A stretch of 58,632 nucleotides of DNA from Desulfosporosinus acididurans (GTDB taxonomy: Bacteria; Bacillota; Desulfitobacteriia; Desulfitobacteriales; Desulfitobacteriaceae), in contig NZ_LDZY01000019.1 of assembly GCF_001029285.1 (NCBI RefSeq), forward strand, positions 1 to 58,632. The letters are read 5' to 3'. A program made the position numbers and the translations under genes. The notes under the pieces were generated by a model. It saw only the letters and a program-made list of their open reading frames with translations. It was not told the DNA's origin and searched no databases. Below, one piece after another: positions 1 through 58,632 of the stretch. How positions within the stretch are numbered: position 1 is the first letter of the stretch; every line of letters starts with the position of its first letter.

Positions 1-453
1 TTACGATCTCTCGCTTCAATATGAGTAGCATCGATGGCGATAACATCCCCATCGATGAAGCCTTCTTGAAACGCCTGAGAGACTAGTTCATTTTGAATGT
101 TTCCTAAAGCAGAAGAGACATGGATTTTTTGAATCATCCGAGTATAAGAGGACTCACTAGGGACTGAATCTGCCATCGTAAAACCGCAGTTGAAACGGAA
201 TTCCAAGCTAATTTTTTAATCGTTTTCGTAAGTCTTTAATCGTAGGAATTCGTTCGATGACTCGAATGAATAAGGAGTAGATCATGGCAGAATAGTTAAG
301 TCTTGTTGGAGCTCCGAGTATTGCTCTTTTGGAAACAACTCTCAACAACGAGGTGATGTCAAGTGTATCGAAAATGAGGGGATATGATTTTTTGGGAGAC
401 ATTTCTAAAATTTCCTCCAAGGAAAATAGCCTTTCTTGGCGAATACTAAACAT
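1..453 (-). pseudogene. IS transposase, N-terminal part, frameshifted and cut by window edge
   Basis: The first frame gives 81 residues (453 down to 208, ending RLKN-stop). A +1 shift near 205-215 then continues the same protein (EFRFNCGFTMADSVPSES, later DVIAIDATHIEARDR) to the window edge. The fold is a DDE transposase with a DUF772-like N-terminal region (IPTIKDLRKRLKN, DSVPSESSYTR) and the first catalytic Asp in AIDATH. The IS1182/IS5-like family assignment is tentative. One extra T after the A-run accounts for the break. The shift needed is +1, not the -1 of programmed IS frameshifting, so an inactive copy or a base-call error is more likely. The start has AGGAG 8 bases upstream. Confidence 0.8.
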
Positions 454-545
454 TGGGAGTACTCCTATCTACCTCTCGGTGTTGGTTTGGTCGCTTACAC
501 TTTTTCGAGGTTTTGGGGAGGTACTCCTCTTTTTGTCCTTAAAAA
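454..545. mobile_element. Outer end of the IS element (approximate)
   Basis: This is the non-coding stretch between the transposase start and the interrupted regulator. It contains short GGAGTACTCC-like inverted motifs. Homology to the regulator resumes at about 545-560, so the element probably ends near 540-545. The other end lies outside the window, so terminal repeats and target duplication cannot be checked. Confidence 0.45.
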
Positions 546-1238
546 GATTAGTAATATCAATGGGTTCAAGTTATGAAACTAATTCATTTAGAAAAACAAT
601 TTCCCCACGTGCGCTTCTTACGCCGTTATGTGGGAAGTATTGACGGTTTAATGTCCCTTTACCGCGGGTTAGCCAATGCTGTCGCAGTCCATTTATGGGA
701 CAGCGACAGCAATGATTATAATCTTCCTTATGTGCGCAGGATTCTGCCAGGTCAACCGACTTACATCATTAACTTACTTTATCGGGTTGAAGGCTTTTAT
801 GTTGTTAAAGGAAATCCTAAAAATATCTTAACCTGGACTGACTTAACGAAACCCGGAGTTCGTTTTGTTAATCGGGAAGTAGGATCAGGGGCAAGGGTAT
901 TATTAGATGAGCAGTTAAGACTTCTAAAAATTCGCCGTCAGGATATTTGTGGGTATGGAGATGAGGAAATGACTCACCTGGCCATTGCCAGTAAAGTCGC
1001 CCGATCAGAAGCAGATGTTGGTTTAGGGATCGAGAAAGTTGCCATGCAAGTTAATGGTCTCGATTTTATCCCCTTACAGAAAGAGCGCTATGATCTTGTA
1101 ATCCGCCAAGAAGATTTGGAACGTCCACATTTTCAGGCCTTAATGAGCATCCTAAAGTCACCGGCCTTTCAAAACGAAGTTTCGGGGATTGGAGGATATG
1201 ATTTGTCTCTCATGGGACAAATTATTGCTGAAGTTTAA
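545..1238 (+). pseudogene. Transcriptional regulator with molybdate-PBP-like domain, 5'-truncated and frameshifted
   Basis: The open part from ATG 573 (221 aa) is a periplasmic-binding-protein-like ligand domain of the type fused behind an excisionase/MerR-like HTH in anaerobe regulators. Markers are RRYVGSIDGLMSLYRG, HLWDSDSNDYNLPYVRR, RFVNREVGSGARVLLDEQ and EADVGLGIEKVA. No DNA-binding domain is present. In another frame just upstream, ISMGSSYE resembles the start of this domain (usually GSHD), so a frameshift near 570-580 separates it from the rest. The left boundary is the IS end. The intact protein would have been a cytoplasmic one-component regulator; this copy is probably dead. The ligand (molybdate-like anion or other) is not known. 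Confidence 0.7.
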
Positions 1239-1414
1239 ACATACCCTGTACTTATAATACCCTTTAGAAGAACTATCGTGGAATCACGATGGTTCAATTT
1301 TTTAGTCACTCTTTTTCGCCGAAACACTGCGTATTCTTGATCCGGTTGAAAGGTATTTCCATATTAATCGCGAATTTATTCTTAATTATTAGTTATCAGC
1401 GAAGAGGTGATTAT

Positions 1415-2584
1415 TTGCGTTCACTAAAACAACAAATTCTTATCTTGCTGCTGGGTTCCCTCGTTTTATTAGCAGCATGCTTTATCGTTGTCCTCGGCTG
1501 GTATATGAAAGATAAAGCTGAAGCAGCTGCTTTTATAAAGGCCCAAACAGATTTAGCAACTTGTGAAGAAATAATTGATAAAACCTACCCCGGTACTTGG
1601 GCTGTCCAAAATGGAGAGCTTTACAAAGGGTCTGTAAAAATTAACCTAAATAATCAATTAGTTGATCATTTATCATCCCTTACCGGAGATACTGTTACTA
1701 TTTTCTTGGGTAACACGAGAGTAGCTACGACAGTTCGTGGTTCGAACGACGAGCGAGCCATCGGGACCAAAGTCTCGGCCAGCGTGGCCCAAACCGTCTT
1801 GCAGGATGGCCAAACATTTATCGGCAAGGCTAACGTCCTTGGGCAGTGGTATGAAACCGGATACATGCCCCTGCGAGCCGAAAACGGTATTATTATAGGA
1901 ATGTTTTATGTTGGAATTTCCCACGCCTACGATCAAAAAACCATTACCGGATCGCTGCTGACTCTCGCAGTCTTAGGATTGGCTTTAACATTCTTGGTAT
2001 CCCTTATAGCCTGGTTCTTCCTGCAAAAATTTGTTATCAATCCCTTGCACGATATTACACTGGGAACCAGAGATGTGGCAACGGGACACTTAACCGAAAA
2101 AATTAAAGTCTCCGGAGCAAAGGAAATCGAAGAATTAGAAGACGCATTTAATCAAATGGTTGAGAAAATCCAATCATTAACGGATGAATTGAATCGGACA
2201 TCAGATACCTTCGAAAATAATTTTGGGTCTAAGAGTAATCCCCCCGAAATTGACTTGGAAGCAGACGATGAATTCTATGCCCCCCCTACTGGCTTTACTG
2301 ACGTCTCTAATCCGACCTCAATGGCAAACTCCCCGCCGACGTCTGATTCTCTTTGTGAAGAGGAGTTACCCAAAGGATTAAATCAGGCGACCCTTGAACA
2401 TATCGTACAGTTCATTCAAACTACTCACCGGCCTCTTTCTGCCGAAGAAGTGGCCGAAAAGGTTAAGTTGACAAGAGTTACCGTCCGTCGTTATCTTGAA
2501 TATCTTGAACAACAAGGTGTAGTAAAGTCTGAACAGAAATATGGCCGAGTCGGCCGCCCAGTTAAACTATTTATCTCGCTATAA
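1415..2584 (+). CDS. Membrane-bound one-component regulator: Cache, HAMP, C-terminal winged helix
   Basis: This 389-aa protein has an N-terminal transmembrane helix (about 9-30), an extracellular single-Cache-type domain (about 35-180, with GQWYETGYMPLR and GIIIGMFYVGIS), a second transmembrane helix (about 185-210), a HAMP segment (INPLHDITLGTRDVATGHLTEKI split over two stretches) and an acidic Pro/Ser linker. The C-terminal winged-helix domain (about 330-389, VTVRRYLEYLEQQGVV, GRVGRPVKLF) resembles the output domain of CitB/DcuR-type regulators. There is no kinase or methyl-accepting domain. I chose the TTG at 1415 because AGAGGTGA lies 4 bases upstream; the longer frame from 1289 has no good ribosome site. 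It is followed by a terminator and the FNT channel gene, which it may regulate. Confidence 0.8.
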   Translation: MRSLKQQILILLLGSLVLLAACFIVVLGWYMKDKAEAAAFIKAQTDLATCEEIIDKTYPGTWAVQNGELYKGSVKINLNNQLVDHLSSLTGDTVTIFLGNTRVATTVRGSNDERAIGTKVSASVAQTVLQDGQTFIGKANVLGQWYETGYMPLRAENGIIIGMFYVGISHAYDQKTITGSLLTLAVLGLALTFLVSLIAWFFLQKFVINPLHDITLGTRDVATGHLTEKIKVSGAKEIEELEDAFNQMVEKIQSLTDELNRTSDTFENNFGSKSNPPEIDLEADDEFYAPPTGFTDVSNPTSMANSPPTSDSLCEEELPKGLNQATLEHIVQFIQTTHRPLSAEEVAEKVKLTRVTVRRYLEYLEQQGVVKSEQKYGRVGRPVKLFISL

Positions 2585-2607
2585 AGCCCGATTGGGCTTT
2601 TTTTCTT
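2583..2607 (+). terminator. Rho-independent terminator after the Cache-HAMP-HTH gene
   Basis: AAAGCCC-GATT-GGGCTTT forms a 7-bp stem followed directly by a T-run. It overlaps the stop codon of the upstream gene. Confidence 0.85.
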
Positions 2608-2791
2608 TATTTACATAATTAAATTAGAATATTTTCCTTACTTACAATATTCATAAAAACACTTTTTAAATTTTCACAAACAAGACAATTCTGATAATTA
2701 GCTCTAAACTAAAAATATCTTAATCAGCTCTCTACTCTCCCCCTGAGTGCTGAGAAAGTTTATTGGAGATTAAGTAAAGGAGTGGCTAATT

Positions 2792-3691
2792 ATGGAGACA
2801 AAGGGATTTTTAACACCGGCGGAAATCACCGAATCCACAATCCAGACAGGTATGAAAAAAGTTGCACTGCCTATACCGAAACAGATCCTCTTAGGCATTT
2901 TAGCAGGAGTATTTATAGCTTTTGCTGCAGAAGGCTCAAACATGGCAGCTTTTAATCTATTTGCCAAACCAGAGACCTATGGGCTCGGTAAAACTTTAGC
3001 CGGCGCTATCTTCGGAACTGGACTTATGCTCGTTATCCTAGCCGGAGGAGAACTATTCACCGGTAATACCCTAATCTCGGCTGGTGTTTTTGATGGTAAA
3101 ATCAAAATTATGGAAATGCTTAAAAACTGGTTTTTCGTCTATATCGGCAATTTCATTGGTTCCGTATTTATTGCTTACCTTATGGTTCAATCCGGATTAT
3201 TTAGCAGCAGTGCCGGTCTCCTGGGAGGAATTACGATTAAAATCGCCTCCTATAAAGTTGGACTCTCTTTTACCTCAGCCTTTTATCTGGGACTAATGTG
3301 CAACTGGCTGGTTTGTTTAGCAGTCTGGATGGCCTATGGGGCCAAAGATATGCTGGGAAAAATGTTTGCTATCTTCTTTCCAATATGGCTGTTTGTAACT
3401 TCCGGCTTTGAACATAGTGTAGCCAATATGTACTATATTCCTGCCGGAATCTTAGCAAAGTCAAACCCCAGCTGGGCAGCAGCCTCTCACCTCAACCCAC
3501 AGGCCCTCGCAGGATTAAACTGGGAGACCTTCGTTATTAATAACTTAGTTCCGGTGACTCTCGGCAACATTGTCGGAGGGTGCGTATTTGTAGCAGGGAT
3601 TTACTGGTTTATCTACAGAAAATCGGCGGCCGAAAAGGCTTCCCTATCGTCCTTAACAAGTCATGAGTTAGAAATGAACCCCGGGAAATAG
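2792..3691 (+). CDS. Formate/nitrite transporter (FNT) family channel
   Basis: This 299-aa polytopic membrane protein has six hydrophobic helices. Its family signatures are FAAEGSNMAAFNLF in the first helix and GELFTGNTLISAG at the second half-helix, with GNFIGSVF and CNWLVCLAVWMA in the later pore helices. FNT proteins form pentamers and pass formate, nitrite, hydrosulfide or small carboxylates by a proton-linked mechanism. Sequence alone does not separate FocA/FdhC, NirC and HSC here. The pore His of the family is best assigned to FEHSVANMYY. The ribosome site AAAGGAG lies upstream of the ATG. It is a single-gene unit flanked by terminators, next to a membrane-bound regulator that may sense the same solute. 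Confidence 0.92.
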   Translation: METKGFLTPAEITESTIQTGMKKVALPIPKQILLGILAGVFIAFAAEGSNMAAFNLFAKPETYGLGKTLAGAIFGTGLMLVILAGGELFTGNTLISAGVFDGKIKIMEMLKNWFFVYIGNFIGSVFIAYLMVQSGLFSSSAGLLGGITIKIASYKVGLSFTSAFYLGLMCNWLVCLAVWMAYGAKDMLGKMFAIFFPIWLFVTSGFEHSVANMYYIPAGILAKSNPSWAAASHLNPQALAGLNWETFVINNLVPVTLGNIVGGCVFVAGIYWFIYRKSAAEKASLSSLTSHELEMNPGK

Positions 3692-3756
3692 TAATTAGCA
3701 ACCTATCATAATTTCCATAATAGGATATTAGAAAAAACGAAATTAATCTGTTACGA

Positions 3757-3801
3757 ATAAGCCGAGATTTCCCTCAATAAGAAATCTCGGCTTATTAATT
3801 T
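3757..3801 (+). terminator. Terminator after FNT gene
   Basis: AATAAGCCGAGATTTC pairs perfectly with GAAATCTCGGCTTATT around an 8-base loop, followed by AATTTT. It may act in both directions. Confidence 0.85.
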
Positions 3802-3881
3802 TGGGTTCAATAGCTATCTGGCACCACAGCTTTTCCCCTTGAATATTCTATCCATGGATTCAGGAGAAGGGGGAAAGTCCG

Positions 3882-4514
3882 ATGCACATAGTATCTGCCT
3901 TATTAGTAGGTCTCGCGGCAAACCTTGATAATTTTGGAGTAGGTATAAGCTACGGAGTTCAAAAAATCCGAATTCCATTTCTCTCCAACTTTTTTATTGC
4001 CTTATTATCAGGAGCCATAACATTTATTGCCGTCTTTACCGGCCACTTCTTGAGTCACTTTATTGCCGTCGCAAATATGCTGGGTGCTGTCTTAATCATC
4101 CTTATCGGAATTTGGGTTACAGTACATAAGCCGGCTGTAGAACAGGCCTTACCGGCTGCTGTGCCCGTCATGAAGACCTATTCTATTTCTATTAAACCAC
4201 TCAGTACCATTGTCAAAATCACAAAAAATCCTTCCATGGCAGACATTGATGCTAATGGGTTTATCTCGGCCAGAGAAGCCATAGCCCTTGGATTAACCCT
4301 GTCCTTTAATTGTATAGCTACCGGAATTGGGGCCGGCTTAACCGGGCTTGCTCCTTTGCCGTTAGCAATTTCAGTCTGCCTGTTCAGTCTGCTGACAATT
4401 AGTTCAGGCTATTGGGCTGGATGGAAAACGGCCTCAGACCGTCTCGAAGGTTACTCCCAATTCCTTTCCGGAGCAATGCTGATACTTATCGGGCTCTATG
4501 AATTATTAAATTAG
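3882..4514 (+). CDS. ytaF: Sporulation membrane protein YtaF (MntP-like fold)
   Basis: This 210-aa membrane protein belongs to the YtaF branch of the MntP/LysE-like exporter superfamily. The N-terminal half carries LVGLAANLDNFGVGISYG, and the repeat half carries ALGLTLSFNCIATGIGAG, where MntP-type transporters have paired acidic residues. The loop between the halves contains DIDANGFISAREA, which has the spacing of an EF-hand Ca2+-binding loop (D1, D3, N5, G6, I8, E12). The family is sporulation-associated in Bacillus, but its transported ion is not established. The ribosome site GGAGAAGGGGG lies upstream of the ATG. It is a monocistronic gene. Confidence 0.88.
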   Translation: MHIVSALLVGLAANLDNFGVGISYGVQKIRIPFLSNFFIALLSGAITFIAVFTGHFLSHFIAVANMLGAVLIILIGIWVTVHKPAVEQALPAAVPVMKTYSISIKPLSTIVKITKNPSMADIDANGFISAREAIALGLTLSFNCIATGIGAGLTGLAPLPLAISVCLFSLLTISSGYWAGWKTASDRLEGYSQFLSGAMLILIGLYELLN

Positions 4515-4593
4515 CACGTAACACGCAAATCACTCAACGATGTCTGATTTCATAATATATGTAAGAGTACTCCTTACCTTTATCAGCGAACTG

Positions 4594-4611
4594 GTTCAGC
4601 TATAGCTGAAC
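4594..4611. promoter_or_regulatory. Perfect 18-bp palindrome upstream of methyltransferase gene
   Basis: GTTCAGCTA-TAGCTGAAC is a gapless palindrome lying 45 bases upstream of the next start codon, just after an imperfect one at 4561-4577 (GTAAGAGTACTCCTTAC). It has the size of a dimeric repressor operator. A small hairpin in RNA is the alternative. Confidence 0.35.
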
Positions 4612-4655
4612 ATCAGGACCCCCCCCACTTATATTTACCAATCAAAGGAGGTCTC

Positions 4656-5270
4656 TTGCCAAATATGTTCTGGAGATTCGTTTTCTTGATTATCTATTTA
4701 GCCTTTTTTCTTGTCCGCTCACGTTCTGGAATCAAGTTCCAAAATGCTGAAGAAGCAAACGATCAATTGAAGGACCTGGATCTTGCCGCCCAACGTGAGG
4801 GAAAAGTAAGCATGACCCTGCGTTCAATCCTTTCTTTAGTCATGCTGCTGAGTATCGTAATTTATGTCCTTAGCCCCTCCTGGCTGCAAGTTTTTAGCTT
4901 GTCCCTTCCCCTTTGGTTACGGCTTACAGGGTTAGCCTTATCCTTCACCACACTGCCTTGGCTTTATTGGTCGCATCTTGCTTTAGGCCGCCAATATTCG
5001 CCGGATCTTGATCTAAAACAGGATCACAAGCTTATTACGAAAGGTCCCTATAGCGTAATAAGGCATCCTATGTATACGATTCTCATCGTCTTTATGATCA
5101 GCATTTCACTCTTCTCAGCAAGTACTTTAATCCTCGTGCCTCATCTGGCAGCCATTATCCTGCTCCTATTACGCTTAGGCAAAGAAGAAGCTATGCTCAT
5201 TGAAAAATTTGGTGAAGACTATCGGGAGTATATGTTAAAAACGGGACGCCTTCTGCCAAAATTAAATTAA
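4656..5270 (+). CDS. Isoprenylcysteine methyltransferase-like (ICMT/PEMT family) membrane protein
   Basis: This 204-aa protein has four to five transmembrane segments. The C-terminal family signature binds S-adenosylmethionine: LITKGPYSVIRHPMYT, then a hydrophobic hairpin, then KEEAMLIEKFGEDYREYM. Bacterial members are membrane methyltransferases of unknown substrate, since there is no protein prenylation pathway for them to serve; isoprenoid or lipid methylation is a possibility. I chose the TTG start because AAAGGAGGT sits 5 bases upstream. A palindrome precedes the gene. Confidence 0.85.
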   Translation: MPNMFWRFVFLIIYLAFFLVRSRSGIKFQNAEEANDQLKDLDLAAQREGKVSMTLRSILSLVMLLSIVIYVLSPSWLQVFSLSLPLWLRLTGLALSFTTLPWLYWSHLALGRQYSPDLDLKQDHKLITKGPYSVIRHPMYTILIVFMISISLFSASTLILVPHLAAIILLLLRLGKEEAMLIEKFGEDYREYMLKTGRLLPKLN

Positions 5271-5303
5271 GCTTGCATCCTTAGGATATGCAAGCTTAAT
5301 TTA
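5261..5303. terminator. Bidirectional terminator between convergent genes
   Basis: TTAAATTAAGCTTGCAT pairs with ATGCAAGCTTAATTTAA across a short bulged loop. A- and T-rich flanks allow termination on both strands. A second hairpin (GCCGCTTTCA/TGAAGCGGC, 5320-5350) lies next to the end of the convergent LtaS-like gene. Confidence 0.75.
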
Positions 5304-5362
5304 ACATCTTCTTTCTCTGCCGCTTTCATTTGAGTAAGCAGTGAAGCGGCAGACTTACTTAG

Positions 5363-7417
5363 TCAATTTTTATAAACATTAGATTTAGAGATAACCTTGT
5401 TTCTGCTATCAGACAGTTTAACCTGGAAAGTTGCCTTTGCCATGCTTTGAGGCAGATCAATCGTTAAGGAATTAGGGGCGCAATAGGTAGTTTTGACAGC
5501 TTTACCGTTTAAATATACTTGATCATTTTCCACAAAGTTATTTCCTTCAATCATCAAAGAGCTTTCAGACGGCGTAACATTCGTAATTACCGGCAAAGCA
5601 TCACCTTGGATATAACTAGTGTTCGACGGCGGCTTATGGTCTGGTTTAAGGTCATAACCATACTCTTTGCCAAATAATAAATCATATTGCAGCAATTCAT
5701 AATCCTTAAAGGTATCTTCGGATATATTAGCTGCATTCCAATAATCCTTATTAATAATCACATCATTACCTTTTTGCATCAAATTCGCGAGCAGATCTGT
5801 CATAGGGCTGCCCGACTTTTGAGCAAGCTGAAGAGCAAAGGTTCCCATGAAATTTGATGACAATTTAAGGTTGTGATTTACGGTTGTCGAAAAGTTATTC
5901 CAAGTTACAAAGGGAACGCTGTGAAGGTTTAAATAATCTTGATAAGAATTGCCGTCTTTGATAAAACCAGCCTCTTTGTATACACTATAATTGTCACCAA
6001 GCATTGGCAGATGGTCACCATAAAATATGACCATTGTCGGTTGATTTATTTGTTTTAAGCCATCAATAAGCTGCTTCAGGGACTGGTCAACATCAGAAAT
6101 TCTATTGGCATAGTTATCCAGAATCGCTTGAGACTGAGGACCTAGATTAGCACCGCTGGCTTTTATGGTATTTCCGGGATCCTCCGTAGAATCATAAGGG
6201 CCGTGGTCTTCCATGGAAACCGCATAGATAAAATCAGGTTTATCTGTTTCTTTTACCTCGTTCAGAATTTGTTGCGTAAGTACCGTATCGCGAATGTAGG
6301 GACCTTTGTATTCGGGATTGTTTAAAAATTCCTTCGTGATAAATTTATTAAAGCCCTCAAGTTGATAAACTTTATCCCTGCTATAGAACCAATCATCATA
6401 AGTATGGATGGCGGAGGTAGCGTAACCCTGCCGATTGAGAATTGTAGGCAAAGCCTCAATAGGCCGATTAACATATTGATCATAGGCGATAGAACCATTA
6501 GGCAAAAACTGCGTCGAAAAACCCGTCATGGCTTCAAACTCGGTATTAGCCGTGCCACCGCCGTAAACAGGCGAAACCATCGTCCCGCTTGTTTGGGATT
6601 TTTGCAGTGAGTGGAAGAAGGGTATAGGGTCCTGGTTAAAAGAAACATTTTTCATCAGAGTCGGATCCCAAAAAGCTTCGCTCATAACAAAAATAATATT
6701 AGGCTTAAAATCAGCATTCACGGGATAAGAGGACGTATTATTTTGGATAATAGTATTAATTGCATTCTCTTGATAGTTTTCTGGTTTAGTGACCTTTAAA
6801 TATTCCGTATCCATAAGAAAACCAAGCATAGTTCCGTTTTGTTCATAATTCAGAGACTGACTATACGTAATCAGTTGTAAAGCAAAGACATTCTGAATGG
6901 AGTTAAAGAAAGAATAAAAAATAAATACGACAAAGAAAGAACAAAGAAATACGATAGACCGATAGCGTTGTTTTCTTTCTTTAGCAATATGTTTAAGTAT
7001 GAAACGAATCAAAGCAACGGTAACAATAAGTAAGATTCCAAGGACAACAAAAACATTACGAAAATGATCAGAAATGCCCATCGCTTCTTTAGCCAAAAGA
7101 AAATCTGAGGGAAGCAGAGGGTCCCCTTTGAGTTTTAATTTTTGTTGGCTGATAAATCCCAAGGCTGAAAATAAAGCCAAAAAAATTGTTGCCGTTACTA
7201 AATATGCTCGTTTGGGTAAAATATAAAATATATTGATAATGCCAAACATCAGCAAATAGCTTAAGAAAAATTCGGAAGGATAACTCTTAATCCAAGTTAT
7301 GGCCTTCATAATGCTTCCATTAGAAAAACTTTCCAAGGCCAGCAAGACAATTAAAGGAACAGTAAGAATAAATAAGATCTTGTTTTTAGTTATAATCTTC
7401 AAACCCCGGCTAAACAC
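5363..7417 (-). CDS. LtaS-type phosphoglycerol transferase/sulfatase-fold membrane enzyme with C-terminal IPT/TIG-like domain
   Basis: This 684-aa protein has about five N-terminal transmembrane helices followed by an extracellular alkaline-phosphatase-fold domain (about 230-560). The nucleophile Thr lies in GGGTANTEFEAMTGF. Metal-binding motifs are MSEAFWDP, DDWFYSRD and FYGDHLPMLGDNY. LtaS enzymes polymerise glycerol phosphate from phosphatidylglycerol onto a lipid anchor. The last 75 residues (ITNVTPSESSLMIEGNNF, VYLNGKAVKTT) look like an Ig-like IPT/TIG domain, which the usual LtaS lacks. I moved the start to GTG 7417 because GGAGG lies 10 bases upstream; the longer frame would translate the ribosome site itself. 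It stands alone. Confidence 0.88.
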   Translation of the reverse strand: MFSRGLKIITKNKILFILTVPLIVLLALESFSNGSIMKAITWIKSYPSEFFLSYLLMFGIINIFYILPKRAYLVTATIFLALFSALGFISQQKLKLKGDPLLPSDFLLAKEAMGISDHFRNVFVVLGILLIVTVALIRFILKHIAKERKQRYRSIVFLCSFFVVFIFYSFFNSIQNVFALQLITYSQSLNYEQNGTMLGFLMDTEYLKVTKPENYQENAINTIIQNNTSSYPVNADFKPNIIFVMSEAFWDPTLMKNVSFNQDPIPFFHSLQKSQTSGTMVSPVYGGGTANTEFEAMTGFSTQFLPNGSIAYDQYVNRPIEALPTILNRQGYATSAIHTYDDWFYSRDKVYQLEGFNKFITKEFLNNPEYKGPYIRDTVLTQQILNEVKETDKPDFIYAVSMEDHGPYDSTEDPGNTIKASGANLGPQSQAILDNYANRISDVDQSLKQLIDGLKQINQPTMVIFYGDHLPMLGDNYSVYKEAGFIKDGNSYQDYLNLHSVPFVTWNNFSTTVNHNLKLSSNFMGTFALQLAQKSGSPMTDLLANLMQKGNDVIINKDYWNAANISEDTFKDYELLQYDLLFGKEYGYDLKPDHKPPSNTSYIQGDALPVITNVTPSESSLMIEGNNFVENDQVYLNGKAVKTTYCAPNSLTIDLPQSMAKATFQVKLSDSRNKVISKSNVYKN

Positions 7418-7760
7418 AAAAATCGTTCCTCCATTAATAAAAGTAAACACCAAACATTATAACAAATATAGTTCAAAAATAAGTGACAAATATTTGTAGA
7501 ATTTGTGAAATATACGCTGCCAGTATTAATTATCTGCCAAAAGGGAAAACAATATGCCAATTTATTAAATTTATCAAAAAGCCTTAAAAAGCCTCAAAGG
7601 CTCACTTCTTAGTGTGCCTTTGTATTTAAAGGAGTATGTTAACATTTTATCCAGTTCACTATCTAAGTATTAAACAAACAAACCTGTTAAGCAAGCTATG
7701 TATAACGTTCAAATCTCATGAGTTTCATACATAATAGCCAATTTTCGTGTCTTAATTTAT
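7418..7760. other. Intergenic region, mostly featureless
   Basis: This is AT-rich and non-coding. The only structure I see is around 7585-7625. AAAGGC-t-CAC pairs with GTG-t-GCCTTT, and read on the minus strand it is followed by GAGGCTTTTT, so it could terminate the GNAT gene upstream. Confidence 0.4.
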
Positions 7761-8480
7761 CTAAAGCAAGCGAGAAAAGGAAATTGACGCCTCAGAGGCT
7801 CCTTCCTTTTTCCACCCATCTTTGATGTAAAAACTTATAGCTCTTTGATTCCAAGGCAAGGCCGATAATCCAACTTTTTTAAAGCCTAGTTCTTTCATCT
7901 CTTTACAAAACTCAGCTGTTAATTCATTGGCTATGCCTAATCCCCGATAGCTTCTATCAACTGCCAGAGCCAATAGCCTTGGTTGTTGGGATAAGCAAAC
8001 TTCCCGTTTTTCTCCAGAATTATTATCCTTCACAGAAAAGGAAAACAGCGCCTTCAGCGCCACATGTACGTGTCCAAGTCTCTTTGTTATATGCCTCCGA
8101 ATAAAAGAGTCCTTAAGGAATCTGGAAATAGTAAGGTAAACTAGCATCATAAAGTTGTCTCGATAAAATTCCCGAAAAGGGTTATCGGAAGTCGTAGCTA
8201 AAATGAAGCCGATTACCTCATTCTTATACTTTGCTGCATAGCCAAAATTCGCGTCGGACTTAACGAATTCTGAAATAAAAAGCTCTAAAAATTTATATCC
8301 CATATGCCCTAGAAAGTGATTTTGAAAGGAGCGTTTATATAATCGAGCGACTAAAGGTATATCCTGACTTTGCAGATGCATAACGTCTATATTACATTTA
8401 CAATTATGGTAATTAAGGCTATTATTTGGCACGTAAGCATATACCTCTCTTTTGAAAATTTCCGCTGATTCTTTATTCAC
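7761..8480 (-). CDS. GNAT-family N-acetyltransferase
   Basis: This 239-aa soluble protein has the GNAT acetyl-CoA pocket at about 165-215 (LLALAVDRSYRGLGIANELT, the R/Q-x-x-G-x-G/A element), followed by KKVGLSALPWNQRAISFY and the final strand. The N-terminal 35 residues contain two Cys (NCKCN) that are not part of the fold. The acceptor substrate cannot be inferred. It is divergent from the ABC exporter and monocistronic. Confidence 0.85.
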   Translation of the reverse strand: MNKESAEIFKREVYAYVPNNSLNYHNCKCNIDVMHLQSQDIPLVARLYKRSFQNHFLGHMGYKFLELFISEFVKSDANFGYAAKYKNEVIGFILATTSDNPFREFYRDNFMMLVYLTISRFLKDSFIRRHITKRLGHVHVALKALFSFSVKDNNSGEKREVCLSQQPRLLALAVDRSYRGLGIANELTAEFCKEMKELGFKKVGLSALPWNQRAISFYIKDGWKKEGASEASISFSRLL

Positions 8481-8647
8481 TGGAAAAATAAAAGGATATG
8501 CTTTTAGGATAATTTATAAGTTTTAAGATATTGTCAAGTCACTATGGGATTTCTATGGAGATCCCTTTAAGATTCCAGAGTCATTCTCCATTATTGCCTT
8601 AATTTTTATATCAAAAATTGCTTAATGCAAGAGAGGTGTTGTTTCCT

Positions 8648-10504
8648 ATGAGTATGGATTTTCGTGGTCTGGGGTTTGGCGCCGGTTCAGGGAACACGGG
8701 TTCAGGAGGAAAGCGCTGGCAGTTAAGAGAACTGGCGAAAAACGAACATCTCGACTGGTCTATCATCAAACGAGTTGTTAAAGCATTTATCCCTTATTGG
8801 CCTAAAGCCATCCTCGTGACAATCATCATTTTTATTACCGCTATAGGTGGTGTTCTGCCTGCTTGGTTAACCCAAAAGATCATAGATGATGGTATCCAGA
8901 AAGGGCAACTCCCTACCGTTATTTATTTAACTATGGAACTTATCGCGGCAGCAGTTATCACAGGATTACTTGGAGTTTGGCAAAACTGGCTTAGCAATCA
9001 AATTGCTCAAAACGTTATGGCAGATTATCGATTGGCTTTATTTCGCAACCTTCAGCGACAAACAGTAAATTTCTTTGCATCCCGTCAGTCCGGAGATCTT
9101 GTGTCTCGGATCATCAATGATGTTACAGCAATTCAAAATGTCATTACTTCAACCTTAGTAGGATTTATCAGCAATCTTCTTACCATCACAGTAACCTTGT
9201 TGTTGATGTTTAAAATGAATTGGCGGATGTCTGTATTGGCTGTTATTGTTGTACCTGGCTTTGTTATTCCAACGCAAAAGGTTGGCAGAATAAGGCAGAA
9301 AATTCAAGCGGAAATTCAGCAGTGGCTATCCGCGCTGACAGTTCAACTCAGTGAAGCCCTCGGAGTAAGCGGAGCGCTTCTGATTAGAATATTTAACCGT
9401 GAACCAAGAGAAGAAACGAAATTTCGTCTCGCCAATGAAAAATTACGAGATTTGCAAATACGCCAGGGACTAATTGGCCGCTGGCTGTTCATGTGGTTAG
9501 GTATGTTTTCTTCAATAGGTCCTGCCTTGTTGTGGGGTTATGGGGGCTGGTTAGTAATACACCAGGAAATGAATCTTGGTGTCATTGTCGCTTTCACAAC
9601 GTTATTATCTAAATTGTATGGACCGTTAAGTCAGTTAGCCCAAATCCACGTTAATGTTCTCTCATCGATTGCTTTATTCCGAAGAATTTATTCAATTTTG
9701 GATATTGAACCAGAAGTTCAAGACGGCCCAAGAACTATTCCGCCTAACAGTGTTAAGGGACATCTTGAACTAAAAGATGTTTCCTTCTCTTATCAGCACG
9801 AACCTAAAGATGGGGAAACAAGGCTGGCTCTCTGCAACATTAACTTAACGGTAGAGCCCGGACAAACCGTTGCCCTTGTTGGCCCAAGCGGAGCTGGAAA
9901 AACTACACTCTTAAATTTGATACCTCGGTTCAGCGATCCAGTATCAGGCTGTCTCTTTTTAGATGGTATAGAATGTCATAGTCTATCCTTAGAATCTTTA
10001 AGAGCACAAATGGGCTTAGTACCCCAAGACCCTTTCTTTTTCCATGATACGGTCTACCATAACCTTCTTCTCGCCAACGAAAACGCTAGTCAAGAGGATA
10101 TGGAAACGGCTTGCCAAGCAGCCCAAATTCATGACACCATTGCCAATTTACCTCAAGGTTATCATACTGTCGTCGGGGAACGAGGATATCGTCTCTCCGG
10201 GGGAGAACGACAGCGTTTAGCTATTGCGAGAGTACTGCTTCAAAGCCCCCGTATCGTTCTTTTAGATGAAGCAACGAGCGCTTTAGACACGGTTGTTGAA
10301 CGAAAAATACAGGATGCATTGGCATTTTTATTAAAAGGAAGAACCGCAATCGTCATTGCCCACCGTCTATCGACGATACTGGCGGCTGACAAAATAATTG
10401 TTTTAGATAAAGGTGAGATAATCGCTTCTGGTACCCATCAGGAACTTGTAGAGAAAAACCCTTTGTACAAAAGGCTTTATGAAACTCAATTTTCCCTTCC
10501 CTAA
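8648..10504 (+). CDS. ABC exporter half-transporter (MsbA/BmrA-like)
   Basis: This 618-aa fusion has a six-helix membrane domain (about 50-340) and an ATPase domain (about 365-610). Visible motifs are Walker A VGPSGAGKTTLL, Q-loop LVPQDPFF, ABC signature LSGGERQRLAIARVLL, Walker B IVLLDEATSALD and H-loop IVIAHRLSTI. Such half-transporters work as homodimers and export lipids, drugs or peptides; the substrate is unknown. The N-terminus has a Gly-rich stretch (FGAGSGNTGSGG) before the first helix. I chose ATG 8648 because GAGAGGTG precedes it by about 9 bases. No partner gene is adjacent. Confidence 0.92.
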   Translation: MSMDFRGLGFGAGSGNTGSGGKRWQLRELAKNEHLDWSIIKRVVKAFIPYWPKAILVTIIIFITAIGGVLPAWLTQKIIDDGIQKGQLPTVIYLTMELIAAAVITGLLGVWQNWLSNQIAQNVMADYRLALFRNLQRQTVNFFASRQSGDLVSRIINDVTAIQNVITSTLVGFISNLLTITVTLLLMFKMNWRMSVLAVIVVPGFVIPTQKVGRIRQKIQAEIQQWLSALTVQLSEALGVSGALLIRIFNREPREETKFRLANEKLRDLQIRQGLIGRWLFMWLGMFSSIGPALLWGYGGWLVIHQEMNLGVIVAFTTLLSKLYGPLSQLAQIHVNVLSSIALFRRIYSILDIEPEVQDGPRTIPPNSVKGHLELKDVSFSYQHEPKDGETRLALCNINLTVEPGQTVALVGPSGAGKTTLLNLIPRFSDPVSGCLFLDGIECHSLSLESLRAQMGLVPQDPFFFHDTVYHNLLLANENASQEDMETACQAAQIHDTIANLPQGYHTVVGERGYRLSGGERQRLAIARVLLQSPRIVLLDEATSALDTVVERKIQDALAFLLKGRTAIVIAHRLSTILAADKIIVLDKGEIIASGTHQELVEKNPLYKRLYETQFSLP

Positions 10505-10648
10505 ATCCCCCCATTCTTGGCTACTTGATAACGTCCAATCCCTTTCGAGAATTCAACTGTCGTCTCATATACTTTACAATTTCCACATCAAGTTCTTGAC
10601 TAATGGGTTAATAACTCATCTGCAGAACACGTTTTTCTCCTATCTCTA

Positions 10649-10972
10649 TTATTCTGGAAAGTTTTCCATGATAAACCCAACCGCACCCAGTGAAATGGCA
10701 TCTTTAACCTGGTGTTCATGCCCCAGAGAAGTAATAATGATAATTCTGGCGCTGTTATCAATTTCTTTAATCATTTTAATAACCTTAATTCCATCTAATT
10801 TGGGCACTGTAATATCCATAGTTACCATATCAGGCTTAAGCTCATTATAAAGCTGTACAGCAGACAACCCATTATCGGCTTCACCTACAACTTCAAAGCC
10901 ACTAGTTTCTAAGAGGTTTTTAATAGAACGTCTCTTTAATGCCGAGTCGTCAACAATTAATGCTCTCTTCAA
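10649..10972 (-). CDS. Stand-alone CheY-like receiver domain, short and degenerate at the C-terminus
   Basis: The 107-residue receiver domain keeps the acidic pair (VDDSALKRR), the phospho-acceptor Asp in MDITVPKLDG and the switch Ser in IITSLGHEH. The normally invariant Lys-Pro after beta-5 is replaced (FIMENFPE), and the protein stops there with three stop codons close together, so helix 5 is missing. Without the Lys, phosphorylation-dependent switching should be impaired. It resembles chemotaxis-type or Spo0F-type single-domain receivers. There is no kinase next to it. It may be a decaying gene. Confidence 0.75.
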   Translation of the reverse strand: MKRALIVDDSALKRRSIKNLLETSGFEVVGEADNGLSAVQLYNELKPDMVTMDITVPKLDGIKVIKMIKEIDNSARIIIITSLGHEHQVKDAISLGAVGFIMENFPE

Positions 10973-11215
10973 TTACTTTACACCTCATGTTCTTCTTGTG
11001 AACAACATTTATTTCATATATTTTATTGTAACAATTTATCAACTGGTCGATAGTACACAAGGTCATTGATTTTAATGCCAAAAGCACTTCCCTTATCCTA
11101 ATAGTGCTATTAGCACTCAAGATTATTTTAAATTTTCGCAATAAATCGTAAAGTTCATTTTTATATTATCTCGTTGTATAATATTCAATAAGATAGTTTT
11201 AGAGGTGTTCGTAAT

Positions 11216-11599
11216 ATGTCTTTTAATGACGACAAAAACAAGATGATCGAAACTTGCCAAGCCATCTTAGACTCTTGTGATAAGCCCTTTGTTTGGGAAG
11301 AAGAAGATTCTTATAAATATGGTAACTTTAAAAAGCCTTTTAATTTGTTTTTCCCTCACCCGCAAATTGATGGGGAGTTACAAAAGTTGTTTGAGAAATT
11401 TTCCAATTCTTCTTATTTATACGATCAGATTAAATCAACCTGTACCCTTGAGGCTGAATGGTCTGAGTCTGGAACATACGGTTTAGATAGGGATTTTACT
11501 TGTTACTTTAGCAAATTCGCTTTAAAACCTGAATATGTTGGACAAATCAAAGCATATTTTAATCAACGCCTCAACGAATTACAGAAGGAATCTTGCTAG
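11216..11599 (+). CDS. Hypothetical protein, 127 aa
   Basis: This is a soluble acidic protein rich in aromatic residues (FNLFFPHPQIDGEL, TYGLDRDFTCYFSKF). It has no recognisable domain, signal peptide or membrane segment. The start has TAGAGGTG about 8 bases upstream, and codon use looks like that of the neighbours. It is monocistronic, with a hairpin 50 bases downstream. Its function is unknown. Confidence 0.7.
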   Translation: MSFNDDKNKMIETCQAILDSCDKPFVWEEEDSYKYGNFKKPFNLFFPHPQIDGELQKLFEKFSNSSYLYDQIKSTCTLEAEWSESGTYGLDRDFTCYFSKFALKPEYVGQIKAYFNQRLNELQKESC

Positions 11600-11651
11600 A
11601 ATGTAGTTATCATATAATTAAGGATTTTTTCTAATCTATGACAATGTTGTC

Positions 11652-11685
11652 TTTATTATATGAAACTCGGTTTCATATAATAAAA
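11652..11685. terminator. Palindromic hairpin after hypothetical gene
   Basis: TTTATTATATGAAAC and GTTTCATATAATAAA pair perfectly around TCG. It is a likely symmetric terminator. The remaining bases to citD (11690-11840) show nothing else. Confidence 0.6.
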
Positions 11686-11855
11686 CTTATAACATTAGAT
11701 GACCTATTTTTCTTAATAGCTGCAATGAAAAACTCTTCTTTCCGCTTGATAATGTTATTGCATTTGGGTATGTTAGGAGTTGATGGTTTTTGTTAAATTA
11801 GAAGTATTTGGACATGACTAAATTGCTCAAAATGATGTACGAGGAGGAGTAAACG

Positions 11856-12128
11856 ATGAAAATTAATAAAGCCGCGCAGGCTGGAGCTTTAGAATCCAGC
11901 GATGTACTTGTTACCGTTGAACCCAATCCTGAAGGCGGGATTAAAATTGAACTCGAAACAAAACGTGTTATTCAGAAACAATTTAGCAAGCAAATCGAAA
12001 AAGTGATCCTTGAGACTGCAGAACAAAGCGGCGTCGAAGATGTACTTATTAAAGCACAAGACAAAGGCGCATTAGATTATACCTTTAGGGCCAGGGTTCA
12101 AGCAGCGCTTCAACGGGCTTCTATTTAA
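11856..12128 (+). CDS. citD: Citrate lyase acyl carrier protein (gamma subunit)
   Basis: This 90-aa protein is the normal family length. The prosthetic-group Ser is in AGALESSDVLVTVEP near residue 14-15, where phosphoribosyl-dephospho-CoA would be attached. The remainder (DVLIKAQDKGALDYTFRARV) is the conserved C-terminal half. CitD carries the acetyl/citryl thioester between the CitF and CitE active sites. It is the first gene of citDEF, with GAGGAGGAG upstream. The genes for prosthetic-group synthesis, transfer and acetylation (citG, citX, citC) are not in this window. Confidence 0.93.
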   Translation: MKINKAAQAGALESSDVLVTVEPNPEGGIKIELETKRVIQKQFSKQIEKVILETAEQSGVEDVLIKAQDKGALDYTFRARVQAALQRASI

Positions 12129-12171
12129 GCCTTTTATAGATGACTAAGATAATATGAAAAGGAGTATCAAG

Positions 12172-12876
12172 ATGAGTCAAAACAGGAGTATGCTTATTAT
12201 TCCAGGAAATAGCCCCAAGGGGCTTCAAAACGCTCCGGTATTTAACCCGGATTTACTTGTCCTTGATCTGGCTGATGGTGTGCCGCTTGAAGATAAGGAC
12301 AGCGCCCGCTTACTCGTTAAAGAAGCCATTGGTTTTATGGATTATGAAAATACCCAGGTTGTCGTAAGAATTAATTCCCTCCAATCGGGTTTCGGAGCCA
12401 AAGACATTGAGATCATTACCCCAGTTCAGCCTATTGCCTTTGTTATTCCACAAGGAAACGCAGAACAGCTTCAAGAGATTGAAATCCTTTTAGCAGAATC
12501 CGAAAAGAAGGCAGGACTCAAAGAAGGAAGTATTGGCTTGATCCCAGTAGTTGAAACCGTTAAGACCTTAGAACAAATGTCTTCACTTCTCAACGTATCA
12601 CCCCGCATCAAAAGTGCCTTTTTCAATGCCGAAGGTCTTGCTCAAGAGCTTGGAATCGTTCGCAGTAAGGAGGGTGACGAGATCCTCTATGCCCGGAGTA
12701 AGTTTGCCATGACTTGCCGTGCCGCAGGCATGAATAGTTTTGATACTGCCTTTACTGACAGCAACGATTATGAGGGTTTAGAGAAAGATTGTCTTAAAGC
12801 CCGTAATCTCGGTTTCACTGGTAAAGCTGCCATTGATGGCCGGCAAATTGATACAATTCATAAAATCTTTGTTTAG
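12172..12876 (+). CDS. citE: Citrate lyase beta subunit (citryl-CoA lyase), short and divergent
   Basis: This HpcH/HpaI-type TIM-barrel protein has 234 aa; typical CitE is about 290-300 aa. It keeps the CoA/substrate Arg region (VVVRINSL) and the metal-ligand Glu region (IPVVETVKTLEQM). It differs at LDLADGVPLEDK (usually FDLEDAV), IPQGN (usually LPKTE) and NAEGLAQELG (usually GAEDY..DLG), so the metal-binding Asp is a Gly. It ends at IHKIFV, about 55 residues before the usual end, losing the lid helix. Activity is therefore uncertain even though operon position marks it as CitE. I chose ATG 12172 because AAAGGAG lies 8 bases upstream. Confidence 0.8.
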   Translation: MSQNRSMLIIPGNSPKGLQNAPVFNPDLLVLDLADGVPLEDKDSARLLVKEAIGFMDYENTQVVVRINSLQSGFGAKDIEIITPVQPIAFVIPQGNAEQLQEIEILLAESEKKAGLKEGSIGLIPVVETVKTLEQMSSLLNVSPRIKSAFFNAEGLAQELGIVRSKEGDEILYARSKFAMTCRAAGMNSFDTAFTDSNDYEGLEKDCLKARNLGFTGKAAIDGRQIDTIHKIFV

Positions 12877-12907
12877 TGAATCAAATGGAAACGAGGTGTA
12901 GTATCGC

Positions 12908-14449
12908 ATGAAAAATAGTGTAGGACGTGAAATCCCAGAATATATTGAGAGCTATGGCCAAGTGAAACCCTTTGACGGAGCTCTGGCCAATTACGGCGAA
13001 CGCACTAAAACATCAGTAAAACTGCGTTCTGTTAAACCTGGTGATAACAAACTCGTAGAAACTATTGATGAAGTACTCGATAAAGTCGGTATTCGTGATG
13101 GTATGACAGTATCCTTCCATCATCATCTCCGCAACGGAGACTTTGTCCTTAATCTGGTTATGGAAGCTATCGCCAAGCGCGGGGTTAAAGATATTACCGT
13201 TGCCGCAACCGGTATTTTCAAGATCCACGAACCACTTGTTGATTATATCAAGAGCGGAATTGTCACCGGAATTTCGGTAAACTATATCGCACCAGGTCCT
13301 GTTGCGACCGCTATTTCTAAAGGATTATTAAAAAAACCAGCAGTTCTCATGAGTCATGGCGGCCGTCCCCGGGCTATTGAGAGCGGCGACTTGCATATTG
13401 ACGTTGCTTTTATCGCTGCGCCAACAGCAGACTCTTATGGCAACATGAACGGAGTTCAGGGGAAAGCGGCTTGCGGAACATTGGCTTATGCCGTTTCGGA
13501 TGCCCAATATGCTGATCACGTCGTTGCCGTTACAGATAATCTTGTCCCTTATCCAGCTTGCCCTATTGAAATCAGCCAGGATTACGTTGATTATGTTGTT
13601 AAGGTTGAATCAATCGGCGATCCAAACGGAATTGTTTCCGGAACTCTGACTGTAACCAAAGATCCCGTAGGTTTGCGTATAGCTAAACTTGCAGCCCAAG
13701 TTATTGAAGCAACAGGTTATATTAAAGAAGGAATGTCTTTTCAAACGGGAGCAGGCGGAACTTCCTTAGCTGTTGCGGCTGAAGTTCGCAGGTTTATGAA
13801 GGAAAAGAATGTCGTTGGGAGCTTTGCTGCCGGAGGTATCACCGGTTATATGGTTGATATGCTTAACGATGGGTTATTCCGCTCCCTTTTTGATGTACAA
13901 TGTTTTGACTTAAAAGCTATTGCTTCCATGCGTGACAATCCCAAACACCAAAAAATGAGCGGTTCACTTTACGGGAATCCCCATAATAGAGGTGCCGTCG
14001 TAAATAATCTTGATGTCATGATTTTGGGTGCCACCGAGATTGATACCGACTTTAATGTTAATGTCGTTACCGGTTCTGACGGGATTATTATTGGGGCTTC
14101 CGGCGGACATAATGATACTGCCGCAGGCTCAAAACTTGCCATCGTCGTCACAAACTTAACCAAAGGCCGTCTTCCGGTTGTTAAAGATCAGGTTACAACG
14201 GTCACAACTCCTGGAGAGACAATTGATGTTCTTGTGACAGAACGAGGGATAGCAGTTAACCCTGCACGGCAAGATCTTATTGACAAACTTAAAGATACTG
14301 ACCTGCCAATCGTCCCGATTGAAGAATTAAAAAATATTGCTGAACGTTTAACCGGCAAGCCAGAACCCATTGAATTTTCCGATCAAGTCGTGGCTGTTGT
14401 TCAATATCGGGATGGAACGGTCATTGATGTCGTTCGAAAACCACTCTAA
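12908..14449 (+). CDS. citF: Citrate lyase alpha subunit (citrate CoA-transferase)
   Basis: The 513 aa match the usual CitF length. Conserved stretches include RNGDFVLNLVMEAIAKRG, SHGGRPRAIESGDLHIDV, ADSYGNMNGVQGKAACG, FQTGAGGTSLAVA and IIGASGGHNDTAAG. The enzyme transfers the acyl-CoA-like carrier from acetyl-CitD to citrate, giving citryl-CitD that CitE cleaves to oxaloacetate and acetyl-CitD. It lies 31 bases after citE, with ACGAGGTG before the ATG. It is the last gene of the operon and is followed by a strong terminator. Confidence 0.95.
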   Translation: MKNSVGREIPEYIESYGQVKPFDGALANYGERTKTSVKLRSVKPGDNKLVETIDEVLDKVGIRDGMTVSFHHHLRNGDFVLNLVMEAIAKRGVKDITVAATGIFKIHEPLVDYIKSGIVTGISVNYIAPGPVATAISKGLLKKPAVLMSHGGRPRAIESGDLHIDVAFIAAPTADSYGNMNGVQGKAACGTLAYAVSDAQYADHVVAVTDNLVPYPACPIEISQDYVDYVVKVESIGDPNGIVSGTLTVTKDPVGLRIAKLAAQVIEATGYIKEGMSFQTGAGGTSLAVAAEVRRFMKEKNVVGSFAAGGITGYMVDMLNDGLFRSLFDVQCFDLKAIASMRDNPKHQKMSGSLYGNPHNRGAVVNNLDVMILGATEIDTDFNVNVVTGSDGIIIGASGGHNDTAAGSKLAIVVTNLTKGRLPVVKDQVTTVTTPGETIDVLVTERGIAVNPARQDLIDKLKDTDLPIVPIEELKNIAERLTGKPEPIEFSDQVVAVVQYRDGTVIDVVRKPL

Positions 14450-14537
14450 ATTGTAAAACCAGATTTACCTTAGATAAACGTTTATTTCAAACATCTCAAA
14501 ATCGATGCAGTTTTATATGAATATACCCGATTTGCTA

Positions 14538-14572
14538 AGGAACCCCGTGTTTTAACGACACGGGGTTCTTAA
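14538..14572 (+). terminator. Terminator after citDEF
   Basis: AACCCCGTG pairs with CACGGGGTT around an 8-9 base loop, followed by CTTAACTT. The T-run is weak but the stem is GC-rich. Confidence 0.75.
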
Positions 14573-14593
14573 CTTCGGATAAATATCTTATTA

Positions 14594-14636
14594 AAAACAA
14601 AACGGCCATCACCTTCTTAAAGTGACAGCCTGATTA
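14594..14636 (-). terminator. Terminator of the small ORF, minus strand
   Basis: Read on the minus strand, GGCTGTCAC pairs with GTGATGGCC (with G-U pairs) and is followed by GTTTTGTTTTT. Confidence 0.6.
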
Positions 14637-14661
14637 GACGCATGTTTTGATTCTGTAGAAG

Positions 14662-14823
14662 TCATCCATGACTAGTTTTTAAATGTTGTGGTTTAATTAC
14701 ATAATCTCTTTTTCCCGGTAATCTTCGCACCAGTTTGAAAATCTGATAACACGAAGTAACGGTTACAACCGCACATGAGCCGAGAAATATACACAGCATA
14801 ATCATTGAAATCCATGCTAACAT
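14662..14823 (-). CDS. Small membrane protein, 53 aa
   Basis: This ORF has a strong ribosome site (AAAGGGGGC, 6 bases before ATG). The product starts with one hydrophobic helix (WISMIMLCIFLGSCAVVTV, about residues 4-22), followed by a basic tail (KLVRRLPGKRDYVIKPQHLK). A terminator-like hairpin follows its stop codon. These three signals make it more likely a real gene than chance. It has three Cys in or near the helix. No family is recognised. It lies alone between citF and the ABC-F leader. Confidence 0.6.
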   Translation of the reverse strand: MLAWISMIMLCIFLGSCAVVTVTSCYQIFKLVRRLPGKRDYVIKPQHLKTSHG

Positions 14824-15285
14824 AGTAACGCCCCCTTTAAACTTTTTTTGTTTAATCTTAAAACTTGCTCACAGAATGATAACCATACGCTGTTTGATTA
14901 GTTTATCTATTAGAATGTCTTTGAGATAGTGTTTACAATCACAAATCGTTAGACTAATCTCATGTCATATTTTTCTCTACCTTAAGCTTTATGGTTCACT
15001 TCCTTCTCATTTCTTTTACTTGTGCTAATAATAACATTCTCAAGCTTATATGTCTATAGGCAATTACTATTTTACTGATTAGAATTATCAATAGCAAATC
15101 TAATGTCTCGCACATGCCATACTGAGAAAAGGATTAACGCAATTTCCCATTGTCGTTATTTGTCTATCCAGCTACTTTTGCAATCAGTTATTTATCGTTA
15201 AGCAAACACAATTCGAAAGGCTCCTTGCTTTTATAAAAGATACGTAGTAGTATTAAAGAAATAACAGAAGATTGGAGTTGAAAAG

Positions 15286-15306
15286 ATGCGTAATTTTTCT
15301 TGCTAA
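15286..15306 (+). CDS. Candidate leader peptide MRNFSC upstream of ABC-F gene
   Basis: This six-codon ORF starts with ATG 8-9 bases after GGAG and ends with TAA, 198 bases before the ABC-F start. It precedes a pair of mutually exclusive hairpins. In Lsa/Vml-type ABC-F genes, ribosome stalling on such a short ORF is known to favour antitermination. Two further mini-ORFs (MK at about 15319, MVT at about 15333) are also present. Confidence 0.5.
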   Translation: MRNFSC

Positions 15307-15366
15307 ACAATCGGGCATGATGAAATAAGTATGGTTACCTAAAACCGCTTGTTTTGTTGTGCATAT

Positions 15367-15488
15367 GCAAGAAAGTTACTATCTCTTTTCACTCAAATAA
15401 TACCTCCCTGCCACACCTATGTAGGTTTGGTTTTGTTGTGTATTTGCGAGCTGCAAGAATTAACTTTCTTGCAGCTCTTAATTTTTCA
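15367..15488 (+). promoter_or_regulatory. Transcription attenuator with antiterminator, ABC-F leader
   Basis: The terminator stem is GAGCTGCAAGAA (15448-15459) with TTCTTGCAGCTC (15466-15477), a perfect 12 bp, followed by TTAATTTTT. An upstream segment GCAAGAAAGTTA (15367-15378) is perfectly complementary to TAACTTTCTTGC (15461-15472), which is the 3' arm of that terminator, so it can form a competing antiterminator. The ribosome site of the ABC-F gene lies directly behind the T-run. Confidence 0.8.
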
Positions 15489-15503
15489 CAGGAGGATAAA
15501 ACT

Positions 15504-17003
15504 ATGTCGCTAATCAATGTTACAAATTTAACCTTTGCCTATGATGGCAGTTATGATAATGTCTTTGAGAATGTCAGCTTTCAGATTGACACAGATTGGA
15601 AACTGGGCTTTACGGGCAGAAACGGCAGAGGGAAAACAACATTTCTCCATTTATTGCTCGGCAACTATAAAAACAGCGGTCATATTTCTGCCAATGTCAA
15701 CTTTGAATATTTTCCGTTCAATGTAGATGCTAAGGAAAATAAAACCCTCGATGTTATTAACGACCTTTTTCCAGATTATGTTCACTGGGAATTAATACGT
15801 GAACTCTCGCAGCTCGACGTTTCTGAGGAAGTTTTGTATCGCCCTTTCGAGACATTATCAAACGGAGAACAAACGAAAGTGCTGCTTGCAACGTTGTTTC
15901 TTAAGGAAAATAGTTTTCTCTTAATTGATGAGCCCACTAATCATCTTGATCTGACAGCCAGAAAACTGGTTAGCGACTATCTCAAGACCAAACGGGGATT
16001 TATTCTCGTCTCACATGACAGAGCTTTTCTAGATAACTGCATCGACCATATTCTTTCGATTAATAAGACTAACTTAGAAATCCAAAAAGGTAATTTTTCC
16101 TCTTGGTGGAAAAATAAACAAAAGCAAGATAGCTTTGAGCTTGCCGAAAATGAGAAGCTGAAAAAAGACATTGATCGTTTGAACGATTCTGCTAAGCGAA
16201 CGAACAACTGGTCTGAGGAAGTGGAAAAGACTAAAAAAGGAACCAGGAATTCTGGAAGCAAGCCCGATAAAGGGTACATTGGTCACAAGGCAGCCAAAAT
16301 GATGAAACGCTCTAAGTCAATGGAAAAGAGACAACAAGCGGCTATTGATGAAAAATCCATGCTTCTCAAAAATCTTGAAGACTCCGACAGCCTGAAGATT
16401 TCACCCCTGGCTTATCATAATGAACGGTTCGCTGAACTCGAAAATGTTTCCATATATTACGATGAAAAGGCGGTTTGCGAAGCAATAAGCTTCACAATTG
16501 AGCAAGGGGACCGGATTGCCCTTATTGGTAAAAACGGCTCAGGAAAATCAAGTCTTCTAAAACTAATTTGTGGCGAGCCTATAAACTATACGGGTAATAT
16601 CCGCAAAGGAAGCCAACTTGTAATATCCTATGTTTCGCAGGACACCTCACATCTTCAAGGTAATTTAAAGGACTATGCTCAAGACAACGGAATTGACGAA
16701 AGCCTTTTTAAAACAATTTTGAGAAAGCTTGGTTTCGCCAGGGTTCAATTTGAAAAGAATATCGAAACATTCAGCGGCGGCCAGAAGAAAAAGGTACTGA
16801 TTGCCAAAAGTTTATGCGAAAAAGCTCATCTCTATATTTGGGATGAACCACTTAACTTTATTGATGTAATTTCTCGTATACAAATCGAAGAGTTATTGCT
16901 TGAATACCAGCCAACTATTTTGTTTGTTGAGCATGATAGGTCATTCAGCGAGAACCTTGCGACAAAGTTTGTAAAATGTTTGGATACCTGTAGATCCCTC
17001 TAA
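15504..17003 (+). CDS. ABC-F ribosome-protection ATPase, Lsa type
   Basis: This 499-aa protein has two ATPase domains and no membrane segment. Domain 1 has GRNGRGKTTF, the signature LSNGEQTKVLLA and FLLIDEPTNHLD. A basic, helical interdomain linker (about 190-300, with the KKGTRNSGSKPDKGY stretch) would reach into the ribosomal exit site. Domain 2 has GKNGSGKSSLLKL, FSGGQKKKVLIAKSL and YIWDEPLNFID. Lsa-type proteins displace lincosamides, pleuromutilins and streptogramin A from the ribosome; which drugs this one acts on cannot be read from sequence. I chose ATG 15504 after CAGGAGGAT. Its leader has an attenuator, consistent with induction by ribosome-targeting drugs. Confidence 0.9.
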   Translation: MSLINVTNLTFAYDGSYDNVFENVSFQIDTDWKLGFTGRNGRGKTTFLHLLLGNYKNSGHISANVNFEYFPFNVDAKENKTLDVINDLFPDYVHWELIRELSQLDVSEEVLYRPFETLSNGEQTKVLLATLFLKENSFLLIDEPTNHLDLTARKLVSDYLKTKRGFILVSHDRAFLDNCIDHILSINKTNLEIQKGNFSSWWKNKQKQDSFELAENEKLKKDIDRLNDSAKRTNNWSEEVEKTKKGTRNSGSKPDKGYIGHKAAKMMKRSKSMEKRQQAAIDEKSMLLKNLEDSDSLKISPLAYHNERFAELENVSIYYDEKAVCEAISFTIEQGDRIALIGKNGSGKSSLLKLICGEPINYTGNIRKGSQLVISYVSQDTSHLQGNLKDYAQDNGIDESLFKTILRKLGFARVQFEKNIETFSGGQKKKVLIAKSLCEKAHLYIWDEPLNFIDVISRIQIEELLLEYQPTILFVEHDRSFSENLATKFVKCLDTCRSL

Positions 17004-17089
17004 AATCCTCTGAACAACTCAACTGCAGTTTCAATAATCTTATCCCAAAAGCGTATTCGTTGGTATGTAGAAAAGGATAGGCAAATTTA

Positions 17090-18151
17090 CTAATGCAAAC
17101 TATCGCGGTCTGTCGCATCAGGAACCTTTTCCAACCAACCATATTCCACCATTAATTCTGCTCCATTCTTGGCCAAGAAAAGAACATCAGTAACTAAACC
17201 TCGAAACGTTGATACTAAATCAGACCGAGCACTATTCGTGTCTGCAATTCCATATTCCGTTAAAATATAGCCTATAACAGAAGTCGAATGGGTTAGAATT
17301 AATCTATCACTTACTGAAGACTCTTTTGTGTCAGATATAAGAATTTTTGTCATTTTCGGCGTAGGAAGGCTCTCCTCCGACAAAAAAGCACTAAGGATTT
17401 TTAAATGATCTCTAGCCGTTCCAATTGCTTTAAGAAGATATTTCTTTATTTTCTCTGACTTAACGACCTGACTATACCCAACATGTAACGTCTCAATTAA
17501 TTCTTTAGTTTCCACTAAGGCATAAAGATGGCTTATTTCCAGGGCATTGAGAGGTCTCTTCTTTCCAATAAGACTTCCAAAGTAATCCTTGTCATGAACA
17601 TAGTCTACTCTGGAAGGAACCTGGATAATCGGGGGTTTATCAATAATTCCTTTTGCTAACAGTACATCAGTAGATTTTTGATGAACCTTTGTAGACGTAT
17701 TAATGCATTCTACAAAAAACTTACGAAAATCCGAACGAGTTGACGCTGCCATAGCATTGCAATAGTAATACAAAACAAATTTTTGCATCAATCTAGTGTA
17801 CTGGAGTGTAAATGATTCGGAGAAAAGCTCTTTGGCATTGACATCAACATCCTTCTCGCCAAAGGCATCAGGAATCGGGCAATTAATTGAATTCAACAAA
17901 CCCTCCATAGATGTCACCCGTTGCGTTGAGACATCAAGAGCTTGCTGTAAAACCATTCGAATATCAGGATCTTTAGCTTTCGAAACATAATCTTTCAAAA
18001 AGCAAACAGACATACATTCTGCCAAATATCCAGACCAAAGATAACCGATTTCTGGTGAAGTTGGCAGAATATTAGACACGTTATGTTGAAAGGCTCCAAA
18101 AGAAACTTGTTCTTGTTGGGTTGATGCCTGATTGAATTCCTGTATGGTCAT
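17090..18151 (-). CDS. DUF3231 protein (tandem four-helix, spore-associated family)
   Basis: This 353-aa, mostly helical soluble protein has two similar halves, each a predicted ferritin-like/CotF-like bundle. Shared features are SPEIGYLWSGYLAECMSVCF in the first half and NALEISHLYALVETKELIE in the second; FRKFFVECINTSTKVHQKS and DRLILTHSTSVIGYILTEYG are typical of DUF3231. The family is found in endospore formers, but its function has not been established. The gene has its own start (GGGGGTAAAAAATA before ATG) and runs convergent to the ABC-F gene. Confidence 0.85.
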   Translation of the reverse strand: MTIQEFNQASTQQEQVSFGAFQHNVSNILPTSPEIGYLWSGYLAECMSVCFLKDYVSKAKDPDIRMVLQQALDVSTQRVTSMEGLLNSINCPIPDAFGEKDVDVNAKELFSESFTLQYTRLMQKFVLYYYCNAMAASTRSDFRKFFVECINTSTKVHQKSTDVLLAKGIIDKPPIIQVPSRVDYVHDKDYFGSLIGKKRPLNALEISHLYALVETKELIETLHVGYSQVVKSEKIKKYLLKAIGTARDHLKILSAFLSEESLPTPKMTKILISDTKESSVSDRLILTHSTSVIGYILTEYGIADTNSARSDLVSTFRGLVTDVLFLAKNGAELMVEYGWLEKVPDATDRDSLH

Positions 18152-18274
18152 TATTTTTTACCCCCTGTTGAATGTAGTAGCTCTTTTACTAGCTTATCCT
18201 TCAAGAGGCTTTTTTATGGTTTCCACCCAGAGCAATAAACATCTAACTTTTCTAATAAGTTAAATTTTTAGGGA

Positions 18275-18306
18275 AAAAGGAGAGCATGACACTCTCCTTT
18301 TCTACT
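18275..18306. terminator. Terminator hairpin
   Basis: AAAAGGAGAG pairs with CTCTCCTTTT around CATGACA. T-rich and A-rich flanks suit the gene ending at 18309 on the minus strand. Confidence 0.75.
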
Positions 18307-18308
18307 AG

Positions 18309-18518
18309 TCAAAGCAGCTCAAGTTCGTTCTGATCATATGCAAATTCATGAGTTGAAAAATCTAATTGGACAACAAGGAAGACTCCCATTTCATCACGAT
18401 CAACACGAACAATGGTACCCTTGTGATCATTATTTGTTTTAACACGGTTACCTACTTGAAACTTCTTATCTTGCATTAAAAGAGGATTTGTTTCCAATTC
18501 AAATATACTTTTTGACAT
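18309..18518 (-). CDS. Small SH3-like/KOW-like protein, 69 aa
   Basis: After a short N-terminal segment (SKSIFELETNPLLMQDKK) the protein has a compact beta-rich region (FQVGNRVKTNNDHKGTIVRV) that looks like a small SH3/KOW-type barrel, ending QNELELL. No function is assigned. I chose the second Met (18518) because the G-rich ribosome site (GGGGGG) lies before it, which the longer frame would translate. Confidence 0.65.
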   Translation of the reverse strand: MSKSIFELETNPLLMQDKKFQVGNRVKTNNDHKGTIVRVDRDEMGVFLVVQLDFSTHEFAYDQNELELL

Positions 18519-18755
18519 CTTTAGGCCCCCCCGTAATAAATACATCGTTGTGTTCTACCTTCAGCTCTTTAGTTAGCTGCATTTTTTACCACACCCTTTT
18601 ATTGCTTAACAATGGCCGGGAACTTAGCAATTTTCTTTTAGGTGTCTTAATTTTATCTAAATTCTCAATTTTAATCTGTGATCTAAATCAAATATTTATA
18701 TGACTTTAGTCATGGCTCATTGAGCATCATCAAAAACAAAACTCAAATTGAAGCT
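18519..18755. other. Intergenic region without clear features
   Basis: This is an AT-rich non-coding stretch between the small SH3-like gene and the terminator of the Mg2+ transport operon. I see no ORF with a ribosome site. Confidence 0.5.
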
Positions 18756-18757
18756 AT

Positions 18758-18810
18758 AAATTATTAAAGAGTGATTGATAACTCTTTCAATCACTCTTTA
18801 ATAATTTAAT
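18758..18810 (-). terminator. Terminator of the Mg2+ transport operon
   Basis: ATTATTAAAGAGTGATTGA pairs with TCAATCACTCTTTAATAAT around a 6-base loop, a long near-perfect hairpin downstream of the NRAMP-like gene. Confidence 0.8.
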
Positions 18811-18867
18811 TGATTTCTTTATCTTGCAAAGATTTAAGTTTTCTTTTTTCTAACGTATATAACACTT

Positions 18868-20112
18868 TTAAATAAAGGGACCAATCAAAAGGGCAAGCGT
18901 TAAACCGATTAAAATTATCGTAGTAGTCCATCCAACTATATTATGAAATAACTTGTTCGTATGCTCTCCCATGATCTCCTTGTTATTGATTAAAAGCATC
19001 ATACAAATTAGTACGACAGGCAGCAATACTCCGTTTAGAACCTGCGACCATAAACTTATCAATATAAGCGGCGCATTCGGTATAAGAATAATCCCCACAG
19101 CAATGATCAAGATCGCCGTAAATAATGTATAAAATTGAGGAGCTTCATTTAGTTTTTTATCAATACCTGCTTCAAAGCCAAATGCTTCACATACATAAAA
19201 TGCTGTGGCAATCGGAAGTATCGTAGCCGAAAAGACCGAAGCTATAAATAGACCGAAAGCGAATATTTGAGACGCAAACGTCCCGGCAAAGGGTTCCAAG
19301 GCCAATGCTGCATCTTTTGCCTCTTCTATTTTAACACCATTCACATGGAGAGTTGATGCACAGGCAACCACTATAAAGAAGGCAACAACTACTGTGGCAA
19401 TACTGCCAATAATTACGTCCCACATGGTAAATTTATAATCTTTAATTTCCAATCCTTTTTCTATTACGGCCGACTGCATGTAGAATTGCATCCATGGAGC
19501 TATCGTTGTCCCGATTAAGCCGATAACCATCGTAACATAATCGAAATTATATTCTATATCCGGGTGAATAATTGAGCTGCCAATTTCTCCCCAGTTCGGT
19601 TTTCCCATAATAGCCGATATGATGTAAGAAAGAAGGAACACACTGAAGATTAAAAATATCTTTTCAGCCATACGATAAGTGCCTTTGACAACCAGAAACC
19701 ATACAGCAATAGCCACAAGTGGTACCGCTATATATTTGCTGACATCGAAAACCTGCATACTACCCGCTACACCGGCGAACTCCGTCGTTGTATTTCCGAT
19801 GTCGGCAATGAGCAGACCAATAAAGATAAAAAATGTAATTTTCACCCCGGCGTTTTCCCTAATTAAATCAGCTAGTCCTTTTCCTGTGACCATACCCATT
19901 CTAGCGTTCATTTCCTGTACAACGACAAGGGCAACGAAGGCAGGAATCAATGTCCATAAAAGACTATATCCGTAGTGCGCTCCGGCCACCGAATACGTTG
20001 TAATCCCGCCGGCATCGTTATCAACACTCCCCGTGATAATACCCGGACCTAATACTGCCAAAAATAAAACCAGATTTCTTAATAAGGATGATTTCTTAGC
20101 TTGCGTCATCAT
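18868..20112 (-). CDS. NRAMP-fold divalent cation transporter, probable Mg2+ type (NrMT)
   Basis: This 414-aa protein has about 11 transmembrane helices. In helix 1 the canonical metal-binding DPGN of Mn/Fe NRAMPs is DNDA (LGPGIITGSVDNDAGGITT). In helix 6 the canonical AxxMPH is TTIAPW, so the soft ligand Met is Ala and the conserved His is Trp. Loss of the Met is the known mark of the NRAMP-related Mg2+ transporters. The gene lies 15 bases after a cytosolic MgtE_N-CBS protein and behind an M-box riboswitch, both Mg2+-specific signals. I chose ATG 20112 after GGAGGTGAT; the longer frame would translate the ribosome site. Confidence 0.88.
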   Translation of the reverse strand: MMTQAKKSSLLRNLVLFLAVLGPGIITGSVDNDAGGITTYSVAGAHYGYSLLWTLIPAFVALVVVQEMNARMGMVTGKGLADLIRENAGVKITFFIFIGLLIADIGNTTTEFAGVAGSMQVFDVSKYIAVPLVAIAVWFLVVKGTYRMAEKIFLIFSVFLLSYIISAIMGKPNWGEIGSSIIHPDIEYNFDYVTMVIGLIGTTIAPWMQFYMQSAVIEKGLEIKDYKFTMWDVIIGSIATVVVAFFIVVACASTLHVNGVKIEEAKDAALALEPFAGTFASQIFAFGLFIASVFSATILPIATAFYVCEAFGFEAGIDKKLNEAPQFYTLFTAILIIAVGIILIPNAPLILISLWSQVLNGVLLPVVLICMMLLINNKEIMGEHTNKLFHNIVGWTTTIILIGLTLALLIGPFI

Positions 20113-20127
20113 GGTAATCACCTCCAT

Positions 20128-21369
20128 CTAATTTCTTCTTTTTCTTACGACCAAATCCATGACATCATTAATAATGACCATACCAAGCATCTTCATTTTT
20201 TTGTCAACAACTGGAACTGAAAGCAAATTATATTTCGTTATTATTTCATTCAGTTTTTCAATCTTTTCATAATCGTATACATAGATAACATCTGTATGCA
20301 TGATCTCCTTAAGTTTTACATCAAGTTCAGAAATAACAATATCCCTTAACGAGACTATCGCGATAAGTTTTTCATGATCATCAACAATATACAGATAATA
20401 AACCGTATCTGGTTCAGGTTTTAAGTGTCTTAACTCCCTTAACGTTTCGTTGACTGTCATGCTCTGATTAAGAGAAATATAATCTGTAGTCATTAAACTT
20501 CCTACCGTGTCATCCGGGTATTCCATCAATTCCCGAACTTCAAGAGATACTTCTTGTTCCATCTCATTTAACAGTTTCTCGGCATCTTCCTCTTCCATCT
20601 CATCAAGAATATCTGCGACTTCATCTGCCGGCATTTTCTCAAGAACGTCGGCTGCCTTTTCTACCGAAAGGTTTGCCAAGACGTGTAATTGCGCATCAGT
20701 TTCAAGTTCTTCCAGTACATCGGCAGCTTTCTCTTCGTCGAGAGAGTTAAAAATGGCAACCTGAGTATGCCTGTCATAATCTTCAATAATATCTGCTAGA
20801 TCAGAGGGATGAAGGGTTAAAAGTTTATCATGTTCTTTGGAAAGCGTTAGTCCTACATGGATATAATCTACAGAAGCCACATCATCCCATAAAATCATTT
20901 TACTTGGTACGCGAATCCCAAAAGGCTTCAAAATCTTCTTTATCGGTTTAGCAATTCCAATACGTCTCAAAAGGCCATCGAAACCTACATCAACCGCAAT
21001 CGTAAATATACCGCTTTTAAGAATTGCTAACCTTAAATCATTCACCCTTACAACTTTCCGACCATCCATATCGACGATTTGCTTGTCTAAAACATGCTTT
21101 TTCAGGAACATGGTATTCTCTTTGGCAACTGTCATTTCTTGTAACTGATCACACCGAATAATGTACTGACCCTTATCTTTAAAAATTGATATCCCTGAAA
21201 AGTCAATAACTCTAATTTCTCTCTCAAGCTTAACTTTAGCCGCAATCACTTTTGGACTAATCTCGTTTACATCAACAATTAAATCTAATAGTTTGCCTAT
21301 TGTTTTATGATTACTCGAAATAACTTTATTACCTAATACCCGGCTAAGATAAAACGTTGATACTGACAC
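20128..21369 (-). CDS. Soluble PRC-barrel / MgtE N-domain / CBS-pair protein
   Basis: This 413-aa protein has no membrane segment. Residues about 1-175 form two PRC-barrel-like units (LGNKVISSNHKTIGKLLDLI; DMDGRKVVRVNDLRLA). Residues about 185-285 are the MgtE N superhelix (LHPSDLADIIEDYDRHTQ, EKAADVLEKMPADEVADIL). Two CBS motifs follow (VGSLMTTDYISLNQSMTV; IMHTDVIYVYDYEKIEKL). In MgtE channels this module senses cytosolic Mg2+ and closes the pore; here the pore is absent and the next gene is an NRAMP transporter. I infer that it is a separate regulatory subunit. The GTG start at 21369 follows GGAGGG; the upstream ATG overlaps that site. Confidence 0.88.
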   Translation of the reverse strand: MSVSTFYLSRVLGNKVISSNHKTIGKLLDLIVDVNEISPKVIAAKVKLEREIRVIDFSGISIFKDKGQYIIRCDQLQEMTVAKENTMFLKKHVLDKQIVDMDGRKVVRVNDLRLAILKSGIFTIAVDVGFDGLLRRIGIAKPIKKILKPFGIRVPSKMILWDDVASVDYIHVGLTLSKEHDKLLTLHPSDLADIIEDYDRHTQVAIFNSLDEEKAADVLEELETDAQLHVLANLSVEKAADVLEKMPADEVADILDEMEEEDAEKLLNEMEQEVSLEVRELMEYPDDTVGSLMTTDYISLNQSMTVNETLRELRHLKPEPDTVYYLYIVDDHEKLIAIVSLRDIVISELDVKLKEIMHTDVIYVYDYEKIEKLNEIITKYNLLSVPVVDKKMKMLGMVIINDVMDLVVRKRRN

Positions 21370-21567
21370 AATAAATCCCTCCATTTCTTATATGGAGGGA
21401 TTTTTGACAATAATATATTAGACTTAGATATATAAATAAATCAAAGTCAAAATTCCCCCCACGCTATATTCAAATAAAAGCATCTACCATCAGGGTCTGT
21501 GTCCATCATGAACAACCTCCATGTTTCAGACTATAAAGTTGCAATGCAACTGTTACAACTTGCGAAA

Positions 21568-21612
21568 AATAATAAAACCTTCGCCAGAACTTGAACAACA
21601 TGGCGAAGGCAT
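21568..21612 (-). terminator. Expression-platform terminator of the M-box
   Basis: On the minus strand CCTTCGCC pairs with GGCGAAGG, followed by TTTTATTATTTTT. The loop contains GTTCAAGTT, complementary to AACTTGAAC at the 3' edge of the aptamer (about 21633-21642). Aptamer closing and antiterminator formation are therefore mutually exclusive. Confidence 0.85.
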
Positions 21613-21627
21613 AATAATCCCTTGTTA

Positions 21628-21795
21628 AATCCCGTTCAAGTTTTAGCTCTGCAAGGCAGTGAAATTACATTAGGTTATGCCTTGTTTTTCGACATATCCT
21701 GTTGACCTTCTCGAGTTGTCTCCAACTCTCCGCGGCAGCAATCCATATCCTTGCGGTAGCCTCACCTACCGAGTAATTATTGACTTCGCGTTTAT
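21628..21795 (-). ncRNA. M-box (ykoK) magnesium riboswitch
   Basis: Read on the minus strand, the conserved blocks appear in the right order and spacing: GGTAGGTGAGGCTACC, TTGCTGCCGCGG, GGTCAACAGGATATGTCG and AGAGCTAAAACTTGAAC. These match the M-box aptamer, which folds with Mg2+ and causes early termination. The terminator follows. The riboswitch lies about 260 bases upstream of the MgtE_N-CBS gene. Repression at high Mg2+ is the expected mode. Confidence 0.92.
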
Positions 21796-21799
21796 TATA

Positions 21800-22234
21800 A
21801 TACTTTAGTCGCCTAATTACAAGCACACGAACTCAGTTTTTGTGCAATTTGTTTTGTTTTAGTGCATAAACCTTAAATATCTGTACTATGCTCAATGGAT
21901 TCTTATTTTAAACCAGATATAGCCTTATTTCAAGGAGATATTGTATGAGATAATTGCCAACGAGATGGATTGCACCTCATAAATTAACTTATTACTTAAG
22001 AATAATTTCATTTATACATGACAATAATTATTAACATCCACAGTAGTCATTTTTATGAAATCAGATATAAAATACTAGCTCATCATTGAAAATTTAGCAC
22101 AAGAAAACATATCGTCCCGGATAAAGTATTTCTTGAATTTTAAGAGATTTCTTATGGACAAATAGATTACTTTGGTTTATTATTTATTCATTGTTTTTAT
22201 TCATACTATTTTTATCGGAATAGGTGGTATACTT
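21800..22234. other. Divergent intergenic region
   Basis: This region holds the promoters for the M-box transcript (minus) and the nitrite/sulfite reductase gene (plus). It is very AT-rich. I see no further gene; AAGGAGATATTGTATG at 21930-21946 starts only a two-codon ORF. Confidence 0.5.
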
Positions 22235-23884
22235 ATGCTGAACATTATCAACAAGTGGGCATTAAATGCCCAAAAACTTAATAGTTTTGAGTTAACTAAA
22301 CTGGATACCGATGGACTCGACATCTTAGACAAACTTAACTATTTTCAGAAGGCGAGCTTTACTTCTATAAGCAATGAAGAAAGAGACCTACTTAAATGGG
22401 CAGGTATTTATATCCAACGTCCTCGCTCAGATGGATATTTTATGATGCGTGTCAAAATTCCCTTCGGAGTCATGATAAGTACCCAAGCGCGGGTTCTTGC
22501 CTCTATCTCTAAGGATTATGGCCGGGATATCTTAGATATTACCACCCGGCAATCAATTCAATTTCATTGGCTAAGGATAGAAGATATTCCAAGTATTCAG
22601 AGCAAGCTCGCCTCGGTAAACTTGAGTAGTGTCGAAGCCTGCGGAGACTGCCCTCGCAATATTATTGGAAACCCCCTGGCAGGAATAGATCCTCATGAAA
22701 TCTTGGACACTCGTAAGATTCAAAATGAAGTTTACAACTTCTTTCAAGGAAATAGAGATTTCTCTAACCTTCCCCGAAAATTTAAAGTTTCTATCTCAGC
22801 CAATATCTTTGATACAGGTCATGCTGCGATTAATGACCTTGCCTTTACACCAGCCTCTAAATTAATTGATAATGAAATTGTTCAAGGTTTCCACGTTTAC
22901 GTTGGCGGAGGGTTATCTGCCAAGCCCCATCTAGCAAAGAAACTGGATATTTTTCTGAAACCTGATGAGGTTCTCAAAGTAACAATTGGTGTTGCAAGCC
23001 TATTTCGTGATTTTGGCTATCGTCAAAGCCGACAGCATGCCCGCCTAAAATTTTTAGTCGCTGATTGGGGTGCCATGAAATTTAAGCAAGAACTTGAAAA
23101 GTTAGTTGGGCCTCTTTTAAGCGGAGGGGATGATTTAATCTGTGGTTGGAATGCGGGATATTTTAATGGCATTCATCAGCAAAAACAACCTGGGCTTCAT
23201 TATTTTGGTTTGTCGGTCCCTCTTGGACGTCTAAGTGCAGATAATCTCAAGGATTTAGCAGACATTACCGACAAATACGGAGATGGAACAATACGAATTA
23301 CAAATTCCCAAAACATAATACTTGCCGGTATTTCAGATAACCGCGTGATGTCCTTTTTACATGAGCCGCTGTTACATGTATTAACCCCTTTCCCAGAAAC
23401 GTTCAAAGCTCATACCATTTCTTGTACTGGTAAGGATTTCTGCAATTTAGCCATTGTAGAAACAAAAAAATACGCTCGACAGATCTCCCAATACCTCGAT
23501 AATACATTAAAATTAGATACTCCTATACGCATTCATATTACCGGTTGTCCCAATTCTTGCGGCCAAGTGCAACTTGCAGATATCGGACTGCGAGGAGCCA
23601 AATCTAAAAAAACAAGTCAAACGATTGAAGGTTTTGAACTACAAATCGGAGGTGTATTAGGCCCGGAGCCTCAGATCGGAACAAGTTTAAAAGGATTCAT
23701 CCCTGCAGATATTGCACATGTCGTAATTGAACAATTAATTCGTTTTTATAAGGATCATAGAATAGATCATGAGTCTTTCAATACATTTATTAATCGAAAT
23801 GGAACAGAAGAATTTCAGAGCATCCTTAATAACTTCCTCGACAGGATTTTTGTTCCGACAGAGTCTCGATACGGATTAACCTAG
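22235..23884 (+). CDS. Siroheme [4Fe-4S] nitrite/sulfite reductase, ferredoxin type
   Basis: This 549-aa cytoplasmic protein has the two-fold repeated NiR/SiR architecture. The N half has DITTRQSIQFHWL and CGDCPRNIIGNPLAG; the C half has the cluster and siroheme ligands CTGKDFC and GCPNSCG, four Cys in the usual C-x5-C...C-x3-C pattern. It reduces nitrite to ammonium or sulfite to sulfide with six electrons. Lack of fused ferredoxin or flavin domains suits the assimilatory, ferredoxin-dependent type. Nitrite versus sulfite cannot be decided. I chose ATG 22235 after GGTGG. A LysR gene converges on it. Confidence 0.9.
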   Translation: MLNIINKWALNAQKLNSFELTKLDTDGLDILDKLNYFQKASFTSISNEERDLLKWAGIYIQRPRSDGYFMMRVKIPFGVMISTQARVLASISKDYGRDILDITTRQSIQFHWLRIEDIPSIQSKLASVNLSSVEACGDCPRNIIGNPLAGIDPHEILDTRKIQNEVYNFFQGNRDFSNLPRKFKVSISANIFDTGHAAINDLAFTPASKLIDNEIVQGFHVYVGGGLSAKPHLAKKLDIFLKPDEVLKVTIGVASLFRDFGYRQSRQHARLKFLVADWGAMKFKQELEKLVGPLLSGGDDLICGWNAGYFNGIHQQKQPGLHYFGLSVPLGRLSADNLKDLADITDKYGDGTIRITNSQNIILAGISDNRVMSFLHEPLLHVLTPFPETFKAHTISCTGKDFCNLAIVETKKYARQISQYLDNTLKLDTPIRIHITGCPNSCGQVQLADIGLRGAKSKKTSQTIEGFELQIGGVLGPEPQIGTSLKGFIPADIAHVVIEQLIRFYKDHRIDHESFNTFINRNGTEEFQSILNNFLDRIFVPTESRYGLT

Positions 23885-23943
23885 GACTTCTTGGAGGATA
23901 AACGCTAATCATATAAAATATCTACTCTCCTTTTCAATATATG

Positions 23944-24912
23944 TTACTTCGATGCAAGCAAATGTTTTTTACTCATCTGCTTCTCTATTTCGTAATAATC
24001 CATACTTAATATCTCTCCAATTAACTCATGATTATGCAGCAAGTTAATTAAGATAAGTTCCTCATCAGCACTCTTAATGTGAGCATATGAGAGAATATTA
24101 AGAGCGCGGCAAACGGGCGCATTTGGTATTTTTAATGTTTTAAAAATTTTTTGGTCACTCTCTTTACTGACAGTTAACGAAGAGATAATTGCAATCCCCA
24201 GCCCGGCTGCGACCGCTTGTTTGATCGCCTGAGTACTCCCTAACTCCATGGACAAATTCACTCGAGTTGGATCAATCCCCTTCTCTCTAAGCATGATCTC
24301 CATCACTCTGCGAGTTTCAGAGCCTGCCTCCCTGGTCACTAAACGCTCATTTAACAGTTCTTCGAGCGTAATAGTTGTTCTAGATGCCCAAGGGTGGAAA
24401 TATGGAAGAGCGACTACCAGCTCATCTTCCCAAAAACGTTCAACATTCAGATCTGCGTGCTTGTCAATTTGGCCCTCGATTAAACCTATATGTATTTTTC
24501 TCTCCATGATCTCTTGATATATTGACTCTGTATTTCCGATCTTCACTTTAAACTCAACGTCAGGATGAGTTTCATATAAAAATGCTAAAAGACTTGGCAG
24601 AATATATTCTCCGATCACCAATGTTGTGCCAACACAGATTACTTTTTTCTGTCTCTTGGAAAGGTTTTTTATCTGTTCTCTGGCATTTGAAAGTACATCT
24701 AACACATTTCGAACATGTGCGTAGAAAATTTCGCCCTCTTTAGTCAAAGAAACCCCTTTATTGGACCTATTAAAAAATTTTGCCCCATATTCGTGTTCCA
24801 GGTTCTTAATTTGCAACGTAATATTTGGTTGACTCATGTGAAGTTTTTTTGCGGTTGACGTTATATTATGAGAGTCTGCTACCTCTTTAAATACCAGTAA
24901 ATGTTCTTCCAT
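23944..24912 (-). CDS. LysR-family transcriptional regulator
   Basis: This 322-aa protein has an N-terminal winged HTH (FKEVADSHNITSTAKKLHMS, then QPNITLQIKNLEHEYGAKFF) and a two-lobed effector domain (about 90-300; VGTTLVIGEYILPSLL, GSTQAIKQAVAAGLGIAII). It resembles the CysL/YeiE group, whose members often control sulfite or nitrite metabolism. It converges on the siroheme reductase gene, so that gene is a candidate target only by proximity. Confidence 0.88.
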   Translation of the reverse strand: MEEHLLVFKEVADSHNITSTAKKLHMSQPNITLQIKNLEHEYGAKFFNRSNKGVSLTKEGEIFYAHVRNVLDVLSNAREQIKNLSKRQKKVICVGTTLVIGEYILPSLLAFLYETHPDVEFKVKIGNTESIYQEIMERKIHIGLIEGQIDKHADLNVERFWEDELVVALPYFHPWASRTTITLEELLNERLVTREAGSETRRVMEIMLREKGIDPTRVNLSMELGSTQAIKQAVAAGLGIAIISSLTVSKESDQKIFKTLKIPNAPVCRALNILSYAHIKSADEELILINLLHNHELIGEILSMDYYEIEKQMSKKHLLASK

Positions 24913-25516
24913 GAGATTATGTCCCCCTAGCTGCAGTTTAATAGGATTCGAACGAACAAGTTTACGGAAAATCTTATTCTTTTGGAAATGATAAATCGTT
25001 TTCCCCCAAAGTAACGTTTTAAGAGCTAACTACTCCCGCTTAATTTTTAGTACTATAATTATAGCCATTATTAATTCGCTTAAGCGTGAGTAAAATCACG
25101 TTTAGATATTTATGTCAAAAACGAAAAGCCGGTTTTATCTGGTGCTTTATATCTCTGATATATCAAATCAAAAGCCTTAATAAAAGAAACGCTGTATAGC
25201 TGGGTAATTTATACCCGCTATTACAGCGTTTTTTTTATTAAGAATTGATAGAAAATCACCATTTTTCCTACGCTTATCTCTATAATCCTTTGAGGCGGGA
25301 TCTTGTAACCTAGGCTATGCTTCGTATCGTTTCCCCTTATTGTTCTTGGCTGTAATTAAACATCACCCGGGTCGGAAGCAATCTGACAAATCGAAATACG
25401 TGAGATAACTATGATCTCGAGCACAGTTCAAAATTACCTCAAATGATATCATTCCATATATATGAACAAACTATAAGGCAAAGCCCTGAATACGAATCAG
25501 ATAGGAGATCAGAGTT
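24913..25516. other. Intergenic region with orphan strong hairpin
   Basis: Between the LysR gene and the small Cys-rich gene I find no ORF with a ribosome site. It contains the strong terminator described separately and a short hairpin CGTGA-gtaaaa-TCACG near 25085-25100. Confidence 0.5.
25188..25242. terminator. Long bidirectional terminator hairpin without an adjacent gene
   Basis: AACGCTGTA-TAGC-GGGTA pairs with TACCC-GCTA-TACAGCGTT around a 5-base loop (about 19 bp), followed by T8 on the plus strand. The minus strand also has a T-rich tail (TTTCTTTTATT). It is 500 bases beyond the end of the molybdoenzyme gene and 1.3 kb beyond the siroheme reductase gene. Confidence 0.8.
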
Positions 25517-25727
25517 ATGAATAAAGATCATTCTGTTGCTTTAGAGCATGGAGATTATGAAAATAATATAGACCTTGTCATTAAACATTGTAACTCCTGC
25601 AGCTTTTGGTAATCCCATGGACTACTTAACAAAAGTTTTAGAAAACAAATTTGAAGAAGGAATAAAATATCAATTTATTGATCAATGTGGCTGTGGAGGT
25701 TATGTTCTTCGCGTTTGGAGACTTTAA
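25517..25727 (+). pseudogene. Small Cys-rich protein with a one-base frameshift
   Basis: A good ribosome site (AGGAGAT) precedes ATG 25517. The frame reads to CNSCSFW then stops. Removing one T from the TTTT run at 25604-25607 gives CNSCSFGNPMDYLTKVLENK and continues to CGCGGYVLRVWRL at 25727. The joined product (69 aa) has CxxC and CxC pairs about 35 residues apart, which suggests a Zn or Fe-S site. I do not recognise the family. It lies tail to tail with the molybdoenzyme gene. A sequencing error in the T-run is possible. Confidence 0.6.
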
Positions 25728-25743
25728 GGTAAGCTATCATGAC

Positions 25744-28700
25744 TTATATTCGTATGATCTCAACTTTAGTATCGAGCGAAGCGACACCTCCGCCAATCGG
25801 ATCCAGCAATGAGGTATTTTTCAGTTTGGGATCAATCATGAGCAAGCTGTTTCCTGAGAACCCGGTATCCCGCCCAAGGGCATAGCCCGTTTTCTGCTCA
25901 AAAGGCTTTTTGACGGTAAACGGTGTATGGTTATACGGTTTTAGCACAGGAGTTGATTTTCCGTCAATGATGACCGGATGCCCCCCATAAGCAGTATTAC
26001 CATAGTTGTAGGGTGTTCCCACCGTTCCCGGGCGAATTCCGCCCGTAACCATGATGTGGCCGACAACCTCAATAAGTCCTGATTTGATCTTGACTTGATC
26101 ACCGTCCTGCAACCCGCGCTTTTTAGCATCGATCGGATTAATCCAAAGAAAATTCTCAGGTTTAATCTCCCTTAACCAAACATCGCTGATCGTACGGTGA
26201 GTAGCAATATTCCTCGCCTTCCAGTTAAGAAAGTGAAGCGGCTCGCTTTGTTTGACTTCTTGTACATCATACGTACGAATGCTTTCGTATTTGGGCAAGC
26301 CATCAAAATATTGTCCTGTATAGGAATGTTTCGCTCCCGCCGTTTTTTCGTCATAGAATATAGTTTGCCCGTTAAGACGGTATTTGAGGAGAGGCCCCTC
26401 ATATTCCGCACCTGGATCTTCAAAACGTCCGCCTCGGTTAAGAACCGTTACAACCTTGGCCCACTCTTCCGGTTTAACCGCACTGCGCCAGCTTTTTTCG
26501 TCAAAGAATTGGCCTAAAGCCGCCTTTCGGGCTTCGCTGAAGACCTGAAGTTCTTCGGTTGATGCATCAGGAACCGGAGTTTCAGCAAAAGCAATATTGG
26601 CAATCATTTTTAGGTAAAAGTCCTCAACCCGGTCTAACGGACTCCCATCCGCAAAGGCCTTCGCTCCGGCACCCGGTAAGCCTAGTTTCTTTAAGATCTC
26701 GATGAAAACATCTTGCGTATCGCGAGGCTCTGGATAAACGCGGGTCACAGGCTGCATGAAGTGTGTCACCTTCAAGGGGAAACTGGGAGTAATTGTTTTC
26801 CGGCCCCAGCGTTCCAGATAACTCAGGTCCGGTAAGACAAAATCCGCACAGGAGGTGCTTTCACTCAAAACGATATCAGAAGAAACCAGCAGAGGAATTT
26901 TTTGAGGATTAATTAAGGTCTGACGGGTCATATCCCCTGCCGGGAAGGTGAGTAATGGGTTGACCCGGTAAATGAAAAGGGCTTTCAAGGAATACGGATA
27001 TCCTTCGGCAGCGCTTGGAATCACTTCTTCCGAAGAATTTCCGGCAATCGGGAACCAGGGACGTTTGGCAGGATAACCGTCTCGTTTAAAGAGACTGCTC
27101 TTTTCGTAGGCGGAGGAGCGGCGGCTGATCGGAATCCCCCAGGCCTGATGAGCATTCGGGACCTTTTTCAGATCATAGCGGCCTGTCATATCCTTATGCC
27201 GTGCTCCACCGGTCAGGCTTCCCCCCTGCCAATCATGATTGCCGATTAAATGATTCAGCATGTTCACAGCCCGTGCCGTATAATATCCGTTGGCGTGCAT
27301 GGCAATGCCGCGATAAGCCATAATGGCGGCTTTCTTGCCGTGAGACGTAAATTCCTGGGCAAGTTCGATAATTTGTTCCTTCGTAATTCCTGCGATGTTC
27401 GCATATTCGTCTAAGGTTTGTTCCATGACCCGTTCTTTATAAAGAGTAAACGCCGATTTCACATGAATGCCATTAACTACACTATCGACTTCCAGATCGC
27501 CCTCAGCGGCCTGACTATGAGCAGCTGGAGTCCCATTTTGCAAAACTACAAATTCGGTATCATCCCCGATTCCCAGATCTTTTGCCCTTAGCTTCGGCTT
27601 TTTTTCATCCGAAACATTGATTAAATAGGTGGCATCGCTCCAGGTTGGTTCTCCATCTGCCTGGGCCGCTTTAAGGTTTGGGTTGCGCAAGTATCGCTCG
27701 TCATAGCGTTTGTTCTCAACAATCCAACGGCCTATGCCCAAGGCCAAGGCAGCATCTGTCCCTGCGAGAATCGGCACCCAGAGATCGGCTTTTTCAGCGG
27801 TCCGGCTCATCCGGGTATCAATAACAGCCATCTTCATACCCCGGGCTAAGGCATTCGTCAACATCGGCGCCAAAAACGTAGGACCCCGATTGGCGACCAT
27901 GGGGTTTGTTCCCCAAACTAACAGGAATTCCGTGGCGTTCAGGTCGGCATAGAGTCTCTTTTTCGGTTGCTGAGTTATGAAGGAGTGAACTGTTCCAATG
28001 ACCCCGTTGGCACCGCAGGCCCCGCCGTGATCATCAAAGTTGATACTGCCGAAGCCTTGAAACCAGACGCGGTCGCGCATAAAATCTCGGCGGTCTCCTC
28101 CAAGGCAGGCAATTTGATTTGACTTCGGACCAAAATCAGGGTGTTGAGTGTCAATGAGCACATCTTTGTATTTTCTATCAAACTCTTGAGCCGTCATTTG
28201 TCCTTTTTTAACGAGATCCCAATCGCCCATCACCTTTGCTTTGCCGACATAGGCCCAAAGGGATTTGAGACCCGGTGTTCCCAAATCGGAACTGCCATTA
28301 ATAATTTCTTGAATCGCCTGCTCCCAGGTGATGCTTTTCCACTCTCCGCTTCCTCTGGGTCCGACCCGTTTAAGAGGTGTACGGACGCGTAAAGCGTCAT
28401 AAGCGGTCTGTATCCCGGCTTGTCCTTTGAGGCAGGTTCTTCCGCCCCGAAACCCGCGGCCCTCCACGGCCAAGGTGGGCTTACCCTTCGCTGCGCTTAA
28501 AGCCGAAGTTCCATAAGGAACCGGACCAAACGGAATCGTCGTCAACGGGCTGTAGGGATTTCCCGCAATTTTTCGGACTAAGCTTGAATAGGGCCTTCCT
28601 TTTTCCCCTTCCTCAATGCAAGTCTTAATTGTACAGTGGGAATTGCACTGTTCGCAGGTAGTATAGATCACATTAGCCGCTGTGTAATCTTCATCTTGGC

Positions 28701-28857
28701 CGCCTACGCCGTGAGGGGTATCGAGCCAAGCATTATTCATCAATTGTCGCAGGGGATCTCCGAGGAACGGTCCGCCAAAAGCCACGGCACCTAAAACTCC
28801 CGAAGCTTTTAGAAAGTTCCGCCGGTTCAACTTCATCGAATCCTTTTTCTCTGCCAT
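25744..28857 (-). CDS. Molybdopterin oxidoreductase catalytic subunit, TtrA/SrdA-like, TAT-exported
   Basis: This 1037-aa protein belongs to the DMSO reductase family. The twin-arginine signal is NRRNFLKASGVLGAVAFGG (residues about 11-29). The [4Fe-4S] site is CEQCNSHC...C with the last Cys in GGRTCLKGQAG. The likely Mo ligand is Cys in DHGGACGANG (about residue 280). Length and the B-C-A gene order match tetrathionate reductase (TtrA, about 1020 aa) and the Bacillus selenate reductase SrdA; polysulfide/thiosulfate and arsenate reductases are shorter. The substrate stays open: tetrathionate, selenate or a related oxyanion. It starts 3 bases after the NrfD-like gene. No TorD-like chaperone is nearby. 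Confidence 0.85.
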   Translation of the reverse strand: MAEKKDSMKLNRRNFLKASGVLGAVAFGGPFLGDPLRQLMNNAWLDTPHGVGGQDEDYTAANVIYTTCEQCNSHCTIKTCIEEGEKGRPYSSLVRKIAGNPYSPLTTIPFGPVPYGTSALSAAKGKPTLAVEGRGFRGGRTCLKGQAGIQTAYDALRVRTPLKRVGPRGSGEWKSITWEQAIQEIINGSSDLGTPGLKSLWAYVGKAKVMGDWDLVKKGQMTAQEFDRKYKDVLIDTQHPDFGPKSNQIACLGGDRRDFMRDRVWFQGFGSINFDDHGGACGANGVIGTVHSFITQQPKKRLYADLNATEFLLVWGTNPMVANRGPTFLAPMLTNALARGMKMAVIDTRMSRTAEKADLWVPILAGTDAALALGIGRWIVENKRYDERYLRNPNLKAAQADGEPTWSDATYLINVSDEKKPKLRAKDLGIGDDTEFVVLQNGTPAAHSQAAEGDLEVDSVVNGIHVKSAFTLYKERVMEQTLDEYANIAGITKEQIIELAQEFTSHGKKAAIMAYRGIAMHANGYYTARAVNMLNHLIGNHDWQGGSLTGGARHKDMTGRYDLKKVPNAHQAWGIPISRRSSAYEKSSLFKRDGYPAKRPWFPIAGNSSEEVIPSAAEGYPYSLKALFIYRVNPLLTFPAGDMTRQTLINPQKIPLLVSSDIVLSESTSCADFVLPDLSYLERWGRKTITPSFPLKVTHFMQPVTRVYPEPRDTQDVFIEILKKLGLPGAGAKAFADGSPLDRVEDFYLKMIANIAFAETPVPDASTEELQVFSEARKAALGQFFDEKSWRSAVKPEEWAKVVTVLNRGGRFEDPGAEYEGPLLKYRLNGQTIFYDEKTAGAKHSYTGQYFDGLPKYESIRTYDVQEVKQSEPLHFLNWKARNIATHRTISDVWLREIKPENFLWINPIDAKKRGLQDGDQVKIKSGLIEVVGHIMVTGGIRPGTVGTPYNYGNTAYGGHPVIIDGKSTPVLKPYNHTPFTVKKPFEQKTGYALGRDTGFSGNSLLMIDPKLKNTSLLDPIGGGVASLDTKVEIIRI

Positions 28858-28860
28858 GGA

Positions 28861-30183
28861 TTATTCCACTCCTTTCTCAAGACCCGCGTGCCCAAAATCT
28901 TGACCTGCATCGAATGCACCCAAGCCATCGGCAGCTTCTTGGGTCTTTGCCTCGTATTGATCAATGGGCAGGATTTTCTCGCCCAAAGTATAAATAATTA
29001 TTCCCATCGCAATCAGTCCCAAGCTCGTTACCCATTCGGAAAGGGTCGGGTAATAATTCCCTGGCGGGAGTCCCTTCAAGACAGGGACGATAAAGGGAGG
29101 GACAATCATATTGAAGCGAACGCCAACGACTCCAACAATTGTCATGATCGCTGCGGCCAAAACCCACTTTACGGATTGGCGTGTTTTTTTGTAAAAGACA
29201 AGAATCAATGGAATCACCATGGCAAGTCCCATTTGAAAAACCCAAAAGGACCACCAGAATGGGCTGGCTGTCATCGTTTTAATCGTTAGGAGTTCTTCAC
29301 TTTTAAGTCCGTAAAGGCCAATAAGGAATTCATACCACTCCAGTCCGAGCTCAATGGCCAGGAACATTCCCATCAAGGTTCCCAGGGACTGAACCATGGT
29401 CCGGTCATGAGGACGATGAAATACCCAATTCTTAATAACATAGAGGGCAATGGAGAGAGCTGTTCCGGAAACGAGAGCCGAAAGAATAAAGATGATGGGG
29501 AAAAGTCCACTGTTTAAAAAAGGACGTGCTTTGTCTACGGCAAAAATCGAACCCGTTCCTCCATGGACACCAAAGATTGCGAGGGGTATTCCCACACTTC
29601 CTAAAATTTTAAGCAGACGCTTGTCCCAGGCAAGTGATTCTTCTGAAACATCCGTATAGCCAAAAGTCAGGAACTTGGAAAGTTTGGCAAAACGCCCTTG
29701 CTCTTCAGACCGTTTGACCAGATCAGGGCGCATTGAATAATAGAGCTCGGTAACTAAGAGCAAGATATAAAGTATATAGAAGTGGATTTCCCACGCCATC
29801 GTACTCATGATGTTCCAATTGAGCAAAGAATTAAAGACATGGTCAGGACGGCCGATATCCAAGAAAATAAAGGCGATGGCGGTAATCATACTGGCAATCG
29901 CCGATAAAAGAGCTGAACGCCCAATTTCTTCATATTGCTTCATGCCAAAGGCAAAGATCAACGTCGAAAGGAGAAACGAGCCGGCACTCATGCCGATAAA
30001 ATAAATATAAAAAGCAACCCAGGCTCCCCAGGGAACAGTGTTCGTCAAGTTCGTTGAGCTCATTCCCTCCAATAAATACCCTTTTACAAGAGAAATCATC
30101 CCGACAACAAAGATAATTCCTAAGACAGTCCACCACTCCCGCTCGATACGATGAAGCCTCGAACCGGCGCTTGTCGTTTGCAT
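28861..30183 (-). CDS. NrfD-like quinol-interacting membrane subunit
   Basis: This 440-aa protein has about nine or ten transmembrane helices and no haem-binding pattern, as in the NrfD/PsrC/TtrC family that passes electrons from menaquinol to the Fe-S subunit. Typical stretches are NTVPWGAWVAFYIYFIGMSA and FLDIGRPDHVFNSLLNWN. I chose ATG 30183 (GTGGGG upstream); a TTG at 30216 is possible. It sits between the Fe-S and catalytic subunit genes, the same order as ttrBCA and srdBCA. Confidence 0.88.
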   Translation of the reverse strand: MQTTSAGSRLHRIEREWWTVLGIIFVVGMISLVKGYLLEGMSSTNLTNTVPWGAWVAFYIYFIGMSAGSFLLSTLIFAFGMKQYEEIGRSALLSAIASMITAIAFIFLDIGRPDHVFNSLLNWNIMSTMAWEIHFYILYILLLVTELYYSMRPDLVKRSEEQGRFAKLSKFLTFGYTDVSEESLAWDKRLLKILGSVGIPLAIFGVHGGTGSIFAVDKARPFLNSGLFPIIFILSALVSGTALSIALYVIKNWVFHRPHDRTMVQSLGTLMGMFLAIELGLEWYEFLIGLYGLKSEELLTIKTMTASPFWWSFWVFQMGLAMVIPLILVFYKKTRQSVKWVLAAAIMTIVGVVGVRFNMIVPPFIVPVLKGLPPGNYYPTLSEWVTSLGLIAMGIIIYTLGEKILPIDQYEAKTQEAADGLGAFDAGQDFGHAGLEKGVE

Positions 30184-30219
30184 ATCTATCCCCACTTTCT
30201 TGGTTTTCCTCTCCAAATG

Positions 30220-30888
30220 TCAGCGCAAGTAGATAACCCGCGGCTCAGTTCCTTGGTCCTCTTTCAAACGGTAAGCCCTAGAACTGGCAGCTAATTTGGA
30301 AACGACGCTGTTCGGATCATTCAAGTCTCCAAAATATCGGGCATCCCCAATGCACGTTTCTACACATGCCGGTTCTTCACCCCGCTCCAAACGGTGGAAA
30401 CAAAAAGAACACTTGCGTACGACGCCTTCGGGAATCTTTCCATTTCTGCGGGGTCCGCGTTTTTTACCATATTCCGGAGCTTGAACATCATTGTAGCCTA
30501 ACATTTCCTGTTCATAACTTGCGCCGTCATCATAGGAACGGGCTCCGTAAGGACAGGCACTAATACAGTACCGACAGCCAATACACCGATCATAATCAAT
30601 GACAACAATCCCGTTGTCTGCTTTGTAAGAGGCCCTGACCGGACAAACCTGGACACAGGGCGCCTTATCACACTGCATGCAGGGGCGGGGAATATTAACC
30701 CGTTTTACATTAGGGAATATTCCGTCCTCCAGCTCCAACAGGACATTATAAGAAACCCCGGGTGGGGTACGATTCTCCGCCTTACACGAGACGGTACACG
30801 TATCACATCCGACACATTTTGTCAGATCAATGACCATCCCCCAGCGGGGCTGTTTTTTGGCGGTTTGAGCTGCATCTGAACTGCGCAT
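30220..30888 (-). CDS. Four-cluster ferredoxin-like electron-transfer subunit (TtrB/SrdB-like)
   Basis: This 222-aa protein has 16 Cys in four [4Fe-4S] motifs: CVGCDTCTVSCKAEN, CMQCDKAPCVQVCP, CIGCRYCISACPYGA and CSFCFHRLERG...CVETC. This is the DmsB/PsrB/TtrB pattern that links the quinol-oxidising membrane subunit to the Mo subunit. No TAT signal is visible; it may be carried out with the catalytic subunit. I chose ATG 30888 after AAGGAGGTACCCC, because the longer frame begins upstream of the predicted sigma54 transcription start. Confidence 0.9.
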   Translation of the reverse strand: MRSSDAAQTAKKQPRWGMVIDLTKCVGCDTCTVSCKAENRTPPGVSYNVLLELEDGIFPNVKRVNIPRPCMQCDKAPCVQVCPVRASYKADNGIVVIDYDRCIGCRYCISACPYGARSYDDGASYEQEMLGYNDVQAPEYGKKRGPRRNGKIPEGVVRKCSFCFHRLERGEEPACVETCIGDARYFGDLNDPNSVVSKLAASSRAYRLKEDQGTEPRVIYLR

Positions 30889-30949
30889 GGGGTACCTCCT
30901 TTTTTTGTACAATAGTTCTTTTCTTGTGCTCATAAGCGACATAATATAT

Positions 30950-30965
30950 TGCAATTACTGTACCA
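30950..30965 (-). promoter_or_regulatory. Sigma54 (-24/-12) promoter of the reductase operon
   Basis: On the minus strand the sequence is TGGTACAGTAATTGCA against the consensus TGGCACN5TTGCA. The GG and GC elements are separated by the required 10 bases. It lies about 60 bases upstream of the first structural gene and just after a terminator. The gene directly upstream encodes an NtrC-type activator. Confidence 0.8.
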
Positions 30966-30969
30966 GAAT

Positions 30970-31014
30970 AAAAAAGCCTTAAACCCTAGCTTTCTAGGAT
31001 TTAAGGCTTTCTTT
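30970..31014 (-). terminator. Terminator after the NtrC-type regulator gene
   Basis: AAAGCCTTAAATCCTAG pairs with CTAGGGTTTAAGGCTTT with one mismatch, followed by TTTATT. It separates the regulatory operon from the sigma54 promoter. Confidence 0.88.
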
Positions 31015-31037
31015 ACTCTGACATTTTTACAGAGCAG

Positions 31038-32441
31038 CTATGACATATTTTCAGAGTCGTACTCGTCGAGCTTCCGATACAACTGACGTACACTGATTCC
31101 AAGGATCTTCGCAGCATGAGTCTTGTTGCCTTTGCAACAATCCAGAACCTTGACAATGTGCTCTTTTTCGAGCTGGGCTAGAGAAACAAGCCGCTCATTT
31201 TGCGGTTGGCCGAACGCGTGAAACTGCGGAATTAGGAGGTCCTTCCCCTCAATTTCCACTCCTTGGCTGAGGATGATACCCCTTTCAATCATATGGGCCA
31301 GTTCCCTCACATTTCCGGGAAAGGGATAACGGCGAAGGTCTTTCAAGGCTTCAGGTGTCATTTTCAGTGGTTTTACCCGGCTGTAGCGTTTGAGAAAATG
31401 CTCAACTAACGGTTCGATATCCTCCGGACGTTCCCGCAAAGGAGGAATCGTCAATTTCATGACATTCAGACGGTAGTATAGATCCTGGCGAAAATTAGCG
31501 TGTGCTACTTCCTTTTCCAGGACACGATTAGTCGCTGCAACCACTCGAACATTTACTTTGCGCAAGCGGGATTCACCGATTCGCCGGTATTCTCCACTTT
31601 CCAAAAAACGCAAGAGCTTAACTTGCAAGTTCAGCGGCATCTCCCCAATTTCATCAAGAAAAAGCGTTCCCTGATGCGCTACCTCGACAAGACCTTTTCT
31701 CTCCTGGGAAGCGCCGGTAAAGGCTCCTTTGACGTGCCCGAAAAGTTCAGATTCCAACAGGTTTTCTGGAAGCGCACCAGAGTTAATCGCAATATAGGGT
31801 TGCTCCGACCGTTTCCCCCAAAGATGCAGGGCCTTCGCGAATAACTCTTTACCGGTGCCGCTCTCTCCTTCAATTAAAACCGATATATCACTGTCCGCCA
31901 GCCGCTGGGTGAGTTCAATCCATTTCATCATTTCCGGGCTCTTCCCAATAATCTGGAAGCTCTCTTCCGGGTCGAAGCCGGAGGTTGTTACGGCTTGATT
32001 CACGAGAGCCTGACGGAGTCCGGTATTCGTCTCTTTGAGACGCTTTTTCTCCCAAGCCATTTCGGCCATGGTTTCCAGCTCCGCCAAGGCATATGGTTTA
32101 CGCAAATAATCATAAGCCCCCAGCTTCATCGTCTCTATCGCCGTTTCGACGGTACCATGCCCGGTAAGCATCAGAATTTCCATCTCCGGGTTCACTTCTT
32201 TACTCCAACGCAGGAGCTCAACCCCGTTCATCTGCGGAAGATTGATATCATAAATCCCAAGATCGAAATTCCGAACCTCTAAAGCCTTCTGCGCTTCGAG
32301 GCTGTTCAAATAACCTTCAACAAAACATCCCTTGCGCTCAAAACGATCCACGAGCAAATCCAGCAAATCCTCTTCATCATCAACAATAATTAACCTCAAA
32401 TTTTCCCACTCCGGGGTGTTGCCCCTCGCTCCTTCAGCCAC
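31038..32441 (-). CDS. NtrC-family sigma54-dependent response regulator
   Basis: This 467-aa protein has a receiver domain (about 14-130; [12 protein letters not shown], phospho-Asp in [23 protein letters not shown], Lys in [10 protein letters not shown]). The AAA+ domain (about 160-390) has Walker [15 protein letters not shown], the sigma54-contacting GAFTGA, and VAATNR. A Fis-type HTH (about 420-460; [19 protein letters not shown]) ends the protein. It has the last position in the SBP-kinase-regulator operon, with a GTG start after GAGGAG. It most likely activates the sigma54 promoter directly downstream. Confidence 0.95.
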
Positions 32442-32459
32442 TCCTTGTCACTCCTCATT

Positions 32460-34730
32460 TCACCCCGGCATTTTTATAACCGGCAAAGTAATCTGAACTT
32501 TCGTTCCCTGGCAAGGTTCACTTTCTATCTGAATCGTCCCTCCCATTCGAGCGATGATGCCGTAACTGATGGCCAGTCCCAGTCCTGTTCCCTTGCCCAC
32601 CTCTTTGGTCGTAAAAAACGGATCAAAAATCTTGGACAAAAGCTCAGGCGCTATCCCCTCACCGTTATCATGAACTGTGATTTCCAGGATGCTTTCGCCT
32701 TTTTTGGCCCTTGTTTGAACCTCAATCTGAAGTTCTCCCTGCTCCGGAAGTGCATCCACGGCATTGCTGAGGATATTCACGAACACCTGAACAAGCTGCA
32801 GTGCATCTCCTTTAACCCCTGGCAACGGGCTTTCCCAGCGTTTCATGACCCGGATCTGCTTTTTTCGCAGTAGGATTTCAAGGAGCGCTAAACTTTCCTC
32901 AATCACCTGCTCCACGCCAATCTCTTCAACCTTCCACTCTGATTTTCGTGAAAAGTTTAAAAGGCTCTGGGTAATTCTTTGAGCTCTCCCGACATGCTTA
33001 CGAATCGTCCGCAAAGAGCGCTTCATCCGTTCCGGTACGGTGCCTCCGTTTCCCACAAAAGGCTCGACGATCTGTTCTTCTAAATCTTCGGCATATCCTT
33101 GAATAATGGCTAATGGATTATTGATTTCATGGGCAAAACCTGAGGCCAATAAGCCCAGAGCCGAGAGTTTATCTGCTTGGATTATTAAATCCTCCATGCG
33201 GCGCTGTTCAGTAATATCCTCAATCACCATCAGATAACCCGGTTCATTGGGTCGGGCATGGTTTAAGGGATAAAGTCGATGTCTAAAGATCTTTTGCCTG
33301 GCTGCATTGCCTTCGTCCGGGCGATTCAGATAAGAAATTACATCCTCCTTCCAATCAGTGCCTGAAGAATTTTCCAGAGGGCAATTCTCGCAGGGTTTTT
33401 CTGAATTCCCAAAGAGCATATAGCACTTATCCTTCTGGGGAAGAGAAGAAAAACCTTCTCCTACCCAATGTTCCAGAACCGGATTCATCCAGGTGACCGA
33501 AAAATCTTTCTCCAAAAGAGCCAAACCCGCACCGATCCCATGCACAATCGTGTCTAAACGTTCTTTCTCCTGGATTAGATTTTCAGACTGAGCTTGCAGA
33601 CGTTCCATCATAAAGTTAAACGTCCTGGCCAGCTGCCCCAACTCGTCTTTCCGATCTTCCGGAACCCGTTCCTCCAGGCGCCCGCGCGAAACAATCCATG
33701 CAGCCTCTTCAAGTCGCTCGACCGGACGGGTAATGGATAAACCGTATACGATACTTGCGGATATCGAGATCACCAAGATAAAGAGGATAAAGATCAGAAA
33801 GTGCGCTATTAACTGATTGATCGGAGCAAAAGCCACTGCAACAGGCTGCTCAACCATAACTCCCCAGCCATTGCGCGGCAGCACTTCATACCCACCGATC
33901 ACTTCCTGACCGGTATAGCTGAGATACTGATTCAAAGCGGGCAATTCCTGCGGGTTTTTATACATAAGGAAATTCTGTACTGTATAGCTTTTGCGAACGT
34001 CTGCTTTTTCCAGAAGGCGAGTAACATCCGAATCTGCAATCAGGCGTCCCGAGGGATCGACCACGAAAAGATCAGCTTTCGGTAAGGGATTTGGCGTCTT
34101 TAAGGTTGTCAGTAACCCTCTCAGGCGGAGTTGAATCCCTATGCCACCCGAAAAATCCGCATCAGCATCCAAGGGCACAACAATCTTAACGGTGGGAATT
34201 CCGCTGCTCAAAAAATGAACATCACTATAGGAAGGTTTATCTAAGGTTAGGTTCTTGAGCAAATTGGGGTTCGCCCAATTCATTTCAGGCTGAAAGATCT
34301 GAAACCGACTCACTCCTCCAATAGCCTCACCTTGCGCATTCAGGAGGACGACTTCATCCGCCAGAGGAAATTCCTGTAAGAACCGGTAGAACTGAAGCTG
34401 CAACTGAGGATCATGACGGAGTCTGTCTACCTGAGAATCATCATTGGGATGTTCCGGATCCGTTAGATTGACCGCTAAACTTTTCAGAGATTCCTCGGTA
34501 TGTTCAAGCGACAGATCAACTTCTTGAGCAATGCGAGCGACTAACAAATTGTTTTGTGTTTGAACACTGCGTTGCAAATCCAACTTGGCAAAATAAAGAT
34601 AATAGCCGCTGATAAGGAGCACCGGAAGAATAGATGCTAAAACTCCGAAAAGAAGCGTCCGTACTCGGATACGATACCACCAAGGAAGATGGATCGATTC
34701 AGGACAAGTTTGAAGATCAAGACCCTTCAT
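32460..34730 (-). CDS. Membrane sensor histidine kinase (Cache-HAMP-PAS-HisKA-HATPase)
   Basis: This 756-aa protein has one N-terminal helix (about 26-50), a large extracytoplasmic double-Cache-like region (about 50-300), a second helix (about 310-335) and HAMP ([16 protein letters not shown]). A PAS domain (about 395-500) includes [18 protein letters not shown]. HisKA has the phospho-His in [16 protein letters not shown], and the ATPase domain has [19 protein letters not shown] and [13 protein letters not shown]. The Cys cluster in the PAS region is seen in other anaerobe kinases and could bind a cofactor or sense redox. Spacing is 18 bases to each neighbour, so it is the middle gene of one operon. 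Confidence 0.95.
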
Positions 34731-34748
34731 CGAACGTTACCTCCTCCC

Positions 34749-35738
34749 TCATTTCTGAATCGTATCCACTTGTACAGCAAAGCTCTGGCCGGTAGGGGAT
34801 AATTTCTCACCAATCCTTTGGATAGCCAGGCGATTGACTTCCAGTTGAACCGAGTCCGGCATATCAAAAGGGATTGACTTTTTTTCTTTCAGCATACGAA
34901 TGGCTAAACGCGCAGCCTGGTAACCCGAATCATGATAAGAAAGTCCGTAAGCTGCTGTATAGCCGGCAGCCACTTCGGTATCATAAAAGCCCATCACCGG
35001 AACCCGCTCTTGTAGTTCAAGATCACGGATTTTGCGGACGTTGCTTTCAATAGTATAACTCGGCAGAAGCAGTATCGCTTCGTTCTTTTGAAAATCATGG
35101 TTCTGCAAACGGCTTAAGCCCAACGTCTCACTAACAGGGATATCTTCATAACGGGTTTTAGAACCCAGGATCTTATGAACTTCGTCCAGGGCTTGTTGAC
35201 TTGCTTGAATGCCCGGATCATAAACATTCAGGATTTTGGTCCGATCAGGAAAAAGAAGCTGCAGAAGTTCAAGACGTTTCCCGGTCAATTCCACATGCCC
35301 ATTATCAATCCCGGAAACGGGTATTTCCCTTGCTTTAAATTCATCCGCAAGGTCTGAAGCTGAAGTCACTCCAATCATAAGAACCGGAATTTTCGATTTT
35401 TCATCGGAAGCATGCAGAATAGCCTCCGCCTCCGCGAAGCCTGCAGCCACCAAAAGGTCCGGGGCTTGGCGGACCAATTCCTTAGCCTCGACAGTAAGTT
35501 TCTGCGAATTACCCTCCGCATTCAAAACTTGAAAGCTCATCTTCCCCTCACCGTAGCCTAATTCAGCCAAGCCCTGCTTAAACCCCTCAAACTTGGCTGT
35601 TCTTGTAGAATCAGCAACTAAAATGCCAACCTTCGTTACCTGAGGAGAGGGGCTTTTTGCGGAACAACCGGTTAAAAGGATAAGTCCAAGAAAGCTTAGA
35701 AGGATCCCTTTGCGCCATCGAAAAAAAGAAAACTTCAT
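34749..35738 (-). CDS. Substrate-binding lipoprotein (ABC_sub_bind/TrpX family) of a three-component sensor
   Basis: The 329-aa protein has a lipoprotein signal (ILLSFLGLILLTGCSAKS; lipidated Cys about residue 25) and a type-1 periplasmic-binding fold (VGILVADSTRTAKFEGFKQG, LGYGEGKMSFQVLNAEGN, PVMGFYDTEVAAGYTAAYG). No ABC permease or ATPase gene lies nearby. It is instead the first gene of an operon with a histidine kinase and a response regulator, so it probably presents the ligand to the kinase. The ATG overlaps the stop of a four-codon ORF (MSNV) that has the better-spaced ribosome site. Confidence 0.88.
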   Translation of the reverse strand: MKFSFFRWRKGILLSFLGLILLTGCSAKSPSPQVTKVGILVADSTRTAKFEGFKQGLAELGYGEGKMSFQVLNAEGNSQKLTVEAKELVRQAPDLLVAAGFAEAEAILHASDEKSKIPVLMIGVTSASDLADEFKAREIPVSGIDNGHVELTGKRLELLQLLFPDRTKILNVYDPGIQASQQALDEVHKILGSKTRYEDIPVSETLGLSRLQNHDFQKNEAILLLPSYTIESNVRKIRDLELQERVPVMGFYDTEVAAGYTAAYGLSYHDSGYQAARLAIRMLKEKKSIPFDMPDSVQLEVNRLAIQRIGEKLSPTGQSFAVQVDTIQK

Positions 35739-35817
35739 ACGTTACTCATGATCTCCTTAACGTTTTAGGTATTTTTAGCTTTTTCTATTGAGCGTCTCTA
35801 TTCCTTTTCTCTACTTC

Positions 35818-35835
35818 ACTGAATCGCTTTTCAGT
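35818..35835. promoter_or_regulatory. Inverted repeat upstream of the three-component operon
   Basis: ACTGAA-tcgctt-TTCAGT is a perfect 6-6-6 dyad that abuts a TTGACT hexamer on the minus strand. It lies 80 bases upstream of the lipoprotein start. It could be an operator. Confidence 0.3.
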
Positions 35836-36090
35836 CAAGTAAAAAAATATTTAAAGAAAAGTTAGTATCTTGAAATATAGTTTTATCAAAGTACCCTCAT
35901 TAGCTTAACATATAGCAAGCACTAATGAAATTTTTTAAAAAACAATTTTATCTATCCTCCTCTATCTATTTTTCTATATATATTTATCTCTATCTGACCC
36001 ATCAGAAACCGTCTTGATTACACTCCCTGTGGGGCTCTTTTTTTTATTTATATCTCTCTTTTTTGGGGTGATGGGTAGTTTCTTGGACAC
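35836..36090. other. Intergenic region, low complexity
   Basis: This is AT-rich, with a pyrimidine-rich tract (TCTATC/TATTT repeats around 35940-36000). No gene or structured RNA is recognised. Confidence 0.5.
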
Positions 36091-36143
36091 AAAAAAACCC
36101 GTGGAGGTTTACAAGATTGCTCCTGCTTACACCCCACGGGTTT
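36091..36143 (-). terminator. Terminator downstream of glmS
   Basis: On the minus strand AAACCCGTGG pairs with CCACGGGTTT, followed by TTTT. The loop is long (about 30 bases). It lies 89 bases after the glmS stop codon. Confidence 0.75.
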
Positions 36144-36231
36144 CTGCATACATTATTTTTATTCTGCAGTCTTTATTTTCTTTCTGCAGTGATTATTATT
36201 ATTGAACAAGTTGTCGCATTTTATTAACATT

Positions 36232-38055
36232 CTACTCAACCGTCACGCTCTTGGCCAAGTTTCTCGGCTTATCGACGTCACAGCCTCTGGCCACAGAGAC
36301 ATAATAAGCCAAAAGCTGGAGCGGAATAACTGTGAGAATCGGAGCAAGTTCATCTCTGGTCTCGGGAATATAGATAACCTGATCTACCGCCTTAGCTAGG
36401 CTGGTATTGCCTTTATAAGTCATCCCGAAAACTTTGGCATCACGAGCTTTTACTTCTTTGATATTGGAAACGGTTTTATCGAATACCTCCCGTTGGGTTG
36501 CCAGAGCAAGGACGGGGGTTTGTTCTGTGACGAGGGCCAACGTACCATGTTTCAATTCCCCTGCCGCATAGGCTTCAGCGTGAATATAGGAAATCTCCTT
36601 CATCTTGAGAGCACCTTCCATAGCAACCGCCCAGTCTAAGGAACGGCCCAGGAAGAACGCATCCTCAACGCCGACAAATGATTTGGCTAGTTCACGAATA
36701 CTGCTCTCTTGGTCAAGTATTTCCTGCACTTGAGCAGGGATATTTTTTAAACCCTGAATAATTTCCCCGATCTTGTTTGCCGGTAAGGTTCCTTTGACTT
36801 GAGCAAGGTATAATCCGAGCAGCACCATTCCTTCTAATTGAGTTGTATAAGCTTTTGTTGAGGCTACTGCGATTTCAGGACCGGCCCAAGTAAAGATTAC
36901 ATCATGAGCCTCCCTGGACACCGTACTGCCTACAACATTGGTAATGGCAATTACACGTGCACCCCGGTTTTTAGCCTCCCGCAAAGCTGCCAAAGTATCC
37001 GCTGTCTCGCCGGACTGACTCACAACTACCACAAGGGTGTGTTCGTCTATTAATGGGGACCGATAGCGGAACTCTGAGGCAATGTCTACTTCCACTGGGA
37101 GATGTGCCCAGCGCTCGATCAAGGTCTTGCCGACTAACCCGGCATGCCAGGCTGTTCCACAAGCAACAATATAAACTTTATGAATTTGAGCGAGCTCATC
37201 CGAGGTCAAATCGACTTCCTGAAGAACAACCTTTTCCTCTTCCAGACGTCCCAGCATCGTATCTCGCAAGGCCCTAGGCTGCTCGTGAATTTCTTTAAGC
37301 ATGAAGTGCTCATAACCGCCTTTTTCCGCTGCTACAGCATCCCACTTAACATGCATGACTTCTTTGACGCGGGGATTTCCGGCAAAATCCGTAATTTTTA
37401 CCCCGGTTTCTTGGATAACAACCATTTCGCCGTCATCTAGAATATAGACCTGGCGGGTATGGTTAAGGATCGCGGTAATATCGCTCGCTACAAAAAACTC
37501 TCCTGTACCAAGCCCTACAACCATCGGGCTGTCCTTACGGGCCGCCACCAGCTTACCCGGTTCTTTGCGGCTGAGTACGACCATAGCAAAGGAACCGCGA
37601 ATAATCGCTAAAACTTGGCGAACAGCTGCTTCCAAGTCTCCTTGGTAAAAATCTTCAACAAGGTGAGCTAAAACTTCCGTATCTGTTTCCGAGACAAATG
37701 AGTGCCCTTTTTCGATCAGCTGATCTTTTAATTCCAGATAATTCTCAATGATCCCATTATGGACAACAGCAAAATCAAGCCCGCAGTCCCCATGAGGATG
37801 GGCATTGACCTGGGAAGGACGACCGTGAGTTGCCCAGCGAGTATGGCCAATACCTATACAGGACTGAGAATAATTTTCTCCGATCTCCTTCTCTAAAGCG
37901 GCCAACTTGCCTACGCTTTTGGACACAGAGATACCCTGGGCATCCAACACGGCTACCCCAGCTGAATCATACCCGCGATATTCTAATTTTTTTAAACCTT
38001 CTACCAAAATAGGAATAGCAGTTTGCTTTCCCACATATCCAACGATACCACACAT
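36232..38055 (-). CDS. glmS: Glutamine-fructose-6-phosphate aminotransferase (isomerizing)
   Basis: At 607 aa it has standard length. The N-terminal glutaminase domain has the catalytic Cys directly after Met (MCGIVGYVG), then RWATHGRPSQVNAHPH and VVHNGIIENY. Two SIS domains (CGTAWHAGLVGKTLIE; SQSGETADTLAALREA) bind fructose-6-phosphate. The C-terminus is PRNLAKSVTVE. It makes glucosamine-6-phosphate, the entry step to UDP-GlcNAc, feeding GlmM upstream. Expression is controlled by a glmS ribozyme in the 5' leader. Confidence 0.98.
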   Translation of the reverse strand: MCGIVGYVGKQTAIPILVEGLKKLEYRGYDSAGVAVLDAQGISVSKSVGKLAALEKEIGENYSQSCIGIGHTRWATHGRPSQVNAHPHGDCGLDFAVVHNGIIENYLELKDQLIEKGHSFVSETDTEVLAHLVEDFYQGDLEAAVRQVLAIIRGSFAMVVLSRKEPGKLVAARKDSPMVVGLGTGEFFVASDITAILNHTRQVYILDDGEMVVIQETGVKITDFAGNPRVKEVMHVKWDAVAAEKGGYEHFMLKEIHEQPRALRDTMLGRLEEEKVVLQEVDLTSDELAQIHKVYIVACGTAWHAGLVGKTLIERWAHLPVEVDIASEFRYRSPLIDEHTLVVVVSQSGETADTLAALREAKNRGARVIAITNVVGSTVSREAHDVIFTWAGPEIAVASTKAYTTQLEGMVLLGLYLAQVKGTLPANKIGEIIQGLKNIPAQVQEILDQESSIRELAKSFVGVEDAFFLGRSLDWAVAMEGALKMKEISYIHAEAYAAGELKHGTLALVTEQTPVLALATQREVFDKTVSNIKEVKARDAKVFGMTYKGNTSLAKAVDQVIYIPETRDELAPILTVIPLQLLAYYVSVARGCDVDKPRNLAKSVTVE

Positions 38056-38114
38056 TTTATTTTTCTCCCCTCAATCTCATCGTTATAACTTCTTAAAATC
38101 GTTTTTCAAATACG

Positions 38115-38145
38115 AGAAAAAGCCGCCCTACCTCGGACGACTTCG
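38115..38145 (-). terminator. Terminator-like hairpin between the glmS ribozyme and the glmS start
   Basis: On the minus strand AAGTCGTCC-gaggta-GGGCGGCTT pairs throughout (with G-U pairs) and ends in TTTTT. It lies 45 bases 3' of the ribozyme core and 60 bases before the glmS ATG. Confidence 0.6.
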
Positions 38146-38189
38146 TTGTTTCAGCTTTTGGACATTAATAGTCAAAGGGTCCACATAGG

Positions 38190-38355
38190 CAGACTAACCC
38201 CTTTTCTTGTTCACTCACCCTTTGTCCCGGAAATTGCTCTCTGGTTTTATGTAAGCGTAACGGTGACAAGCCACCGAGAGGGACCCGCCGAAAGATTCGA
38301 TAACCCTCTTCCTCGTCGACCTTAAACGTAATAATAGATAAGGTCCTGGCGCTTA
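38190..38355 (-). ncRNA. glmS ribozyme
   Basis: On the minus strand the conserved blocks occur in order: AGCGCCAGGACC, GTCGACGAGG, GGGTTATCGAATCTTTCGGC, GGGTCCCTCTCGGTGGC, CACCGTTACG and GGGTGAGTGAACAAGAAAAG. They match the glmS ribozyme core and its pseudoknots. Cleavage would fall 5' of the G of GCGCC, between 38353 and 38352. Glucosamine-6-phosphate acts as the coenzyme, leading to decay of glmS mRNA. Confidence 0.96.
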
Positions 38356-38425
38356 AACGTCTCTGAAACAACGCAATTCAATTTTACCCTAACCCGCAAA
38401 CATAGAAATTCCTAACTGATCTTTT

Positions 38426-38454
38426 CTTATAGCATCACCCCTTTCAAAGAGCAA
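38426..38454 (-). promoter_or_regulatory. Candidate sigmaA promoter of glmS
   Basis: On the minus strand TTGCTC, 17 bases, TATAAG. It lies about 70 bases upstream of the ribozyme cleavage site. Confidence 0.4.
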
Positions 38455-38459
38455 GCTTG

Positions 38460-38710
38460 ATAAGGTCGAAATCCACGACCGAATCATTATCCCGTTTTTA
38501 AGGCCACCACTTCTACAATGGGAGGCCCTTCGTTCACTCCACTAAACAAAAGGTCCATGTGCCGGTCAGATACGTATGTTTTATCACAAAGTTCCATCCG
38601 AAAGGTCTCATAATAGATGCTGCCAAACCATTCTATGCTTCAGAACTCATATCTGTTCCAACACATGAACCAATTATACGCTATACTAAACAGGTTATTC
38701 AATGGTATCT
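38460..38710. other. Intergenic region between glmM and the glmS promoter
   Basis: I see no ORF with a ribosome site and no clear terminator for glmM. Read-through from glmM into glmS is possible. Confidence 0.4.
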
Positions 38711-40048
38711 TTATGCATCACACTTAATAATCATATCGATAACACTTTGGGCTAATTGCGTCAATTTTTCCTGATCCGGTCCTTCAACCATTACTCGAAT
38801 CAAAGGTTCCGTTCCCGAAGGACGTACTAAAACACGGCCTCGCCCGCCCAATAACTCTTCGACTTCCTTCACTTTGGCTAGAACTCTCTCATCGGACATT
38901 AACCGTTCTTTATTGCTTACCCGAGTATTCAGAAGCACCTGAGGCAATCTCTGCATTTGCTTAGCCAACTGGGAAAGAGGAACTTGCCGTTCTTTGACCA
39001 CCGACAGCAAATGAAGAGCAGTTAATAAGCCATCACCCGTGGTATTTTGATCTAAGAAAATGATATGGCCGGACTGTTCTCCGCCTAATCTGGCTCCCGT
39101 CCGCAGTAATTCCTCCATGACATAACGATCTCCCACTTGGGTTTCATAAACGGTTATGCCGGCTTCTTTAAGGGCTAAACGCAGCCCCAGATTGCTCATA
39201 ACTGTTACAACTACGGCATTTTCCGCTAAGGTTCCTTTCTCCTTCTGGGCCAAAGCACAAATCACCATAATAAAGTCCCCATCCAGGATATTTCCATGCT
39301 CATCGACAGCAATCAAGCGATCAGCATCACCATCATTGGCCAGACCCAGATCAGCGCCATGCTCCAAAACAGCCCGCTGCAGTTCCTCAGGATGGGTCGA
39401 TCCGCAGCCCGCATTGATATTTACACCGTCCGGATTATGGAAAATCGGAACGACTTCTACGCCAAATTCCCGCAGTGCCGCAGGTCCTACACAGGCTGCT
39501 GCGCCGTTGGCACAGTCTAAAACTACTTTAAGGCCATCGAGGCGCCCTACGGACTGCTTAAGAAAGTTTATGTACCGTTCTCCAGCATCCTTAACCTCAA
39601 TAACCCGTCCGACCTCCCCGCCGATGGGGGAATCCCACGGTTTATCGTCATTTACAACAATACTTTCAATCTCATCTTCAATGGCATCGGGTAATTTAAA
39701 TCCAGTGGAATCAAAAAATTTTATACCATTATCTTGAACAGGGTTATGGGACGCTGAAATTACCACGCCTGCACTAACGTCTAAGGTTCGCGTTAAATAA
39801 GCAATCGCAGGTGTCGGCAAAACGCCTACCTTTAACACATCCGCTCCAACAGAGCAGATTCCCGCGATTAAGGCAGCTTCAAGCATATCCCCTGAAATCC
39901 GGGTATCCTTGCCTATCACAATTCGAGGGTGTGGATGCTCCTTGCTCAAAACATACGCACCTGCTTGCCCAAGTTGAAAAGCAAGGCTTGGTGTCAGCTG
40001 GCTGTTGGCCACGCCGCGCACCCCATCGGTTCCAAAGAGTCGACCCAA
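38711..40048 (-). CDS. glmM: Phosphoglucosamine mutase
   Basis: The 445-aa protein starts [12 protein letters not shown] (TTG start). The catalytic phospho-Ser is in [14 protein letters not shown], Mg2+ ligands are in [15 protein letters not shown], the substrate loop is [10 protein letters not shown], and the phosphate-binding loop near the C-terminus is [15 protein letters not shown]. It converts glucosamine-6-phosphate to glucosamine-1-phosphate, between GlmS and GlmU. In Firmicutes GlmM also binds and inhibits the diadenylate cyclase CdaA, whose gene is upstream in the same cluster. Confidence 0.98.
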
Positions 40049-40206
40049 ATCCTTTCTCTCCCTTTCATCACTATTTTAACTCGATGAGCTTACATGAACA
40101 TTATCTAATTATAACCATATGGACGAGATGTTCAACTTATTTTTTAACATGTCGTAATTAAGGTTTTGCATGGAAAGGCATACTTTAATCGCCTAACACT
40201 CCTATT

Positions 40207-41808
40207 CTACTCCATCAGCGCATAATGTGCCATAAGGTGCTCGGCCATTCTTAAGCCGTCTACCGCCGCACTTGTGATGCCGCCGGCATAACCGGCACCT
40301 TCTCCCGCCGGATATAATCCTGCCAGGTTTAAAGATTCCCCTCGCTCATTACGCACGATGCGCAGAGGAGAACTTGTCCTCGTTTCAATTCCCGTCAAGG
40401 TCGCTGAAGGCCCCGTAAACCCATGAATTTTCCGCTCAAATTCCTGCAAAGCTCTGCCAAGCACCTCCCCAATTTCCTGGGGCAGGACACTATGCAGATC
40501 ACAGGACGTAATACCCGGCAGATAACTGGCAGGCAAGTCAAAATCATCTGATACCCGGCCCTCTAAAAAATCCTGTACTCGCTGTGCCGGGGCATGATAG
40601 CTGCCGCCTCCGGCAGCGAAAGCTTTACTTTCCCATGTTCGTTGAAACTCCAGGCCTGCCAAAGGATGCGAGGTCGTAAAATCATCAGTCCCAATAGTTA
40701 CGACGATAGCACTATTGGCTGCGTTCGTATCCCGTGCATATTCGCTCATGCCATTAGTCACTAAGCCGCCTTCTTCCGAAGCAGCGGCAACAACCTTTCC
40801 TCCGGGACACATGCAAAAGGCATAGGCCCCCCGACCGGTCCCTGCGTCCTTATAGGTCAATTGATAATCCGCAGGGCCAACCAAAGGATGTTTCTCAACA
40901 CCATACTGTGCTAAATTAATCAATGTCTGAGGGTGTTCGATACGCAAACCTATGGCAAACCCTTTTCTCTCCAAAGTAATGTTTTGCCCATGGAGGAATC
41001 TATAGACATCCCGAGCACTATGCCCTACGGCTAAAACGACTGCCTCAGCGGAAATTTCTTCTTGGCCGTTTACCATGACACTTTGCAGGTGACCTCCTGA
41101 TGACTTTAAAGTTGTCACTTTAGCTCGAAACCGAACTTCGCCGCCAAGGGAAATGATTTCTTGGCGAATCCCCTTTACGACGTCTTTAAGAATGTCTGTA
41201 CCGATGTGCGGTTTCGCCAGAAACAGGATCTCGGAGGGTGCACCGTGCTTAACGAAGGTTTCTAATACTTCTGTGATACGACGATCTTGGATACGAGTTG
41301 TCAGTTTCCCATCGGAGAACGTTCCCGCCCCTCCTTCGCCGAATTGAACATTACTCTCAGTGTCCAGGTTCCCCGTCTGCCAAAATTGCTGAACTTTTCG
41401 CGTCCGCTCGTCCACCGAATCTCCCCGTTCCAGCACTAAGGGCCGATACCCTTTACGGGCTAAGGCCAAGGCTGCAAAATATCCGGCCGGGCCCGAGCCG
41501 ACGACGATAGGGCGATGTCGTAACTTTTTCACAGGCTTTGACCAGACTACAGGAACTTCCGGCGGAGCTTCTTTTAGTCCCGGAATTCTTGATATAAGCC
41601 GATATCCTTCTTTTTTAGGAATTTCCAGCGAAAACTGAACGGTATAATCAAAAACAAGATTAGGTTTCTTACGAGCATCTAAGGAACGGCGCAAGAAACG
41701 AAGTCCCTGAATCATTGCTTCAGGGACCTTTAACTTTCGGGCCATGACAGTTCTTAATAAACCATCATCCTCGACAGGAATTCTTAAACTTGTCCATATT
41801 AAATCCAC
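40207..41808 (-). CDS. FAD-dependent dehydrogenase, COG2509 family
   Basis: This 533-aa protein has a small N-terminal alpha/beta domain (about 1-95; EAMIQGLRFLRRSLDARKK) followed by the FAD Rossmann motif GSGPAGYFAALALARKGY, VQFGEGGAGTFSDGKLTTR and the C-terminal FAD motif GLYPAGEGAGYAGGITSAA. A Cys-containing CMCPGGKVV lies mid-protein. The family is widespread in anaerobes and its reaction is not established. It has a GTG start after AAAGGAG and is inserted between cdaR and glmM, 15 bases after cdaR. Confidence 0.9.
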   Translation of the reverse strand: MDLIWTSLRIPVEDDGLLRTVMARKLKVPEAMIQGLRFLRRSLDARKKPNLVFDYTVQFSLEIPKKEGYRLISRIPGLKEAPPEVPVVWSKPVKKLRHRPIVVGSGPAGYFAALALARKGYRPLVLERGDSVDERTRKVQQFWQTGNLDTESNVQFGEGGAGTFSDGKLTTRIQDRRITEVLETFVKHGAPSEILFLAKPHIGTDILKDVVKGIRQEIISLGGEVRFRAKVTTLKSSGGHLQSVMVNGQEEISAEAVVLAVGHSARDVYRFLHGQNITLERKGFAIGLRIEHPQTLINLAQYGVEKHPLVGPADYQLTYKDAGTGRGAYAFCMCPGGKVVAAASEEGGLVTNGMSEYARDTNAANSAIVVTIGTDDFTTSHPLAGLEFQRTWESKAFAAGGGSYHAPAQRVQDFLEGRVSDDFDLPASYLPGITSCDLHSVLPQEIGEVLGRALQEFERKIHGFTGPSATLTGIETRTSSPLRIVRNERGESLNLAGLYPAGEGAGYAGGITSAAVDGLRMAEHLMAHYALME

Positions 41809-41823
41809 GTTTATTATTCTCCT

Positions 41824-43050
41824 TTAAGCCTTCGCTTTAAGGCTATAGGTTACTTGTGGCGTTGTAATCATGGTAACTCCAGGTGGCAGCTGCCAGAGAA
41901 GCTGGGTATTAGGATAACTGCCTTCAGCTTGACCGGAAGCATCTACCCACAGCTGGATTTGAGTAGGCGTTAGGTTATTTACGACATCCGGAAGGCCTTC
42001 AACCACCACATCGACTGGCGATATTCCCTGATCAACCTGAAGATCTTTGCCAACATTTCGGATGTCAACAGGAACACCTGTAATAGTTTTTTGAATTGGT
42101 CCGGCCCCTATCTGAGCAATAACACTGATTGTCGTTCCATTGAGGAAGGAGACTCCCGACGGCAGGGTAACCTGATCCGGAGGAATCTGAAAGGTTTTGT
42201 CTTCAGTCAGGCCGCTAAGATCAACGGGGCCGATGGTCAGAGAATCGAAACCCTTTAAGGCCTGGGCACTGCCTGAAACCTGCACACTGGTAGGTGAAGC
42301 TATTACGGATTTAAGTACTTTCCCCTGAGCCACTGTACCGGTAGTTTTTACCTTGAGGGAGATCATCTTAGTAGACATACCTTTGGCTGTAATCGGAACA
42401 ATAACATCGACACTGCTCGGATAAGCGGATAAGATATCGACACTAGGGTTAGGACCAAGAATAGGTTTGCCTGCTTTATCGCGAAAACTTACGGCCGGAG
42501 AAACTTCAACAGTATCATTGGCACCCGCTATGCTGACTTCTGCGGTGACTTTATTTAAGTTTGAAACAACCGAACTCGGTCCCCTGACATTTACCGCCGA
42601 AGGTTTAACAATAGGAGTCCCAACTTGGAACCCATCGGCAGGATTGCCAGACATAGCAACCTGAACCGGAAGAATTTTCTCCTGAACATTATCCAACGTT
42701 AGTTTTATGCTTGCCGGTTGACGATCCACTACAGTCGTTCCTACAGGGGCATTAATTATAACTGAATAGCTATGTTCTCCAGCTGTTGCCCCGGAAAGAT
42801 CCACCTGAGCATATATGTCTTTAATATTGGCACTGGGATTAATTCCCTGGAAACGGACACTGATTAAAGGAAGCTGACTCATCACGACCATATTTTGCGG
42901 CAGGTTGGTAACGACCAAAGGAACCGTCAACGTTTGGTCAGATATTATTTTATCAGCACTTCCTTGATTCATAACAAAGAGCCAAAAAAGTATGGCAACT
43001 AAAAACGAAAGCAATTTAACACCGAGGTTTCGCCGTAAAACATCAATCAC
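41824..43050 (-). CDS. cdaR: CdaR (YbbR-domain regulator of diadenylate cyclase)
   Basis: The 408-aa protein has one N-terminal transmembrane helix (KLLSFLVAILFWLFVMNQ) and four extracytoplasmic YbbR repeats (for example VQVAMSGNPADGF, ISLKVKTTGTVAQGKVLKSV, TITGVPVDIRNVGKDLQV). It binds and modulates CdaA at the membrane. The GTG start lies 3 bases after the cdaA stop, with its ribosome site (GGAGGTGG) inside the end of cdaA, so the two are translationally linked. Confidence 0.95.
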   Translation of the reverse strand: MIDVLRRNLGVKLLSFLVAILFWLFVMNQGSADKIISDQTLTVPLVVTNLPQNMVVMSQLPLISVRFQGINPSANIKDIYAQVDLSGATAGEHSYSVIINAPVGTTVVDRQPASIKLTLDNVQEKILPVQVAMSGNPADGFQVGTPIVKPSAVNVRGPSSVVSNLNKVTAEVSIAGANDTVEVSPAVSFRDKAGKPILGPNPSVDILSAYPSSVDVIVPITAKGMSTKMISLKVKTTGTVAQGKVLKSVIASPTSVQVSGSAQALKGFDSLTIGPVDLSGLTEDKTFQIPPDQVTLPSGVSFLNGTTISVIAQIGAGPIQKTITGVPVDIRNVGKDLQVDQGISPVDVVVEGLPDVVNNLTPTQIQLWVDASGQAEGSYPNTQLLWQLPPGVTMITTPQVTYSLKAKA

Positions 43051-43053
43051 TAG

Positions 43054-43866
43054 CTACCACCTCCAAAAAGGAATTGTCGGGGAAGAGGTGCCATTCAGTT
43101 CAAGTTCCCTCAGCAACAATTCACGTAACATTTTATCGTCCATAAAACGAGTCAAAGCACCGTCAATTCCCACAGAAATCGCACCGGTTTCCTCTGAAAC
43201 GACAAGAGCCAGGGCATCCGTAATTTCTGTCAAACCCAAAGCAGCCCGGTGTCGGGTACCTAAATCTTTCTGAATATTGGGGTTTTCCGAAAGAGGAAGG
43301 AAACACCCCGCAGCGGCCACACGATCTGAACGAATAATAACTGCCCCATCATGAAGCGGCGTATTAGGAATGAAAACATTGACTAAAAACTCGGAGGAGA
43401 CTACCCCGTCAATTTTGATACCAGTCTCTACAAAATCCTGGACTCCGGTTTTTCGTTCAATGACGATCAAAGCTCCAATACGATTCTTCGAGAGCACTTG
43501 AGTACAGCGCACCAATTCCTCAACGACCTGTTCTAAAGAATTAATGCCGGGAGTTAAAGGATGGCGTGTTAAAAATCGTCCTCGGCCAAGCTGCTCCAAA
43601 AACTTTCTAAGCTCAGGCTGGAATACCACCGGAATAGCAATGACAAACATCTGGAACAATTTGTCAAGAATCCAGCTTAATGTACGCAGTTGAAAATATT
43701 TCGCCAAAAGGTAGGCAACAAGAAGCACCAAAACACCTTTGACCAACTGAACTGCCCGAGTTCGTTTAATGAGCATATAGAATTGGTAGAAGACCACTGT
43801 CACCACAAGAACATCAATAGCATCCAACCAGCCAAAATTACGAAATTGAGATAAAACCCCCGTCAT
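43054..43866 (-). CDS. cdaA: Membrane diadenylate cyclase (c-di-AMP synthase)
   Basis: This 270-aa protein has three N-terminal transmembrane helices and a DisA_N/DAC domain (about 95-245). Both catalytic motifs are present: LHDGAVII (DGA) and GTRHRAALGLTE (RHR). It condenses two ATP to c-di-AMP, a regulator of potassium uptake, turgor and wall homeostasis. It is the first gene of cdaA-cdaR-FAD enzyme-glmM-glmS, with AGGGGGGAAG before ATG. Confidence 0.97.
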   Translation of the reverse strand: MTGVLSQFRNFGWLDAIDVLVVTVVFYQFYMLIKRTRAVQLVKGVLVLLVAYLLAKYFQLRTLSWILDKLFQMFVIAIPVVFQPELRKFLEQLGRGRFLTRHPLTPGINSLEQVVEELVRCTQVLSKNRIGALIVIERKTGVQDFVETGIKIDGVVSSEFLVNVFIPNTPLHDGAVIIRSDRVAAAGCFLPLSENPNIQKDLGTRHRAALGLTEITDALALVVSEETGAISVGIDGALTRFMDDKMLRELLLRELELNGTSSPTIPFWRW

Positions 43867-43963
43867 GGTCTTCCCCCCTTCTTATATACTCTAAAAAGTC
43901 ATTTCTTATTGATTCTCCACACATCGAAAAATACCTTGCCATTTAAAAATATTTTTATAGAGT

Positions 43964-44986
43964 TTAAATAATTTTTTGCCCTGCAAGAAGACCGAAACAC
44001 CCTGTTAACATCATATCCCCATAGGGGGCCGCTTCATACCAATTTAAAGATTTTGCCATACTTCTTTTAGGACCAGTAACAGCCACAAATTCCCAGCCGG
44101 CTTTCATATCCGGATGTCCTGCTGCGCCATGACCTCCATGACGGAAAACTTCTTCATTGGTCAATTCCCCTGCCTGAAAACGTTTGATAAAGGCGGCCAA
44201 TGTTTCAAGAGTCAACATACTCGTATGATGTTCAAAAATCCCATAAACACGTTCTCCCCGTATGGCAGCAGCAAGCGTATGGGAATTCCCGATATTAACC
44301 GCTAAAATACCCCGCTCCAGGTAAGGCTTCACCAAAGGATCGGCCATAATTCCCAAAAGCGCAGCAGTCCCGGTATCCGTAATTGCAGCACCCGGCAGGA
44401 TCTCCCGCACAGCCCTCATCCGGGTATAGACTTCGGGGATTTCTTCTTTGAAAACCAGCGTTCTCAAATCTCCTCCCTGGAGTACAAAATCTTTCCATAA
44501 CTGAAAGCGCAGCGTTCGATTGCTTTCTGTTCGGCTAAAGCCGTGATCCTGAACAGCTACGGCCCAATTCTGAGGGTAGTCTAAACCAAAAGCTCCCATC
44601 GCCTGCTTCAAGGCTAAGATATCAATATCTCCCATCCAGATAGAAGCTGCAGCATTGGGAGCCTCCGGACAGAGTTCAACTCCCATAGACTTAACTTTTT
44701 CCAAGTTATCATTAAATGTTAGGGCAGCTTGAGGGGCAGCATAGGCCTTGAGACCTAAGGCTAGGTGTTCTTTTAAAGCTTGGGTGCAGGCTCCGCCGCC
44801 CATCATATAGCCATGCAGAAAAATCTCCCTACCGTTTAAGCTGGCTTTTCGTATCTGAGCTGCCACGAACTGCGTACGACTGGGAACAATAAACTTAGGA
44901 CAATTTTCTAACGCGACCCCAGATTGATAAAGAAGGATATCTTGTGTACCGGAACCAACATCAACAGCAATTAAATTATTACTCAT
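43964..44986 (-). CDS. DUF1786 protein, ASKHA-fold-like
   Basis: This 340-aa protein begins LIAVDVGSGTQDILLY, which resembles the phosphate-1 loop of actin/hexokinase/Hsp70-type ATPases. A second such motif is ILAVNIGNSHTLAAAI near residue 230. Family stretches are LHGYMMGGGACTQALKEH, GMGD-like MGDIDILALKQ and VQDHGFSRTESNR. It is often annotated as pyruvate-formate-lyase-activating-like without support. The function is unknown. I chose ATG 44986 after GGAGAAGGTG. It lies 95 bases after the DUF362 gene on the same strand. Confidence 0.8.
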   Translation of the reverse strand: MSNNLIAVDVGSGTQDILLYQSGVALENCPKFIVPSRTQFVAAQIRKASLNGREIFLHGYMMGGGACTQALKEHLALGLKAYAAPQAALTFNDNLEKVKSMGVELCPEAPNAAASIWMGDIDILALKQAMGAFGLDYPQNWAVAVQDHGFSRTESNRTLRFQLWKDFVLQGGDLRTLVFKEEIPEVYTRMRAVREILPGAAITDTGTAALLGIMADPLVKPYLERGILAVNIGNSHTLAAAIRGERVYGIFEHHTSMLTLETLAAFIKRFQAGELTNEEVFRHGGHGAAGHPDMKAGWEFVAVTGPKRSMAKSLNWYEAAPYGDMMLTGCFGLLAGQKII

Positions 44987-45081
44987 TTCCAACACCTTCT
45001 CCAGCCATATCCGTAACCATCCTTTGGCTGCGGCATACAATCATCTTCGGACATACTACTAAACTTTAGTAGGGATTGCAA

Positions 45082-46236
45082 TTATTTTAGTAATTTTCTT
45101 CCCATCAAGGGCTTAAAGATTTTCACAGCTTGCTGCGGGCAAAGCTCCTGACAGCAAAAACAGCGAATACACGCTTCTAAATCTACAACGGGGCGTTGAT
45201 GCTCATTCATGCTCAGAGCTTTTGGCGGACAGTTATTGACACAGTCTTTGCACCCCACACAACTAGTATGGTCAAAAACAGGGCGCGGGCGAACACGATT
45301 AAGCACAAACTTCTTGGCTCTTTGGGGCATAGGCACCATATCCAAGAAGTTGGTCGAAACAGCTTTGGGTATTATAAAATCCTGAATGCGCCAAAGAGAA
45401 CGAGCATCTCCTTTTATCCTAATTTCTTCCAAGCTGCTGATTAATCCCCGATTGCGGGCCGCCATCACTGTAGGTACCTTTTCTGGCTTTAAACCGATTA
45501 AATCAGCCGCGACAACATCTAGAGCGAAAGGGTCCCTACTTAAGATCAAAGCTCCAACATTACGTGGCCTGCCTGCTGATGGGCCGTCTCCTTCCATTGC
45601 TGTTATTCCATCCATAATACTAAAGGCTGGTTTGGCCCAAGCAGCAATATCCACTAAAAGATCGGCAAAATCAGCGATCTTAAACATTTTTAAATGATAT
45701 TCTGCCTTAAGCAGACCGGGAATAACACCAAAAAGAATTTTCACAGCCCCTGTAAAGGTCATCATCCCGTGAGTTTTGAGCTTTGAAAGAGGGATAATCA
45801 CATCTGCATTGAGAGCGCAATTTGTTACGGTCAGACTTTTAACTAATTTCCCTTCAGGATAGGGAATAGTTGTTTGGCCAATATCTTCATTAAGAAGTGC
45901 TCCCGTCCTTTCGGCGACGTCACGCAGGCCAGATCGGGCATAGACCGCTTGCAGAGCACTCAGAGTGTAAGGCCCCCCGGGACTGTCTCCAATGATCGGA
46001 ATCCCGCCCGCTTCCTGAACCAGATGAACAACTGCCTCGACAACGCTGGGATGAGTCGTAACAGCTTCCTCCGGCCGCTTCTTCATCAGAAGATTAACTT
46101 TCAGCAATACCTTTTGACCGGGCTTCACAAACTCGGACATACCGCCCCATTCTGCCAAACCATCTCTCAAGCTCAGTTCAACATCGGCAGTATAATCCGG
46201 GCAATATTTTAAAACTACTTTTTCCTGTTCCTGCAC
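45082..46236 (-). CDS. DUF362 protein with C-terminal 2x[4Fe-4S] ferredoxin domain
   Basis: The 384-aa protein has a DUF362 domain (about 10-310; [74 protein letters not shown]) and two ferredoxin motifs ([32 protein letters not shown]). DUF362 proteins are common in anaerobes; no reaction is established. It has a GTG start. The ferredoxin end suggests an electron-transfer partner. It is the first gene of a likely pair with the DUF1786 gene. Confidence 0.88.
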
Positions 46237-46458
46237 TTAACTTTTCACCCTCTCCAGATCGTTAAAGAGATTCTCTCCTCCTCCTGGGAAAGCACTGAAT
46301 TTAACGTCATGATTAACCTTTGCTTACTTATATATCCATTTGTAGAGTTTTTCCCTGCCGAAAACAGAGAATAGATGCCTTCATTATACAATGTTTTATA
46401 TAGAGAAGGAAATTACCAGTAAACGGGAATTTGTCTTTTCATCCCCAAAATGTACCAT

Positions 46459-46486
46459 TTGATGAAGCAACTTGTCATGTTATACT
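46459..46486 (+). promoter_or_regulatory. Candidate promoter of the CAP-protein gene
   Basis: TTGATG, 16 bases, TATACT; the predicted start of transcription is about 30 bases before the ribosome site AGGAGG. Confidence 0.5.
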
Positions 46487-46521
46487 ACTGTTGTCTTCAA
46501 TTTTAATAGGAGGATACATAC

Positions 46522-47517
46522 ATGAATAAACGTTTTAAAGTGTTCGCAGGAATTCAAATGGCTTTACTCATGACCACGATTGCTATGCCGGCACAGGCCG
46601 CCCTGCTGATCGGCGGTTCACAATCCTTACCGGGGTCTGCTTCAGGTTCAGTGGTTACCCTCCGATCGACAGCACCTGCCGCGACGCAAGTATTTTCTGC
46701 TCCGACTACCACCACGACAGCTTCCGGAACTCAATCAACAACGTCTGTATCTACTACGCCCTCAACTCAGAATTCTGCTCCAACAGTCAACACCATGCCG
46801 ACTACGACTAATTCCGGCAGTGTTGTTTCTTTAAAAAATATTTATCCGACCTCGATTCCTTCCACATCGGTGACTGTCCCTACTTCAACACAGGGAACGG
46901 GAACGTCAACAAACTACTCCTCAACGCCTTCAACCGTTCAATACCAACCGGTGACAGTAACAATTGGACAACCAAGCCTCGGAGGAAGCGTTGTTTCCTT
47001 AAAAAATATTAACCAGTCATCATCCTCTGTTCCGGTGACCTCGACACCTCCAACCTCTAACACTTCCCCGACATCCTCCTCAAGCTCTCCAACAACTACA
47101 CCTACGACTCCCGCCATTCCTGCGGTTACTTCTTTGACACCCGATGAACAGCAAATGGTGGATATGATTAATCAAGAACGCGCCGCCGCCGGTGTTGCCC
47201 CCCTCAAGGTAGATTTTCGTTTAGTTTCAGTTGGACAAGCCAAGGCCGACGATATGAAAGCGAATAATTATTTTGACCATACATCACCCACTTACGGCAG
47301 CCCTTGGGCCATGATGCAGGAGGTAGGATTAACTGTTGGCTGGGCTGGAGAAAACATTGCCGGGAATGACTCTGTTTCCGGAGCTATGGCGGCTTTTATG
47401 CAAAGTCCTGGCCACAAGGCCAATATCCTTGATCCCCGCTTTACCCATGTGGGCGTAGGAATCGCTTACGGAAGTGCTTATGGTAATCTTTATGTTCAAG
47501 AATTTTTACAAGAATAG
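46522..47517 (+). CDS. Secreted CAP/SCP-domain (YkwD-like) protein
   Basis: The 331-aa protein has a signal peptide (residues about 1-26, ending MPAQA-A). A Ser/Thr/Pro-rich low-complexity region (about 27-205) contains three copies of a G-S-V-V-[ST]-L-[RK]-[NS] motif. The C-terminal CAP domain (about 210-331) has MVDMINQERAAAGVAPL, YFDHTSPTYGSPWAMMQE, WAGENIAGN, SPGHKANILDPRFTHVGVG. YkwD-type proteins are secreted or spore-associated; the function is not known. The linker looks like a wall-spanning or heavily glycosylated stalk. Confidence 0.92.
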   Translation: MNKRFKVFAGIQMALLMTTIAMPAQAALLIGGSQSLPGSASGSVVTLRSTAPAATQVFSAPTTTTTASGTQSTTSVSTTPSTQNSAPTVNTMPTTTNSGSVVSLKNIYPTSIPSTSVTVPTSTQGTGTSTNYSSTPSTVQYQPVTVTIGQPSLGGSVVSLKNINQSSSSVPVTSTPPTSNTSPTSSSSSPTTTPTTPAIPAVTSLTPDEQQMVDMINQERAAAGVAPLKVDFRLVSVGQAKADDMKANNYFDHTSPTYGSPWAMMQEVGLTVGWAGENIAGNDSVSGAMAAFMQSPGHKANILDPRFTHVGVGIAYGSAYGNLYVQEFLQE

Positions 47518-47576
47518 AAATCTGCGTACAGTTTCTTCGACACCACTAAATATAAAATACTGAAATAACGCATTTT

Positions 47577-47630
47577 AAAAACAAACTCCGCATTACCAGC
47601 AAACGCTGTGCGGAGTTTGTTTTTTTTGCT
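47577..47630. terminator. Terminator after the CAP gene
   Basis: ACAAACTCCGCA pairs perfectly with TGCGGAGTTTGT around a 16-base loop, followed by a run of eight T. Confidence 0.9.
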
Positions 47631-47676
47631 ATGCTTGGAACTCTAACGTGCCCTGCTATTATCCTATTCCGGCTTG

Positions 47677-48759
47677 TCAGCAGACGTGATTAAAGAGAAT
47701 TTTTACAACTGTACGGCTGACGTTTTGGACCAAGTACTCAGGCGGAGGTTCCCAATCCCACCCTTGACTTAAAACCGTTTTTACAGCCCGCGAGATGGCT
47801 TCCGGTTCACATCCCGCAATGAGATTGCTTCCTGACTCTATAGTTTCTGGTCGTTCCGTCACATCACGCAATGTTACATTCGGTACCTTATAGAGACAAC
47901 ACTCCTCCTGAACAGTTCCGCTGTCACTTAAAACACAGAAAGCATTTTGCTCCAAATGCACAAAATCAAACAACCCTAAGGGTTCAACGACTTGAATGCC
48001 TGTTCCGGCTAAAGTCCTTTTTTGCCTCTCTAACTGAGAACGGGTTCGCGGATGAAGACTGCAAATAAGGGGCATTCCGTATTCAGCAGCTAACCCATGC
48101 AGTGCAGTGATAAATTTGGCCATGCGTTCCTCATCGTCGACATTTTCAGCACGGTGTAACGTCACAAGGAAATACCTCTTGCTGTCCACGCCCAAAGTCT
48201 GCAGCGCTTGGCTTTGTTCAATCCTGTCCGAGTAATGCCTAAGCACTTCCCCGATTGGATTGCCCGTTACATAGATACGTTTTCCGTCAATCCCTTCCCT
48301 AAGCAGATTGGCCCGGCTTCGCTCTGTATAAGGCAGCAAAATATCACTGCAATGATCAACCACTCGCCGGTTAATTTCCTCCGGTACCCGGTCGTCATAA
48401 CAACGGTTGCCCGCCTCCATATGGTAAACCGGAATACGCAGCCGTTTCGCCGCCATCGCAGTCAAGGCACTGTTGGTATCCCCTAAAATTAGCAGGCGGT
48501 CCGGCTTCTCCTGAACCATCACCTGTTCACACCGGCTCAATATCTCGCCGATTTGTCCCATCAGCGTTGAAGCCCTGCATTCCAGCAAATAGTCCGGGGG
48601 CCTCAGCTTTAAGTCAGCAAAAAATATAGCGCTTAATGTTCGGTCAAAATTTTGACCGGTATGCACGAAAATATGCTCACAAAGGCTATCCAAAATAGGA
48701 ATGATCCGGCTTAAACGAATGATCTCAGGGCGCGTACCCAATATAGTCATTATCTTCAT
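47677..48759 (-). CDS. wecB: UDP-N-acetylglucosamine 2-epimerase (WecB/MnaA-like)
   Basis: This 360-aa protein has the GT-B-like fold of the family: TILGTRPEIIRLSRIIP, FVHTGQNFDRTLSAIFF, HMEAGNRCYDDRVPEEINRR, VTLHRAENVDDEERM and LSDSGTVQEECCLYKVPN, where the Asp, Glu and His residues of the active site lie. It converts UDP-GlcNAc to UDP-ManNAc. It follows the epimerase/dehydratase gene by 22 bases and ends the operon. With the dehydrogenase upstream it could supply UDP-ManNAcA-type sugars. Confidence 0.88.
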   Translation of the reverse strand: MKIMTILGTRPEIIRLSRIIPILDSLCEHIFVHTGQNFDRTLSAIFFADLKLRPPDYLLECRASTLMGQIGEILSRCEQVMVQEKPDRLLILGDTNSALTAMAAKRLRIPVYHMEAGNRCYDDRVPEEINRRVVDHCSDILLPYTERSRANLLREGIDGKRIYVTGNPIGEVLRHYSDRIEQSQALQTLGVDSKRYFLVTLHRAENVDDEERMAKFITALHGLAAEYGMPLICSLHPRTRSQLERQKRTLAGTGIQVVEPLGLFDFVHLEQNAFCVLSDSGTVQEECCLYKVPNVTLRDVTERPETIESGSNLIAGCEPEAISRAVKTVLSQGWDWEPPPEYLVQNVSRTVVKILFNHVC

Positions 48760-48781
48760 TGCTGGAGTTCCCTTCTAATTA

Positions 48782-49702
48782 TTAACGGTCCTCTCCATAA
48801 ATCTTCTTCATCCACTCCACGGTCATGGGTAAACCATCTTCCAGCACTACCTTGGGATCATGTCCCAGATCAGTCATCGCTTTGCGAATATCAGGCCGTT
48901 TACTAACCGTATTGTGCTTATCTTCCGGAAGATAACTAACTAATTTCGGATTGCCCTTCGTATATTTAAGCACTAAATCACTTAATTCTTTGACACTGCG
49001 GTATTCCTTTCCACCGATGTTATATACCTCTCCAGGCATAAAATTATTAGCAACGTTGGCCATTGTCGGGATTAAATCATCAACATACATAAAGACACGG
49101 TGATATCCTTCAAAAACATCGTAGGGTATACCCTTTAAGGCTCGATAAACAAAGAGGCAAACAACACTGCGGTAGGGGTGATAATATTCTCCAGGGCCAT
49201 AAGCATTGAATAAACGCAATCTAACAATCGGGGACTGAAATTTTTTCTCAAAATTCAGAACCTGAACTTCATTGACCCATTTGGTTAAGGCATAATCATT
49301 ATGCTGAATGATGGTCTTTTTCAAGGGTAAGTCTTCCGTCAACACAGGTTCTGCCGCTTCCCCATAGATTTCAGAGGAACTAGTAAATACCAGCCTGAAA
49401 CCTTTTTTCAATTGCCACTCCAGAATGTTACGTGTCCCGATAACATTTGTTTTCCAAAGTGTGTCATAATAATGTTCTCCATTAATCCTGCCAAATTCAG
49501 CCGCTAATAGATAGACAAAATCATAATTTCGTTCAAAAACCCGTTCCAACTGACGATATTCTGCAATATCCGCCCTAAAATACTTATCTCCCTGATGGTG
49601 CTGTAAATCAACTTCCCAAACCTCATGCCCCCGGCTTTGCAGTACTCCTACTAAGGGTGAACCTAAAGTTCCCTTACTGCCGATTACCAATATTTTGGCC
49701 AT
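48782..49702 (-). CDS. NAD-dependent sugar epimerase/dehydratase
   Basis: This 306-aa short-chain (extended SDR) enzyme has the NAD motif VIGSKGTLGSPLVG (G-x-x-G-x-x-G), FTSSSEIYG for the Ser region and catalytic YALTKWVNE (Y-x-x-x-K). The middle strand has RLRLFNAYGPGE. The sugar-nucleotide substrate cannot be told. I chose ATG 49702 after GGAG (8 bases); the longer frame covers that site. It lies between the dehydrogenase and epimerase genes. Confidence 0.88.
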   Translation of the reverse strand: MAKILVIGSKGTLGSPLVGVLQSRGHEVWEVDLQHHQGDKYFRADIAEYRQLERVFERNYDFVYLLAAEFGRINGEHYYDTLWKTNVIGTRNILEWQLKKGFRLVFTSSSEIYGEAAEPVLTEDLPLKKTIIQHNDYALTKWVNEVQVLNFEKKFQSPIVRLRLFNAYGPGEYYHPYRSVVCLFVYRALKGIPYDVFEGYHRVFMYVDDLIPTMANVANNFMPGEVYNIGGKEYRSVKELSDLVLKYTKGNPKLVSYLPEDKHNTVSKRPDIRKAMTDLGHDPKVVLEDGLPMTVEWMKKIYGEDR

Positions 49703-49768
49703 CTTACTTACTCCTTTTCTCACTAATTAGACTTATTATATTTATAGAACCCGGCTATTCCCTGAAGG

Positions 49769-50848
49769 CTATAAGCCGTTATCTAATTCTAAAGGAAGCT
49801 CCATCTCTAAGGCCCTTTGCCGTTCCAATACTACCCCATCTGCAACGCTTCCTTCGTTTTCGTTCTCCTGATCATCCTTCACTCTAAAGCCGGCACTCCT
49901 AAGCTCAGCAGCGGTAAATAAAGGGTCCTCCACCCAAACAGTATTCCCGGCCGCTTCTAAAGCGCTGACCAAATCAACCCCTCTGCTATGCTTAAGATCC
50001 TTAACCCCAGTCTTATAGCTTACACCTCTGACTAAAACTTTCTTACCGCTCCCCACCTGACGCACTATCCTGCTTCTGTATTGCCGATCAGCCTGTTCCG
50101 CCCCTTCCAGCAAAGTTGAGTGACAAACAGATCGCAAGAAACGCATATCCTTGGGCAGGCACTCTCCGCCAATGCCCCAGTCGGTTTCAAGAAGTTCAAC
50201 GTTATTTTTACTGTTTACAGCGCGTCTTAGCTCGTTATAATCCACTCCCTGGTCTGCACAATAACCGTAAATTTCTTCAGCAAATACCACATCTATATAA
50301 CGTTTAACATTCTCGACGACCTTAGACAGCTCCGCCACCCTGATATCAGATACTTCCACCAGCCCAGGAACCAAGGGAGCATAGAACTGGCGTCCTTTTT
50401 CCAAACAGGCCTCCGTAAAGGCTCCTATTACCCGAGGGGTATCACAAACGGTTTTGTCAACGCCAAACATGACTCGATGGGGCACATGGATTAAATAAAT
50501 ATCAGTTCCCACGGTTAACCCTTTTTCCGCCAAGAATTCACGCACTCGCCGCATTGTTCCAGGAGGCAATGTCGATTCTACAGAAATTAAAGAGCCCGGA
50601 CAGAGTACCATCTGGCCTAAAGCCGCAAATAGATTTTCCCCTTGATTACCCGTGGAGGGAGCCATTAACCAAACATCGATCTCAGTTAAATCCCGATAAT
50701 CCCCAGTTACCCTATAACCTTGGCGCCTTAATTCATCAACTCTGCGCTCATTCACATCCACTCCGATTACATCTCCGGCAAATCTCTGACAAAGGAAGGC
50801 GAAAAGATTAAAACCGATATTCCCCAAACCCACGACACAAATTTTCAT
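49769..50848 (-). CDS. Nucleotide-sugar dehydrogenase (UDP-glucose/UDP-ManNAc dehydrogenase family), short
   Basis: The 359-aa protein has an N-terminal NAD motif (CVVGLGNIGFNLFAFL), a central domain (PSTGNQGENLF, SVESTLPPGTMRRVREFL) and the catalytic Cys in GGECLPKDMRFL. The C-terminal NAD/UDP domain (VLVRGVSYKTGVKDLKHSRG) is short; family members usually have 400-450 aa. The reaction is a two-step oxidation of C6 to the uronic acid. I chose ATG 50848 because GAGGAGGATGG lies 8-12 bases upstream. It is the first gene of the operon with the epimerases. Confidence 0.85.
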   Translation of the reverse strand: MKICVVGLGNIGFNLFAFLCQRFAGDVIGVDVNERRVDELRRQGYRVTGDYRDLTEIDVWLMAPSTGNQGENLFAALGQMVLCPGSLISVESTLPPGTMRRVREFLAEKGLTVGTDIYLIHVPHRVMFGVDKTVCDTPRVIGAFTEACLEKGRQFYAPLVPGLVEVSDIRVAELSKVVENVKRYIDVVFAEEIYGYCADQGVDYNELRRAVNSKNNVELLETDWGIGGECLPKDMRFLRSVCHSTLLEGAEQADRQYRSRIVRQVGSGKKVLVRGVSYKTGVKDLKHSRGVDLVSALEAAGNTVWVEDPLFTAAELRSAGFRVKDDQENENEGSVADGVVLERQRALEMELPLELDNGL

Positions 50849-51075
50849 TTTTGGATCCATCCTCCTCTAGCTCATCACTATAAGGTATGGCAGTCCCCTT
50901 AATGTTGACACAACTCTGAATAAGCATTTAGCTGGAGGACTATGTCTAAGGGGCCAGCACACTTTTTGTTGAAATGTTGCTTCCTGTGCCGGGCTTACTG
51001 GCATAGGCTATACTATCCATCTTTAAAACCAAAAGCATTTACCTCAAAGTGAGTTATAAAAGGGGGGATGTCACC

Positions 51076-52065
51076 ATGAAAATTGTGTTTCCGAATCATA
51101 GTCTGGGGACCGGCGGCGGAGCACGCTTTGTTTGTCAATTGGCCAATGCCCTGGCAGACAAAGGACACGACATTGAAATTGTTATACCCGAAGAAGGCTT
51201 AATTGTCTGGCCCTTACACGTGAAAATCACACGTGTTAAAGCGCTTATTCCGGAAGCTATACCTTCAGCAGATTTTATTATTCCGAACTTTTATACGACG
51301 GTTATGCCGGCTTGGGAATCGAAAAAGGGCCGGGTCGTCCGTTTAAGCCTTGGCTACGAGCCCCTGTGGGTTAAAGATGAGCTGGCTCTGCAAACCTATC
51401 AGATTGATGCCCCCATTCTCTCCATATCCCAGTGGCACCGCCAAATGATTTTAAATGGTACCGGACGAGACAGCACCGTGATCCACGGCGGAGTTGATCA
51501 GTCAATCTTTCATCCCTTGCCCAAACACTCGTCACTAACCGGCCGCAAGACTATCTTCTATATATCACGCTCTGAAAAATATGGTTATTTTTGGAAAGGT
51601 GGCAACGATTTTTGGGAAGCCTGTTCCCGTTTAAAAGACGAGCATCTTGAATTTGATGTTTATGTTGTTCACCCTGAACCGGATCAACTTGTTCCTCCTT
51701 TTCCTTGTGAACAGCGAACTCCGCAAAACGACCATGAGATGGCCAGACTCTATGCCCAAGCTGATCTTTATGTCTATACCTCGTATTTTGAGGCCTTTGG
51801 GCTGCCTCCATTAGAAGCTATGGCTTGCCAAACAGCCGTTGTAACTACCGATTGCGGCGGGAACCGTGATTATGCTAAGCATAATGAAAACTGTCTCGTT
51901 ATTTCGCCGAGCCATGTAGCTCAACTAACCGAGGGCATAAAACAGTTACTGTTAAATGATGACCAACGGCAGGTCCTTGCCCGCAATGGATTTAAAGATG
52001 TCCGGCCATGGACTTGGCAGCGTACTGCCAATCAGGTAGAATCCTTCTTATTAGACCGGCTTTAA
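51076..52065 (+). CDS. Glycosyltransferase family 4 (GT-B)
   Basis: This 329-aa cytoplasmic enzyme has the N-terminal acceptor domain (FPNHSLGTGGGARFVCQLAN) and the C-terminal GT1/GT4 domain with YISRSEKYGYFWKGGNDF and the nucleotide-sugar motif YFEAFGLPPLEAMACQT (E-x7-E). The sugar and acceptor are unknown. I chose ATG 51076 after GGGGGGATG; the longer frame would translate it. It is divergent from the dehydrogenase operon and the only plus-strand gene in the glycan cluster. Confidence 0.9.
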   Translation: MKIVFPNHSLGTGGGARFVCQLANALADKGHDIEIVIPEEGLIVWPLHVKITRVKALIPEAIPSADFIIPNFYTTVMPAWESKKGRVVRLSLGYEPLWVKDELALQTYQIDAPILSISQWHRQMILNGTGRDSTVIHGGVDQSIFHPLPKHSSLTGRKTIFYISRSEKYGYFWKGGNDFWEACSRLKDEHLEFDVYVVHPEPDQLVPPFPCEQRTPQNDHEMARLYAQADLYVYTSYFEAFGLPPLEAMACQTAVVTTDCGGNRDYAKHNENCLVISPSHVAQLTEGIKQLLLNDDQRQVLARNGFKDVRPWTWQRTANQVESFLLDRL

Positions 52066-52114
52066 CCCCTTTCTTTATATTTCAGATAACCTTCGTGAAG
52101 CGATATCCAATACT

Positions 52115-52162
52115 ACTGAAAAAGGGCAGCAACCGCTTGAAAATGATTACGGTTACTGTCCT
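52115..52162 (-). terminator. Terminator of the glycosyltransferase operon
   Basis: On the minus strand GGACAGTAACC pairs with GGTTGCTGCCC (mismatched, with G-U), followed by TTTTTCAG. Confidence 0.6.
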
Positions 52163-52203
52163 TGATAATAATGAACGCTAAACTCTCTGAGACACCTTGT
52201 ATA

Positions 52204-52917
52204 CTATAGTCTGTCCTCCCCCAGCCATTCCGGAAAAAGCTCCTTGGCCTTGGCTTTTACTCTGGCATCACAATTAACTCCATACAAGCTCATATTTTCG
52301 CCATGCCAGCGATACTTAAGGAGTTGTTCATCTATAAATCCACAAGGGCCATTTCGTAACAAGCGAAACCACATATCATAGTCATGAGCCGTCGGTAAAG
52401 TTTCGTCAAATCCTCCCGTCTTCTCTAAAGCAGACTTCCTCATCATGACGGTTGAACCGTTGATAAAACACGCATCCATAAGTCTTAAAACCATGTCATG
52501 AGTATTAGCCGTGTAAAACGAACGTATCAGATGGGTAATGTTTCCCAAAGCATCTATAATCATAAAGCTCGTATAACAAAAGCCAAGCGATGGATCACTC
52601 TCCAGCAAAAGAACCTGTTTAGCCGTCTTTTCAGGTTCAAACATATCATCGGCACTTAGCCAGCAAACGTATTTGCCAGCTGCTTGTTCTATTCCATAGT
52701 TCAAGGCGCTGGATGTTCCGCCGTTTTCCTTGTAGATATAGTGGACTTGCGTTAAATACGGCTTAATAACCTCTGCAGTGTTGTCTGTGGAACCATCATC
52801 GACAACTAGAATTTCAACGTTTTGGTAAGTCTGTTTCAGAGCGCTCTCAACAGCTTGGGTAATGTATCTGGCGTGATTGTACGTAGGAATAACCACGCTA
52901 ACGAGCGGCATAATCAT
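52204..52917 (-). CDS. Glycosyltransferase family 2
   Basis: The 237-aa GT-A protein has VSVVIPTYNHARYITQAVES, VDDGSTDNTAEVI, the DxD-like metal site in WLSADDMFEP, the acceptor region in NGSTVMMRKSALEKTGGFDE and DYDMWFRLL. There is no membrane segment or TPR region. Start with GGAGGAAATTAA. The sugar is unknown. It is the distal gene of the minus-strand glycan series. Confidence 0.92.
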   Translation of the reverse strand: MIMPLVSVVIPTYNHARYITQAVESALKQTYQNVEILVVDDGSTDNTAEVIKPYLTQVHYIYKENGGTSSALNYGIEQAAGKYVCWLSADDMFEPEKTAKQVLLLESDPSLGFCYTSFMIIDALGNITHLIRSFYTANTHDMVLRLMDACFINGSTVMMRKSALEKTGGFDETLPTAHDYDMWFRLLRNGPCGFIDEQLLKYRWHGENMSLYGVNCDARVKAKAKELFPEWLGEDRL

Positions 52918-53027
52918 TTAATTTCCTCCAATTCGTAAAAGCACATTATTACAAAATTACAGAGCGACTTTCACCTAGGCGATGCATCCTTTTGAAACAT
53001 GCAAAGCCTTGAACGGCTGACACCAAA

Positions 53028-53627
53028 TCACAAATCTCTGATTGGAGAGCAATCCTTCCAAGCTAAAAGGGCATCTACAGGTTCAGCGTCTTTGCCGTAG
53101 ATTTCCAAGAAAGCAAAATTTGATTGATCGTGAAACTTACTGAAAACAACAACGTGATACCCGAGCTTTTGGAAATCCTCAACCTCCCATCCCGATCGAT
53201 GCCGCTGATAACTTTCTCCCCCTAATCCGTAATAATCAAATTCTTTTTGTTGGAAAAATCCTCTCGGAGTAAAGACGATAACTTTTTTGCAGGCAATCTC
53301 CTCAGATTGACGCAAAACATCAAGGGCAGCCTTTTTTTCAAAATGCTCAATGACATCAATTAAAGTTACGCTATCCAGGGTATTGGGCAAGAATAGTTCA
53401 CTAAGCCGCTCAGCCGCAAAATTGAGTCTGATAATCTGCTCACCGAACTTAACTTTTTCTAAATATGGCCGATGAACATCAACACCTATTTTTATAGGGC
53501 AATGAAATTCTTTGAGAGTTACACACATACCGCAGCCCACATCCAAGAGCGAATGGGAATCCAACAGAAGTTCATTAATCGTAACAAGGAAATCTTTGTG
53601 GGTTACGGTTGAGATAGTTACTGTCAT
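53028..53627 (-). CDS. Class I SAM-dependent methyltransferase
   Basis: The 199-aa protein has the SAM motif I LLDVGCGMCVTLKEF, a motif II acidic residue in IGVDVHRPYLEK, and VTLIDVIEHFEKKAAL for motif III/IV, as in the UbiE/Methyltransf_11 group. It could methylate a sugar or a lipid; the context of glycosyltransferases favours a sugar. It lies 45 bases after the GT2-TPR-methyltransferase gene. Confidence 0.85.
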   Translation of the reverse strand: MTVTISTVTHKDFLVTINELLLDSHSLLDVGCGMCVTLKEFHCPIKIGVDVHRPYLEKVKFGEQIIRLNFAAERLSELFLPNTLDSVTLIDVIEHFEKKAALDVLRQSEEIACKKVIVFTPRGFFQQKEFDYYGLGGESYQRHRSGWEVEDFQKLGYHVVVFSKFHDQSNFAFLEIYGKDAEPVDALLAWKDCSPIRDL

Positions 53628-53672
53628 TGACCGAACACCCTTTCAAACGTTAATTCCTTTTATTTGGCCTCT

Positions 53673-55382
53673 TTATTCCTCCTGCCAGGATAATTGAACC
53701 TGCCGTTTCCGGCAAATCGTTAAACCGGGGCCAATCGGAATCGTCATTAATTCATAGTCCTTCGTATCTTGGGCCAATATCTCAACAGCTTGACAGGCAG
53801 TACCACTCCAATTCGGCTGCATCATAGCCTCATCGCTCGGATGAGTATCATGAAGCAGAATGAGTCCGTGAGGTGCGACATAAGGGAAAAACGTCTTAAA
53901 ATCTTTTAGTACCGCCTCTTTAGAATGGTCGGCATCGATGAATAACATATCAATCTTTAGTGGGTTCACCTCTAATTCGCTGACAAATTCTTGGGTCGAA
54001 CAGTTAACAAACCGCGTCTTTGGGGAATGTTGCATATAGTTACCGGCCTCTGGGGTCATATCTACTCCAATTAATTGTTCAGCAAAGGGTATAACTCTGT
54101 TAAAAAGAGCGCATTGAAATAAGCCAAGTTCCACATAAACCTTCGGTCTGTAAAGGCTCGCCAGGTGAACGATAAAGTCCTCGTGCCAGTTTAAACCTGG
54201 CAATTGATCTTTTAAAGCAATCTGCAAGTGATTCATACTCCATCCCCTTTTACTTGACTCAAAAGCTGACTCATGATTACTGACTTTTCTTTCGGCAGAC
54301 CCTAATCCATACGTTTGCTCCAGATAATTCTTGTTGTGCAGAATTTGAGAATCTTCCGGTCGAAACGTTCTGGCCATTTCATTATGCTCATAGGCTAACT
54401 CATACTTGCCTAAGCGATCGTAGCAAACACACAACTGTAAATGAGGCAGCCATGTCCAGCAGGATTGAATCACGGGCCCCCATATGTCGCTTTTTTCTAG
54501 TTTCGTAGCTAGGCTATACCAAAAAGCGGCCTGTTCATATTTTTCAGCACTCAGGAAATAAAATCCTAAGCGACAACAAAACTCAGCTCTCGGAGCTGCA
54601 AATTCGAAGGATTTCAGATTATACTCCAGTTCTTTATCCCTGTCGCCCAACTGCTGAAAGCAATCAGTTAACCTCGCACAAGCTGAAAGTCTATCCTCCA
54701 CCCATCCTTGTCCGGTGTTTAAAAATTTTTGATAGACTTCAACAGCACGATTATAAAGCTGATGTTCAAATAATTCATTGCCATAGTAATACAAATCCCG
54801 CGGAGTGAAGACCATGTCTTTTGCCTGACACTTTTCAAATATTCTCAAGTTGCGTTCGCTGATTTCAGCCGTACCCGTATGGGTCACACATATATCCGAT
54901 TTAAGAATGTTTCCACTCACATCAATATATTCATGGACTGCTCCAACCCAACGAAAGTTACTGCTCCGCTTAACCAGGCGATTCCTCCTAAAACTATACG
55001 TTACGACTCCGAACTCATCGAACGATAAATTATAAGGCATATTGACAGCGTCAATGAACGGAGTCAAATTACTTTTTAAATTCAGGAATTTCTGACAATC
55101 TACCTCTGATAAAATATCATCGGCATCCAGCCATAGAATATAATCCATCCTTGCTTGAGCGAAAGCAAAATTACGGGCAGCAGAAAAATCATCAATCCAC
55201 TCAAAATCATAGATTTGATCAGTGTATTGACGTACAATTTCCTTCGTGTTATCCGTCGACCCGGTATCAACGATAACAATTTCGTCTGGGATTCCCTTCA
55301 CAGATTCTAAACAATTGGCAATGTTGCTTTCTTCATTGCGAACAATCATACAAAGACTGATGGTTATCGGACGCTTTTCCAT
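53673..55382 (-). CDS. GT2 glycosyltransferase-TPR-methyltransferase fusion
   Basis: The 569 aa hold three parts. The GT2 domain (about 1-210) has ISLCMIVRNEESNIANCL, IVDTGSTDNTKEIV and the DxD in YILWLDADDIL. A TPR-like helical region (about 195-355) has RDLYYYGNELFEHQLYNRA, and HLQLCVCYDRLGKYELAYEH. A C-terminal class I methyltransferase of the Methyltransf_24/CmcI type (about 385-560) has KVYVELGLFQCALFNRV, IDMLFIDADHSKEAVL and GLILLHDTHPSDE. The two downstream-numbered paralogues (55522, 56758) lack the last part. A multi-activity enzyme acting on one glycan is inferred. Confidence 0.9.
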   Translation of the reverse strand: MEKRPITISLCMIVRNEESNIANCLESVKGIPDEIVIVDTGSTDNTKEIVRQYTDQIYDFEWIDDFSAARNFAFAQARMDYILWLDADDILSEVDCQKFLNLKSNLTPFIDAVNMPYNLSFDEFGVVTYSFRRNRLVKRSSNFRWVGAVHEYIDVSGNILKSDICVTHTGTAEISERNLRIFEKCQAKDMVFTPRDLYYYGNELFEHQLYNRAVEVYQKFLNTGQGWVEDRLSACARLTDCFQQLGDRDKELEYNLKSFEFAAPRAEFCCRLGFYFLSAEKYEQAAFWYSLATKLEKSDIWGPVIQSCWTWLPHLQLCVCYDRLGKYELAYEHNEMARTFRPEDSQILHNKNYLEQTYGLGSAERKVSNHESAFESSKRGWSMNHLQIALKDQLPGLNWHEDFIVHLASLYRPKVYVELGLFQCALFNRVIPFAEQLIGVDMTPEAGNYMQHSPKTRFVNCSTQEFVSELEVNPLKIDMLFIDADHSKEAVLKDFKTFFPYVAPHGLILLHDTHPSDEAMMQPNWSGTACQAVEILAQDTKDYELMTIPIGPGLTICRKRQVQLSWQEE

Positions 55383-55521
55383 CGTTTATATCACCTCAAA
55401 GTTTGGGTTTCGGCCATACTTTATCGTATTCATGAAACTAGAATATGGACACACTCGTTCAAAATAAAGAAGCCCTCTGGCATTTGGCTATTGCCTGAGG
55501 ACTTTTAAAACTAGGTCTTAT

Positions 55522-56619
55522 TTATCCTTCGGATTCCAATCCCAACACACCCTCTAAATATCTCTTATTATGAAGAATATGGGAGTCCTCCGGACGATAC
55601 TTTAAGGCTAACTCATTATGCTTGTAGGCAAGCTCATGTTTTCCTAATTTGTCGTAACAGACACATAACTGCAGATGAGGAAGCCAGGTCCAACAGTCGT
55701 AGTTAACCTGACCCCATGAATCTATAGGCAACTCTACTTCTGTGGCAAGTTTATACCAAAAAACGGCCTGATCAAGCGCCTCTAATTGAAGAAAATAAAA
55801 ACCAAGACGACAGCAAAATTCAGCCCGTGGAGTATCATACTCAAAGGATTTAAAACAATATTTGAACATATTTCCCTGCTCATGAAGAATCTCAAAACAA
55901 TCCGCGAGCCTCCCGCAAGCAGAAATGTTATCCTCCACCCATCCTTTTCCGGTGGCCAAAAACTTAAGGTAATATTCGATCGCTCGATTATACATCTTGT
56001 GGTCTATTAGTTCATTGGCGTAATAATATAGATCCCGAGGAGAAAGAACTTCTCCCCTTGCTAAACGACTTTCATAAATCTTTAAATTTCGGTCAAGTTC
56101 ACCCGGGCCTCCTCTGTGAGTAACTGCACAATCTGAGATTAAAACTTTCCCGTTAACCTCCAAATACTCATGTACCAACCCTATCCACTGAAAATTCATA
56201 CTGCGCCTGACCAACCTGTTTCTGCGCAGGCTGCAAATAGGTTTTCCATGTTTGTCCAGAATCAAATGATAGGGCATGTTTACAGCATCTACCACAGGAT
56301 CCAACGTTTTCTTAAGGGTTAAAAACTCCTTCTGATCCTGTTCAAGAAGCTCGTCATCTGCATCCAGCCAGAGAATGTAGTCCTTAGTTGCCTGACTGAA
56401 AGCGTAGTTCCTGGCGGAAGCAAAATCATCATTCCAGGCATAGTCAAAAATTCGGTCAGTATATTTTTTTACAATTTCTTTCGTGCGGTCCGTCGAACCG
56501 GTATCTACTATATTAATTTCATCCACAAGGTTATGCGCCGAATCTAGGCAGCGCTCGATATTGCTCTCTTCGTTTTTTACAATCATGCACAGACTGATGG
56601 TTATTTCTGTTTGTGGCAT
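55522..56619 (-). CDS. GT2 glycosyltransferase with C-terminal TPR repeats (paralogue 2)
   Basis: The 365-aa protein is colinear with the first 365 residues of its neighbour: ISLCMIVKNEESNIERCL, DTGSTDRTKEIVKKY, YILWLDADDELLEQD, RDLYYYANELIDHKMYNRA, LQLCVCYDKLGKHELAYKH. Related bacterial GT2-TPR proteins act on proteins or surface glycans. I chose ATG 56619; GGGGAGG lies about 12 bases before it, while the longer frame translates that site. Gaps of 120-140 bases separate the three paralogues. Confidence 0.9.
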   Translation of the reverse strand: MPQTEITISLCMIVKNEESNIERCLDSAHNLVDEINIVDTGSTDRTKEIVKKYTDRIFDYAWNDDFASARNYAFSQATKDYILWLDADDELLEQDQKEFLTLKKTLDPVVDAVNMPYHLILDKHGKPICSLRRNRLVRRSMNFQWIGLVHEYLEVNGKVLISDCAVTHRGGPGELDRNLKIYESRLARGEVLSPRDLYYYANELIDHKMYNRAIEYYLKFLATGKGWVEDNISACGRLADCFEILHEQGNMFKYCFKSFEYDTPRAEFCCRLGFYFLQLEALDQAVFWYKLATEVELPIDSWGQVNYDCWTWLPHLQLCVCYDKLGKHELAYKHNELALKYRPEDSHILHNKRYLEGVLGLESEG

Positions 56620-56757
56620 TGGATTATTTAGCCTCCCCAAAAATAAAGTCAATATATCGTATTCATAACAGGGGACAGCGGTGCATTTTCTTCGCGAAAT
56701 ATCGAGCTAAATAATTCAGTTAGGGGAATCGATTTTTAAGAAACATCCATGCTTTAT

Positions 56758-57843
56758 CTAAGGGCTTAAAATATCTTCAAAATATTTTTTGTTGTAAAGA
56801 ATCCGGGGATCTTGGGGACGGTAACCCCGGGCGATTTCATTATGTTTGTAAGCAAGGCTGTAGTTACCCAAACGATCATAGCAAAGGCATAACTGGATAT
56901 GGGGAAGCCAAGTCCAACAGGCATGCTCCGCCGGACCCCAGTTCTCTCCAGGCCTTTCCAGCTTAGTAGCAAGGTTATACCAAAAAATACTCTTTTCGTA
57001 CTGGCCATTTTCCAAGAAATAATTGCCCAGATGACAGCAGAACTCCGCCCTAGGAACATCATATTCGAAGGATTTAAAGAGAAATTGTAATTCATTGTCC
57101 TTCTCTTCAAGATGATGATAAATTCCGGCAAGACGTTGGCAGGCAGACAGTTTATTTTCAACCCATAAGTCCTCTTGCTGAAGAGCCTTTTGGTAGATCT
57201 CAACGGCACGATGGTATAAGCGGTGACTAAGCAGCTCATTGCCTATATAAAAGAGATCTCTTCCTGACAAGGGGTTCCCTTTAATCATCTGTTTTTCAAA
57301 TATCCTGAGATTGCGATTCGGATCATCCCGGATTCCTAGATGAGTCACACAGACATCACTGTTCATAACATAACCGTCAATTTTCAAAAATTCATGGACG
57401 GCCCCAAACCATTGAAAGTTTTTACTGCGCTTTACCAATCTGTTGCGGCGAAGACTCATAGCAACCGTTTCATATTCATCGAGGTCCAATATATAAGGCA
57501 TATTAACCACATCGATCAAAGGATCAAGGCTTTTTTTCAATATCAAAAATTTGTCACGATCGGACCCTGAGATAATGTCGTCTGCATCCAGCCAAAGGAT
57601 ATAGTCCATATTAGCTTTAGAAAAAGCAAAATTCCGTGCTTCAGCGAAATCATCTATCCACTCAAAATCAAAAACAAAGTTAGTATACTTTTGGGCGATT
57701 TCTTTAGTTTGATCTATTGACCCCGTATCAACAATGATTATTTCATCAGGAATACCTGTCACAGAATCCAGGCATCTGGAGATTGTTTGTTCTTCATCTC
57801 TTACTATCATACATAAACTTATTGTAATATTTGAATTATTCAC
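56758..57843 (-). CDS. GT2 glycosyltransferase with C-terminal TPR repeats (paralogue 3)
   Basis: The 361-aa protein shares the layout of the two genes below it: ISLCMIVRDEEQTISRCL, VDTGSIDQTKEIAQKY, DYILWLDADDIISGSD, RDLFYIGNELLSHRLYHRA, LQLCLCYDRLGNYSLAYKH. The first TPR block is the most divergent. GTG start with GAGGTG 8 bases upstream. It is closest to the collagen-like gene, the likely acceptor protein. Confidence 0.9.
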   Translation of the reverse strand: MNNSNITISLCMIVRDEEQTISRCLDSVTGIPDEIIIVDTGSIDQTKEIAQKYTNFVFDFEWIDDFAEARNFAFSKANMDYILWLDADDIISGSDRDKFLILKKSLDPLIDVVNMPYILDLDEYETVAMSLRRNRLVKRSKNFQWFGAVHEFLKIDGYVMNSDVCVTHLGIRDDPNRNLRIFEKQMIKGNPLSGRDLFYIGNELLSHRLYHRAVEIYQKALQQEDLWVENKLSACQRLAGIYHHLEEKDNELQFLFKSFEYDVPRAEFCCHLGNYFLENGQYEKSIFWYNLATKLERPGENWGPAEHACWTWLPHIQLCLCYDRLGNYSLAYKHNEIARGYRPQDPRILYNKKYFEDILSP

Positions 57844-57907
57844 AATTTATTCACCTCGTATACAACCGTAAAATATCTATCTATAAGTATAGGCCAATAG
57901 TTTGAGG

Positions 57908-57931
57908 AGAGGGCTCCGTGGAGCCCTCGTT
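57908..57931. terminator. Hairpin after the collagen-like gene
   Basis: GAGGGCTCC pairs with GGAGCCCTC around GT. There is no T-run on the minus strand, so it may be a processing or weak termination signal. Confidence 0.5.
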
Positions 57932-57938
57932 TAAGCAG

Positions 57939-58632
57939 TTAATTTAATTTCATAAATCTTAAACTTGCTGCCACGTTTGTGAGCTGTCCAAAAGCGTTGT
58001 TTACCAAAGTAACCGTTGCGCCGCTTGTATTTCTCAATGTTATAATATCGCCGGCTGAAGCGGTAATAATTGAAGGCCCTTCATTCCTTCGAACTGTAGG
58101 CGTTCCGGAAACGCTCGACGCATACACCGTACGGATGCGTATTGCCCCATTTTGAGTTAAAGCAAACTCATTATTGGTAGAAACTGTAGTCGAGAAATCG
58201 ACTGAATAGTTTCCGGCAGGCAAAGTTATTTGTGTTGAACCAGTAGCGTAAGTTATACCTCCGATTAATATGCCAACTGAGTTAAACGTCACATCACCGC
58301 CGCTGGCAATTGATTGCGTTGTCGTATCATAGAGGTACGCATAGGCTGCTAATCCAGACCCGGTAGCTCCAGTTGCTCCTTGTGTTCCTTGGATACCTTG
58401 CGTTCCCTGGATGCCTTGGGTTCCTTGGATACCCTGCGTTCCTTGGATACCCTGCGTTCCTTGGATACCTTGCGTTCCCTGGATGCCTTGCGTTCCTTGG
58501 ATGCCTTGCGTTCCTTGGATGCCTTGCGTTCCTTGGATACCCTGCGTTCCTTGGATACCCTGCGTTCCTTGGATACCTTGCGTTCCCTGGATACCCTGCG
58601 TTCCTTGGATACCCTGCGTTCCTTGGATACCT
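57939..58632 (-). CDS. Collagen-like (BclA-type) surface protein, C-terminal part; gene continues past the right edge
   Basis: The reading frame is open from the right edge to a stop at 57939. The first part is a Gly-X-Y collagen-like region made only of the hexapeptide GIQGTQ (at least 14 copies here), then [18 protein letters not shown]. The C-terminal domain of about 135 residues ([54 protein letters not shown]) is a beta-rich trimerisation-type domain like BclA-C/TNF-like folds. Such proteins form filaments on the exosporium or spore coat and are glycosylated on Thr of the triplets. The neighbouring GT2 genes fit that. The N-terminus is not seen. Confidence 0.88.
58374..58632. repeat. 18-bp tandem repeat encoding GIQGTQ
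   Basis: There are about 14 copies of an 18-base unit (plus strand CCTTGGATACCCTGCGTT with changes at third codon positions only). The array reaches the right edge, so the total is unknown. Every copy keeps the hexapeptide. Confidence 0.97.

Follow-up and report, generated by a model that had tools for sequence, protein, structure and literature searches.

The regulatory logic of M-box leaders, Mg2+ transport by NRMT proteins and the gating of MgtE by its N/CBS module are all known from the literature. Shin et al. (2014; PMC4072509) described M-box-controlled NrmT operons and, in the available portion of that paper, reported that a fragment resembling MgtE adjoins most NrmT genes, naming feedback regulation and a chaperone role of the fragment, both as speculation. 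According to the same portion, the NrmT of C. acetobutylicum works without the fragment, which is thus not strictly required, and co-expression of the A. capsulatum fragment gave no better Mg2+ rescue, an outcome compatible with an inhibitor, which need not help. A Mn transport mutant was rescued there by the A. capsulatum NrmT, whose gene lies next to one for an MgtE-like fragment, and the pair looks like a Mn2+ system. The role of the fragment was left undecided in 2014. The closest solved relative of the transporter analysed here is EleNRMT of Eggerthella lenta (PMC8806188; PDB 7qia; 380.6 bits), which also transports Mn2+ and was studied alone, with no MgtE-like partner mentioned in the available part of that article.

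The window, by which we mean the whole stretch of 58,632 nucleotides analysed, holds an operon with the same three parts as C. acetobutylicum Ca_c0685 and its relatives, in which the fragment beside NrmT is homologous to the N-terminal cytoplasmic domain of MgtE (PMC4072509, available portion). Like the partners described by Shin et al., the MG protein of the window adjoins nrmT and is homologous to the cytoplasmic domain of MgtE. It is encoded by one gene, whereas the C. acetobutylicum fragment is split into two, and its operon carries an M-box, whereas that of A. capsulatum, as far as the same source reports, does not. Shin et al. had published both this kind of operon and the suggestion of feedback in trans in 2014 (PMC4072509), so that the gating arrangement which the original prediction presented as different from both parent families loses its novelty. 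What is new here is the strict co-occurrence of MG and NRMT, the unlinked cases, the rarity of the MgtE pore, the sensor sites that are retained in part and the likely re-pairing of partners. A search of the open-access literature, with subscription papers mostly outside it, found no test of the function of the fragment after 2014 and none of the function of the window operon. Our preferred reading, to which we assign a probability of about 0.62, is a two-layer Mg2+ uptake operon in which MG acts as an in-trans, Mg2+-sensing inhibitory subunit of NRMT.

Operon anatomy and the M-box leader

The anatomy of the locus, with M-box, terminator, MG and NRMT, is confirmed and is that of an already known operon type (Table 1). 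Promoter consensus matches are not in excess in the region (16 found versus a mean of 15.4 in shuffles). The sequence GGAGGTGA precedes the NRMT start codon, and the predicted spacing between the two genes depends on that start and holds with it. The inverted repeat downstream of NRMT is probably the operon terminator; it is symmetrical and could work on both strands.

Table 1. Features of the MG-NRMT operon and its flanks, in positions of the window
Feature	Position	Strand	Remarks
Sigma-70-like promoter match, TTGTAA-17-TATAAT	21794..21822	minus	Directly upstream of the aptamer; consensus match only, 10/12
M-box Mg2+ riboswitch aptamer	21622..21780	minus	Rfam RF00380, 103.2 bits, E 6.7e-22
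Intrinsic terminator, hairpin of 9 pairs with a 14-base loop, then T-tract	21578..21609	minus	-13.3 kcal/mol
MG gene, soluble PRC-MgtE_N-CBS-CBS protein without MgtE pore	20128..21384	minus	GTG at 21369 is a possible alternative start
NRMT gene, NRAMP-fold transporter	18868..20112	minus	ATG start at 20112, 15 bases past the MG stop
Long inverted repeat, 20-pair stem	18759..18806	plus	Downstream of NRMT; consensus scan

The leader bears out the predicted M-box and terminator, as the covariance model matches at 103.2 bits, far over the RF00380 gathering score of 44, and a hairpin with a T-tract is present. An operon for a putative Mg2+ transporter downstream and an expression platform complete the set of features that characterize an M-box. 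The hairpin at 21609-21578 was missed by the consensus terminator scan, which permits loops of 3-8. The 3' strand of the aptamer at 21642-21634 (AACTTGAAC) is the exact reverse complement of the 9 bases at 21596-21588, which sit inside the loop of the terminator hairpin, and the competing antiterminator duplex is calculated at -19.9 kcal/mol versus -13.3 kcal/mol for the hairpin. This predicted architecture fits a transcription-off switch under high Mg2+. No second M-box was found in a whole-genome search of the source genome in which 150 of 256 candidates were scored.

Across other loci, an M-box was detected by Rfam in 12 of 14 from Bacillota (absent from L087 and L088) and in 1 of 15 from other phyla (L107). 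Since the pair often occurs without it outside Bacillota, the M-box is not required for the MG-NRMT pair. These counts come from Rfam only, given that a broad M-box regular expression was too strict (26/154 pairs) and missed L040, L066, L073, L084, L093, L095, L099, L107 and L111, all of which were matched by Rfam.

The transporter and its soluble neighbour

The transporter matches Pfam Nramp (4.4e-96), and the general Nramp_1 model is the only NCBIfam model that it passes (75.9 versus 50), as MntH PRK00701 scores 139.7 bits, under its cut-off of 430. By score it is nearer to NRMT than to MntH (380.6 bits against EleNRMT versus at most 95.3 against MntH chains); by this measure, the grouping with MntH that would have spoken against the original prediction did not occur. 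It carries the DxxG-TxxA signature at D38, G41, T207 and A210, a site in common with EleNRMT, and in both proteins Trp replaces the first His of TM6; the DxxG-TxxA/T motif of NRMTs is taken from the available part of PMC8806188, which mentions 745 putative NRMTs. Among 154 non-redundant MG-NRMT pairs, which are pairs by construction, D38, G41 and T207 are found in 154/154 and A or T at 210 in 153/154. The original prediction had placed DNDA opposite the DPGN of MntH, a register that is off by two, with D38-A39-G40-G41 (DAGG) facing DPGN; its TM6 substitution stands, with APW facing the MPH stretch. Compared with the Deinococcus MntH row, the TM8-9 loop of NRMTs is longer and contains E314 and E319 in 154/154 and E328 in 139/154, and from NRAMP topology we take this loop to be cytosolic. 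The MntH row is PDB chain 8e6i_A, which presumably carries an engineered Met-to-Ala substitution in TM6, so that the 'A' seen there is not wild type. The Met at this TM6 site of MntH is based on PMC8806188 (available part). Taken on its sequence features, the window NRMT is a putative Mg2+ transporter.

Pfam finds MgtE_N (8.5e-26), two CBS stretches, PRC (3.4e-5) and FliG-like matches in MG, in agreement with the soluble PRC-MgtE_N-CBS protein that had been predicted. The transmembrane pore domain of MgtE (PF01769) was not found in it by Pfam, which sets MG apart from MgtE channels, and the NCBIfam mgtE model scores 175.2 bits, under its cut-off of 232.75. In the AlphaFold model (mean pLDDT 86.1, pTM 0.53), two beta-rich units (approximately residues 9-82 and 91-181) precede the helical MgtE_N and the paired CBS domains; Pfam sees PRC in the first unit only, and the second, as modelled, is probably a PRC-like barrel. 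The 50 Foldseek matches listed for this model are MgtE and CBS proteins, with T. thermophilus MgtE (TtMgtE; 2zy9 and 2yvy) on top. MG and TtMgtE share the MgtE_N and CBS fold (2yvy/2zy9, Foldseek E 4.5e-23 and 8.6e-23, rmsd 2.1-2.3 A) as well as the acids of sites Mg4, Mg6 and Mg7. MG differs in that it lacks a pore and no longer has the acids E258 and D259 of the plug helix; a PRC region of one or two barrels precedes its MgtE-like domains and a basic tail follows them. In MgtE, the plug helix touches the pore.

Residues were surveyed in 141 distinct MG sequences, which were gathered ahead of the second-phylum loci and include four that are solo or of undemonstrated pairing, with the Mg-site residues of TtMgtE taken from PMC5882242 and the ATP-site residues from PMC5529423 (available parts of both). 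The inter-domain acids of Mg4, Mg6 and Mg7 are kept in 134-139 of the 141 (D91 in 135, D95 in 139, D247 in 137, an acidic residue at 59 in 134). The Mg5 site is altered in most. At the D226 position, 62 sequences have N, 29 have G and 24 have D; at the D250 position, 67 have E and 30 have D. The Mg2/Mg3 acids are lost; at the plug-helix positions, counted ungapped after D250, an acidic residue occurs at 258 in one sequence and at 259 in three, and position 258 is R or K in 69. The tail extends to position 263 of the plug helix in 61 of the 141, and the window MG terminates at the position of 258, with N418. Given the lost Mg2/Mg3 acids, the few tails that reach 263 and the altered Mg5 site, closure in the style of MgtE is not transferable as a whole. 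Past D250, the tail has a net charge of at least +2 in 126/141 and of 0 or less in 7/141, and the PRC part has D100, D105 and D116 in every sequence (141/141). The ATP site has lost its adenine-stacking residue (Phe227 is replaced by Leu in 129), and Asn203 is kept in 34, Arg187 in 131, Tyr170 in 93 and Asp188 in 92. From these residues, we infer that MG would sense Mg2+ but not ATP.

Co-occurrence and probable partner exchange

The pairing of a pore-less MgtE_N-CBS protein with NRMT, for which the original prediction had proposed an adjacency search, is conserved across several phyla. MG is adjacent in all of the best 30 NRMT loci of the phylum search (L003-L032), being split into two frames in L032, and lies in the locus for 74 of the best 80 of 588 loci from named genomes; three of the remaining six (L049, L082 and L098) begin at or near a contig edge. 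At L100, L102 and L106, NRMT has no neighbouring MG, and MG is found elsewhere in the genome in all three; in L102 and L106, an M-box directly precedes NRMT. The NRMT alignment has matches in 56 of 247 genomes from a second phylum, and MG is present in 29 of the 30 loci listed, the other (L225) stopping at the contig end just behind NRMT.

Across 398 phylum genomes, with at most 4 candidates scored per genome, as for MG, an NRMT call required E<1e-90; 14 genomes whose NRAMP matches were all weaker (best E 2.6e-41 to 1.6e-56) are treated as lacking NRMT. The MG calls are near full-length matches, plus a partial match in G278 and a split gene in G089. NRMT was present in 36/398 genomes, and MG in 36/36 of these, on the same contig and within 300 bases by coordinates. 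MG occurs in 38/398, the two additional genomes being G359 and G206, in the latter of which the contig ends within MG, making a lost NRMT indistinguishable. In the family search (45 genomes, all candidates scored), both genes were found in 32, NRMT alone in 0, MG alone in 2 (G431 and G432, 83% and 78% complete) and neither in 11. In G398, G399 and G430 the genes lie apart, and linkage in G435 cannot be judged; the MG coordinates in G398 and G399 are those of the L102 and L106 genomes, so these cases are not independent.

The MgtE pore was detected in 240/398 phylum genomes, comprising 4/36 with NRMT (G079, G171, G278 and G333) versus 236/362 without (Fisher p 2e-10, kinship ignored, with 8/36 NRMT genomes from the single family f86); 126 of the 362 genomes without NRMT also lack the MgtE pore. 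Within families f31, f14 and f120, sampled NRMT genomes are without MgtE and sampled relatives without NRMT have it, the sole NRMT genome of f14 (G284) being 61% complete, and the one NRMT genome of f40 has both.

Partner exchange was assessed on 43 hand-chosen representative pairs, with groups named after a first FastTree of all 154 pairs. In the NRMT tree, the window-type proteins and three Omnitrophota rows form one clade (SH-aLRT 100), and a clade of window-type and g134-like proteins (L019, L022, L025, L130 and L131) is rejected (delta lnL 170, p-AU 2e-90). In the MG tree, window-type and g134-like proteins form a clade (100), grouping of window-type with Omnitrophota is rejected (delta lnL 641, p-AU 3e-47), and the Omnitrophota rows are not one clade. 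On account of this, of the post hoc naming of the groups, of the long branch of L060 and of an odd composition in four rows, the p values are nominal; the large likelihood differences nevertheless make at least two re-pairings likely. MG and NRMT have thus probably swapped partners at least twice, yet they remain paired. The correlation of MG and NRMT distances over all 154 pairs is 0.65. The exchange speaks against a finely tuned MG-NRMT interface.

Such swapping between NRMT lineages would also be expected if MG were a general Mg2+ sensor of the cytosol that acts on something else in place of, or in addition to, NRMT and is co-transcribed with it since both answer Mg2+ shortage. A solo MG behind an M-box in L150, with no NRMT in the locus, another solo MG in L149 and an MG paralogue in the source genome (L033, 83% identical) beside an APC permease point in the same direction. 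We consider this unlikely, because every NRMT genome has MG (36/36 and 32/32), even where the two are unlinked, and MG without NRMT is rare (2/38 and 2/34), with G206, G431 and G432 among these incomplete or cut by a contig end. The MG-APC permease arrangement, considered as a second conserved pairing, was found in none of the other genomes of the 45 in the family and was rejected as such.

Proposed gating and remaining alternatives

In the preferred reading of an inhibitory subunit acting in trans, the M-box aptamer would fold at high Mg2+ and the terminator would halt transcription, whereas at low Mg2+ the 3' strand of the aptamer would pair with the terminator region, allowing synthesis of MG and NRMT. 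NRMT would then bring in Mg2+ as an NRAMP-fold transporter, and MG would be the cytosolic sensor of MgtE released from its own pore. At millimolar Mg2+, the N and CBS domains of MG would close together via the retained Mg4/Mg6/Mg7 acids, and closed MG would bind NRMT from the cytosol and slow uptake, providing post-translational feedback. Regulation in trans, as originally predicted, gains indirect support from the co-occurrence that persists in unlinked cases, the retained Mg2+ sites and the re-pairing; we infer the MG-NRMT binding and gating, the inhibitory sign of the effect and the docking site. Three observations open gating in trans to direct testing: NRMT strictly co-occurs with MG, part of the sensor sites is retained, and the two have probably re-paired more than once. 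If it is true, a single sensor fold would control two unrelated transport proteins, MgtE in cis and NRMT in trans. A doubtful extension would make MG a portable, Mg2+-sensing and ATP-insensitive inhibitory subunit, exchangeable between lineages, that docks on LeuT-fold transporters via the invariant PRC motif and the basic C-tail (for example on the conserved acidic TM8-9 loop of NRMT) and in the source genome maybe serves an APC-type permease.

The layout of the pairs bears on a different role for MG, that of a positive partner, assembly factor or metal chaperone needed for full NRMT activity. Among the 154 pairs, 148 are co-directional with MG first and 6 are convergent and still neighbours; the gap between longest frames in the co-directional pairs has a median of 8, with 131 at 30 bases or less and 50 overlapping. 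These short or overlapping junctions, the MG-first order and the strict dependence of NRMT occurrence on MG would suit a positive partner, and a chaperone role was named as an alternative in PMC4072509. Nevertheless, the available portion of that paper reports complementation by the C. acetobutylicum NrmT without the fragment and no gain in rescue from that of A. capsulatum, and the retained regulatory Mg2+ sites suit a sensor better, which makes a positive partner distinctly improbable. No MG-NRMT fusion was found among the 154 pairs; two candidates were rejected, as the long NRMT frame of L118 overlaps MG in a different frame and the long frame of L220 is without MG.

The source genome (100% complete) was searched for other Mg2+ importers. 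No MgtE pore (PF01769) was found at E<=1e-8 with 10 of 17 candidates scored, no CorA was found by a search whose control was found in 14/14, 13 of them over the cut-off, and MgtA matches stayed below theirs (best 326.6 versus 610.75, a cut-off passed by 2/14 controls). With no MgtE pore, CorA or MgtA by the models used, the MG-NRMT operon may be the main known Mg2+ importer of this genome, importers outside those models aside. An alternative in which Mn2+ is the main substrate of the window transporter and the ion to which MG responds, the suggestion of Shin et al. for the pair from A. capsulatum on the rescue of a Mn transport mutant (PMC4072509, available portion) and one that Mn2+ uptake by EleNRMT might allow (PMC8806188, available part), is very hard to credit in view of the M-box of this operon, which the A. 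capsulatum operon lacks, the missing other Mg2+ importers by the models used, and a second, distinct NRAMP (34% identical) in the same genome.

Distribution of the window-type transporter within the genus

The window-type NRMT, the NRAMP-fold Mg2+ transporter, was detected with 93-100% identity in three of the 29 genomes of the genus, while most of the others encode an NRMT about 50% identical to it. This distribution suggests, from sequence comparison, that NRMT may have been horizontally replaced within the genus. Genome G124 carries a C-terminal NRMT fragment with 96% identity to the window protein, and an IS91-type transposase-like ORF and an MntH-like gene, both assigned by eye, lie downstream of it.

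Arrangement of MG and its riboswitch

MG, the soluble PRC-MgtE_N-CBS protein, and NRMT are convergent neighbours at six loci (L219, L221, L222, L227, L229, and L110), so their association does not require co-transcription. The genome of D. acididurans encodes a second MG paralogue, 83% identical, with neither NRMT nor an M-box found in the surrounding 16 kb; a 648-aa permease of the APC superfamily is encoded 186 bases downstream, a pairing that was found in none of the others among the 45 family genomes searched. A solo MG behind an M-box, at a locus without NRMT, was observed in G124. In G089, MG is broken into two overlapping frames at the junction of its PRC and MgtE_N-CBS parts, recalling the split reported for C. 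acetobutylicum (Shin et al. 2014, PMC4072509); L153 of this genome represents the same operon.

Of the 23 M-boxes observed, the window's own and the ones at L037, L072, and L152 scored lower, at 97-115 bits, whereas the remaining 19 reached 131-157 bits. The window M-box has a shorter 3' part in common with its L037 and L152 counterparts.

Additional features of the window and locus coordinates

Coordinates of the features discussed
Feature	Location	Basis
Window operon	window 18868-21780	
Window M-box	window 21622-21780	
Second MG paralogue and following APC permease	L033 6022-9408 (G000:C4)	
M-box and solo MG	L150 5761-7432 (G124)	
Split MG	L032 208-1507 (G089)	
NRMT C-terminal fragment	L036 5811-6215 (G124)	
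glmS ribozyme	window 38203-38364	RF00234, 106.8 bits
glmS-like gene after the ribozyme	window 38055-36232	by eye
Large molybdopterin-type oxidoreductase, NrfD-like membrane protein, and iron-sulfur protein	window 25744-30954	by eye

Genes for a response regulator and a histidine kinase, also recognized by eye, lie beside the oxidoreductase set.
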